This document shows positions 1 to 44,145 of a stretch of DNA of 44,145 bases, one piece after another. The notes under the pieces were generated by a model. It searched no databases. It was not told the DNA's origin and was given only the letters and a program-made list of their open reading frames with translations. The stretch spans positions 1-44,145 of the forward strand of contig JAUWBF010000023.1 in NCBI GenBank assembly GCA_030601755.1, read 5' to 3'. This DNA comes from Verrucomicrobiota bacterium (GTDB lineage Bacteria; Verrucomicrobiota; Verrucomicrobiia; Opitutales; Opitutaceae). The position numbers and the translations under genes were made by a program. Every line of letters starts with the position of its first letter. The first letter of the stretch is position 1.

Positions 1-2078
<2,078 letters not shown>

Positions 2079-2086
2079 TTCATTCC

Positions 2087-2157
2087 GCCCACGAAACACA
2101 TGAAAGGCACGAAAACCGATCCCTCTGCTTTCGTGTCATTTCGTGTGTTTCGTGGGC
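2087..2157. repeat. Imperfect inverted repeat between thiC and thiS
   Basis: The left arm at 2087-2114 (beginning GCCCACGAAACACA) and the right arm at 2129-2157 (ending TGTGTTTCGTGGGC) are near-complementary and flank a 14-base loop. The arms are AT-richer than the surrounding genes. The element fills most of the thiC-thiS gap and would form a long hairpin in the operon mRNA. It resembles the dispersed CACGAAA-type repeats found between genes in many bacteria. No T-run follows it, so it is not a standard terminator. Confidence 0.75.
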
Positions 2158-2179
2158 CAATCAACTGATACGGCTTCCC

Positions 2180-2383
2180 ATGACCATCCACCTCAACGAC
2201 ACCCCGCGTGACTTCGCCTCCGGCACCACGCTCGCTGCGTTGCTTGCCGAGCTCGGCCTCGCCGAACGCAAGGGCCTCGCCGTTGCGATCAACGACGAGG
2301 TCGCCCCCCGAGCCACCTGGCCCGACCGCGTGCTCGCCGACCGCGACCACGTCCTCGTGATCCGCGCCACCCAAGGCGGCTGA
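2180..2383 (+). CDS. thiS: Sulphur carrier protein ThiS
   Basis: ThiS is the ubiquitin-fold sulphur carrier that is activated as a C-terminal thiocarboxylate and donates sulphur to ThiG for thiazole formation. The 67-residue length is typical. It starts MTIHLNDTPRDF and ends in the required Gly-Gly after VIRATQ. The start at 2180 is set by homology; no Shine-Dalgarno motif precedes it. The activating enzyme ThiF is not in this window, so it must be encoded elsewhere or be replaced by a MoeB-type enzyme. Confidence 0.93.
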   Translation: MTIHLNDTPRDFASGTTLAALLAELGLAERKGLAVAINDEVAPRATWPDRVLADRDHVLVIRATQGG

Positions 2384-2398
2384 GTCGCCACCTCGTAG

Positions 2399-2418
2399 GG
2401 GCCTTGTTCGCAAGGCCC
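2399..2418. repeat. Short hairpin repeat with TTCG loop, thiS-thiE-like gap
   Basis: An 8-bp perfect stem (GGGCCTTG with CAAGGCCC) closes on a TTCG tetraloop, an especially stable RNA hairpin type. It lies 15 bases after thiS and about 40 bases before the next start. No T-run follows. It looks like a REP-type intergenic repeat and is unrelated in sequence to the other repeats of this operon. Confidence 0.65.
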
Positions 2419-2459
2419 GTTGCGCACCCAACGTCCGGCCAGCCGACCAGACCTCTCCG

Positions 2460-3128
2460 ATGAAGCTCATCGTTATTTCCCCCGAGTCCGCCGACCCGCG
2501 CGAGCCCGCCGTGCTCGGCGAACTCTTCGCCGTGGGCCTGACCGACTACCATCTGCGCAAACCGACCTGGACCCGTGACCAACTCGCCGACTTCCTGCGC
2601 GCCCTACCGCCGATCTTCCGCCGCCGCATCGTCCTGCACTCCCACCACGACCTCGTCGCCGAGTTCTCCCTCGCCGGTCCCCACCACCGCGACCAATCCA
2701 TTTGTCACTTATTAAGTGACAAATCCGAGGAGGCGGAAGCCGTTGATAAACAAAATGCCAATCCGGTTTGTAACTTATTAAGTGACAAAAAATCGGGGGG
2801 GCTGGTCAGTCGGGCGGTGCATGATTTGGATGCGCTGGAGAGCGTTTTTTTTCGTTATGACCGGCTGTTTTTTAGTCCGGTTTTTCCTTCGATCTCCAAG
2901 CCCGGCCACACGCCGGCCGGCGACCTCGACCGCGAACGGCTTCAGCGCCTGCTGACCGGCACGCCGCGGTTCGCCGAGGTGATCGCTCTCGGCGGCATCG
3001 ACGATACCCGCATTCCCGAGTGCAAGGCGCTCGGTTTCGACGGCGTCGCCGTGCTCGGCGCGGTCTGGCAGGCCGCCGATCCGGTCGCCGCCTTCAATCA
3101 TCTCCGCGACATCGCCTCGTTCGCATGA
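2460..3128 (+). CDS. TenI/ThiE-like thiamine phosphate synthase family protein
   Basis: The 222-residue product has a ThiE/TenI barrel pattern. An N-terminal YHLRKP strand corresponds to the family QLREK. The middle has [11 protein letters not shown], then [14 protein letters not shown], and the C-terminal phosphate loop is VIALGGID. The usual HLGQxD block is not recognisable, so catalysis as a true thiamine phosphate synthase is doubtful; a TenI-like role or an accessory role are alternatives. Residues about 78-112 are an insertion carrying two translated copies of a 23-bp palindrome (see the repeat at 2701). Codon use turns AT-rich from about 2730 to 2890. The stop overlaps the thiE start (ATGA). 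Confidence 0.8.
2701..2789. repeat. Two in-frame copies of a 23-bp palindrome
   Basis: Copy 1 (2701-2723) has arm TTTGTCACTT, centre ATT and the exact complementary arm AAGTGACAAA. Copy 2 (2767-2789) differs at one base (C to A in the left arm). The starts are 66 bases apart, so both are read in the same frame, giving ICHLLSDK and VCNLLSDK. A third, perfect copy lies at 44025-44047 outside any gene. Two of the three copies are coding, which recalls the protein-invading palindromic elements of Rickettsia, although the sequence is different. Confidence 0.9.
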
Positions 3129-3829
3129 ACCCTCCCGCCCGCATCCATCTTCCGCCCATCATCGCGCTCACCCAGGACGGCCTGGCGCTTTCGCACGTCG
3201 ACCAGACCCGCGCGCTCATCGCGGCCGGTGTATCATGGATTCAACTACGCATGAAAGCCGCCGCGCCCGACGTCTGGCTCGAGACCGCCCGCGAGGTCGT
3301 CGCGCTCTGTCGCGAGGCCGGCGTGATCTGCACGATCAACGACAGCGTCGACATCGCCATCGCGACCGGGGCCTGCGGCGTGCACCTCGGCAAGCTCGAC
3401 GAGGACTGGGCCGCCGCCCGCGCCCGCCTTGGTCCCGACGTGTTGCTCGGCGGCACCGTCAACAACGCCGACGACGCCCGCCGTGCCGCCGCTTCCGGCG
3501 TGCTCGACTACGTCGGCATCGGCCCGTTGCGCTTCACCACCACCAAACAAAACCTCGCGCCCGTGCTCGGTCTCGACGGCATCGCCGCGCTCCTGCCGCT
3601 GCTCGGCGGCCTGCCCGCCTGGGTCATCGGCTCGGTGCAACCCGCCGACCTCGCGCCCATCCGCGCCATTGGCGCCGCCGGCGTCGCCGTGTCCTCCGCG
3701 CTCCACGCCGGCGGACGTGTCGCGGAGAACTACCGGGCCTTCGGGTGGAACGCGTTGTCCTCCACGCGTTCGCTGGACGCCGGACCGGACGAACCCAACG
3801 CGTTGGGGACAACGCGTTCCACCTTATGA
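3125..3829 (+). CDS. thiE: Thiamine phosphate synthase ThiE
   Basis: ThiE joins HMP pyrophosphate and thiazole phosphate to give thiamine phosphate. Of the two ThiE-family proteins here this one keeps the substrate motifs: WIQLRMK near residue 40, [20 protein letters not shown] and [11 protein letters not shown]. The C-terminal glycine loop reads VIGSV rather than the common AIGGI. The start at 3125 overlaps the previous stop. The last roughly 28 residues, after ENYRAFG, have no family counterpart and are encoded by an inverted repeat (3744-3823). The stop overlaps the thiG start (ATGA), so translational coupling is likely. Confidence 0.9.
3744..3823. repeat. Inverted repeat encoding the ThiE C-terminus
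   Basis: A perfect 17-bp inverted repeat has its left arm at 3744-3760 (GGTGGAACGCGTTGTCC) and its right arm at 3807-3823. Further ACGCGTT cores lie between the arms. The whole element is inside the thiE reading frame and ends two bases before the thiG ATG. It is a different family from the other repeats in the operon. Confidence 0.85.
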
Positions 3830-4617
3830 ACACCACCACCCACCCCCTCGTCATCGCCGGCGTCGAATTGCGCTCACGCCTCTTCCTCGGCACCGGCAAA
3901 TACAGCTCCGGTGCCGTCATGGCCGAGAGCCTCGCCGCGTCCGGCGCGGAGCTCGTCACCATGGCCCTGCGTCGCGTGCGCACCGACGGCGCGGCCGACG
4001 ACATCGTCGACCACCTCGACACCGGCCGCTACCGGCTCCTGCCCAACACCTCCGGCGTGCGCGACGCCCGCGAGGCCATTCTCGCCGCCGAACTCGCCCG
4101 CGAAGCCCTCGACACCAACTGGCTGAAACTCGAGATCCACCCCGACCCGAAATACCTCATGCCGGACCCGCTGGAAACCCTTGCCGCGACCAAGGAACTC
4201 GTGAAGCGCGGCTTCGTCGTCCTGCCGTATTGCCATGCCGATCCCGTGCTCTGCAAACAGCTCGAGGAGGCCGGCGCCGCCGCCGTCATGCCGCTGGCCG
4301 CGCCCATCGGCACCAACCTTGGCCTCGAGGCCCGCGCCTTCCTTGAGATCATCATTGATCAGGCCCGAGTGCCCGTGGTGATCGACGCCGGCCTCGGCGC
4401 TCCGTCCCACGCCGCCGCCGCGCTCGAAATGGGCGCCGACGCCGTGCTCGTGAACACCGCCATCGCCGCCGCCGCCGACCCCGTTGCCATGGGCGCCGCC
4501 TTCAAACTCGCCGTCGAAGCCGGTCGCCTCGGCTACGAGTCGGGTCTGGCCGCCCGCTCCACCAAGAGCGAAGCCGTCGCCACATCGCCCCTCACCGCAT
4601 TTTTGTCATCTATGTAG
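3826..4617 (+). CDS. thiG: Thiazole synthase ThiG
   Basis: ThiG condenses deoxyxylulose phosphate, dehydroglycine and ThiS thiocarboxylate to form the thiazole phosphate. The 263-residue product has the expected motifs: FLGTGKY near the N-terminus, the Schiff-base lysine in WLKLEI (about Lys101), PLAAPIGT, and the phosphate-binding [10 protein letters not shown] and [11 protein letters not shown]. The start overlaps the thiE stop. The stop codon TAG is the second to fourth base of the left arm of the next inverted repeat. ThiH, the dehydroglycine source, follows. Confidence 0.97.
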
Positions 4618-4673
4618 CGCAGGCTTCCAGCCTGCCATCGTTTATAAAAATGCAGGCTGGAAGCCTGCGCTAC
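4614..4673. repeat. Inverted repeat containing the thiG stop codon
   Basis: A perfect 22-bp inverted repeat has its left arm at 4614-4635 (beginning GTAGCGCAGGCTTCC) and its right arm at 4652-4673. Sixteen bases, including TTTATAAAAA, separate the arms. The thiG stop TAG at 4615-4617 is part of the left arm. The element fills the thiG-thiH gap and is a REP-like family with the core AGGCTTCCAGCCT. Confidence 0.88.
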
Positions 4674-4687
4674 TTTCCTCCCTTCAA

Positions 4688-5839
4688 ATGACCTTCACCG
4701 ACGTTTGGAAACAGCATGACTTTGCCGCCGTCGCCGCGTCCATCGCCCGGCGCACGACCGCCGATGTGCGCCGCGCGCTGGGCAAGCGGGGCAGGGGGCT
4801 CACGCTCGACGACCTCGCCGCGCTGCTCTCGCCGGCCGCCGCGCCGTTCCTCGAGGAGATGGCCGCGCTCAGCCACCGGCTCACTGTCGAGCGCTTCGGG
4901 CGGACCATGCAGCTCTACGCGCCGATGTATCTGACCAACGTCTGTGCCAACATCTGCTCCTACTGCGGCTTTAGCGCGCAAAACCGCATCCCGCGCAAGG
5001 CGCTCAACCCCGCCGAAATCGCCACCGAGGCCGACGCGCTTGCCGCCCACGGCTTCGAACACGTCCTGCTCGTCACCGGCGAGTCCTCGCGCTACGGCAC
5101 CGCCTACCTTGAGGCGGCTTTGCGCCAACTGCGAACGCGCTTCGCCAGCCTGTCGGTGGAGGTCCAGCCGCTCGATCAGGCCGACTACGAACAACTCGTC
5201 GCCGCCGGCCTCAGCAGCGTGCTGGTGTATCAGGAAACCTACGACGCCGCCACCTACCCGAAACATCACCTCAAGGGGCCCAAGTCCGACATCGTTTATC
5301 GCCTCGACACGCCCGACCGCCTGGGCCGAGCCGGCGTGAAGAAGATCGGGCTCGGCGCGCTCTACGGTCTGTCCGACTGGCGCGCGGAGGCGTGGTTCGT
5401 GGGGCTGCACCTTGACTACCTGGAACGCACGTATTGGCGCAGTCGTTACAGTCTCTCGTTTCCCCGGCTGCGCCCGCACGAGGGCGGCGAGATCGACGTT
5501 ACCCCGTTCGGTGAGCGCGACCTTGTGCAGGCGGTGTGCGCGTTTCGGCTCTTCAGCCAGGAGGTCGAACTCTCGTTGTCGACCCGCGAGAGTCCGCGTT
5601 TCCGCGACCATGCGTTCCGGCTCGGGTTCACCTCGATGAGCGCGGGCTCAAAGACGAACCCCGGGGGCTACGCGGCCGACGACGAGTCGCTGGAGCAATT
5701 CGCGATCAGCGACGAACGGTCGCCGGCGGCGGTCGCCGCCTTTCTGCGTGCGCAGGGATACGAACCGGTCTGGAAAGACTGGGACGCGAGCTATGACGGG
5801 TGGGGGGGCGTCGGCCCTCACGGCCCGAGCTACCGCTAA
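4688..5839 (+). CDS. thiH: 2-iminoacetate synthase ThiH (tyrosine lyase)
   Basis: ThiH is a radical SAM enzyme that cleaves tyrosine to p-cresol and dehydroglycine, the glycine unit used by ThiG. The 383-residue product has the CxxxCxxC cluster motif in CANICSYC (Cys86, Cys90, Cys93) and family blocks such as VYQETYD and LGALYGLSDWR. Having ThiH rather than the glycine oxidase ThiO means this thiazole branch is the oxygen-sensitive version. The start at 4688 follows directly on a palindromic repeat. The stop abuts the stop of the convergent TolC-type gene with no spacer. Confidence 0.96.
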   Translation: MTFTDVWKQHDFAAVAASIARRTTADVRRALGKRGRGLTLDDLAALLSPAAAPFLEEMAALSHRLTVERFGRTMQLYAPMYLTNVCANICSYCGFSAQNRIPRKALNPAEIATEADALAAHGFEHVLLVTGESSRYGTAYLEAALRQLRTRFASLSVEVQPLDQADYEQLVAAGLSSVLVYQETYDAATYPKHHLKGPKSDIVYRLDTPDRLGRAGVKKIGLGALYGLSDWRAEAWFVGLHLDYLERTYWRSRYSLSFPRLRPHEGGEIDVTPFGERDLVQAVCAFRLFSQEVELSLSTRESPRFRDHAFRLGFTSMSAGSKTNPGGYAADDESLEQFAISDERSPAAVAAFLRAQGYEPVWKDWDASYDGWGGVGPHGPSYR

Positions 5840-7360
5840 TCAGCGGGTGGCGAGGTCGATGCCGTAGGCGTCGAGGGTGGAGCCTTCGAGGCGGGCGAGG
5901 TCGGCGAGGGCGACGCGGAGGTTGACCTGCGCTTGCAGCTCGTTGACGCGTGCGGCGTCGAGGTCCTCGCGGGCTTCCTGCACGCGGCGGAAGGTGGAGA
6001 GGCCGGCGTCGAAGCGGGCCTTCTCCAAGTCGAACTGGCGGGCGCTGAGTTCGGAGGCGAGGCGGGTGATGCGCACGTTTTCGCGGCCGGTCTCGACGGC
6101 GCGGATGGCGGCGCGCACGGCGACGAGGATGTCTTGGTCGACTTGGCGAAGACGGGTCTCGGCGCGGTGCAGCGCGGCGAGGTTTTGGCGGTAGCGGGCG
6201 CGGTCGGCCTTGAGGCCCCAGGGCACGGTGAGAGTGAGATCGACTTGCCACGAATAACCGTCGCCGGAGGGGAGCTGGTCGACGGCGGAGTTGGCGTCGG
6301 GTTGCTGGCTGTTGAGGCCGACGGCGGCGCCAAGGTCGAGATCGGGCAGGCGGTCGCGACGAGAGGCGTCGAGGGTGACGCGGGCGCGGTCGACGTCGAC
6401 GCGGGCGGCGGCGTGCTCGGGGAAGTTGTCGATGGCGCGTTTGTAGGAATGGGCGAAGTCGGCGGCGGGCAACGCGTCGGGCTCGGGCAGCGCGACGGGG
6501 CCGACGGCTTGTTCGGCGACACCGCCGATGAGGGCGAGCAGGGTGTCCTCGGCGTCGCGCACGGTCTGCTCGGAGAGGAGGAGATCGCGCTGGGCGTTGG
6601 CCACGCCGACGTCGGCCTGCAGGACCTCGAGGTCGGTGGCGACGCCGGAGTCGCGCTTGGCGCGGTTTTCCTCGGCGAGTTTTTGGGCGACCTCGAGGCT
6701 GAAGGCGCGGACGTCGAGCTGGCCGCGGGCGAAGACGAGGCGGGAGTAGGCGGCCTCGACGTCGCGCACGACGGCGAGCACGGTGCCCTTGAAGTCGAGG
6801 TCGGCGCCGAGGATGCCGAGCTCTGCGCGGCGGATGGCGGCGAGATTGGCGTCGCGGCCGGCGCCCTTGAGCAGGGGCTGGCTGACGGCGAGGGTGGCGT
6901 CGGCGTTGTAGGCGGGGTTGGCGTTGTTGCGCTGGCTGCGGTCGAGGTTGCTGCTGGCGGTGACGGTGGCGCCGGTGGGGATGCGTTGGGAGACGCTGAC
7001 GCGGGAGTCGCGGCTTTCAAAGAGGGTGCCGGGCACGGGGATGGTGCCGTTGAAGCCGCCGGCGCTCTGATCCTCGGCCATGGCGACGCGGGCGCCGAAG
7101 ACGGGCAGGTAGTCGGCGTCGGCGATGACGGCCTCGTCGCGTGCGCTTTCGGTATTGCTGCGCTGGATACGGACGTCGAAGTTGGCGGCGAGGGCCTGGT
7201 CGACGGCCTCGCGCAGGGTGAGCGGGGCGGCGACGACCACGGCGGGCGTTTCCACCGCGGCGACGGGCACGACGGCCGCGGGGGCGGGCGTTTCCTGGGC
7301 GGCGAGGGAGCCGGCGAGGGCGAGCGTGGCGAGGAGGAGGGCGGGGAGCGGGCGGTTCAT
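5840..7360 (-). CDS. TolC-family outer membrane protein
   Basis: The 506-residue product starts with a signal peptide (MNRPLPALLLATLALAGSLAAQ). An alanine- and proline-rich stretch follows, then two outer-membrane-efflux repeats. The first begins LTLREAVDQALAANFDVRIQ; the second is marked by DLDLGAAVGLNSQQ and VDLTLTVPWG. Long alpha-helical, heptad-like stretches rich in Arg, Ala and Glu fit the TolC periplasmic barrel. No inner-membrane pump or adaptor lies beside it, so the exported substrate is unknown. The ATG overlaps the stop of the upstream zinc-ribbon gene (ATGA), implying coupled translation. Confidence 0.9.
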   Translation of the reverse strand: MNRPLPALLLATLALAGSLAAQETPAPAAVVPVAAVETPAVVVAAPLTLREAVDQALAANFDVRIQRSNTESARDEAVIADADYLPVFGARVAMAEDQSAGGFNGTIPVPGTLFESRDSRVSVSQRIPTGATVTASSNLDRSQRNNANPAYNADATLAVSQPLLKGAGRDANLAAIRRAELGILGADLDFKGTVLAVVRDVEAAYSRLVFARGQLDVRAFSLEVAQKLAEENRAKRDSGVATDLEVLQADVGVANAQRDLLLSEQTVRDAEDTLLALIGGVAEQAVGPVALPEPDALPAADFAHSYKRAIDNFPEHAAARVDVDRARVTLDASRRDRLPDLDLGAAVGLNSQQPDANSAVDQLPSGDGYSWQVDLTLTVPWGLKADRARYRQNLAALHRAETRLRQVDQDILVAVRAAIRAVETGRENVRITRLASELSARQFDLEKARFDAGLSTFRRVQEAREDLDAARVNELQAQVNLRVALADLARLEGSTLDAYGIDLATR

Positions 7361-7605
7361 TGTTTCTCGAATTCGCCGGAGGAGATGCGCTTGAGGACGG
7401 TGAAGCCGGCCTTCTTGGCGTCGGCGATGGAGAGGGGCTTCATGAGCTTGGGCGTGTTGACCTGATGGATATCGACCCGGCTGACGGGCTGGCCGCAGGT
7501 GGGGCACGCGGTGAGGGCGGGCTCGGTGCCGGGGTGGCGGTGGTCGAAGCCCTCACCGCAGAGTTTGCAGGGGGATTTGACCGGGGTGTAGCGGTAAATG
7601 GGCAT
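7357..7605 (-). CDS. FmdB-type zinc ribbon protein
   Basis: The 82-residue product begins MPIYRYTPV and has two Cys pairs (CKLCGEGFDHRH and ACPTCGQPV), the layout of the FmdB-family regulatory zinc ribbon. The C-terminal half, after DIHQVNTPKLMKP, is basic and has no recognised motif. The role of this family is poorly defined; regulation or metal-dependent protein contact are guesses. It directly precedes the TolC-family gene and overlaps it by four bases. Confidence 0.8.
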   Translation of the reverse strand: MPIYRYTPVKSPCKLCGEGFDHRHPGTEPALTACPTCGQPVSRVDIHQVNTPKLMKPLSIADAKKAGFTVLKRISSGEFEKQ

Positions 7606-7696
7606 GACTGGGGCGACGGTAGCCAAGTAGACGCGCGGGTTGCGAGTCGGTTTCGGATAAAATCCGGGAATGTGGCGCGCGGGGAACGGCGGGCGC

Positions 7697-7727
7697 AAAA
7701 AAGCCGCGTCCGGAGCGGGACGCGGCT
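7697..7727 (-). terminator. Rho-independent terminator of the PpiD-like gene
   Basis: On the minus strand a 10-bp GC stem (AGCCGCGTCC and its complement, 7702-7711 and 7718-7727) with a 6-base loop is followed by a run of T (7697-7702). It lies about 25 bases past the stop at 7752. Confidence 0.88.
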
Positions 7728-7751
7728 GATCGGCAAGGCGTGGTCGCGGCC

Positions 7752-9413
7752 TCAGGGGGCGGCGGGGGCGGTGCGGGCGAGCTCCTGCTCGACGAGGGCG
7801 GCGAGGGCGTCCTCGCCGTTGCGCTGGGCGAGCACGGTGGCGATGCGCTCTTTGATTTCGTCGTAGCGGGGGTTGGCCGGGGTGAGGTCGGGCAGCTTCT
7901 TGTCGGCGACGCGCAGGAGGATGGCTTGGTCGCGCGAGACGTTGACGACGGGGCTGAGGTCGCCGGCGGAGAGGTTTTGCAGGACGTTGAGCGCGGTGTA
8001 GTCGAGGCCCTCGGGCGGCTCGTTGAAGGTGAAGCCTTCGAAGCGCTTGGTCTCGACGGCGAGGCCGGCGGCCTTGGCGGCGGCGGTGGCGGCGTCGGCG
8101 AACTTGGCGCCGGTCTTGAGGCGGGCGCTGACGTCGTCGCGGAAGCTCTTGCCGGCGGCGGCGAGGCGTTCGCGGAGGCGGGCGGCCTTGAAGTCGGACT
8201 CGACCTGGGCGCGGACCTCGGCGAGCTCGGGCTGGCGGGCGGGGATGGTCTCGCGCCAGACGAGGATGACGGCCTTGTCGGGGCCGGCGAGGGCGTCGGA
8301 GTAGGGCTGACCGGCGCCGAGGCGGGCGGCGGCGTCGGCGACCTGCGGGATGCCGGCGAGCTCGGCGGGCACGGAGTCGGGGCCAACGGGGGCGGCGGAC
8401 TGGAGGGAGAGGTTGCGCTTGGCGAGGAAGTCGCCGAGGGCGTCGGGGCCGACCTTGTTTTCGAACAACTCGAGGGCGAGGTCGGCGGCGGCCTGGCCGG
8501 CGGCGCGGCGGGCCTTCTGGGCGCGCACGGCGGCCTCGACCTGGGGTTTCACCTTGGCGAAGTTGTCGAAGGCGCTGGCCTCGGTGGAGGTGGCGGGCTG
8601 GTCCTTGGCCTCGGGCGCGGGGAAGCGGGCGGGGTTGGCGAGGTAGGTTGAGAGGAGCTCCTCGTCGCTGACGGCGACGGACTGGGCGTCGACAGGGAAG
8701 GCGATGTAGTCGACGCGGGTGCGGGCGGGGATCTCGTAGCGGCCGGCGTTGTCGGCGAAGAAGGCGGAGATGTCGGCGTCGGTGGCGGCGATGGCGGGCT
8801 TGAACGCGGAGGTGTCGATGGTGGCGATGTCGACGCTCCAGGCGGACTCGGCGACGGTGAGCTGCTCGGCGACGTCGGCGGGGAGGACGTAGCCGGGGCC
8901 GGCGAGGAGCTTCACGACGCGGCGGTAAACGACGTCGTCGGCGAGCACGCGGCCGATGTCGGCCTCGCTGATGCGGGGGTTGGTCTTGAGGGAGTCGCGG
9001 AATTCCTCGTAGCGCTTGACGTCGAACTTGCCGGCCTCGCCCTGGAACATGCGCAGGGTTTGCACGTATTCGGCGATGTCGCGGTCGGTTGGCGCGGGCA
9101 GGCCGAGCTCGGAGGCGAGGCTGAGCGCGGCCTGGCGGGAGAGGGCGTATTGCTGGAGACGGGCGCCGTCGAGGGCGTTGTAGCCGGCCTGGAGAGTGAC
9201 GCTGAGCTGGGCGTCGCCGAAGATGCGTTCCTGGGTCTCGCGGTTGTTGAGGTTGACGCCGAAGAAGTCGCGCTGGCGGGAGCCGGCATCCGGCACGCTG
9301 GAGCTGGGCATGGCGCCGATGGTGAAGACGAACGAGATGATGAGACCGCCCAACAGGACCAGGAAGAGGACTTTGAAGTGCTGTTGGAAGGTGCGTTGAA
9401 TCCAGGAGATCAT
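7752..9413 (-). CDS. PpiD/SurA-like periplasmic folding factor
   Basis: The 553-residue product has a short cytoplasmic start (MISWIQRTFQQHFK), one membrane segment at about residues 14-35, and a long periplasmic part. The N-terminal region matches the SurA_N/PpiD chaperone domain (HFKVLFLVLLGGL, then FDVKRYEEF and ADIGRVLADDVVYRRVVKLL). The parvulin-type isomerase domain is not evident: the usual GGxLG core is missing, so it may act as a chaperone rather than an isomerase. The region from about residue 290 to 370 is Ala-rich and charged. It has its own terminator. Confidence 0.82.
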   Translation of the reverse strand: MISWIQRTFQQHFKVLFLVLLGGLIISFVFTIGAMPSSSVPDAGSRQRDFFGVNLNNRETQERIFGDAQLSVTLQAGYNALDGARLQQYALSRQAALSLASELGLPAPTDRDIAEYVQTLRMFQGEAGKFDVKRYEEFRDSLKTNPRISEADIGRVLADDVVYRRVVKLLAGPGYVLPADVAEQLTVAESAWSVDIATIDTSAFKPAIAATDADISAFFADNAGRYEIPARTRVDYIAFPVDAQSVAVSDEELLSTYLANPARFPAPEAKDQPATSTEASAFDNFAKVKPQVEAAVRAQKARRAAGQAAADLALELFENKVGPDALGDFLAKRNLSLQSAAPVGPDSVPAELAGIPQVADAAARLGAGQPYSDALAGPDKAVILVWRETIPARQPELAEVRAQVESDFKAARLRERLAAAGKSFRDDVSARLKTGAKFADAATAAAKAAGLAVETKRFEGFTFNEPPEGLDYTALNVLQNLSAGDLSPVVNVSRDQAILLRVADKKLPDLTPANPRYDEIKERIATVLAQRNGEDALAALVEQELARTAPAAP

Positions 9414-9533
9414 GAGGTAAAAGTGAGAACGTAGGTTCGGCCCGTCGGCGGTGTCAATGGGGCAGGGGCGTGGTCGCGAGGGACCGCGGGCGGCTCCGTC
9501 GGCATGGCTGCGGTGCGCGGCCGGCGAGGCGCG

Positions 9534-11051
9534 TCAAGCCGAGGCGGGCGCCGACGCGGACGCGGATGGGCTCGCGGCGCGGAGCGCGTGCTCCTCGAGG
9601 AGGCGGTCGAGCGGGCGTTGGAAGAACGCGTTGTCGAGCATGCCGTTGAGCTCCTTGTCGTAGAGGGCGATGAGCGGGTCGACGTGGGCGAGGGTGGGGC
9701 CGGCGGGGTCGCCGCCGTGGTTGTCGTCGAGGCGCTTGAAGCCGGCGAGCGTGAGGCGGTGCAGCGGGCGGGCGGGCTGGTAACCGGGATCGGTGCCGTT
9801 GGCGTCGTCGTCGCGCGGCACCGGCGTGAGGAGATTCATGGCGACGAGGCGGGTGAGGCACTCGTTGAGGATCTGGTTGGGCACGCCGAGGGTGGCACCG
9901 ATTTCCTGGGCGCTGGCGGGCGGCTGGCAGTCCTGGAAGCGGCGCGCGATGTGCAGGAAGACGCCGAGCGAGAGGCGTTCGCGCATGGACTCGGCGAGGG
10001 TGTTCCAGGCGGCCTGGCTGTTGCGGAAGTGGACGTTTTGAAACGCGTAGCTGATCTGGCCGCCGAGCAGCACGAAGAACCAGAAGACGTAGAGGCCGAA
10101 CATGAGGATCGGCAGGATGCCGAGCGAGCCGTAGAGGCTCTTTTGCAGGACGACGCGCTTGAGGTAGAGGAACGCGAGGAAGTTGTTCAACACGAGCAGC
10201 AGCGCCACGGTGACGGCGCCGAGCAGCGCGGCGCGCCACATGACGTGGGTGTTGGGGATGGCGCGGTAGAAGAGCGTGAGCATGCCGACGAGCAGCACGA
10301 GCGAGCCGGCGGGCAGGAAGAACTTGAGCACGGCGACCAGCTCGGAACCGTAGGGCATTTTGCTCTCGAAGGCGTTGAAGACCGCGCCGGCCGACAGGCC
10401 GGTGACGGCGGCGAAAAACAGCACCGAGCCGAGGGTGAGCAGGGTCCAGTAGAACACGATGCGCATCAGCCAGGAGCGTCCGCGGCGCACGCCCCAGATG
10501 TCGTTGAACGAGGTCTCGACCGAGGTGAAGAGCTGCAGGACGATGATGATGAGCGTGAGCGCGCCAAAGACGCCGACGGCGCTGTTCTGCGAGCCGGCGA
10601 TGAAGCCGTCGATCATCTGCACGAGCTCGTTCTTGGCGGCGGCGGTGCCGGCGGTCTGCGCGGCGCCGGTCACCACGGTGTTTTCGGTGGACTCGGGATC
10701 GACGGGCAGCGAGCCGGCGGCCTGCAACTGGCTGATCTGCGGGGCGACCTTCTCGATGATGTTGCCGAGGGTCTTGGCGGCGAGGTCGGGGTCCTGCTTG
10801 TCGAGCATGAAGCCGGCGACGAGCACGGTGATGGCGACGAGCGGCCCGAGGCCGAGCATGGAGCTGAAGCTGAGGGCGGCGGCGCGGCTGGCCGCCTTGT
10901 TTTCAATCAGGCCGCTGATAGTGATCGAGACCACCCGCAGCACGGCGTAGCACATGCCGCGCGGGGAGCGGTCCTGCAGGTTCTCGGTTTTCCAGATCTC
11001 GGTGGTGTAGATCCGCCGCAGGCGCAGGCCGAGGGAGGTGAGCGCGCTCAT
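9534..11051 (-). CDS. YihY/BrkB-family membrane protein
   Basis: The 505-residue product has about six hydrophobic segments in its first 300 residues, among them ALSFSSMLGLGPLVAITVLV and LYGSLGILPILMFGLYVFWF, with family motifs SRAAALSF and FLYLKRVVLQKSLYGSLG. The family was once thought to be RNase BN; its function is not settled. The cytoplasmic C-terminus (about residue 350 onward) contains a winged-helix-like segment (SAQEIGATLGVPNQILNECLT) and ends in a Ser/Ala-rich tail. The start MSALTSLG at 11051 is chosen over an upstream in-frame methionine because the extra residues are basic and low in complexity. Confidence 0.88.
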   Translation of the reverse strand: MSALTSLGLRLRRIYTTEIWKTENLQDRSPRGMCYAVLRVVSITISGLIENKAASRAAALSFSSMLGLGPLVAITVLVAGFMLDKQDPDLAAKTLGNIIEKVAPQISQLQAAGSLPVDPESTENTVVTGAAQTAGTAAAKNELVQMIDGFIAGSQNSAVGVFGALTLIIIVLQLFTSVETSFNDIWGVRRGRSWLMRIVFYWTLLTLGSVLFFAAVTGLSAGAVFNAFESKMPYGSELVAVLKFFLPAGSLVLLVGMLTLFYRAIPNTHVMWRAALLGAVTVALLLVLNNFLAFLYLKRVVLQKSLYGSLGILPILMFGLYVFWFFVLLGGQISYAFQNVHFRNSQAAWNTLAESMRERLSLGVFLHIARRFQDCQPPASAQEIGATLGVPNQILNECLTRLVAMNLLTPVPRDDDANGTDPGYQPARPLHRLTLAGFKRLDDNHGGDPAGPTLAHVDPLIALYDKELNGMLDNAFFQRPLDRLLEEHALRAASPSASASAPASA

Positions 11052-11076
11052 CGGTAAGGGAGTGGCGGCGACGGGC

Positions 11077-11841
11077 TCAGGGCGTCGGCGTGCCGCCGAT
11101 GCTTTGCAGCGCGAGCACGGCGCTGCCGGCGAGGCCGACGAGCGCGGCGACACAGCTCAGCACGACCGAGCGGGAGGCGGTGCAAAGGTAGAGGCCCGCG
11201 GCGGCGGCCGCGGCGGCGGCGAGGTGGAGAACATCGCCCTGCACATAATAAATGAGCCCGAGGTAACCCAGGACCAGCACGGCGCGGAAGCGGATGAAGG
11301 GATAGAAAGCGACGGCCTGCAACCCGAGCATGAGGGCTAGGAAAAGGTCGAGGATGGCGACGAAGGCGAGCGGCTTGGCGAGCATGCCGGCCCAGTCGAG
11401 CGCGGTGAGTTCGTCGATGGCGGGCAGGGCGAAGGTGGCGGCGCTGACGAGCAGGATCAGCAGCGCGGAGTAGCGGCCGATGGTGCCGGCGAGGCTGGCG
11501 GCGATGCGCGGGTCGATCTTGTCCTTGGTGTCCTCGGTGCGGCCCTCGGCGGCGGCGAGCATGTCGTCGACCGTGATCGGGCGGTCGTTCTCGTGGCTGG
11601 TGTTGAGGGAGGGCACGACCTCCTTGGCGCGCACGCGCAGGACTTTCTTCTCGGGGTAAAGCTCGGCGACCAGCTCGGCGTTGTCGCCGATGGCCACCCA
11701 CTGCTCGGTGGCGGCCTCGTAGTAGAGGGTTTCGCGGGTGACCTGACCGTTTTCGGCGAGGGACACGAGCTGTTCACGGCTGAAGGGGCCGCGGGCTTCG
11801 TTTTCGCTGGCTTGGCGAATGTAGAATTCCTGCGTGGACAT
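11077..11841 (-). CDS. GYF_2-domain membrane protein
   Basis: The 254-residue product starts MSTQEFYIRQASENEARGPF, a GYF_2-type domain (DUF4339) with the GPFSREQL motif and a WVAIGD close, about residues 6-60. After a charged linker come four or five hydrophobic helices (residues about 120-250), one of which contains eight alanines in a row. Such proteins usually bind partners through the GYF domain and anchor in the inner membrane; the partner here is unknown. It lies 25 bases upstream of the YihY gene and probably shares its transcript. Confidence 0.75.
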   Translation of the reverse strand: MSTQEFYIRQASENEARGPFSREQLVSLAENGQVTRETLYYEAATEQWVAIGDNAELVAELYPEKKVLRVRAKEVVPSLNTSHENDRPITVDDMLAAAEGRTEDTKDKIDPRIAASLAGTIGRYSALLILLVSAATFALPAIDELTALDWAGMLAKPLAFVAILDLFLALMLGLQAVAFYPFIRFRAVLVLGYLGLIYYVQGDVLHLAAAAAAAAGLYLCTASRSVVLSCVAALVGLAGSAVLALQSIGGTPTP

Positions 11842-11934
11842 GGGATTGGGTCCCTAGATGCGGGAGCGGGGGCGGTCCCGCAAGGGCGTTTTACAAACCG
11901 GTCGCGGCGGCCGTCGCACGGCGCGCCGGAGCGG

Positions 11935-13704
11935 TTACATGCGGCGCAGGGTGCGCAGGCCGAGCAGGCCAAGGCCGGTCTCGAGCACAAGCAGCGTGCG
12001 GGCGCAGAGACGCAGGCGGCGCTCGCGGTCGGCGGCGTCATCGACCGCGACTTTCTCAGCGGCGTAGAAGGCGCTGAACTCGCCGGCCAGCTCGTAGAGA
12101 TAGAGGCACAGGTAGTGCGGGCGCAGTTGGCCGACGGCCATGAAAACGGCGTCGGCGAACTTCACGAGTTTGCGGGCGAGGGCGACCTCGGCGGGCGTGG
12201 CGGGCGCGGCGTCGCCGGTCGCGAAGGCGTCGGGGGCAAGGTCGAGCTTGCGGAAGATGGAGTGGATGCGCGCGACGGCGTAGAGCAGGTAGGCGGCGGT
12301 GTTGCCCTCGAGGGAGATCATCTTGTCCCAGGAGAACAGGTAGTCGCTGGACCGGTTTTGCGAGAGGTCCGCGTATTGCACGGAGCCGACGCCGACGACG
12401 CGGGCGATCTCGCGCTTCTCATCGGCGGTGAGGTCGGACTCGCGGGACTCGACGAGCTTGAGCGCGCGCTCGTAGGCCTCTTCGAGAAGATCCTTCAACT
12501 TGATGTTCTCGCCGTCGCGGGTCTTGAGCGGACGGCCGTTTTCGCCGAGCACGGTGCCGAAGTCGACATGCTCCAGGCGGGGAAGGGGGCGGTTGGTTTT
12601 CTCAAACCACTTCTTCGCGGTGATGAAGAGTTGCTCGAAGTGGTCGCCCTGGCGCTTGTCGACGACGTAGAGCGTGTCGGTCGCGCCAAAGTGCTGCACG
12701 CGGTAGAGGATCGTGGCGAGGTCGGTGGAGGCGTAGTTGGCGGCGCCGTCGGACTTGCGCACGATGAAGGGCTGGGTCTTGAAGCGCGGATGCTCCGGGT
12801 GAAACACGACCAGTGCGCCCTGGCTCTCCTCGGCGAGGCCGGTCTCGGTGAGCTCGCGGTAGATCTGCTCGACCTTGTCGTTGTAAAAGCTCTCGCCGAG
12901 CGTCTCGTCGAAGCGGATGCCGAGTTGGTCGTAGATATTCTGAAAAGCCTCCAGCGAGACGGCGCTGATGCGTTTCCAGATGGCGACGTTCTCCGCGTCG
13001 CCGGCCTGCAGGCGGACCAATTCCTCGCGGGCGGCGGTGAGGGCGGCGGGGTCGTTCTCGGAGGCGGTGTTACCGACCTTGTAGAGGCGCTCGAACTCCT
13101 CCAGCGGCTTGGCGGCGAGGGCGGCTTCGAGCGCGCCGGCGTCGGCGGCCTGCGCCTGCTTGTAGGCCCAGATGATCTTGCCAAACTGGGTGCCCCAGTC
13201 GCCGATGTGATTGTCGCGAATGACCTTGGCGCCGGCGAAGGCCGCCAGGCGGGCAATGGCCTCGCCGATCACAGCCGAGCGCAGGTGGCCGACGTGCATC
13301 TGCTTGGCGGTGTTGGGCGAGCTGTAGTCGAGAATCCAGGTGCGACCGGCAAGGGCCGCTCCCGCGCCAGCCGCGAGGGCGTCGCCCGAACCGTAGGCGC
13401 CCAACCAGCGGCCGATGGCGGCGGGCTTGAGCGTGAAGTTGATGAAGCCCGGCCCGGCCACCGCGGTGTCGAAGTCGGCGGTCACCTCGGCGGGCAGCGC
13501 CGCCACCAGCGCCGTGGCGAGCGCACGGGGGTTTTGGCCGGCGCGCTTGGCGTAACCGAGGACGCCATTGGCCTGGTAGTCGCCGTGTTTGGGGTCCGTG
13601 GTGCGGACTTCCGGCGAGAACGTCGCGGCGTCGAAGCCCGCGGCGGAGGCGGCGGACTTGAGGGCGGCATCAAGGGCGGTGGCGAGGTGGAACGGCGCGG
13701 ACAT
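11935..13704 (-). CDS. argS: Arginyl-tRNA synthetase
   Basis: ArgS charges tRNA-Arg in the cytosol. The 589-residue product has an N-terminal additional domain, the class I HIGH signature as HVGH (residues 137-140, within SSPNTAKQMHVGHLRS), and a DALR anticodon-binding domain ending LGLRTLRRM. The KMSKS loop is replaced by the sequence around LKTRDGENIKLKDLLEEA, as is usual for ArgRS. The start MSAPFHLATAL is taken over a methionine 12 codons upstream. The GYF-domain gene follows about 93 bases downstream. Confidence 0.96.
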   Translation of the reverse strand: MSAPFHLATALDAALKSAASAAGFDAATFSPEVRTTDPKHGDYQANGVLGYAKRAGQNPRALATALVAALPAEVTADFDTAVAGPGFINFTLKPAAIGRWLGAYGSGDALAAGAGAALAGRTWILDYSSPNTAKQMHVGHLRSAVIGEAIARLAAFAGAKVIRDNHIGDWGTQFGKIIWAYKQAQAADAGALEAALAAKPLEEFERLYKVGNTASENDPAALTAAREELVRLQAGDAENVAIWKRISAVSLEAFQNIYDQLGIRFDETLGESFYNDKVEQIYRELTETGLAEESQGALVVFHPEHPRFKTQPFIVRKSDGAANYASTDLATILYRVQHFGATDTLYVVDKRQGDHFEQLFITAKKWFEKTNRPLPRLEHVDFGTVLGENGRPLKTRDGENIKLKDLLEEAYERALKLVESRESDLTADEKREIARVVGVGSVQYADLSQNRSSDYLFSWDKMISLEGNTAAYLLYAVARIHSIFRKLDLAPDAFATGDAAPATPAEVALARKLVKFADAVFMAVGQLRPHYLCLYLYELAGEFSAFYAAEKVAVDDAADRERRLRLCARTLLVLETGLGLLGLRTLRRM

Positions 13705-13867
13705 CCCGCCAATCAACGTGCCCGACACGCGGGCCGGCAAGCGCGGATTTGCGGCCGGCGCGACGGCGGCGATCCCGGAAATTGTCTCGACATTTCAATG
13801 ACAGACGTTTGCTTTTAAACTTTTACGGCCTAACGGCTCAAAGCCACCGACTTTCCATCACCAACAC

Positions 13868-15211
13868 ATGACCAAACGCACCATCCCTCAACGGAGGTTC
13901 ATCAAGCCCTCGTTCAACTACCTGATCGAGAAGAAGCGCGACGGGCAGGAGTTCACCCAAGAAGAAATTCGCTACATCATCGACTCCACGCTCGACGGCG
14001 AGATGCCCCAGCACCAGCTGGCCGCCCTCTTGATGGCGATCTACTTCCAACAGATGTCCGCCCAGGAAACGGCCATCCTGACCGAGGAAATGATGCTCTC
14101 CGGCGAGGTGATCGACCTCTCCGAAATCGCCAAGCCCAAGATCGACAAATACTCCACCGGCGGCGTCGGCGACAAGACCTCGCTCGTGCTCGTCCCCCTC
14201 GCCATGGCCAGCGGCGTCGTCGTCCCCATGATGTGCGGCGGCGAACACGACTACGTCATCAGCACCCTGCAAAAGCTCGCCTCCATCCCCGGTCTGAAGA
14301 CCGACATCTCCATCGAGGCGTTCGTTTCCCAGCTCGCCAAGATCAACGGCGCCATCGTCGCCCAGAGCGAGGACCTCGCCCCCGCCGACGCCAAGTTCCA
14401 CGAGCTGCGCAAGGAAACGGGCACCATCCCCAGCCTCCCGCTCATCACCGGCTCCGTGCTCTCCAAGAAGCTCGCCGAGGGCTCCGAAGGCCTCGTCATC
14501 GACGTCAAGTGGGGCAACGGTTCCTTCATCAAGGACCTCGAGCAGGCCAAGCAACTCGCCCGCTCCATGACCCGCGTCGGCCGCTCCATGAAGCGCCGCT
14601 GCGTCGCCCTCGTCACCGACATGAACCAGCCGCTCGGCGACAGCGTCGGCACCGCCCTCGAAATCAAAGAGGCCATCGCGCTCCTCAAGGGCGAGGGCCC
14701 CGAAGACATGCAGGAGCTCGTGCTCAAGCTCGGCATGGAGATCGTCCGCCTCGCCGGCGTCGCCGGCTCGACCCTCTCCGCCAAGCAGACCGTGCAGCGC
14801 CACCTCACCGACGGCTCGGCCCTCGAAAAGTTCAAGGAGCTGGTCAAGGCCCAAGGCGGCGACGTCAGCTTCATCGACAACCCGGACAAGTTCCCGAAGG
14901 CAAAATACATCCGCAAGCTCCCCGCTCCCAAGCGCGGCTACGTGCACACCATCAACGCGGCGATGATCGCCCGCGGCGTGCACCTGCTCGGCGCCGGCAA
15001 GGAGAAGGCCGGTGACAAGGTCGACCACGCGGTCGGCGTGTCCGAGATCAAGAAGGTCGGCACCCAGGTCAAGCAGGGCGAGCCGCTCATGATGATCCAC
15101 TACAACGACGAGTCCAAGCTCGAGGCCGCCCTCGGCTACTTCAAGGACGCCTATCGCCTCGCGCCCAAGCGTCCGACCCCGCCGCCGCTCGTCGTCGAGC
15201 GCGTGGCCTGA
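13868..15211 (+). CDS. Thymidine phosphorylase homologue with altered active-site motif
   Basis: Thymidine/pyrimidine-nucleoside phosphorylases split nucleosides into base and sugar phosphate. The 447-residue product has the full family layout: STGGVGDKTSLVL, LPLITGSVLSKKLAEG, VTDMNQPLG, and a C-terminal lobe with KKVGTQVKQGEPL. However, the signature normally reading SGRGLGHTGGTLDKLE is CGGEHDYVISTLQKLA here. The usual active-site His (E. coli His85) is Tyr95, and the phosphate-binding Ser113 position is Cys123. The 28-residue spacing between the two is conserved. It could use another substrate or have lost activity. A strong terminator follows, and argS is divergent. Confidence 0.85.
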   Translation: MTKRTIPQRRFIKPSFNYLIEKKRDGQEFTQEEIRYIIDSTLDGEMPQHQLAALLMAIYFQQMSAQETAILTEEMMLSGEVIDLSEIAKPKIDKYSTGGVGDKTSLVLVPLAMASGVVVPMMCGGEHDYVISTLQKLASIPGLKTDISIEAFVSQLAKINGAIVAQSEDLAPADAKFHELRKETGTIPSLPLITGSVLSKKLAEGSEGLVIDVKWGNGSFIKDLEQAKQLARSMTRVGRSMKRRCVALVTDMNQPLGDSVGTALEIKEAIALLKGEGPEDMQELVLKLGMEIVRLAGVAGSTLSAKQTVQRHLTDGSALEKFKELVKAQGGDVSFIDNPDKFPKAKYIRKLPAPKRGYVHTINAAMIARGVHLLGAGKEKAGDKVDHAVGVSEIKKVGTQVKQGEPLMMIHYNDESKLEAALGYFKDAYRLAPKRPTPPPLVVERVA

Positions 15212-15240
15212 TCCACGGATCGTTCGTCATCGCTCCATCA

Positions 15241-15272
15241 GCCCCGGTTCACGCCGAACCGGGGCTTTTTTT
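15241..15272 (+). terminator. Rho-independent terminator
   Basis: A perfect 10-bp stem (GCCCCGGTTC, 15241-15250, with 15256-15265) and a 5-base loop are followed by seven T. It ends the thymidine phosphorylase homologue transcript and separates it from the carbonic anhydrase gene. Confidence 0.93.
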
Positions 15273-15352
15273 GCGCCACATCGCCGGCCGGCAAGCGCGG
15301 CTGATGATTTGGAGTGGACAATCTTCAATCGCTCGCGACGTTGCGTGTCACC

Positions 15353-16012
15353 ATGCCGGAACTCGAATCCCTCTTTGCCCAGAACCAAGCTTGGTCGGAC
15401 AAAATCCGTTCTCAGGATCCGACCTTTTTTGAAAAGCTGTCCAAACAGCAGTCGCCCGAATTCCTTTGGATCGGTTGCGCCGACAGCCGCGTGCCCGCCA
15501 ACGAGATCGTCGATCTCCTGCCCGGCGAGCTCTTCGTGCATCGTAATGTCGCCAATGTCGTCGTGCACGCCGACCTCAATGCCCTCAGCGTGATCCAGTT
15601 CGCCGTCGATGTGCTCAAGGTGAAGCACATCATGGTCGTCGGCCACTACGGCTGCGGTGGCGTGCGCGCCGCCCTGCGCGGCGACCGTCACGGCCTCGTC
15701 GACAACTGGCTGCGCCACGTGCAGGACGTGCGCGACAAGCATCAGAAATCCCTCGATGGCCTCGCGCCGCGCGGCGAGCCTGCGCAGGTCGACCGCCTCT
15801 GCGAACTCAACGCCATCGAGCAAGCCCTCAACGTCGCCCAGACCACCGTCGTGCGCGATGCCTGGGACCGCGGCCAGAAGCTCAAGGTCCACGCCTGGGT
15901 CTACGGCCTCAAGGACGGCCTCGTCAGCGACCTCAAGATGTCCGCCGACTCGACCGCCGTGCTCGACGAGACCTACCATCGCGCGCTCGCCAGTCTCGCC
16001 GCCCGGCCCTGA
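15353..16012 (+). CDS. can: Beta-class carbonic anhydrase
   Basis: The enzyme interconverts CO2 and bicarbonate in the cytosol. The 219-residue product aligns along its length with E. coli Can. The zinc ligands and catalytic dyad fall at Cys42, Asp44, His98 and Cys101 (IGCADSR and VVGHYGCGG), the same numbers as in E. coli. GELFVHRNVAN is intact. The ATG at 15353 gives MPELESLFAQNQAWS, which matches the family start; a GTG 13 codons upstream is less likely. It has its own terminator. Confidence 0.95.
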   Translation: MPELESLFAQNQAWSDKIRSQDPTFFEKLSKQQSPEFLWIGCADSRVPANEIVDLLPGELFVHRNVANVVVHADLNALSVIQFAVDVLKVKHIMVVGHYGCGGVRAALRGDRHGLVDNWLRHVQDVRDKHQKSLDGLAPRGEPAQVDRLCELNAIEQALNVAQTTVVRDAWDRGQKLKVHAWVYGLKDGLVSDLKMSADSTAVLDETYHRALASLAARP

Positions 16013-16030
16013 GTCTTCGGCGATGCCCGC

Positions 16031-16067
16031 AAAAAAGCCCGCGACCGGAAACGGCGCGGGCTTTTTT
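16031..16067. terminator. Bidirectional terminator between can and efp
   Basis: AGCCCGCG (16036-16043) pairs with CGCGGGCT (16055-16062). An A-run lies on the left and a T-run on the right, so the hairpin can end transcripts in both directions. It sits between the converging can and efp genes. Confidence 0.88.
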
Positions 16068-16135
16068 GTATCGTCGTTCGATCACGCGAGGATCGAAAAC
16101 GCCGACGAACTCGCCGCGGAGGCGCGGGAAGCGAC

Positions 16136-16693
16136 TCAGGCGCGGCCCATGTAGGTGCCGTCGGCGGTGTTCACCTTGATGATCTCGCCTTCCTTGATGA
16201 AGAGCGGGACCTGAACGACGAGGCCGGTCTCCATGGTGGCGGGCTTCTGCACGTTGGAGGCGGTGTCGCCCTTGATGCCCTCGGCGCTCTCGGTGACCTT
16301 GAGGGCCACGCTGGTGGGCAGGTCGATGGTGAGCGGGTTGCCGTCGACGTAGAGCACCTCGACCTTGCCGTTGGCGGTGAGGTAGTTCTTGGCGTCGCCG
16401 ATCAGGTCGGCGCCGAGCTCGATGGTCTCGTAGGTCTCGGGGTCCATGAAGGCGAAGGTGTCGCCGGCGGAGTAGCTGAACTCGAGGGTCTTGCGCTCGG
16501 TGGGCAGCACCTCGAGGGCGTCGCTGGAGGAGAAGCGCTGGTCGAGGGACTTGCCGTATTGGAGGTTGCGCATCTTCACCTGCACGAAGGCGCGGAGGTT
16601 GCCCGGGGTGCGGTGCTGGGTCTCCATCACGAGGTGGGGAGCGCCGTTGTATTTGATGACTTGGCCTTTGCGGATGTCGTTGGCGGAGGGCAT
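16136..16693 (-). CDS. efp: Elongation factor P
   Basis: EF-P binds stalled ribosomes and helps form Pro-Pro peptide bonds. The 185-residue length and three-domain pattern fit: KOW-like N-domain, central domain, and a C-terminal OB domain with the signature KPATMETGLVVQVPLFIKEGE. The loop that reads PGKGQAF in E. coli reads PGNLRAF here, so the lysine that is normally modified (Lys34) is Asn32. EpmA-type lysylation and EarP-type rhamnosylation of an arginine are both excluded at this position. The start is chosen at MPSANDIRKGQ by homology. Confidence 0.95.
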   Translation of the reverse strand: MPSANDIRKGQVIKYNGAPHLVMETQHRTPGNLRAFVQVKMRNLQYGKSLDQRFSSSDALEVLPTERKTLEFSYSAGDTFAFMDPETYETIELGADLIGDAKNYLTANGKVEVLYVDGNPLTIDLPTSVALKVTESAEGIKGDTASNVQKPATMETGLVVQVPLFIKEGEIIKVNTADGTYMGRA

Positions 16694-16732
16694 AAGTGTC
16701 TGGGTGTGGGTTTTGTCTCGAAAAAAGAAAAC

Positions 16733-16762
16733 CGCATAACCGCCGTGCTCCCATGGTGTCAA
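16733..16762 (-). promoter_or_regulatory. Candidate sigma-70 promoter of efp
   Basis: On the minus strand a perfect -35 box TTGACA (16757-16762) is followed after 18 bases by a weak -10 candidate TATGCG (16733-16738). It lies about 40 bases upstream of the efp start. The -10 match is poor, so the assignment rests mainly on the -35 box and position. Confidence 0.4.
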
Positions 16763-16878
16763 GGGCGCGCGCCCGCCGCCCGCTCCGCCCGCGCCGCGCC
16801 GGGTGGTTCGGCGACGCCCGACTAGGGACTTGCGCTCGGCTCGCCGGCATGGGCACACTGCACCCTTTTGCAACGTCC

Positions 16879-18213
16879 ATGAAACAACGCACCCTCGCTC
16901 GCGAAGTCTCCATCACGGGGAAAGCCCTGCATACCGGCGAAGACGTCACCCTCACCCTGAAGCCCGCCGCGGCCAACCACGGCTACGTTTTCCGGCGCGT
17001 CGACCTCAACGGCTCCCCCGAGATCAAGCCCCGCGCCGACCTCGTCGGCGACCTCGTGCGCCAGACCACCATTCAGGAAGGTCACGCCAAGGTGCACACC
17101 GTCGAGCACGTGCTCTCCGCCCTGCACGGGTGCGGCGTGGACAACTGCCTCATCGAGATGAACGCCTCCGAGCCGCCCATCCTCGACGGCTCCGCCAAGC
17201 CCTTCGTCGACCTCATCATGCAGGGCGACCCCGTCGAGCAGGACGCCGAGCGCGAATACTTCGTCCTCGACGAACCCGTCTCCATCCAGCGCGGCAACTC
17301 CTCCATCATCGCGCTGCCGCACGACGGCTTCAAAATCTCCTGCACCTCGGCCGACGACCGCGGCATCCACGCGCAGTTCCTCTCCCTCGGCATCGATCCG
17401 GACATCTACATGACCCAGATCGCCGCCGCCCGCACCTTCACGGTGTATGAGGACATCGAGGAGCTTATCAAACTCGGCAAGATCAAGGGTGGCTCGCTCG
17501 ACTGCGCCGTCGTCATCAAGGGCGACAAGATCCTCTCCAAGGAAGGCCTGCGCTTCAAAGACGAGTTCGTGCGCCACAAGATGCTCGATATCATCGGTGA
17601 CATCACGCTGCTCGGTCTGCCCATCAAAGCCCACATCATCGCCACCCGCCCGGGCCACGCCATCAACGCCGAACTCTCCAAGGCCCTCGCCGAAAAACTC
17701 GCCGAGAAGCGCAAGGGCCCCAAGAAGAAGCCGCGCCCGACCGCCGTGCTGCCCACCGAGACCGAGCTCGATATCCGCCGCATCCTCGACACGCTGCCGC
17801 ACCGCTATCCGTTCGTGATGATCGACCGCGTGGTCGAGTTCGTCGGCGAGGACGCGCTCGTCGCGATCAAGAACGTCTCGATCAACGAGCCCTTCTTCCA
17901 GGGCCACTTTCCCGGCAATCCGGTCATGCCCGGCGTGCTCCAGCTCGAGGCCATGGCGCAGGCCGCCGGCATCCTCATGCTCCGCCGCGGCGCCTCCAGC
18001 GAGGGCAAGACCACGCTCTTCATGAGCGCCGACAAGGTGAAGTTCCGCAAGCCCGTGCGCCCCGGCGACCAGCTCATCCTCAACGCCAAGCTGCTCAAGG
18101 CCCGCGGCAACAAACTCGCCAGCGCCGAGGTCACCTGCACCGTCGACGGCCAGGTCGTTTCATCCGCTGAGCTGATGTTCGCCATCGTCGACGAGAGCGC
18201 GATGGAGGGCTGA
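16879..18213 (+). CDS. lpxC/fabZ: Bifunctional LpxC-FabZ
   Basis: This is a fusion of two enzymes. Residues about 1-285 are LpxC, the zinc deacetylase that commits UDP-acyl-GlcNAc to lipid A, with metal-site motifs [20 protein letters not shown] and PGHAINAEL. After a basic linker ([11 protein letters not shown]), residues about 295-444 are FabZ, the 3-hydroxyacyl-ACP dehydratase, with [13 protein letters not shown] and [20 protein letters not shown]. Such fusions are known in Bacteroidetes and relatives. The ATG at 16879 ([10 protein letters not shown]) fits the family; an ATG at 16849 would add ten residues. lpxA follows 56 bases downstream. Confidence 0.95.
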
Positions 18214-18269
18214 GCCGTCCGCGCGCCAGCCAGACTGACCGAGATCTTTCGACCTTCGACCTCCCATCC

Positions 18270-19055
18270 ATGCCCACCGTCATTCACCCCACCGCCGTGG
18301 TCGAGCCGGGCGCCGAGCTCGGCGCCGACGTCGATATCGGCCCGTTCGCCTACGTCGGCCCGCGCGTGCGTCTCGGCGACCGCACGCGCCTGCACCACCA
18401 CGCCTCCGTCGAGGGCAACACCGTGCTCGGCGAGGCGTGTGAGGTTTTTGGATACGCCTGCATCGGCGGCAAGACCCAGGACCTGAAGTTCAAGGGCGGC
18501 GACCCGGGCGTGCGCATCGGCGCGCGCAACGTCTTCCGCGAATACTTCACCGTGCACGCCGCCACCGCCGCCGAGGGGTTCACCACGGTCGGTGACGACA
18601 ACACGTTCCTCGCCTACGGCCACATCGCGCACGACTGCGTGGTGGGCAACCGCATCGTGGCGAGCAACGCGGTCGGCCTGGCCGGCCATGTGATCGTCGA
18701 GGACGACGTGGTGCTCGGCGCCAACTGCGGCGTGCACCAGTTCTGCCGCATCGGCGCCTACGCGATGGTCAGCGCCTACGCCAAGGTCGTCCAGGACATC
18801 GTGCCGTTCTTCATCGCCGACGGTCAGCCCGCGATCATCCGCGCGCTCAACAAGGTCGGCCTCGAGCGCAAGGGCTTCACCCCCGAGCGCCTCGACCGCG
18901 TGAAGCAGATCTACCGCATCCTCTTCCGCGACGGCCTCAACCGCACGCAGGCCTTGGAAAAGCTCAAGGCCCACGAGCACGTCGCGAGCGAGGAGTTCCA
19001 GCGCATCCTGGCCTTCGCCGAGGTGAGCGAGCGCGGCATCGCCCCGGGCGCCTGA
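18270..19055 (+). CDS. lpxA: UDP-N-acetylglucosamine acyltransferase LpxA
   Basis: LpxA adds the first 3-hydroxyacyl chain to UDP-GlcNAc, the first step of lipid A synthesis. The 261-residue product shows left-handed beta-helix hexapeptide repeats from residue 4 to about 185, then a helical C-terminal domain. The catalytic histidine lies in YGHIAHDCVVGN (about His121). The GGKTQDLKFKGG loop is typical. It follows lpxC-fabZ, so three functions of early lipid A and acyl chain supply are in one transcript. Confidence 0.96.
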   Translation: MPTVIHPTAVVEPGAELGADVDIGPFAYVGPRVRLGDRTRLHHHASVEGNTVLGEACEVFGYACIGGKTQDLKFKGGDPGVRIGARNVFREYFTVHAATAAEGFTTVGDDNTFLAYGHIAHDCVVGNRIVASNAVGLAGHVIVEDDVVLGANCGVHQFCRIGAYAMVSAYAKVVQDIVPFFIADGQPAIIRALNKVGLERKGFTPERLDRVKQIYRILFRDGLNRTQALEKLKAHEHVASEEFQRILAFAEVSERGIAPGA

Positions 19056-19056
19056 A

Positions 19057-19164
19057 AAGGAGGGCGGACATTCCTGTCCGCCTCGTGCGCGCCCTGCGCC
19101 GCGCCGGACGCGCGGCATGGGTAACCGGTATCAAGCGGGGCGGACAGGAATGTCCGCCCTCCTT
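19057..19164. repeat. REP-like inverted repeat between lpxA and ispA
   Basis: A perfect 26-bp inverted repeat has arms at 19057-19082 and 19139-19164. Each arm is itself a hairpin (GGCGGAC, ATTCCT, GTCCGCC). This two-hairpin layout is the form of a REP doublet. The right arm touches the first base of the convergent gene's stop codon. Related arms lie at 28201 and 44078. Confidence 0.88.
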
Positions 19165-20072
19165 CAATTCCCCCGGCTCAGCATGGCGGCGAACAGCTCG
19201 CGCAGGAAGGTCGTGTCCCCGGGCAGGGCGTCGAGCGCGGCCCCGGCCTTGGCGGTCTGCTCCGCGGCGAGGCCGCGGGCCGTATCCAGTCCGTGGAGAC
19301 TGACGTAGGTGGTCTTGCCGCTGGCGGCGTCCTTGCCGGGAGTCTTGCCGAGGGTCGCGGCGTCGGCGGTGGCGTCGAGCACGTCGTCGACGATCTGAAA
19401 GGCGAGCCCGAGGTGGCGGCCGGCCGCGCGCAGGGTCGCGAGCGTCGCCTCGTCGGCGTCGCCGGTGAGGCCGCCCATGACCAGCGCGGCCTCGATCATG
19501 GCGGCGGTTTTGTTGAGGTGAATGAACTCCAGCTCGGCGGCGGTGGCGTCGGCCTTGCGCTCGCCGAGCAGGTCCTGCATCTGGCCGCCGATCAGGTGGT
19601 CGCCGGACGCGGTGTCGGCCAGCACGCGCAGGAGCTTCACCGCCAGCGCGGGACGGTCGCCGTAGTGGCGGGCGAGCAGGGCGAAGGCCTCGGTGAGCAG
19701 GGCGTCGCCGGCGAGCAGGGCGGTGGCCTCGTCGAATTGTTTGTGCAGGGTGGGGCGGCCGCGGCGCAGGTCGTCGTCGTCCATGCAGGGCAGGTCGTCG
19801 TGGACCAGCGAGTAGGTGTGCACGCACTCGAGGGCGACGGCCGCGGGCAACGGGTCGGCGGCGGTGGTGGCGGTGTCGGACGACGCGCAAAGCTCGTGGG
19901 CGGCGAGCAGGAGCACGGGGCGGATGCGCTTGCCGCCGGCCTGCAGGCTGTAGCGCGAGGCGTCGTAGATGCGGGCGGGGCCGGCGGGCGCGTCGGTCCG
20001 CGCCGGCACCAGCGCGTCGAGGGCGGGTTCGACGCGGGCAAGGTGTTGTTTTAATTTGGTTGAGAAGTCCAT
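19164..20072 (-). CDS. ispA: Short-chain polyprenyl diphosphate synthase (farnesyl/geranylgeranyl type)
   Basis: The enzyme extends dimethylallyl diphosphate with isopentenyl diphosphate to C15 or C20. The 302-residue product has the first Asp-rich motif DDLPCMDDDDLRRG (from Asp92), the second as QIVDDVLD, and the LQAGGKRIRP substrate loop. Length and motif spacing fit IspA. Chain length cannot be fixed from sequence alone. It runs against lpxA, separated only by a REP-like element. Confidence 0.9.
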   Translation of the reverse strand: MDFSTKLKQHLARVEPALDALVPARTDAPAGPARIYDASRYSLQAGGKRIRPVLLLAAHELCASSDTATTAADPLPAAVALECVHTYSLVHDDLPCMDDDDLRRGRPTLHKQFDEATALLAGDALLTEAFALLARHYGDRPALAVKLLRVLADTASGDHLIGGQMQDLLGERKADATAAELEFIHLNKTAAMIEAALVMGGLTGDADEATLATLRAAGRHLGLAFQIVDDVLDATADAATLGKTPGKDAASGKTTYVSLHGLDTARGLAAEQTAKAGAALDALPGDTTFLRELFAAMLSRGN

Positions 20073-20110
20073 CGACGCGGAAATACCTTCGGCTAAAACC
20101 GCCTGCTGTA

Positions 20111-20716
20111 ATGCCCACTCTGGAACACGTTTGTAAACGCCTCTTTTCCGATACGTCCTGGTTCATGAAGTGCATCGTCGGCGCGCTGCTGCTGGCGGTG
20201 CCGATCGCGCACTTTTTCGCGTTCGGCTACCTTTACGAATTGGCCGACCGCGCGCGTCGCGGCGAGGCGTTCGAACTGCCGGAGTGGGAGGACTGGAAGC
20301 GCCTGTTCGTGCACGGTGTGGCGGCGTTCTTCATCTTTCTCGTGTTGGGTCTGTTGCCGATCGCGCTGGCGTGGTTCCTCACGTTGCCGCTGCGCCTGCT
20401 GGCCTTCGGCGCGTTGGTCTATCTGCCCATGGTGCCGGCCGTGATGCTGGCGCTGCCGCTGACCGCCGCCGGCCTCTACCAGTATCAACGCCGCGAGGAG
20501 TATGCCGACGCATTTCGTCCTTGGGTGCTGCTCGCCATGCTCAAGGCGACCAAGGGCTACTTCTGGGTGCCGACGCTGGCGATGGTGGGCTTTCTCGGCG
20601 TGGGTTATCCGCTGATGACCTTCACACTGTTCGTCGGCTTCGCGGCGAGCTGGACCTTCTACATCGCCTTTTTCCGCCATATCGAGCAATCCCGTCGTCA
20701 ACCCAACCGCGTCTGA
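20111..20716 (+). CDS. DUF4013-type membrane protein
   Basis: The 201-residue product has four strongly hydrophobic segments (about residues 20-42, 65-90, 92-125 and 155-185). It carries the pattern SWFMKCIVGALLLAVPI, then YLYELADRARRGE and LPEWEDWKRLF, seen in DUF4013 proteins. Function is unknown. Twelve bases separate it from the next gene. The start at 20111 is the first ATG and has no Shine-Dalgarno motif. Confidence 0.75.
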   Translation: MPTLEHVCKRLFSDTSWFMKCIVGALLLAVPIAHFFAFGYLYELADRARRGEAFELPEWEDWKRLFVHGVAAFFIFLVLGLLPIALAWFLTLPLRLLAFGALVYLPMVPAVMLALPLTAAGLYQYQRREEYADAFRPWVLLAMLKATKGYFWVPTLAMVGFLGVGYPLMTFTLFVGFAASWTFYIAFFRHIEQSRRQPNRV

Positions 20717-20728
20717 TCGTTCATCGCC

Positions 20729-21394
20729 ATGTTCTCCTCCAAAGACACTCCCCACGATCCCGGCCTGTTTGAAGTCACCCTCGGCGTGCTGCTGAGCCTG
20801 TCGCTGGGCGCGTTGCTGGCCTGCGTGTTCCTCGTCTCGCGTCCGGTCGAGACGGTGCGCGAGATGCCCAAGGAGCCCGCGGCGGGCGTGATTTACCACG
20901 TGCCGGGTTCGAACAACTCGGCCTCCGGACGGCTGTGGCAAAGCAAGCGCCAGCAATTCGTCGACCAACGCGCGGGCGAGGTCGTCTTTATCGAGGACGA
21001 GCTCAACAACTGGGCGAGCGCGGCGATGAAGGAAGCGCCGGGCATGGGCGAGGAGTCGTCGCTGCCGGTGATCAAGGTCTCGACACCGAACTTCCGCATT
21101 GCTGACGGCCTTCTCCAGATCGCCTTTGACGGAAACCTCAAGGTCTATGGCACCGAGAACAAGGCGATCGTCCGCATCCGCGGCGACGTGCAGCCGACCG
21201 GTGACGGTTTCCGTTTCGTGCCGTCCGAGGTCTGGGTCGGCGGGCTGGAGGCGTCCAAGATCCCCGGACTCGGCAATTTCGTCGCCAACCGCCTTTTGTC
21301 CTCGCTGGTGTTTCCGGAGGAACTGACCGCGGCGTGGGATTCCCTGGCCGGCGCCAAGGTCGAGGGGCGTCAGCTCGTGCTGCGCATGCCGTGA
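20729..21394 (+). CDS. Membrane-anchored protein of unknown function
   Basis: The 221-residue product has one hydrophobic anchor (about residues 14-37, LFEVTLGVLLSLSLGALLAC), followed by a periplasmic part with no motif I recognise. Segments such as VEFxxDELNNW-like VFIEDELNNWASAAMK and RLLSSLVFPEELTAAW suggest a lipid- or ligand-binding beta fold, but this is only a guess. It lies between a DUF4013 protein and a secreted protein, and its TGA overlaps the next ATG (TGATG), so the three probably work together in the envelope. Confidence 0.7.
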   Translation: MFSSKDTPHDPGLFEVTLGVLLSLSLGALLACVFLVSRPVETVREMPKEPAAGVIYHVPGSNNSASGRLWQSKRQQFVDQRAGEVVFIEDELNNWASAAMKEAPGMGEESSLPVIKVSTPNFRIADGLLQIAFDGNLKVYGTENKAIVRIRGDVQPTGDGFRFVPSEVWVGGLEASKIPGLGNFVANRLLSSLVFPEELTAAWDSLAGAKVEGRQLVLRMP

Positions 21395-22644
21395 TGCGGG
21401 CCGGCCGCAGGCTTGGTTGGCTCGCGGCTGTGGCGCTGGGCCTTTGGTCGTTCTGTGTGGCTGGCGCCGCGGAAGAACCCGTGACGTCGGACGCACAGGC
21501 ATCGACGGCGACCGGAGTGGTCGCGCCCACGCAGACGGACTCGCCCCTGCCGGCGGTGCTCTTCGCCGGTTCGCGCGGACGGTTTGAGGTCATCACCGTC
21601 ACGCCTGCGCTGGGTCCGATCGCCGTCGAGATGACCGAGTCGGTCTGGACGCATTTGTCGGACGTGTTGGGGCTGCCGCGGTCGGGTTTTGTCACGCCGA
21701 TCACGGTGCGTTTGGTGCCGGAGTCGCTTTGGCGGGGGGACGACCCGCACCGCGTGTGGGTGGAGGCGGCGGGGTTGGTGACGCTGGCGGTGCGCATCGA
21801 TGACACCATCGAGGCTCGCGAGTTGGTGCCTGCGTTGGTGCGCGCGCTGTTGATCAAGCGCGGCGCGACCAACGTCGGTCCGGCTTACCGCGAGGAGGTT
21901 CCGCTCTGGCTGGAGCTGGCGTGCACGCGATGGGTGCTGGCGCGCTTGCAACCGTCCTTGCACGACCAATGGCGGCAGGAGTCGTTGGACGTCCGCCCGC
22001 CGCCGCTGTTGGCCTTGTTGGCGTGGCGCGCGGACCGGCCGCGTCCGCCGACCGTCGACCTCGCCGCCTACGGTGCGTTGCAATGGTTGCACGGACTCGG
22101 TCGCGACAACGGGCAATGGGCGGAGTTTTTACGCCTGCTGTTTGCCGGCCAGCCGCCGACCCGATCCTTGGGCGTGCTCAAGGCCGCCGGCTGGACGTCG
22201 CTGGCCGACGTCGAACTCGACTGGGAGGTCGCGTTTGAGGAGCTGAGTTCGCGCAATCCGCTGCCGCTGCTGTCCATCCGCGAATCGCGCGACCTGCTCC
22301 GGCGTTGGAGCCGCGTGGTGTTGCACGACACGCGCGAGAAGACCGACGTGTTGGTCGCGCCGGCGGACCTCTGGGCGGCGCGTGACGTCCGCGCGGTGCG
22401 TGCGTTGGCGGCCGGACGCACCGGCGAGATCGAGCTGCGGCTGGGCACGATGCATCCGTTCTACCGCAACGCGGCCAACTCGCTAGGACGCTATTTTTTG
22501 CTCCTGCGCGACGGACGTCCCCCGCGCGAACTGGAGGAGGCCTGGGCTTTGTTCGAGTCCGATCTGAGCGACGCCGAGGAGCTGCGCGAGGACAGCGCGC
22601 GCATGCTCGACCGTGCTCAGGCGCTGCGCGACGAGCGGCGCTGA
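21394..22644 (+). CDS. Secreted protein of unknown function
   Basis: The 416-residue product starts with a signal peptide (RLGWLAAVALGLWSFCVAGA, cleavage expected near AGA-AEE). The rest is rich in Arg, Leu and Trp. The region around ARELVPALVRALLIKRG and PLWLELACTRWVLARL looks like the helical scaffold of peptidase-like proteins, but no HExxH zinc motif is present. Translation is probably coupled to the previous gene through a one-base overlap. Its last 28 bases overlap the end of the convergent DUF1275 gene. Confidence 0.7.
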   Translation: MRAGRRLGWLAAVALGLWSFCVAGAAEEPVTSDAQASTATGVVAPTQTDSPLPAVLFAGSRGRFEVITVTPALGPIAVEMTESVWTHLSDVLGLPRSGFVTPITVRLVPESLWRGDDPHRVWVEAAGLVTLAVRIDDTIEARELVPALVRALLIKRGATNVGPAYREEVPLWLELACTRWVLARLQPSLHDQWRQESLDVRPPPLLALLAWRADRPRPPTVDLAAYGALQWLHGLGRDNGQWAEFLRLLFAGQPPTRSLGVLKAAGWTSLADVELDWEVAFEELSSRNPLPLLSIRESRDLLRRWSRVVLHDTREKTDVLVAPADLWAARDVRAVRALAAGRTGEIELRLGTMHPFYRNAANSLGRYFLLLRDGRPPRELEEAWALFESDLSDAEELREDSARMLDRAQALRDERR

Positions 22645-23336
22645 GTCTGTTTCCAGACAAAGTAGGCCAGCCCGGCGGCGCCCGTGATCGCGGCCGGGAT
22701 AAAGAGCGTGTCGTAGCTCCACGAAGCGAAACCCAACGCGCCGAGCACGCCGCCGCAGATAAAGCCCGCCAGCAGCACCGCGTGCAGCCGGAGCTTGGGC
22801 AACTCGCCGCGCATGCCGCGCAGCCAGTGCGCGCAGGACAGCCCGAGGTCCGTCACGATGCCGGTCATGTGCGTCGTGCGGATGACGGCCCCCGCCCAGC
22901 TCGTGGCGAGGCCGTTTTGCAACCCGCAGGCCATCGACGCCAGTTGTTCGCCGCCTTGGTGGCCGTTGCGCAGCATCAGCGCGCCGCCGGAAAGCAGCGC
23001 CGACTCCAGCATCAGGGCCACGCCGTAGCGCCGGCCGATTTTCAACGAGCTTTGCCGCGTGATGAGTCCGCTGAGCAGACAGCCGAGAAAAAACGCGCCG
23101 ATGATGCCGAGCGCGTCCAGCGTCTGTGACCAGGCATGCTCCGACAGGCGCAGGCTCAGTTGGGTCACCGTGCCGGTCAGATGGGTCAGCGCCTGGTGTT
23201 GCACGCCTAGGAAACCCACGGCGTTGACGCCGCCCGCGAGCAGTGTCAGCACAAACCCGGCGAGCAGCACCTGCCGGGTGACCGGCGTATGCAAAGTTTG
23301 GTGACGGACGGGTTCAGAGGTCGCGGCGGCGTGCAT
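22617..23336 (-). CDS. YoaK-type DUF1275 membrane protein
   Basis: The 239-residue product has about six membrane segments and the DUF1275 pattern: LLAGGVNAVGFLGV, LTHLTGTVTQLSL, and AVIRTTHMTGIVTDLGL. The family is widespread, with no firm function. I take the start MHAAATSEP at 23336; a GTG at 23378 would add 14 residues and lies only four bases from the upstream stop. It follows the creatininase-like gene and overlaps the convergent secreted-protein gene by 28 bases. Confidence 0.82.
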   Translation of the reverse strand: MHAAATSEPVRHQTLHTPVTRQVLLAGFVLTLLAGGVNAVGFLGVQHQALTHLTGTVTQLSLRLSEHAWSQTLDALGIIGAFFLGCLLSGLITRQSSLKIGRRYGVALMLESALLSGGALMLRNGHQGGEQLASMACGLQNGLATSWAGAVIRTTHMTGIVTDLGLSCAHWLRGMRGELPKLRLHAVLLAGFICGGVLGALGFASWSYDTLFIPAAITGAAGLAYFVWKQTQRRSSRSA

Positions 23337-23381
23337 GACGGTAATGTTTGCTTCCTGGTCAGGCAAGAACCCTGCCACGAA

Positions 23382-24896
23382 TCAGCCCAACATCCCCCGG
23401 ATGCGTGCGGCCAGCGCCGCGGCGCTTTCGTCGAGCCAGCGTTGTCCCTGTTCGCGGGTGGCCTTGGTCGCGTCGCCCATCACGCCGCTCGCCGACAGCT
23501 CCGAGGTCGTCCAGGCCCGCGTGATCGCGCCGCGCTCGGGGCGCAGCTCGCCGGCATCGTCGAGCCGCGCGGGGAACTCGCGCACCGCCCGTGTCATGTC
23601 CACCAGCCCCGGGGCCAGCGCGAGCATCAGCGCGGTCTCCCAGTGGCCGGCGTGGAAACCGAAGGCCGCCTCCTGCGGCTCCAGTTCGGGGCGGTAGCCG
23701 GATTCCAACCGCCCGACGCGCAGGCCCGGATGCTCCGCCTGCAACTCGCGCACGGTGTGGCTGAGCACGGCGCTGTTGCCGCCATGGGTGTTCCAGAAGG
23801 CCACGGTCGAAAAGCCCAGCGCGCGCAACTGCGCCACCTGGGCCTTCAGCAAGGTTCGCAACGTGCGCGACGAGATCGACAGCGTGCCCGCGAAGTCGCG
23901 GTGCTCGATGCTCTTGCCAACGAGGATCGTCGGAGCCACCCGCACCGGCGCGTTGGTGTCCAGCCTCGCCAGCGCCGCCGCCAGCAAACCTTCGCCGAGC
24001 ATCGCGTCGACGCCGACCGGCAGGTGCGGACCGTGCTGTTCGATCGCCGACACCGGCACGATGGCGATGGCGTTGGCTGGCAGATGGAGCCCGGCCAGCG
24101 CGGCGGGCGTCAGGCTGGTCAGCTGTCTCGTGCCGAACGGCCGCCAAACCGCGCCTCCCGCCGTCGCCGACTCCGCAGAAATCGTCAGTCCCGCGGCCTC
24201 GCCGAGCAGCCGCGCGCACCGCGCACTCGCGGATGACAGCCAAGCATCGGGTTCAAATCCCGACGGCAACGCCGTCGCGTCCACCGGCGTCGGTCGCAAA
24301 AAACATCCCGGACGAAAATCAACGTCGCGCACCTCGCCCGGACCGCATGGCTCCGGCTGCGCGCCTAGCAGCCGCGCCGCCACCGCCTGCGTCTTCGCCC
24401 GCTCGGCCATCGGTGCGGCTGGGTGCAGCGCGAGTCCGATGTCGCCGAGGTGTAGTTTAAAAACCTCGAGGCCGGTCTCCACGTGCAGGTCGAGTGCCGC
24501 GGCGTCGGTCCATTCGCGTTGCCACGGGTTCGTGGTCACGAGCACGAGCTTTGCAACCCCCGCGCGTCGCACGCCGTCGGTCACCTCGCGCAGCCAGTCG
24601 AGCGCCGTGTCCGCGTCGAGGCCGAAGAACTGCGAAGGGTAGGGGGCCGGGGCAAAACGCAGCGGCGGCAACACCACCGGCGCGCCACCCGCGTCCCGCA
24701 ACGCCGCGCAGGCCCGCCGCAGCAGCTCCGCGCCGACGACCTCCTCGGCGTCCGCGGCCAGGCCCAGTCCATGGTCCCCGCAGCCATAGATTGGCAAGAC
24801 CGCCAGCCGCCCGGCCTCGCCGCGCGCGAACGCGCCGGTCGGGAGTCGCGTCCAGTCGGACGCCGGGTCGGTGTTGGCCAGCCACGGGGAATCCAT
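23382..24896 (-). CDS. Tandem creatininase-family protein with a degenerate N-terminal domain
   Basis: The family comprises metal-dependent amidohydrolases such as creatininase. The 504-residue product is about twice the family length. The C-terminal half (from about residue 260) is complete, with SAIEQHGPHLPVGVD (Glu286, His288, Asp297), WNTHGGN (His371) and FHAGHWETALM. The N-terminal half repeats the fold with the first motif changed to LPIYGCGDHGLGLAADA and the second to VTTNPWQREW, so most metal ligands are lost. The N-half may be structural. The substrate is unknown. Start MDSPWLANTDP at 24896; the photolyase gene is divergent, 99 bases away. Confidence 0.85.
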   Translation of the reverse strand: MDSPWLANTDPASDWTRLPTGAFARGEAGRLAVLPIYGCGDHGLGLAADAEEVVGAELLRRACAALRDAGGAPVVLPPLRFAPAPYPSQFFGLDADTALDWLREVTDGVRRAGVAKLVLVTTNPWQREWTDAAALDLHVETGLEVFKLHLGDIGLALHPAAPMAERAKTQAVAARLLGAQPEPCGPGEVRDVDFRPGCFLRPTPVDATALPSGFEPDAWLSSASARCARLLGEAAGLTISAESATAGGAVWRPFGTRQLTSLTPAALAGLHLPANAIAIVPVSAIEQHGPHLPVGVDAMLGEGLLAAALARLDTNAPVRVAPTILVGKSIEHRDFAGTLSISSRTLRTLLKAQVAQLRALGFSTVAFWNTHGGNSAVLSHTVRELQAEHPGLRVGRLESGYRPELEPQEAAFGFHAGHWETALMLALAPGLVDMTRAVREFPARLDDAGELRPERGAITRAWTTSELSASGVMGDATKATREQGQRWLDESAAALAARIRGMLG

Positions 24897-24995
24897 GAGC
24901 CCGTCACTCAAACACCGGTCCCCATGGTCGCGCGAGGCAATTTCCGCGCGCCTCGTTTGCAAATCTCCCGCGCCCTCCTTTGCTGGGCGCACCGC

Positions 24996-26453
24996 ATGAG
25001 TTCCGCGCCCACCCTCGTCTGGTTTCGTCAAGATCTTCGCCTCGCCGACAATCCCGCGCTCAAGGCCGCCGTCGACCGCGGCCGGCCCGTTGTGCCGGTC
25101 TACATTCACGACGACGACGGCGAAGGCGACTGGCCGGCCGGCGGCGCCACCCGCTGGTGGCTGCACCATTCTCTGAAGTCCCTCGACGCCGACCTGCGCA
25201 AACTCGGCTCGCGGCTCGTCATTGCCACCGGCGAGTCCGGCACCGAGCTGACCCGCCTCCTGAGCGCGACCGGAGCCGACGCCGTGTATTGGAATCGTCG
25301 TTACGAGCCCGCGATCATCACTCGCGACAAGGCCATCAAGTCCGCCCTGCAGGCCGACGGCTTCGAGGCCAAGAGCTTCAATTCCGCGCTGCTCTTCGAA
25401 CCGCACACGGTGCAGAACAAGCAGGGCAACCCGTTCCAGGTTTTCACGCCGTTCTGGAAACACTGCCTCACGTTGCCCGTCGCCGAGCCGACCCCCGCGC
25501 CGAAGAACGCGCTGCCCGCTCCCTCGGACTGGCCCGCGTCGGTCGAACTCGATTCGCTCAAGTTCCTGCCGACCATCCCGTGGGACCGCGACTTCTACGA
25601 TGCGTGGCAACCCGGCGAGGCCGGCGCGCTGGCGCGGCTCAAGGAGTTCGCCCGCGAGGCCATGGCGGACTACGCCGACGAGCGGAACCTGCCCGCCAAA
25701 CCCGGCACGTCGCGCCTCTCGCCGCACCTGCATTTTGGCGAGGTTGGTCCGCGCCAGATCTGGGCCGCGGTGAAGTCCGTCGGCGCCTCCGCCGGCACCT
25801 TTCCGCCCAGCAACGGCGCGCGCGTCTTCCTCAGCGAGGTCGGCTGGCGCGAGTTTGCGCACCACCTGCTGTTTCACTTCCCCAAGACCCCGACCGAGCC
25901 GCTGCGCGACACCTTCGCCGACTTCCCCTGGGCCGACGACCCGGGAGGCGCACGCCTGCGCGCCTGGCAACGCGGCCAGACCGGCTACCCGATCGTCGAC
26001 GCCGGCATGCGCGAACTCTGGGCCACCGGCTGGATGCACAACCGCGTGCGCATGAACGTCGGCTCCTTCCTCGTGAAACACCTGCGGCTCAACTGGACCC
26101 ATGGCGCCGCCTGGTTCTGGGATACGCTGGTCGACGCCGACCTCGCGCAAAACACCCTCGGCTGGCAATGGACCGCCGGCTGCGGCGCCGACGCCGCGCC
26201 GTATTTCCGCGTATTCAATCCGATGTTACAGGGCGCCAAGTTCGATCCCGACGGCGACTACGTGCGCCGCTGGGTGCCCGAGCTCGCCAAGCTGCCCGCC
26301 GAACACATCCAGGTCCCCTGGGAAGCGCCCGCCGAGGTGCTCGAGCGGGCCGGCGTGAAGCTCGGTGAAACTTATCCCAAGCCGATCGTCGACCATGCCA
26401 AGGCCCGCGAGGCCGCGCTCGCCGCGTTCAAGCAGGTCGGCAAGGACGGCTGA
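24996..26453 (+). CDS. phrB: CPD photolyase (class I)
   Basis: The enzyme splits cyclobutane pyrimidine dimers using blue light, with FAD plus an antenna. The 485-residue product has the N-terminal antenna domain (LVWFRQDLRLADNPAL, VYIHDDDGEGDW) and the FAD domain with GTSRLSPHLHFGEV, TGYPIVDAGMRELWATGWMHNRVRM and the C-terminal WQWTAGCGADAAPYFRVFNP. These are standard CPD photolyase motifs. It is first in a light-repair cluster, with the iron-sulphur photolyase 38 bases downstream. Confidence 0.93.
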   Translation: MSSAPTLVWFRQDLRLADNPALKAAVDRGRPVVPVYIHDDDGEGDWPAGGATRWWLHHSLKSLDADLRKLGSRLVIATGESGTELTRLLSATGADAVYWNRRYEPAIITRDKAIKSALQADGFEAKSFNSALLFEPHTVQNKQGNPFQVFTPFWKHCLTLPVAEPTPAPKNALPAPSDWPASVELDSLKFLPTIPWDRDFYDAWQPGEAGALARLKEFAREAMADYADERNLPAKPGTSRLSPHLHFGEVGPRQIWAAVKSVGASAGTFPPSNGARVFLSEVGWREFAHHLLFHFPKTPTEPLRDTFADFPWADDPGGARLRAWQRGQTGYPIVDAGMRELWATGWMHNRVRMNVGSFLVKHLRLNWTHGAAWFWDTLVDADLAQNTLGWQWTAGCGADAAPYFRVFNPMLQGAKFDPDGDYVRRWVPELAKLPAEHIQVPWEAPAEVLERAGVKLGETYPKPIVDHAKAREAALAAFKQVGKDG

Positions 26454-26491
26454 CGTTCCCGCCCTTCGTTTCACGCCGCCTCCACTCCGCC

Positions 26492-28060
26492 ATGCGCAAC
26501 CTCGTCCTCGTGCTTGGCGACCAGCTCGACGACCGATCGTCGGCGCTCGACGGCTTCGACGCGAAGCAGGACGCGCTCTGGATGGCCGAGGTCGACGAGG
26601 AGTCGACGCACGTCGTCTCGGTGCAGCCGCGCACCGCGCTTTTCCTCGCGGCCATGCGCCACTTTCGCGAACGGCAGCGCGCGCTCGGCCGGACCGTGCA
26701 CTACACCGAGCTCGACGATGTGGACAACACCCACTCGCTCGTCGGCGAGCTGCGTCGCGCGGTGAAGCGTCTGCGTCCCTCATGTCTGATCGTCGTCGAG
26801 CCCGGCGAGTGGCGCGTGTGGACCGCGCTTGAGTCCGCCGCCGAGGAACTCGGCCTGCCGTTGGAGATGCGCGTCGACCGGCACTTTCTGGCGACCATCG
26901 AGGACTTCCGCCGCCACGCGCTGGGCCGCAAACAGCTGCGCATGGAGTTCTTTTACCGGGAAATGCGCCGCCGTCATCGCGTGTTGCTCGATGACGACGG
27001 TGAACCGGTGGGCGGGCAATGGAACTTTGACCACGACAACCGCGGCGCGTTTCCCAAGGCCGGCCCCGGCCGATTGCCCGCGCCGCGCGCGTTCAAACCC
27101 GACGCGCTCACCCGCGAGGTCATTGCCGTGGTGCGACGACGTTTTGCGAAACACCCCGGCGACCTCGACGCCTTCGACTGGCCCGTGACGCCGGAGCAGG
27201 CGAGGCAGGCGCTCGACGATTTTATCGAGCATCGGTTGCCCGAGTTTGGCCGTTATCAGGATGCCATGTGGGAAGGCGAGCCGTGGCTCTACCACTCGCG
27301 ACTGTCCGCGGCGATGAACCTCAAGCTGCTCGACCCGCGGGAGGTGATCGCCGCCGCCGAGCAGGCGTGGCGCGAAGGACGCGTCGAGCTGTCCTCCGCC
27401 GAGGGCTTCATCCGGCAGATCCTCGGCTGGCGCGAATACGTGCGCGGCGTCTACTGGCTGAAGATGCCCGACTACGCCGACCTCAACGCCCTCGGTGCCG
27501 ACCAAGCGCTGCCGTGGTTTTATTGGTCGGGGGACACCGAGATGGCCTGCCTGCGCGACGCCATCGGGCAGACCCTGCGGCTCGGCTACGCGCACCACAT
27601 CCAGCGCCTGATGGTCACCGGACTCTACTCGCTGCTGCTTGGCGTGCGCCCCGCCGAGATCTGCGGCTGGTATCTCGGCGTCTATGTCGACGCGGTCGAG
27701 TGGGTCGAGCTGCCCAACACCCACGGCATGTCGCAATACGCCGACGGCGGCGTGATGGCCTCCAAGCCCTACGCGGCCACCGGAAAATACATCGAGCGCA
27801 TGAGCAACCACTGCGCGGGTTGCCGGTTCGATCCGGCCAAGCGCACCGGTGACGACGCCTGCCCGTTCACGACGCTCTACTGGGATTTTTTGATCCGCCA
27901 CGAAAAGGTCCTCGCGGCCAACCAACGCATGGCGCTGCAGGTGAAAAACGTCGCCCGCCTGTCCGCCGACGACATTCGCGAGATCCGGGCCCAGGCCGAC
28001 CGCATCCGTGCCAACGACGGCGCGCCGCCGGCTGCGGGCGGACAGCTTGGCCTGCTCTGA
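26492..28060 (+). CDS. Iron-sulphur bacterial cryptochrome/(6-4) photolyase
   Basis: The 522-residue product belongs to the FeS-BCP branch (Agrobacterium PhrB, Rhodobacter CryB). It starts with the family block NLVLVLGDQLDDRSSAL and contains QILGWREYVRGVYW and YADGGVMASKPY. The four cluster cysteines are Cys353, Cys441, Cys444 and Cys457. Their spacing (88, 3, 13) equals that of Agrobacterium PhrB, as I recall its numbering. It likely repairs (6-4) photoproducts, complementing the CPD photolyase just upstream; a sensory role is an alternative. DUF2256 follows two bases later. Confidence 0.94.
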   Translation: MRNLVLVLGDQLDDRSSALDGFDAKQDALWMAEVDEESTHVVSVQPRTALFLAAMRHFRERQRALGRTVHYTELDDVDNTHSLVGELRRAVKRLRPSCLIVVEPGEWRVWTALESAAEELGLPLEMRVDRHFLATIEDFRRHALGRKQLRMEFFYREMRRRHRVLLDDDGEPVGGQWNFDHDNRGAFPKAGPGRLPAPRAFKPDALTREVIAVVRRRFAKHPGDLDAFDWPVTPEQARQALDDFIEHRLPEFGRYQDAMWEGEPWLYHSRLSAAMNLKLLDPREVIAAAEQAWREGRVELSSAEGFIRQILGWREYVRGVYWLKMPDYADLNALGADQALPWFYWSGDTEMACLRDAIGQTLRLGYAHHIQRLMVTGLYSLLLGVRPAEICGWYLGVYVDAVEWVELPNTHGMSQYADGGVMASKPYAATGKYIERMSNHCAGCRFDPAKRTGDDACPFTTLYWDFLIRHEKVLAANQRMALQVKNVARLSADDIREIRAQADRIRANDGAPPAAGGQLGLL

Positions 28061-28062
28061 CC

Positions 28063-28248
28063 ATGCCTCGGATGCGCAAAAAGTCCGACCTGCCGACCAA
28101 GGTCTGCGCGACCTGCGGGCGTCCCTTCGCGTGGCGCAAAAAGTGGGAAAAAGTCTGGGACGAAGTCCGCCACTGCTCCGACGCCTGCCGCCGCCGGCGC
28201 AAGGAGGGCGGGCACTCCTGCCCGCCCGTTTGTGATGCTGCGCGGTGA
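28063..28248 (+). CDS. DUF2256 small zinc-binding protein
   Basis: The 61-residue product has the DUF2256 pattern KSDLPTKVCATCGRPFAWRKKW, then CSDACRRRRKEG, giving four Cys for one metal site. Such proteins often sit beside photolyase/cryptochrome genes, which fits here: it begins two bases after the FeS photolyase stop. Function is unknown. The last 13 or so residues (EGGHSCPPVCDAAR) have no family counterpart and come from a REP-like repeat read in frame, so the ancestral end was probably near RRRRK. Confidence 0.85.
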   Translation: MPRMRKKSDLPTKVCATCGRPFAWRKKWEKVWDEVRHCSDACRRRRKEGGHSCPPVCDAAR

Positions 28249-28307
28249 ACCGCGATTTCTCAGTCCGGCGATCAGGCGCTCAGCCTGACGCCGGTTGAAA
28301 ACCGGCG
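28201..28307. repeat. Cluster of three hairpin repeats
   Basis: The cluster holds a single arm of the GGCGGACATTCCTGTCCGCC-type repeat in a variant form (28201-28226, core GGGCGGGCACTCC); a TCAGGC/GCCTGA hairpin (28272-28288); and an 8-bp hairpin CGCCGGTT-GAA-AACCGGCG (28289-28307). The first lies inside the DUF2256 reading frame; the other two follow its stop. Confidence 0.7.
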
Positions 28308-28321
28308 CTCCTTGGGGCCAC

Positions 28322-28357
28322 GAAAAAGCCGCGCGGCCCGTGGGCATGGCGCGGCTT
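28322..28357 (-). terminator. Terminator of the peroxiredoxin gene
   Basis: AAGCCGCGC (28326-28334) pairs with GCGCGGCTT (28349-28357). Read on the minus strand the stem ends in a T-run (28323-28327). It lies about 50 bases past the peroxiredoxin stop and is the only terminator candidate there. Confidence 0.75.
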
Positions 28358-28409
28358 GAAAAACGACTCCGGAACCCGCGGCGCCCGACGGCGACGCGAG
28401 TTCTCATGC

Positions 28410-28994
28410 TCAGTTGTCCGACAGGTAGCCGGAGACGCCTTCCTGCGTGGCGTGCATGGCTTTCTTGCCCTTGGCCCAGTTGGCGGGGCAGACCTCGCCG
28501 TGCTTCTCGAAGTGCTGGAGCGCGTCGACCATGCGCAGGGCCTCCTCGACGCTGCGGCCGAGCGGGAGATCGTTGACGACCTGGTGGCGCACGACGCCCT
28601 CCTTGTCGATGAGGAACAGGCCGCGGAAGGCCACGCCTTCGGACGAGAGCACGTCGTAGTCGGTGGCGATGGTGCGCTTGAGGTCGGAGACCAGCGGATA
28701 CTCGACGCCCTGGATGCCGCCCTGGTTCTTCGGCGTGGTGAGCCAAGCGAAGTGGGAGAACTTGCTGTCGATGCTCACGCCGAGGACCTCGACGTCGCGC
28801 TCATGGAAGGCCTCGAGCTTTTCCTGGAAAGCGTGCAGCTCGGTCGGGCACACGAAGGTGAAGTCCAGCGGGTAGAAAAACAGCAGCACATACTTGGAGC
28901 CGCGGTAGCTGGAGAGATTGACTTGGGTGAACTGCCCGAGGTGCACGGCGTCGGCCGTGAAATCGGGGGCGGTTTTGCCTACGAGAACGCTCAT
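28410..28994 (-). CDS. Typical 2-Cys peroxiredoxin (AhpC/Prx1 type)
   Basis: The enzyme reduces hydrogen peroxide and organic peroxides. The 194-residue product has the peroxidatic cysteine at Cys49 in FYPLDFTFVCPTE and the resolving cysteine at about Cys169 in GEVCPANW. The C-terminal YLSDN tail corresponds to the YF-type helix of eukaryote-like Prx1. The reductant partner (AhpF or a thioredoxin) is not adjacent. It is a single-gene unit with its own terminator. Confidence 0.95.
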   Translation of the reverse strand: MSVLVGKTAPDFTADAVHLGQFTQVNLSSYRGSKYVLLFFYPLDFTFVCPTELHAFQEKLEAFHERDVEVLGVSIDSKFSHFAWLTTPKNQGGIQGVEYPLVSDLKRTIATDYDVLSSEGVAFRGLFLIDKEGVVRHQVVNDLPLGRSVEEALRMVDALQHFEKHGEVCPANWAKGKKAMHATQEGVSGYLSDN

Positions 28995-29131
28995 GGTGGA
29001 TTGCTGATTTGGGAATGAATGACAGGCCGTCACCGGAAGCACGGGTCGCGCCAACCGGACACGGGGGCGGGGACCTTTCGGCAGCGGTCCGGTGGCGTCA
29101 AGGTTGGGTTTGCCGGGGTCTCGCGCCTTGC

Positions 29132-30064
29132 TCAGTCCAGCGCCTCGGCCGCGATGCCCCAGCGCAGGTTGTGCAACGAGTGGTGAAACCGCTCGATGCC
29201 CGCGTAGTCGGCGACGGCGAGCATGGTCACCAGCGCGGCCGGAAAAACGTCGGCGCGCGCGGCCGGCATGCCGGGCATCGCCCGGCGCTCGTCGAGCGTG
29301 AGCGGTGCGATCTCGTCGAGCAGGTGCTCGAGCGTGGAGGTCGCCACCACCGCCGGCGTGTCCTCCAAACGCACGCCGTGCAGCGCGCCCTTGATGGCGC
29401 GCACGCTGGTCATGCTGCCGCCGGTGAAGACGGCGTCGCAGCCGCCGAGCGGACAACGAAAGCCGGCCTCCTTGAGCGCGTCGCGCACATGGCGGGCCAG
29501 CTCGACCGCGGCGGTCTGGTCGAGCGGGGCGGCGGGGTCTTTGAAAAAGCGTTCCGTCAAACGCACACAGCCGAGGCGCAGGCTCAGGGCCTGGGCGATG
29601 GCGCGATTCTCAAAGCGCAGGCACTCGAGGCTGCCGCCGCCGAGGTCGAAGACGAGGAAGTCGCGCAGGTGGCCCAGCGCCGGATCGCAGGTGAGGCCGC
29701 GTCCGATGAAGTTGGCCTCCTCGTCGCCGGTGAGGATGCGGATCTCGTGGCCGGTGGCGGCTCGCACGCGCTCGCGAAACTCGGCGCCGTTGGCCGCGTC
29801 GCGCACCGCGCTGGTGGCGACGAGCACGGTGCGGGTTGGCGCGAAGGGCGCGGCGGTGGCGAGCAACTCACGGATGGCGTCGAGTCCGGCGGCCATGCCC
29901 TCCTCGCCGAGGCGGGGCGGGGTCTGGTTGATGCCGCGGCTGATACGCGCGTCGATGGTGCGGGTCTTGAGCGCGGTGACGCGGCCGTCGCCGGCCTTGG
30001 TGGCGACAAGGATTTTTATCGAGTTGGACCCGATGTCGATGACGGCGACGGAGGGGGAGGTCAT
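29132..30064 (-). CDS. Ppx/GppA phosphatase family protein (exopolyphosphatase)
   Basis: The 310-residue product has the actin-like ATPase fold of Ppx/GppA: phosphate loop 1 in VIDIGSNSIKILVA, the TGDEEANF motif, loop 2 in LVFDLGGGSLE, and the late TGGSMTSVRAI. Length matches the short form that lacks the C-terminal HD domain of E. coli Ppx. Substrate may be polyphosphate or pppGpp. It starts five bases after the rsmI stop, so they share a transcript. Confidence 0.88.
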   Translation of the reverse strand: MTSPSVAVIDIGSNSIKILVATKAGDGRVTALKTRTIDARISRGINQTPPRLGEEGMAAGLDAIRELLATAAPFAPTRTVLVATSAVRDAANGAEFRERVRAATGHEIRILTGDEEANFIGRGLTCDPALGHLRDFLVFDLGGGSLECLRFENRAIAQALSLRLGCVRLTERFFKDPAAPLDQTAAVELARHVRDALKEAGFRCPLGGCDAVFTGGSMTSVRAIKGALHGVRLEDTPAVVATSTLEHLLDEIAPLTLDERRAMPGMPAARADVFPAALVTMLAVADYAGIERFHHSLHNLRWGIAAEALD

Positions 30065-30069
30065 GGCGG

Positions 30070-30801
30070 TCAAAGCGTGAAGCCGGACGGGGCGATGAGC
30101 ACGACGAATTCGCCCTTGAGACTGCCCTTGAGCAGGCGATCGCGGACCTCGCCGGCGGGGCCGACGAGAAAGGTCTCGTGGAGCTTGGTCACCTCGCGGG
30201 CGAAACAGACGGCGCGGTCGGCGCCGAGCGTCTCGACGATCTCGGCGGCGAACTTGTCGATGCGGTGGCAGCTCTCGTAGAGGGCGAGCGTGTAGTCGAA
30301 TTCCCGATACTTGGTGAGGAAGTTGATGCGCGCTGCGCTCTTCGGCGGCAAAAAGCCGGCGAAGAGAAAGCCGTTGGTCGGCAGGCCGGACGCGCTGAGC
30401 ACGGCGGCGACGGCGCAGGCGCCGGGCACGGGCACGACGGGCAGGCCCTGGCGGCGACAGGCGCGCACGAGGCGAAAGCCGGGATCGCTGATGGCCGGCG
30501 TGCCCGCGTCGCTGACGACCGCGACCGATTTGCCGGCGGCGATCTGCGCGGCGAGGTGCTCGGCGACGCCGGCCTCGTTGTGATCGTGGTAGGCGACCAG
30601 CGGGCGGTGCAGGCCGAGGCGGGTGAGCAGGCCGCCGGTGGTGCGGGTGTCCTCGCAGGCGACGAGGTCGACGGTGCCAAGGATGGCCTTGGCGCGCTCG
30701 GTGAGGTCGGCGAGGTTGCCGATGGGCGTGGCGACCACGTAGAGGTGGCCGGGCTGCGGGACGAGCGAGGCGTTGGCGGGCTGGGCGTCGGACGCGGACA
30801 T
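30070..30801 (-). CDS. rsmI: 16S rRNA C1402 2'-O-methyltransferase RsmI
   Basis: RsmI methylates the ribose of C1402 in the ribosomal P site using SAM. The 243-residue product has the tetrapyrrole-methylase fold motifs in order: LYVVATPIGNLADLTERA, CEDTRTTGGLL, VSDAGTPAISDPG and VPVPGACA. It is slightly shorter than E. coli RsmI (286 residues) at the C-terminus. The start at MSASDAQPANASL has no Shine-Dalgarno motif. Confidence 0.93.
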   Translation of the reverse strand: MSASDAQPANASLVPQPGHLYVVATPIGNLADLTERAKAILGTVDLVACEDTRTTGGLLTRLGLHRPLVAYHDHNEAGVAEHLAAQIAAGKSVAVVSDAGTPAISDPGFRLVRACRRQGLPVVPVPGACAVAAVLSASGLPTNGFLFAGFLPPKSAARINFLTKYREFDYTLALYESCHRIDKFAAEIVETLGADRAVCFAREVTKLHETFLVGPAGEVRDRLLKGSLKGEFVVLIAPSGFTL

Positions 30802-30856
30802 GGGGCGATGTTGGGGGCCGCGGGCGGGCGGGGGCAATGTTCGCGGCGGGCGGGCG

Positions 30857-30888
30857 CAAAAAAAACCGGCGTCGTCGAGGACGCCGGT
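30857..30888 (-). terminator. Rho-independent terminator after the lipoprotein gene
   Basis: A 10-bp stem (30863-30872 with 30879-30888, AACCGGCGTC) has a T-run on the minus strand (30857-30864). It lies 23 bases past the small lipoprotein stop and separates that unit from rsmI. Confidence 0.92.
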
Positions 30889-30911
30889 TGGGAAGCGGGT
30901 TGCGCGCCGAT

Positions 30912-31085
30912 TTAGCGGACCGGGCCGCCGAAACCGCCGAAGCCGGGTGCCTGGCCTTCCCAAGACGCGGGACGGCTCCACGGGATGGAGGAGTCCTTGG
31001 TGTCCTTGGCGGCGCAACCTGCGAAGGCGGCGGCGCCGATGACGGCGAACAGGGCGAGGATGAGGCGTTGGCTGCGGGTCGTCAT
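30912..31085 (-). CDS. Small lipoprotein
   Basis: A 57-residue open frame starts MTTRSQRLILALFAVIGAAA and continues into the lipobox AFAGC, with the acylated cysteine at residue 24. The mature part is only about 34 residues: AAKDTKDSSIPWSRPASWEG, then a Gly- and Phe-rich end (PGFGGFGGPVR). The signal peptide, lipobox, position 17 bases after the coiled-coil gene, and a terminator just downstream all support a real gene. The residue after the Cys is Ala, which would favour outer-membrane sorting under the E. coli rule. Function is unknown. Confidence 0.8.
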   Translation of the reverse strand: MTTRSQRLILALFAVIGAAAFAGCAAKDTKDSSIPWSRPASWEGQAPGFGGFGGPVR

Positions 31086-31102
31086 GGATGGGAAGCGCGA
31101 TC

Positions 31103-31918
31103 TCAGGAGCGCGGGGCGACCACGGCGGCGCCGTCGCCGGCGCGGAGGGCACTCTTGATGGAGGACGGGAGGACCTGGGCGATGGCGTAACCTTCCTTGA
31201 CCTCGCTGACCTGGGCGCGGGCGATCTCCTCGCCGTCGCGCACGATGGTGAAGCTCTGGCCGGGCTGGGCGCCTTGGTTGGAGCCGAAGGAAAGAACGAC
31301 GAAGGCGTTCTGCGGGCCGACGCTGGCGACCTGGGTGGTGAAGTCGGCGGGCAGCGGGGTGGCGGCGGCGACGGGCGCGCCGGCCACGGTGGAGGAGGCG
31401 CCGGTGGCGATGGTCGAGCCGGCCACGGTGGAGGTGGCGCCGGAGGCGACGTTGCGCTGCAGCTCTTGGATGCGGGCCTCGAGGCCGGCGATGGTCTGCT
31501 TGTATTGCTCGGTCTCCTCGGGGGAGCCGCCGGTGGTGTTGAGGCGGGCCTTCACGAGTTCGGAGCGGAGCTGCTCGATCTGTTGCTGGGCCTCGGTGAC
31601 GGCCTGGTCCTTGGTGGAAAGCTGGCTGCGGACCTGGGTGAGGTCGCGGTTGATCTGGACGGCGCGGGTCTCGGACGAGCTGAGGCGGGACTTGGCGTCG
31701 CCGAGTTCGCTGTCGAGCTGGGTGAGCCTCTGCTGCAGGTTCGCGGCCTGCTCCTTGGTTTGGGCCAAGTCGGCCTCGAGGGCGGTCGCGCGGGACTTCT
31801 CACTGGTCAGCTGGTCGTTCAGGTCCTGCTTGGTGCTGCCAATCTGGATGTAGAAAAAGGCGGAGGCGGCGGCACCAAGAATCGCGATAACGCAGAGGGT
31901 AAGGGTGAGTTTCTTCAT
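31103..31918 (-). CDS. Membrane-anchored coiled-coil protein
   Basis: The 271-residue product has an N-terminal anchor or signal (LTLTLCVIAILGAAASAFFY), then about 120 residues of heptad-like coiled coil rich in Gln, Glu and Leu (from STKQDLNDQL to RIQELQRNV). A low-complexity Thr/Ala/Gly linker with a 13-residue tandem repeat follows. The compact C-terminal domain includes NAFVVLSFGSNQGAQPGQ and FTIVRDGEEIARAQVSEV, similar to SH3-like domains of envelope proteins. It probably spans the periplasm. It is cotranscribed with a small lipoprotein. Confidence 0.75.
   Translation of the reverse strand: MKKLTLTLCVIAILGAAASAFFYIQIGSTKQDLNDQLTSEKSRATALEADLAQTKEQAANLQQRLTQLDSELGDAKSRLSSSETRAVQINRDLTQVRSQLSTKDQAVTEAQQQIEQLRSELVKARLNTTGGSPEETEQYKQTIAGLEARIQELQRNVASGATSTVAGSTIATGASSTVAGAPVAAATPLPADFTTQVASVGPQNAFVVLSFGSNQGAQPGQSFTIVRDGEEIARAQVSEVKEGYAIAQVLPSSIKSALRAGDGAAVVAPRS
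31380..31443. repeat. 39-bp tandem repeat in the coiled-coil gene linker
   Basis: Two near-identical 25-base segments (31380-31404 and 31419-31443, beginning CCGGCCACGGTGGAGG) are 39 bases apart, giving 13-residue units with core STVAG. The repeat keeps frame and lies between the coiled coil and the C-terminal domain. Confidence 0.75.
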
Positions 31919-31980
31919 AGGGGGATATTAAGGGGTGAAAATTTGCCCGCCGACAGGCGTTTGGAAAGGTAAAAATGAGG

Positions 31981-32010
31981 ACCGGACAATACTGCAGCGT
32001 ATTGTCCGGT
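31981..32010. terminator. Hairpin after pgi, possible terminator
   Basis: A perfect 12-bp stem (ACCGGACAATAC and its complement) with loop TGCAGC lies 27 bases past the pgi stop. On the minus strand it is followed by CCTCATTTTTACC, a delayed T-run, so it may be a weak terminator. It could equally be a repeat. Confidence 0.55.
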
Positions 32011-32036
32011 TTCGCAAACCGGCGGGCGCTACCTGG

Positions 32037-33602
32037 TCAGGCGGCCGCGTAGGTGGCCTCGAACGGGGTGGCGCCGGCGGTCTTGCGGGCACCGCCGTTG
32101 GCGGCGAGGTGCTCGAGGATCTTGAAGGTCAGCTCGGGGTCGCCGCCGACCTCGGCCGCGAGGGCCTCGGCGGTGCGGGCTGCGCCGGTCTTCAGCGCGG
32201 CGGAGAGCTTGAGCTTCAGGGCGATGACGCCGGTGGCGGCCTTCTTGCCGGCCTCGACGCCGGGCTGGTGGTAGGCGTTGATGCCGACGAGCGAGGCGTA
32301 GAGGCCGACGACGCGTTCGTAGAGGGCGATGAGCATGCCGAGGGTGCGGGCCGAGACGTCGGGCACGGTGATGGTGACGGACCAGCGGTCCTTCTCGCTG
32401 AGGGCGTCGCGGGTGCCGAGGTAGAAGCCCTGCAGGTAGTCGCCGGTGGTGACGCCGGGCTCGACGTCGAAGGAGGCACCGGCGCGGTCCTTGAGGACCT
32501 CGATGAAGGTGACGAAGAAGTTGTTCACGCCCTCGCGGAGCTGCTGCACGTAGGCGTGCTGGTCGGTCGAGCCCTTGTTGCCGTAGACGGCGATGCCCTG
32601 GTTGACGACGTTGCCCTGGAGGTCGAACTCCTTGCCGAGCGACTCCATGACGAGTTGCTGGAGGTAGCGGCTGAAGAGGAGCAGGCGGTCCTTGTAGGGG
32701 AGGACGACCATGTCCTTCGCGCCCTTGCCGTCGGTGGCGAAGTGCCACATGAGGGCGAGCAACGCGGCGGGGTTGTCCTTGGTGGAGGGCACGCGGGTGA
32801 CGGCGTCCATGGCGGCGGCGCCGTCGAGCATGGCCTGGATGTCGAGACCCTGGAGGGCGGCGGGCAGCAGGCCGACCGCGCAAAGCTCGGAGGTGCGGCC
32901 GCCGACCCAGTCCCACATGGGGAAGGTGGCGAGCCAGCCCTCGGACTTGGCGACGCCGTCGAGCTTGGAGCCGGCACCGGTGACGGCGACGAAGTGCTTG
33001 GCGTGGTCGAGCCCGGCGGCCTTGAACGCGGCGGCGGCCTCAAGCATGCCGTTGCGGGTCTCGACGGTGCCGCCGGACTTGGAGATGACGACGACGAGGG
33101 TCTCGGCGAGTTTGCCGGCGAGCGAGGCGAGGACGTAGTCCATGCCGTCGGGGTCGGTGTTGTCGAAGAAGGTGACGGCCATCTTGTCCGCGCCGGGCTG
33201 GCCGAGGGCGTGGTTGACGAACTGCGGGCCGAGGGCCGAGCCGCCGATGCCGACGACGAGCAGGTGGGTGAATTTCTTGCCGGCGGCGGGGGCGACCTCG
33301 CCGGAGTGGACCTTGGCGGAAAAGGCCTTGATGTCGGCGAGGGTGCCGGAGACGGCCTCGCGCAGCTCGGTCGAGGGGGCGAGGGCTGCGTTGCGCAGCC
33401 AGTAGTGGCCGACCATGCGCTGCTCGTCGGGATTGGCGATGGCGCCGCCCTCGAGCGCGGCCATGTCGGCGAAGGCCTTCTGCATGGCGGGCTCCATCTT
33501 GGCGAGGAAACCGTCGGGGAAGGGGATGCGGCTGATGTCGAGCGAGACGCCCAGCGCGGTGTTGGTGAGGTAGTGGGCTTTGAATCGGGACCAGGAGGAC
33601 AT
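32037..33602 (-). CDS. pgi: Glucose-6-phosphate isomerase
   Basis: Pgi interconverts glucose-6-phosphate and fructose-6-phosphate in glycolysis and gluconeogenesis. The 521-residue product has [15 protein letters not shown], the [14 protein letters not shown] phosphate site, the catalytic Glu region in [10 protein letters not shown], and the [20 protein letters not shown] block with the active-site histidine. The C-terminal lysine motif lies in AGKKAA. It stands alone, with about 220 bases of upstream DNA for its promoter. Confidence 0.94.
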
Positions 33603-33823
33603 GATGTGAGGAAGGGAAGGGTTAGGTTGGAAAATCGCGTGCGGCCAGACGAGAGTTCGCGAAGGTGACTGGATGAAAAGTTTCTGTGGTTACGATGAAG
33701 CGGAGCTTGATGGGCGTTTGGCGGTGTCGGTGAAATCGGGCCGGTTCGAACGGGGTGTCGGTGACTTATTTGTCGGATAAAGTGCCGGCGGAGATCGGAG
33801 AGGTCTGAGATGCAAGAGACCTG
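33603..33823. other. Intergenic region upstream of pgi
   Basis: This 221-base gap lies between pgi and the zinc-ribbon gene; both are on the minus strand. It should hold the pgi promoter, but I see no convincing -35/-10 pair, no terminator with a T-run and no repeat matching those elsewhere. Confidence 0.6.
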
Positions 33824-34153
33824 TTAATCAACGTCTGTCCAATACCAGACGACGACCACGCCGTCCTCCTCGTCCTCGGAGTGGGAGATGTTGATCAGAT
33901 CGCGGGGGCCGAGAGTGGAGGCAAATTCGGCGGCCTCGGCGCAGAGGATGTTCCAGGTGGTGAAGGTGCCACGGAAGATTTTGAAGTCGACCTTCCGTCG
34001 TGGAGAAGGGGGCGACTGCCGATGCGCGGTAGCCGCCAGCGATGCAGGTTCGCCCGGTGCCGGCGCGCCGTCATCGGGGAGCGGAGTGGAGCAACGCCAA
34101 CAGGTATCGAACTGATCCTCGCTCGTCTCGTGGCAACGCGGGCAGGTTTTCAT
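33824..34153 (-). CDS. Small zinc-ribbon protein of unknown function
   Basis: The 109-residue product starts with a zinc ribbon (CPRCHETSEDQFDTCWRC, two CxxC pairs). A Pro- and Ala-rich linker follows, and then a domain of about 55 residues ends in the very acidic SHSEDEEDGVVVVWYW. I do not recognise the second domain. It lies 21 bases after the ankyrin-repeat gene and probably shares its transcript. Confidence 0.65.
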   Translation of the reverse strand: MKTCPRCHETSEDQFDTCWRCSTPLPDDGAPAPGEPASLAATAHRQSPPSPRRKVDFKIFRGTFTTWNILCAEAAEFASTLGPRDLINISHSEDEEDGVVVVWYWTDVD

Positions 34154-34174
34154 GGCGAAGGTCGAGAGGCCGGA

Positions 34175-35080
34175 TCAAGCCCCGGGAGCCTGGCGGCGGC
34201 GGTGGGCCTCCAGTTGGGCGTCGAAGATGCGGATGAATTTCGTGGCGCCGGCCCGCACGAGAATCTCGCGGGCGGTCTCGCCAAGGGCGTTGGTTGCGTC
34301 GGGGGTGGCGCCGGCGGTCAGCAAAATTTCCAACATGAGGCCGTAGTTGCCGCTGGTTTCGCCGGCGGCCATGAGCGGAGTGCGTCCGTTTGCGGCGGGC
34401 GTGTTTACATCCATGCCGTATTCGAGCAGCAGGGAAAGGCACTCCGGGTCGCCGTGACGCACGGCGGCGTGCAGCGCGGTGTCGCCCCATAGGTTGCGGT
34501 TGCGAATGTCCAGGGGCGCGCCTGTGTCCAGCAGGAGTTTTAGGACACGCGGCTGGCGTTTGATCGTGGCGACGTAGAGCGCGGTCCGGCCGATTTGATC
34601 GACCGAGGTTTCGATGTCCTTTCGCAGATTGGGGCGTGCTTGCAATGTCTCCATGTCTCCGGCGCGAACGGCGTCGAAGAACGGATCGGGCAACAGGCGG
34701 ACCAAGCGTGTGCCGACGTATGCCTTGGGGCGCCAAGCCCCGCCATGGGTCACGACCAATTCGTCGCCCTGTCGCTGCCAGCTCAATTCGCGATACGGAT
34801 CCTCAGGGCGGCCGTTGGGAAGCCGGATCATGGTGTCGCCGTTGATCCGGTATGCACCGTGGTAGACAGTGGGAACGGGCGTGGAGTCGAGTATATGCAG
34901 GAGATCCGGAGTTTCGGGGTCCTCCTTCAGCAGCAGTTCGCTTTCGCCGCTGCGTTGGGGGTCGGCCGGATCGGTGGTCCAGGTGCCGGCCAACTCTGCG
35001 GGGGCAAGCCGAGCCAAGCTTGTCGAGCCGATGGCGCAGGCGGCGAACAGAAACAGCATCGGGAGGCGGGGAAAGGGCAT
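34175..35080 (-). CDS. Secreted ankyrin-repeat protein
   Basis: The 301-residue product has a signal peptide (LPMLFLFAACAIGSTSLA). An N-terminal beta-rich domain of about 100 residues (ELAGTWTTDPADPQ, AYRINGDTMIRLPNG, ELSWQRQGDELVV) resembles a lipocalin-like fold. Three to four ankyrin repeats follow (GRTALYVATIKRQPRVLKLL, GDTALHAAVRHGDPECLSLL, GRTPLMAAGETSG). It probably mediates protein contacts outside the cytoplasm. I chose the ATG at 35080; an upstream TTG at 35104 falls inside the ilvD terminator. Confidence 0.78.
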   Translation of the reverse strand: MPFPRLPMLFLFAACAIGSTSLARLAPAELAGTWTTDPADPQRSGESELLLKEDPETPDLLHILDSTPVPTVYHGAYRINGDTMIRLPNGRPEDPYRELSWQRQGDELVVTHGGAWRPKAYVGTRLVRLLPDPFFDAVRAGDMETLQARPNLRKDIETSVDQIGRTALYVATIKRQPRVLKLLLDTGAPLDIRNRNLWGDTALHAAVRHGDPECLSLLLEYGMDVNTPAANGRTPLMAAGETSGNYGLMLEILLTAGATPDATNALGETAREILVRAGATKFIRIFDAQLEAHRRRQAPGA

Positions 35081-35090
35081 TGGGAAAATA

Positions 35091-35121
35091 AAAAGCCGGG
35101 ACAACTCGAGGTCGTCCCGGC
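35091..35121 (-). terminator. Rho-independent terminator of ilvD
   Basis: On the minus strand GCCGGGAC pairs across an 11-base loop with GTCCCGGC (35095-35102 and 35114-35121), followed by TTTTTATTTT. It lies 16 bases past the ilvD stop and just before the ankyrin-protein start. Confidence 0.9.
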
Positions 35122-35136
35122 GGGGGGGGAGGTGGA

Positions 35137-36858
35137 TCAGAGATACTTGTCGGTCACGGCGCCTTCGGAGGCGGTGGCGACGAGCTTGGCGTATTTGGCC
35201 AGGACGCCGCGGGTTTCCTTCGGGGGGAGCGGCTTGTAGGCGGCCATGCGGGCGGCGTATTCGTCGTCGGGGATGAGCAGCGAGATGGTGTTCTTCACCG
35301 CGTCGATCTCGATGGTGTCGCCGGTCTTGACGATGCCGATGGGACCGCCCTTGGCGGCCTCGGGGGTGATGTGGCCGACATCGAAGCCGTGCGAACCACC
35401 CGAGAAACGGCCGTCGGTGATGAGGGCGACGTCCTTGATGAGACCGCGACCGGCGACGGCCGAGGTGGGGGAGAGCATCTCGCGCATGCCGGGACCGCCG
35501 ACGGGACCTTCGTTGCGGATGACGACGACGTCGCCCTTCACGATATCGCCGCGGAGGATGCCCTTGAGTGCGTCTTCCTCGCCTTCGTAGACCTTGGCGG
35601 TGCCCTTGAAGTAGAGACCTTCCTTGCCGGTGATCTTGCCGACCGCGCCGCCGGGGGCGAGGTTGCCGTGAAGCACGCGCAGGTGGGTGGTCTCCTTGAT
35701 GGGGTTGTCGAAGGGGCGGATGATGTCCTGCTCGGTTGGATACACGCCGTAGGGCTTCACGTCCTTGAGGGTCTCGGCGATGGTCTCGCCGGAGACGGTG
35801 AGGCAGTCGCCGTGGAGCATGCCGCGGTCGAGGAGCATCTTCATCATCGGGCGAATGCCGCCGATGCGAATGAGGTGGGCCATGCCGTATTTGCCGAAGG
35901 GCTTCACGTCGGCGAGGAGGGGAACCTTTTCACCGATGGTCTTGAAGTCCTCAAGGGACAGCTCGACGCCGGCGGAGTGAGCGATGGCGAGGAGGTGAAG
36001 GATGAGATTGGTCGAGCCGCCGAGTGCGAGACAGACGGTGATGGCGTTTTCGAAGGCCTTGCGGGTGAGAATATCGCGGGGCTTGATGCCGCTCTTGAGC
36101 ATGGCCATGACGGCGGCGCCGGCGCGTTCGCAGTCTTCGCGCTTCTCCTTGCCGATGGCGGTCTGGGCGGAGCTGTTGGGGAGCGACATGCCAAGGACCT
36201 CGATGGCGGAGGCCATGGTGTTGGCGGTATACATGCCGCCGCAGGAGCCGGGGCCGGGGATGGCCGAGGACTCGACCTCCTTCAGGCCCGCGTCGTCGAG
36301 CTCGCCCTTGGCGTGTTTGCCGACGGCTTCAAAAACGGAGACGATGTCGAGGGGCTTCTTCTGGTCGCAGTCGCCGGGGGTGAAGCCCGGGAGGATTGTG
36401 CCGCCGTAGATGAAGACCGCGGGGCGGTTGAGGCGGGCGATGGCGATCATCATGCCGGGCATGTTCTTGTCGCAGCCGCCGATGCAGACGAGGCCGTCGA
36501 AGCCCTCGGCCGCGGTGGCGGTCTCGACGGAGTCGGCGATGACATCGCGGGACACGAGCGAGTAGCGCATGCCCTGGGTGCCCATGCTGATGCCGTCGGT
36601 GACGGTGATGGTGTTGAAATAGACGGCCTTGCCGCCGGCGTTGTTGATGCCCTTTTGCGCGTGCTCGCTGAGGTCGCCGAGGTGGACGTTGCAGGGCGTC
36701 ATGTTGCTCGCGGCGGAGGCCACGGCGATCTGGGGCTTGTTGAAATCCTCGTCCTGAAAGCCGACCGCACGGAGCATGGAGCGGGCGGGAGCGCGGTCGT
36801 TGCCGTCAACGACGACGGAGGAGTGCGGACGGGGAACGGCGGAGTTCGATTGGCACAT
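35137..36858 (-). CDS. ilvD: Dihydroxyacid dehydratase IlvD
   Basis: IlvD dehydrates dihydroxy acids in valine, leucine and isoleucine synthesis, using an iron-sulphur cluster. The 573-residue product has the three cluster-associated cysteines: NMTPCN (Cys56), CIGGCDKNMPG (Cys129) and GPGSCGGMYTANTM (Cys206). The late TDGRFSGGSHGFDVGHITPEA block is intact. The start at 36858 (MCQSNSAVP) is favoured over an upstream methionine at 36906. It is divergent from scpB. Confidence 0.95.
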   Translation of the reverse strand: MCQSNSAVPRPHSSVVVDGNDRAPARSMLRAVGFQDEDFNKPQIAVASAASNMTPCNVHLGDLSEHAQKGINNAGGKAVYFNTITVTDGISMGTQGMRYSLVSRDVIADSVETATAAEGFDGLVCIGGCDKNMPGMMIAIARLNRPAVFIYGGTILPGFTPGDCDQKKPLDIVSVFEAVGKHAKGELDDAGLKEVESSAIPGPGSCGGMYTANTMASAIEVLGMSLPNSSAQTAIGKEKREDCERAGAAVMAMLKSGIKPRDILTRKAFENAITVCLALGGSTNLILHLLAIAHSAGVELSLEDFKTIGEKVPLLADVKPFGKYGMAHLIRIGGIRPMMKMLLDRGMLHGDCLTVSGETIAETLKDVKPYGVYPTEQDIIRPFDNPIKETTHLRVLHGNLAPGGAVGKITGKEGLYFKGTAKVYEGEEDALKGILRGDIVKGDVVVIRNEGPVGGPGMREMLSPTSAVAGRGLIKDVALITDGRFSGGSHGFDVGHITPEAAKGGPIGIVKTGDTIEIDAVKNTISLLIPDDEYAARMAAYKPLPPKETRGVLAKYAKLVATASEGAVTDKYL

Positions 36859-36977
36859 GGTCTTGGAAAGAGGGCGCAACAAACCAAGCCCCGACCGGCG
36901 CGGCAAGTCCCATGTCGGGGAGGTTTTCGGGATTGCTTGGCCTACCCGGCGCCTTTTCAGTGCGCAGTTTCCCCCGC

Positions 36978-37958
36978 ATGGCGTTCAATCTGAAACTTGT
37001 GCTCAAGTCGCTGCTCTTCTCGTCGAGCCAGCCGCTTTCCATCAAAGACATCCAAGCCGTCTTTGCGCGTTTTCACGACCAGACGCCGGCCGTCCAGACC
37101 GCCGACGATGCCGGGGAAGCCACCGAACAGCCCGCCGAAGAGGCGGCTCCGGTCGAGGCCGCCGCCGACACCACCGACGAACTCGCCCCCGAGCCCACCG
37201 ACGCCGACCTCTACGGCGACGTGCCCTCGCTGATCACCGCCACGCAGATCCGTGAGGCGATGGACGGGCTCGCGACCGAGTTGAAGGAGGCCAACGACAT
37301 CTACCTCCTTATCGAGGGCGCCAACGGCTACCGCCTCGTCACCCACCCGCGCTTCGCCCGCTGGATCCGTATCCTGCGCGACGAGCCGCCGCCGGTGAAA
37401 CTCTCCCAATCCGCGCTCGAGACCATGGCGATCATCGCCTACCGCCAGCCGGTCACGCGCTCCGAGATCGAGTCGATTCGCGGCGTCTCCGCCGAGGCCG
37501 GTCTGAACAAACTCCTCGAACGCGAACTGGTTTACATCGTCGGCCGCGCCGACCTGCCCGGTCGCCCACTGCAATACGGCACCACCGACAAGTTCCTCGA
37601 GTTCGTCGGCGTGAAGTCCCTCGTCGAACTGCCCGCCTCCGACGTGCTCTCGCCGCGCCAGATCGACGAGTGGCTCAATCAAGCCGCCAACGTCCGCCCG
37701 CCCGCCGACGCCGAGATGGGGCTGCCGCTGGAGGAAGGCGAGGGCGACTCGCCCAACCTGCAACCCGTCGAGATCGAACACGAGGAGCACGCCGCCGAGG
37801 AATCGCCGGTGTCCGCTCCTGACGACGAGGTAGTCGCCACCGCCGACGACGCCGAACTTCCCGAGCCCGCCCAGCCGCCCGCGTCCGACGTCAGCGCGCC
37901 CTCCGCCGACCACGCCGCCGACACCGACCCGGCCGCCCCTGAGCCCGAAAAATCCTGA
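36978..37958 (+). CDS. scpB: Segregation and condensation protein ScpB
   Basis: ScpB binds ScpA and SMC in the condensin complex that compacts the chromosome. The 326-residue product has the two winged-helix domains: LVLKSLLFSSSQPLSIKDI at the N-terminus, then YRLVTHPRFARWIRILR, LSQSALETMAIIAYRQPVTR and IRGVSAEAGLNKLLERELV. Two long acidic low-complexity parts are added: an insert at about residues 38-78 in the first domain and a tail of about 80 residues after EWLNQ. scpA is not adjacent. pheA starts three bases after the stop. Confidence 0.92.
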   Translation: MAFNLKLVLKSLLFSSSQPLSIKDIQAVFARFHDQTPAVQTADDAGEATEQPAEEAAPVEAAADTTDELAPEPTDADLYGDVPSLITATQIREAMDGLATELKEANDIYLLIEGANGYRLVTHPRFARWIRILRDEPPPVKLSQSALETMAIIAYRQPVTRSEIESIRGVSAEAGLNKLLERELVYIVGRADLPGRPLQYGTTDKFLEFVGVKSLVELPASDVLSPRQIDEWLNQAANVRPPADAEMGLPLEEGEGDSPNLQPVEIEHEEHAAEESPVSAPDDEVVATADDAELPEPAQPPASDVSAPSADHAADTDPAAPEPEKS

Positions 37959-37961
37959 TCC

Positions 37962-39047
37962 ATGGACGACGCCCTTCAACCCATCCGCGAAAACATCGAC
38001 CGCCTCGACCGCGAACTCGTCCGCCTGCTCAACGAGCGTCTCACCCAGGCCGCCGAGATCGGCCGCATCAAGCGCAGCGTCGGCGGCGACATCTACGTGC
38101 CCGAGCGCGAGGACGCGGTGTTCCGCAAGGTCATCGCGCTCAACCAAGGCCCGATCAAAAACGAGGCCCTCCAGGCCATCTACCGCGAGATCATGTCCGC
38201 GGCCATCGCCCTCGAAAAACCGTTGCTCATCGCCTACCTCGGCCCCGAGGCGTCCTACACCCACTCGGCCGCGATCAAGAAGTTCGGTGCCAGCGTCGAC
38301 TACCACGCGATGGCGACCATCGGCGACATCTTCACCGCCGTCGAAAAAGGCGAGGCCGACTACGCCGTCATCCCGATCGAGAACTCCACCGAGGGCAGCG
38401 TGCGCGAGGCCCTGGACAACTTCGTCGAGAGCGACCTCAAGATCGTCGCCCAGCTCTACCTCGACATCAGCCACTCGCTCATCAGCAGCGAGCCGCTCGA
38501 GAAGATCGAACGCGTCTACTCCAAGGACCAGGCCCTCGCCCAGTGCCGCCACTGGCTCCAGCGCCACCTGCCGCACGCGCAGCTCATCGACGCGCCCAGC
38601 ACCACTCGCGCCGTGCAGATCGCCAAGGAGACCGCCGGCGCCGCCGCCGTCGCCGGGGAACTGGCCGCGCAGCACTACGGCATGCCCGTCGTCGTGCGCA
38701 ACATCCAGGACAAGTCCGACAACACCACCCGCTTCTTCGTCATCGGCAAGCGCCCCTCCGGCTCCGTCGGCAACGGCCGCGATATGTCGAGCCTGCTCAT
38801 CTCGCTCGGCGACGAGGCCTCCGCGCACTCCGGCTCGCTGCTCAAGATGCTCATGCCCCTCGCCGAGCGCGGCATCAACCTCACCAAGATCGAGTCGCGC
38901 CCCAGCAAGAAACGCCCCTGGGACTACTACTTCTTCGTCGACGTCACCGGCCACTACAACGACGCCGCCATGCAGCAGACCATCGCCGAGCTGCGCAAGT
39001 TCTGCCCCATGGTGAAGTGGCTCGGCAGCTACCCGGCGGTGATCTGA
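37962..39047 (+). CDS. pheA: Bifunctional chorismate mutase/prephenate dehydratase
   Basis: The enzyme turns chorismate into prephenate and then phenylpyruvate for phenylalanine synthesis. In the 361-residue product, residues about 1-90 are the AroQ-type mutase (IDRLDRELVRLLNERLTQA, VPEREDAVF). Residues about 92-270 are prephenate dehydratase (AYLGPEASYTHSAAIKKFG, IPIENSTEGSV, NTTRFFVIG). The C-terminal ACT domain carries the phenylalanine-binding motif ESRPSKKRPWDY, so feedback inhibition by Phe is expected. Confidence 0.96.
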   Translation: MDDALQPIRENIDRLDRELVRLLNERLTQAAEIGRIKRSVGGDIYVPEREDAVFRKVIALNQGPIKNEALQAIYREIMSAAIALEKPLLIAYLGPEASYTHSAAIKKFGASVDYHAMATIGDIFTAVEKGEADYAVIPIENSTEGSVREALDNFVESDLKIVAQLYLDISHSLISSEPLEKIERVYSKDQALAQCRHWLQRHLPHAQLIDAPSTTRAVQIAKETAGAAAVAGELAAQHYGMPVVVRNIQDKSDNTTRFFVIGKRPSGSVGNGRDMSSLLISLGDEASAHSGSLLKMLMPLAERGINLTKIESRPSKKRPWDYYFFVDVTGHYNDAAMQQTIAELRKFCPMVKWLGSYPAVI

Positions 39048-39103
39048 GGAGCCTTTGCGCCGCGCGGGGTTGAAACCCGGGCGCGGACGGGCTTGCTGAA
39101 GGC

Positions 39104-40120
39104 ATGTCCAACGCACCCCTTCGCATCGGCTTCATCGGCGCGGGCGGCAACACCCGCCTGCGGCACCTGCCGGAATTCGCCGCGATCCCCGGCGTCGAGC
39201 TGACCGCCGTCGCCAACCGCAGCGCCGCCTCCTCGGAGGCCGTCGCGCGCGAGTTCCGTATCCGACGCGTCGATACCGACTGGCGCGCCGTCGTCGGCGC
39301 GCCGGACATCGATGCCGTCTGCATCGGCACCTGGCCGTATCTGCACGCGGAGATCACCATCGCCGCGCTCGCGGCGGGCAAACACGTGCTGACCGAGGCG
39401 CGCATGGCGCGGAACGCCGCCGAGGCCGAGGCCATGCTGGCGGCCTCGCGCGCGGCCCCGTCGCTGGTCGCGCAGATCGTGCCCGCGCCGTTCACGTTCA
39501 ACTTCGACGCGGAGATCCGCCGCCGCCTCGACGCCGGCGAACTCGGCGAACTGAGCGAGGTCGAGGTCGTGCACACGCACGGCGCGTTGGCCGATGCGGC
39601 GGCCCCGATCACTTGGCGGCAGCGCGCCGATCTCAGCGGGCACAACCTCATGACGCTCGGCATCCACTACGAGGCCCTGCTGCGCTGGCTCGACGACGAC
39701 GCGGAGGTGCTCGCCGCGCGCGGGACGATCTACACGCCCGAGCGACCCGATGCGAACGGCGTGATGCGGCGGGTCGATATCCCGGACAGCGCCGACGTGC
39801 TCGGGCGTTTTCCGCGCACCGGCGCGAGCCTGCGCATGCATCTGAGCGGCGTGGAAACGACGCGTCCGCGCAACGAGATCCGGCTCAATGGCACGCTCGC
39901 CGGCCTGCGGCTCGATCTCTCGACGGGCACGCTGTGGCACACGCCGCGCGGTGGCTCCGAGCAACCCGTGCCGGTGGCGTCGACCGGCGACGGCTGGCGC
40001 GTGGAGGCGGACTTCGTCGCGTCGATCCGCGAGGGCCGACCGGTCACGTTGACCGATTTCGAAACCGGTCTGCGCTACATGCGTTTCACCGACGCGGTCT
40101 GGGCGGCGTTGTCGGCGTGA
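39104..40120 (+). CDS. Gfo/Idh/MocA-family oxidoreductase-like protein
   Basis: The 338-residue product has the NAD(P)-binding Rossmann start IGFIGAGGNTRLRHLPEF and the C-terminal alpha/beta domain of the family, with a His in LMTLGIHYEALLRWL. The EKP motif that carries the usual catalytic lysine is EAR here (residues 98-100, within VLTEARMARN). The protein may therefore bind a sugar or cofactor without normal dehydrogenase activity, or use a different residue. No sugar-metabolism genes are nearby to suggest a substrate. Confidence 0.82.
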   Translation: MSNAPLRIGFIGAGGNTRLRHLPEFAAIPGVELTAVANRSAASSEAVAREFRIRRVDTDWRAVVGAPDIDAVCIGTWPYLHAEITIAALAAGKHVLTEARMARNAAEAEAMLAASRAAPSLVAQIVPAPFTFNFDAEIRRRLDAGELGELSEVEVVHTHGALADAAAPITWRQRADLSGHNLMTLGIHYEALLRWLDDDAEVLAARGTIYTPERPDANGVMRRVDIPDSADVLGRFPRTGASLRMHLSGVETTRPRNEIRLNGTLAGLRLDLSTGTLWHTPRGGSEQPVPVASTGDGWRVEADFVASIREGRPVTLTDFETGLRYMRFTDAVWAALSA

Positions 40121-40121
40121 A

Positions 40122-40154
40122 CCCGTGGCACAGGCAATTTGCCTGTGCCACGGG
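40122..40154. repeat. Palindromic repeat after the Gfo/Idh/MocA gene
   Basis: A 16-bp perfect stem with one central base (left arm CCCGTGGCACAGGCAA, 40122-40137). It starts directly after the stop codon. A related hairpin lies at 40393. Confidence 0.88.
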
Positions 40155-40216
40155 GTGTGCGCGCGTGGAAGGTGACGTGTGGAGGCGTTTCGGGGTCGCG
40201 GGTGGGGAGCGGGGCA

Positions 40217-40325
40217 GACGCGGCCCGGAGGTCCGCGTCCACCTGGGGCGGAGCGCCTGCGAGCAGGCGGCCTACTCGGACTGGGTGAACCGTCGACGGG
40301 TGGACGCGGGCCTCCGGACCGCGTC
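40217..40325. repeat. Long inverted repeat with inner hairpin
   Basis: Two 27-base arms (40217-40243 and 40299-40325, core GGAGGTCCGCGTCCACC) match in 25 positions. Between them is a shorter hairpin with GCCTGCGAGCAGGC. The region 40180-40216 is partly repeated at 40355-40390 (shared core TCGCGGGTGGG), so the gap 40121-40431 is a mosaic of repeats with no gene visible. Confidence 0.8.
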
Positions 40326-40392
40326 TTGGGGGGCAAGGTTGAGCGCGACGTCACGAGGTGTTTCGGAGTCGCGGGTGGGAAGGCGGGGCCAT

Positions 40393-40413
40393 GCACAGGC
40401 AGGATGCCTGTGC
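40393..40413. repeat. Short hairpin repeat
   Basis: GCACAGGCA (40393-40401) pairs with TGCCTGTGC (40405-40413) around GGA. It is the same family as 40122-40154 and lies 18 bases past the stop of the coiled-coil gene that reads toward it. Confidence 0.75.
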
Positions 40414-40431
40414 CACGGACGGCCGTCGCGC

Positions 40432-41361
40432 TCAGCCGTTGTCGTGGCGCTCGAGCATGCGCTCGGTTTCGGCGAGGATCTGTTCGCTCTGCGCGGGATT
40501 GAATTCGTTGATGGCGCGTGAACGCAGCAGGTCCCAGGCGGCGTCGATGTAGCTGTTGATGTCGCCGCCGGCGGCTCGCACCGCGGCCTGCATGCCCTGT
40601 TGGCGAACGGCGGGCAAAAACTCGGCGGCGGTCTGCTTGAAACGCGTGACAAAGCGGGCGAGCAGGTCGCGCGAGTTGATGTCGTCGATCATGGCGATGC
40701 GCGCGACATTGGTCTCGCAGCGCAGCGCCGGCGGCTCGGGCAGGGGCTGCTTGTGGCTGTCGGCGCGCTGGCGCAGGGAGATCTGGGTGAAAAACTGCAG
40801 GTCGGCGTCGACGCGCGCCCCGTGCACGCGGGCGGTCTTGACCAGGTCGATGATGTGCAGCTGGCCGGCGATGCGCTGTTCCTTTTGTAGGGCCGCGACC
40901 GCCGCGTTGAGCCGGTCGGCCATCTCGGCGAAGGCCGCGCAGTGGGCGGCGAAGCGATCCGCCATGCGGTTCCAGTCACCGGGAAAGCGGTTTCGACTCA
41001 GGCCGAGCAGGTAGGCGCTGTTGTCGCCGGAGAGGTGGCGCTCGATCTCCTCGACGATCCACTCGTGCAGGCGCGGCAGCAGCTCGTCGATCTTGGCCAG
41101 GCCGGCCTCGAGCGCCTGCACGGTCTGGCGGGTCTCCTCGAGCTTTTTGGAAAACTCTTCGCGCACCGACTTGCGCTGCAAAAACATGAAGGGCGGCCGG
41201 GTGCTTTCGACCTCCTGCTTTTGAGTGTGAAACTCGTGCAGGGCGTCCTCGACCTGCTGGCGGCTGGAGATGAGGCAGGCTTCGCGACGCAACAGGTCCT
41301 TCAAACGCGGCGGAATGCGCGTATAGTCGAGAAGCGTAGCCTCGGCCGAGCCCGGTTGCAT
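40432..41361 (-). CDS. Helical protein of unknown function
   Basis: The 309-residue product has no signal peptide or membrane segment and looks all-helical. Strong heptad-like stretches lie at about residues 28-55 and 65-110. I recognise no family. A phrase near the N-terminus (RPPFMFLQRKSVREEF) and the C-terminal repeat-like RSRAINEFNPAQSEQILAETE are the most distinctive parts. It stands between a repeat cluster and hemL on the same strand; the 84-base gap to hemL shows no terminator. Confidence 0.7.
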   Translation of the reverse strand: MQPGSAEATLLDYTRIPPRLKDLLRREACLISSRQQVEDALHEFHTQKQEVESTRPPFMFLQRKSVREEFSKKLEETRQTVQALEAGLAKIDELLPRLHEWIVEEIERHLSGDNSAYLLGLSRNRFPGDWNRMADRFAAHCAAFAEMADRLNAAVAALQKEQRIAGQLHIIDLVKTARVHGARVDADLQFFTQISLRQRADSHKQPLPEPPALRCETNVARIAMIDDINSRDLLARFVTRFKQTAAEFLPAVRQQGMQAAVRAAGGDINSYIDAAWDLLRSRAINEFNPAQSEQILAETERMLERHDNG

Positions 41362-41445
41362 GACGCTGGCATAACGGCCGGCCTCGGCTTCACAAGATAT
41401 TTACACGCGCGCAACCGCCTTGGCGGACGGAGGTTTCGTGATCGT

Positions 41446-42723
<1,278 letters not shown>

Positions 42724-42811
42724 GGACGAAAGGAGGACGGGTGGTCTTTCAACAAGGCACGCCGAGGGGCGCGGGGTCAGCCAAAATTTGCGCGACCGAG
42801 CACCGGCTGTT

Positions 42812-43548
42812 TCAAACCGCCTTCACCATCATCCAGATCGCCAGCGCCATCATCAGCAGGTTTTCGCTCAGCGACAGGAAGCCCAGCGGCACGTTGCTGC
42901 CGCCGCCGACGCATGCGCACTTGAGGTCGCGCTTTCGACATAGACGGCTTTGAAGACCGATATAGCGCCCACCGTGCTCACGAACAATGCCGCGGGCGCC
43001 GCCACCCAGGTGAGCAGCCCTGCGATCATGAGCACGCCCGCGCCGGCCTCGACGAAGGGATAGACGCGCGAATAGGGCACGTAGCGACGCGCGATCAGGT
43101 CGTATTGCACGAAGCCGGTGGCAAACGAAAGCAGGTCCTGAAGCTTGAGGATGCCGAGCACGCACATGCTGAACGCCACGAACAACTCGAGCACGCGCAC
43201 GATCCGCAGCGCCCCGATTTCCGCGAGACAGGCGGCGAGTGCCATCGCGAACGCGACGGCGAACACGGCGACGACGGGCTGATAGGTGGTGCCCTGTTTC
43301 GGGTCCGGCCCCAAGCCAAGGTGTTCGCGCAAGTCGTCGTAGCCGCCGAGATGCTCGCCGTTGATGAAAATCTGCGGGGTCTCGTCGACGCCGTTGGCCT
43401 CCTTGTAGGCTTGGTTGGCCTGCTCGGTCTCGAGGTGGTGATCCTCGACGTCGTAGCCGTTGCGCCGGAGCAGGTCCTTCGCCTTGACGCCCCATGGACA
43501 CAGGTGGTCGGGAGTGACCATTCGGTGGATGGTTGCTGACTTTTTCAT
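42812..43548 (-). pseudogene. Glutaredoxin-MauE/DoxX fusion, frameshifted
   Basis: Residues about 1-80 are a glutaredoxin with a single active-site cysteine (HLCPWGVKAKDLL, Cys17) and ETPQIFINGEHLGGYDDL. Four membrane helices of the MauE/DoxX type follow. In the starting frame the protein reads VFKAVYVES, then nonsense to a stop at 42868. In the neighbouring frame the expected ending appears: RDLKCACVGGGSNVPLGF, then SLSENLLMMALAIWMM, to a stop at 42812. One missing (or two extra) bases near 42928-42938 explain this. It may be a sequencing error, a recent mutation or recoding. The intact protein would be about 245 residues. Confidence 0.8.
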
Positions 43549-43723
43549 GATGCGATGGCCTGCACGCCCCGTTCCCATGCCCGACGCGGGAGACGGCGTC
43601 CGGGCGTGCGGCGATTGCCCTGAACATACGCGCGGTTCGGCGTCGGCCAAACGGGAGTCGGCTTTTGTTTTACCTAAGCCGTCATGGTGAAACGGCCCGA
43701 GGCGAAGGTGCGCGGGCGATGCG

Positions 43724-43945
43724 TCAGGCGCGCTTTAACTCGACGTAGAGCGCCTCGACCTTGGTGCGGGCCCACGGGGTTTTACGTAGAAAGGTGAGGC
43801 TGGATTTGATGCTGGGATCGAACTGAAAACAGCGCACGGGCACGCGGTCGGCCAGGCCGTCCCAGCCGTGGTGTTCGACGAGTTCGGTGAGCAGCTTTTC
43901 CAAGGTGACGCCGTGCAGCGGGTCGTTGGCGGAGTGTTCGCGCAT
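43724..43945 (-). CDS. VF530-family (DUF2132) small protein
   Basis: The 73-residue product matches the VF530/DUF2132 family almost end to end: [38 protein letters not shown], then [16 protein letters not shown] structure is known for the Vibrio fischeri member; the role is uncertain, with DNA binding proposed. The start at 43945 is set by family length. A weak GGGAG lies too close to the ATG to serve as a normal ribosome site. Confidence 0.9.
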
Positions 43946-43981
43946 GGCTCCCGTGTTTGCCCGCAAAGCAGGCGTGCGGAC

Positions 43982-44010
43982 ACAAAAAAAGGCGTCGCAT
44001 TGGCGACGCC
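43982..44010 (-). terminator. Minus-strand terminator for a gene beyond the right edge
   Basis: GGCGTCGC (43991-43998) pairs with GCGACGCC (44003-44010) around four bases. On the minus strand the stem is followed by a T-run (43984-43990). It lies upstream of the VF530 gene, so it would end a minus-strand transcript entering from the right of the window. Confidence 0.75.
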
Positions 44011-44016
44011 CTTTGT

Positions 44017-44056
44017 CCGGACCGTTTGTCACTTATTAAGTGACAAACCGGTCCGG
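44017..44056. repeat. Third copy of the 23-bp palindrome within a larger hairpin
   Basis: Positions 44025-44047 match copy 1 at 2701 exactly (arm TTTGTCACTT, centre ATT, complementary arm). Here the flanks CCGGACC and GGTCCGG extend it to an almost perfect palindrome of 40 bases, with one extra G on the right. It lies outside genes, between the terminator at 43982 and the REP-like element at 44078. Confidence 0.9.
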
Positions 44057-44077
44057 CGGCGGTGAAGGGGACTGGGG

Positions 44078-44145
44078 AAGGAGAACGGACATTCCTGTCC
44101 GTTCGCGTCGGTGGGGGGGGCGGGGCGGTTGCGGAACGGACAGGA
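44078..44145. repeat. REP-like inverted repeat, cut by window edge
   Basis: The left arm (44078-44104, AACGGACATTCCTGTCCGTT core) is a variant of the family at 19057. The start of the right arm (AACGGACAGGA) is visible at 44135-44145 and runs off the window. Confidence 0.75.

Follow-up and report, generated by a model that had tools for sequence, protein, structure and literature searches.

An asparagine-tipped elongation factor P from Opitutaceae and the varied loop tips of its class

INTRODUCTION

Elongation factor P (EF-P) is nearly universal, and the residue at the tip of its loop has long been thought to need chemical extension. The window analysed here, a 44,145-nt stretch of DNA from a member of the Opitutaceae (phylum Verrucomicrobiota, class Verrucomicrobiia; contig JAUWBF010000023.1), encodes an EF-P that carries asparagine at this position. 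How could such a factor work? An earlier note on this DNA argued that it must either act unmodified or carry an unfamiliar modification on the asparagine. The either/or is fair, but the note missed that an asparagine type of EF-P has been described before: it makes up 2.23% of 1166 EF-Ps in the survey of Volkwein et al. 2019 (PMC6544042), where all asparagine-type factors have a proline two residues before the asparagine, and it is also named in PMC11611912.

RESULTS AND DISCUSSION

The gene and its product

The gene and its loop codons lie as follows:
16136–16693, minus strand: efp, the only gene found for elongation factor P (185 aa; from ORF, profile, domain and fold matches)
16586–16606, minus strand: codons of the loop PGNLRAF, residues 30–36 (from the sequence and its translation)
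16598–16600, minus strand: codon of Asn32, which corresponds to Lys34 in the E. coli protein (coordinates derived from residue numbering)

The start codon is at 16691–16693 and the stop codon at 16136–16138; the earlier note placed the gene correctly and omitted its strand. The product is a genuine full-length EF-P. It passes two EF-P profiles over their full length (NCBIfam PRK00529, 230.4 bits versus a cut-off of 161; TIGR00038, 229 bits versus 185.8) and contains matches to each of the three EF-P domains in Pfam. The solved chains that it matches by sequence are EF-Ps, as are the top fold matches of its predicted model, which is of moderate quality (mean pLDDT 74.5, pTM 0.50, built from 16 close sequences). 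It is not EfpL/YeiP: the EfpL profile gives 155.8 bits against a cut-off of 216, and the loop has seven residues with no extension. Its putative role, judged by homology, is the relief of stalling at consecutive prolines. A promoter and terminator scan around efp found nothing.

The source genome (G000) is a 3.55 Mb assembly in 152 contigs, rated 96.14% complete. A second efp with Lys or Arg, which the earlier note named as fatal to its claim, did not appear, as a search of the assembly at E ≤ 10 found no further copy. Across the class, an EF-P match is present in 92 of 94 genomes, and only G063 has two.

Asparagine at the loop tip

A degenerate pattern for PGNLR[AG]F matches the window at 16587–16606 on the minus strand. 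In three alignments to solved EF-Ps the loop is ungapped and Asn32 lies opposite the lysine of PGKG; its equivalence to E. coli Lys34 derives from the loop numbering in PMC6544042. In the predicted model, residues T29-P30-G31-N32-L33-R34-A35 form the loop between strands 18–28 and 36–43, and Asn32 is central among the seven. The pairing of Asn at position 34 with Pro at position 32 (E. coli numbering) that marks the asparagine type is present, as P30-G31-N32. The claim that started this work, asparagine at the usual EF-P modification site, is thus borne out by the TPGNLRAF loop and the alignment of Asn32 to lysine.

The same eight residues, TPGNLRAF, occur in 127 of the 129 loci first fetched, a set that includes the window itself and counts some genomes twice; one of the other two loci has TPGNLRGF and one TPGKGQPV. 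Because of this identity, and because the loop recurs in seven other family codes (below), Asn32 is not an error, and both chance and sequencing error can be dismissed as its source. An alignment of 16 Opitutaceae EF-Ps shows no variation in the letters from P30 to F36. Lysine in relatives, which the earlier note regarded as counting against it, is confined among close relatives to a few cases: nearly all have asparagine, and within the window's own family (coded f1) PGKGQPV is found in three genomes (G008, G012 and G266) and APPNMSAL in one. Three loci labelled Akkermansia muciniphila (L058, L061 and L070) encode EF-Ps 79–82% identical to that of the window; these labels are probably wrong.

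Loop types across the class and phylum

Loops were covered for 25 of 25 genomes of the family, 16 of 17 of the order and 27 of 50 others of the class, plus a further set. Among 208 EF-P loops in the phylum, a set that counts certain genomes twice because they exist both under a number and under a name, the tip is N in 142, R in 35, K in 30 and A in one. Counted by genome, and restricted to genomes also covered by the search for deoxyhypusine-synthase-like (DHS-like) genes described below, the class has PGN in 55, QGR in 21, PPR in 11, PPN in 6, PGK in 5 and other loops in 2. Outside the class, PGK was found in all 25 genomes read. The loop tip therefore varies between asparagine, arginine and lysine among lineages of the class. 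Besides f1, the PGN loop is present in family codes f24, f25, f26, f28, f29, f30 and f31; within the order, a further thirteen family codes have QGRQAGF, and PPRMASY is the main loop among the f23 and f27 genomes read. The letters of PGNLRAF stay the same even in family codes where the EF-P shares just ~55% identity with that of the window. In one genome outside the class (G140) there is an additional EF-P (L216) whose loop is longer (TPSARGAATLYK) and which is possibly EfpL.

On a tree of 113 EF-Ps computed with the loop columns removed, the PGN rows fall in three places, requiring three changes, and QGR, PPR and PPN each need one. Deep support on this tree is weak, and a topology that unites all PGN rows in one clade survives testing (p-AU 0.355, 98 rows). 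The tree would thus be compatible with one origin of the PGN loop as well as with several.

Lysine- and arginine-modifying enzymes

An enzyme survey of the kind that the earlier note proposed was made in 57 relatives. None of them has an EpmA or EpmB match that exceeds the respective cut-off, and none has an EarP match; the last is a weak negative, since the control genomes were also without a match. The weaker EpmA matches listed in the relatives lie in frames of at least 460 aa, barring three of 254, 270 and 358 aa. The source genome has three such matches in its 96% complete assembly. Neither the cut-off nor E ≤ 1e-66 is reached by any of the three, and those listed lie in frames of 579 and 665 aa. 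EpmB matches in 50 of the 57 relatives were rejected for the same want of a score over the cut-off, and the genome's own copy belongs to the KamA family. This KamA-family lysine 2,3-aminomutase (L231:6076–7329, minus strand; G000:C29) is flanked by carA on one side and an IS3 transposase on the other.

The wider sample places these negatives in context. EpmA exceeds its curated cut-off in 113 of 276 phylum genomes and in none of the ~90 class genomes (90 of the 276, on the assumption that both searches drew one sample). At E ≤ 1e-66 it is found in 162 of the 276, all outside the class, but this threshold is unspecific, as 9 of 14 control genomes match and only 2 of those are over the cut-off, and the count over the curated cut-off is the safer one. 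Loops were read in 24 K-type genomes from outside the class. EpmA has a match in 22 of these and exceeds the cut-off in 17; in 16 it lies 31 to 186 bases from efp. Linkage of efp and epmA is therefore common elsewhere in the phylum, and EpmA was not seen in the class. The R-type (QGRQAGF, PPRMASY) and K-type (PGKGQPV, PGKGNAL) EF-Ps of the class (L142–L195) also come without an EpmA over the cut-off. G059, a K-type genome (TPGKGQAV) placed weakly with the class on the EF-P tree, has no EpmA match, which fits a loss of EpmA before the tip changed, and we infer this order of events.

The window's EF-P thus shares family and fold with the beta-lysylated factor of E. coli (EpmA/EpmB), a type often met elsewhere in the phylum, but differs from it in having Asn rather than Lys at the tip and no EpmA over the cut-off in its genome. 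It belongs to the same protein family as the arginine-rhamnosylated (EarP) factors as well; these have an Arg tip and lack proline at –2, whereas here the tip is Asn, that proline is present and EarP has no match in a search in which the controls were equally silent.

A changed loop as the probable substitute for a modified tip

We consider it most likely that this genuine EF-P works unmodified and that a changed loop compensates. All 41 PGN rows of the EF-P tree have N32-L33-R34, and they share His27, Arg28, Thr29, Asn32, Leu33, Arg34, Phe36, Val37, Gln38, Arg53 and Glu71, each of which is rare or absent in 24 K-type rows outside the class; positions 131, 155 and 167 differ between the two groups as well. 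Several of these residues also occur in K- and R-type EF-Ps of the class, and the changes in context may precede the asparagine or may simply mark the branch. The valyl-tRNA synthetase locus still encodes PPP, which we take to be an expected EF-P substrate.

Such a history could have begun with the loss of EpmA beta-lysylation in the class ancestor. The surroundings of the loop would then have changed, among them His27-Arg28-Thr29, Gln38 and Arg53. The tip, no longer tied to EpmA, would have become Asn or Arg, or remained Lys, according to lineage. The factor would bind beside the P-site tRNA of proline-stalled ribosomes as usual, where the rebuilt loop, instead of a long modified lysine, would steady the CCA end of the tRNA; Arg28 and Arg34 are candidate contacts to it. 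Several points weigh against an unmodified factor. E. coli EF-P K34N is inactive (PMC6544042), so asparagine alone is insufficient and an asparagine-type EF-P needs either a changed context or a modification. In addition, the strict conservation of Asn and the following Leu-Arg could equally fit the target of an unknown enzyme, and a DHS-like gene accompanies the PGN loop in most PGN genomes of the class (next section).

A DHS-like gene that tracks the PGN loop

The alternative, that the PGNLRAF factor is activated by a new chemistry on Asn32 or Arg34, possibly through a DHS-like or polyamine pathway, appears unlikely to us; if true, it would be a new type of EF-P modification in place of beta-lysylation. 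The lead for such chemistry is a DHS-like gene that tracks the PGN loop. Combining the 276-genome sample with the 57 relatives, a PF01916 match is present in 49 of 55 PGN genomes of the class versus none of the 45 class genomes with other loops, and in 3 of 25 K-type genomes outside it. Within the 276-genome sample, PGN in EF-P and a PF01916 match coincide in the class: each is present in 36 genomes, and a comparison by eye shows the two sets to be identical. The source genome's own copy (L228:3–1040; G000:C20:3–1040) is 345 aa as fetched, its frame open at the contig start, and copies in other PGN-loop genomes are ~65–88% identical to it. It retains the WGK motif, which in DHS holds the catalytic lysine, and it passes no curated name (best score 108.6 bits versus 450). 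Phage and plasmid records contained no homologues of the DHS-like protein.

The specific proposal would be that this protein aminobutylates Asn32 or Arg34, as a bacterial counterpart of deoxyhypusine formation, and we think this very improbable. A general suggestion of such a role for EF-Ps with Lys or Asn tips is in print, along with the occurrence of a DHS-like protein in some prokaryotes with these tips (PMC6544042). The gene is not, however, a constant companion of the factor, as its own type is missing from 9 of the 55 PGN genomes. Six of these have no PF01916 match (G001, G010, G023, G024, G029 and G030); in G032, G033 and G067 there is only a distant match of 27–30% identity. Scans of the matches in G032 and G067 gave scores over the NCBIfam cut-off of 1,9-bis(guanidino)-5-aza-nonane synthase. 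G067 is rated 100% complete and the other eight 83–99%. An own-type copy is also present in G113, a K-type genome with EpmA. The amide and guanidine groups are, moreover, poor nucleophiles for deoxyhypusine-type chemistry. The gene does not lie near efp, and none of the eight neighbouring ORFs scanned at five loci is a polyamine gene. On the EF-P tree there are only 2–3 independent co-changes of the DHS-like gene and the PGN loop, a number with which a sign test cannot reach significance. Bacterial DHS homologues (SpeY) have been described as homospermidine synthases rather than formers of deoxyhypusine (PMC9992855), and PMC8437039 gives a similar account. Because of the nine genomes that lack the gene, the few co-changes and the polyamine products of its homologues, the DHS-like protein is probably not an obligatory modifier of EF-P, and we have set it aside in that capacity.

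Other modifiers and rescue by ABC-F factors

Modification of Asn32 or Arg34 by an enzyme of another kind, such as a cytoplasmic glycosyltransferase, is in our estimate a slim prospect. The identity of PGNLRAF between otherwise diverged EF-Ps is as expected of an enzyme target, and the inactivity of E. coli K34N (PMC6544042) also favors a modified Asn32 or Arg34. Against this, there is no N-X-S/T sequon at Asn32 (sequons are present in PPNLTSF and PPNMSAL of other lineages, without a pattern), sister lineages with K and R tips are likewise without EpmA over the cut-off, and none of the recurrent neighbors of efp is an evident EF-P modifier. Those annotated in the window are:
13868–15211, plus strand: pyrimidine nucleoside phosphorylase gene
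15314–16012, plus strand: carbonic anhydrase gene
16696–18213, plus strand: LpxC-FabZ fusion gene (a lipid A enzyme joined to a fatty acid enzyme), divergent from efp
A further gene lies at a greater distance:
22617–23378, minus strand: DUF1275 gene

The neighbors were surveyed as all ORFs outside efp at 128 loci with the gene, nearly all of the PGN type, in flanks of 1.5 to 5 kb that are often cut by contig ends, which makes the counts lower bounds. Sequence similar to the LpxC-FabZ fusion, placed in this survey at 16861–18210 on the plus strand of the window, is found at at least 91 of the 128 loci. As single ORF groups, carbonic anhydrase occurs at at least 47, an LpxA-like protein at at least 46, an RlmI-like methyltransferase with a PUA domain at at least 39 and pyrimidine phosphorylase at at least 29. 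These proteins have other evident jobs and were rejected as a modifying enzyme beside efp, although the RlmI-like methyltransferase could still act on EF-P. It is also conceivable, though we give it very little credence, that this EF-P has little activity or a specialised role, the rescue being done by ABC-F factors of the YfmR/Uup type. ABC-F proteins reportedly assist EF-P where motifs are difficult to translate (PMC11381351), but the loop and body of the window's EF-P are conserved over many genera, which argues against an inactive or specialised factor, and the retention of efp in nearly the whole class (92/94) and the persisting PPP of the valyl-tRNA synthetase locus speak against replacement. 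An unmodified EF-P with a changed loop therefore stays our preferred reading.

Relation to known EF-P types

Unmodified factors are familiar from other lineages. The actinobacterial Lys-type EF-P, with a PGKGP loop, works unmodified and would share with our preferred reading a function achieved through loop composition in the absence of a modifying enzyme; it keeps Lys at the tip, whereas the window's EF-P has Asn followed by Leu-Arg. The fold matches of the latter include a structure from Corynebacterium glutamicum. EfpL/YeiP is functional with an unmodified Arg33 at its tip, again by loop design (PMC11611912), but has a longer loop and an Arg tip, whereas the window's EF-P has a seven-residue loop and falls below the EfpL cut-off. 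The earlier note overlooked such factors; since working unmodified factors are already known, 'unmodified' is an ordinary option. The window's EF-P also resembles the asparagine type of Volkwein et al. (PMC6544042), which has the same Asn tip with Pro two residues before it. The available parts of that paper name no taxa for this type, do not connect it with the loss of EpmA and assign it no native function, and its distribution in the class was worked out here.

The asparagine-type EF-P is thus known, and what is new is its setting in a class where EpmA was not seen and the tip is N, R or K. We found no description of this class-wide pattern in the open-access literature, supplementary files aside. 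With a tip that varies in this way and with no lysylating enzyme found, the class offers a natural experiment on the demands that the EF-P loop has to satisfy, and cultured members of the class exist.
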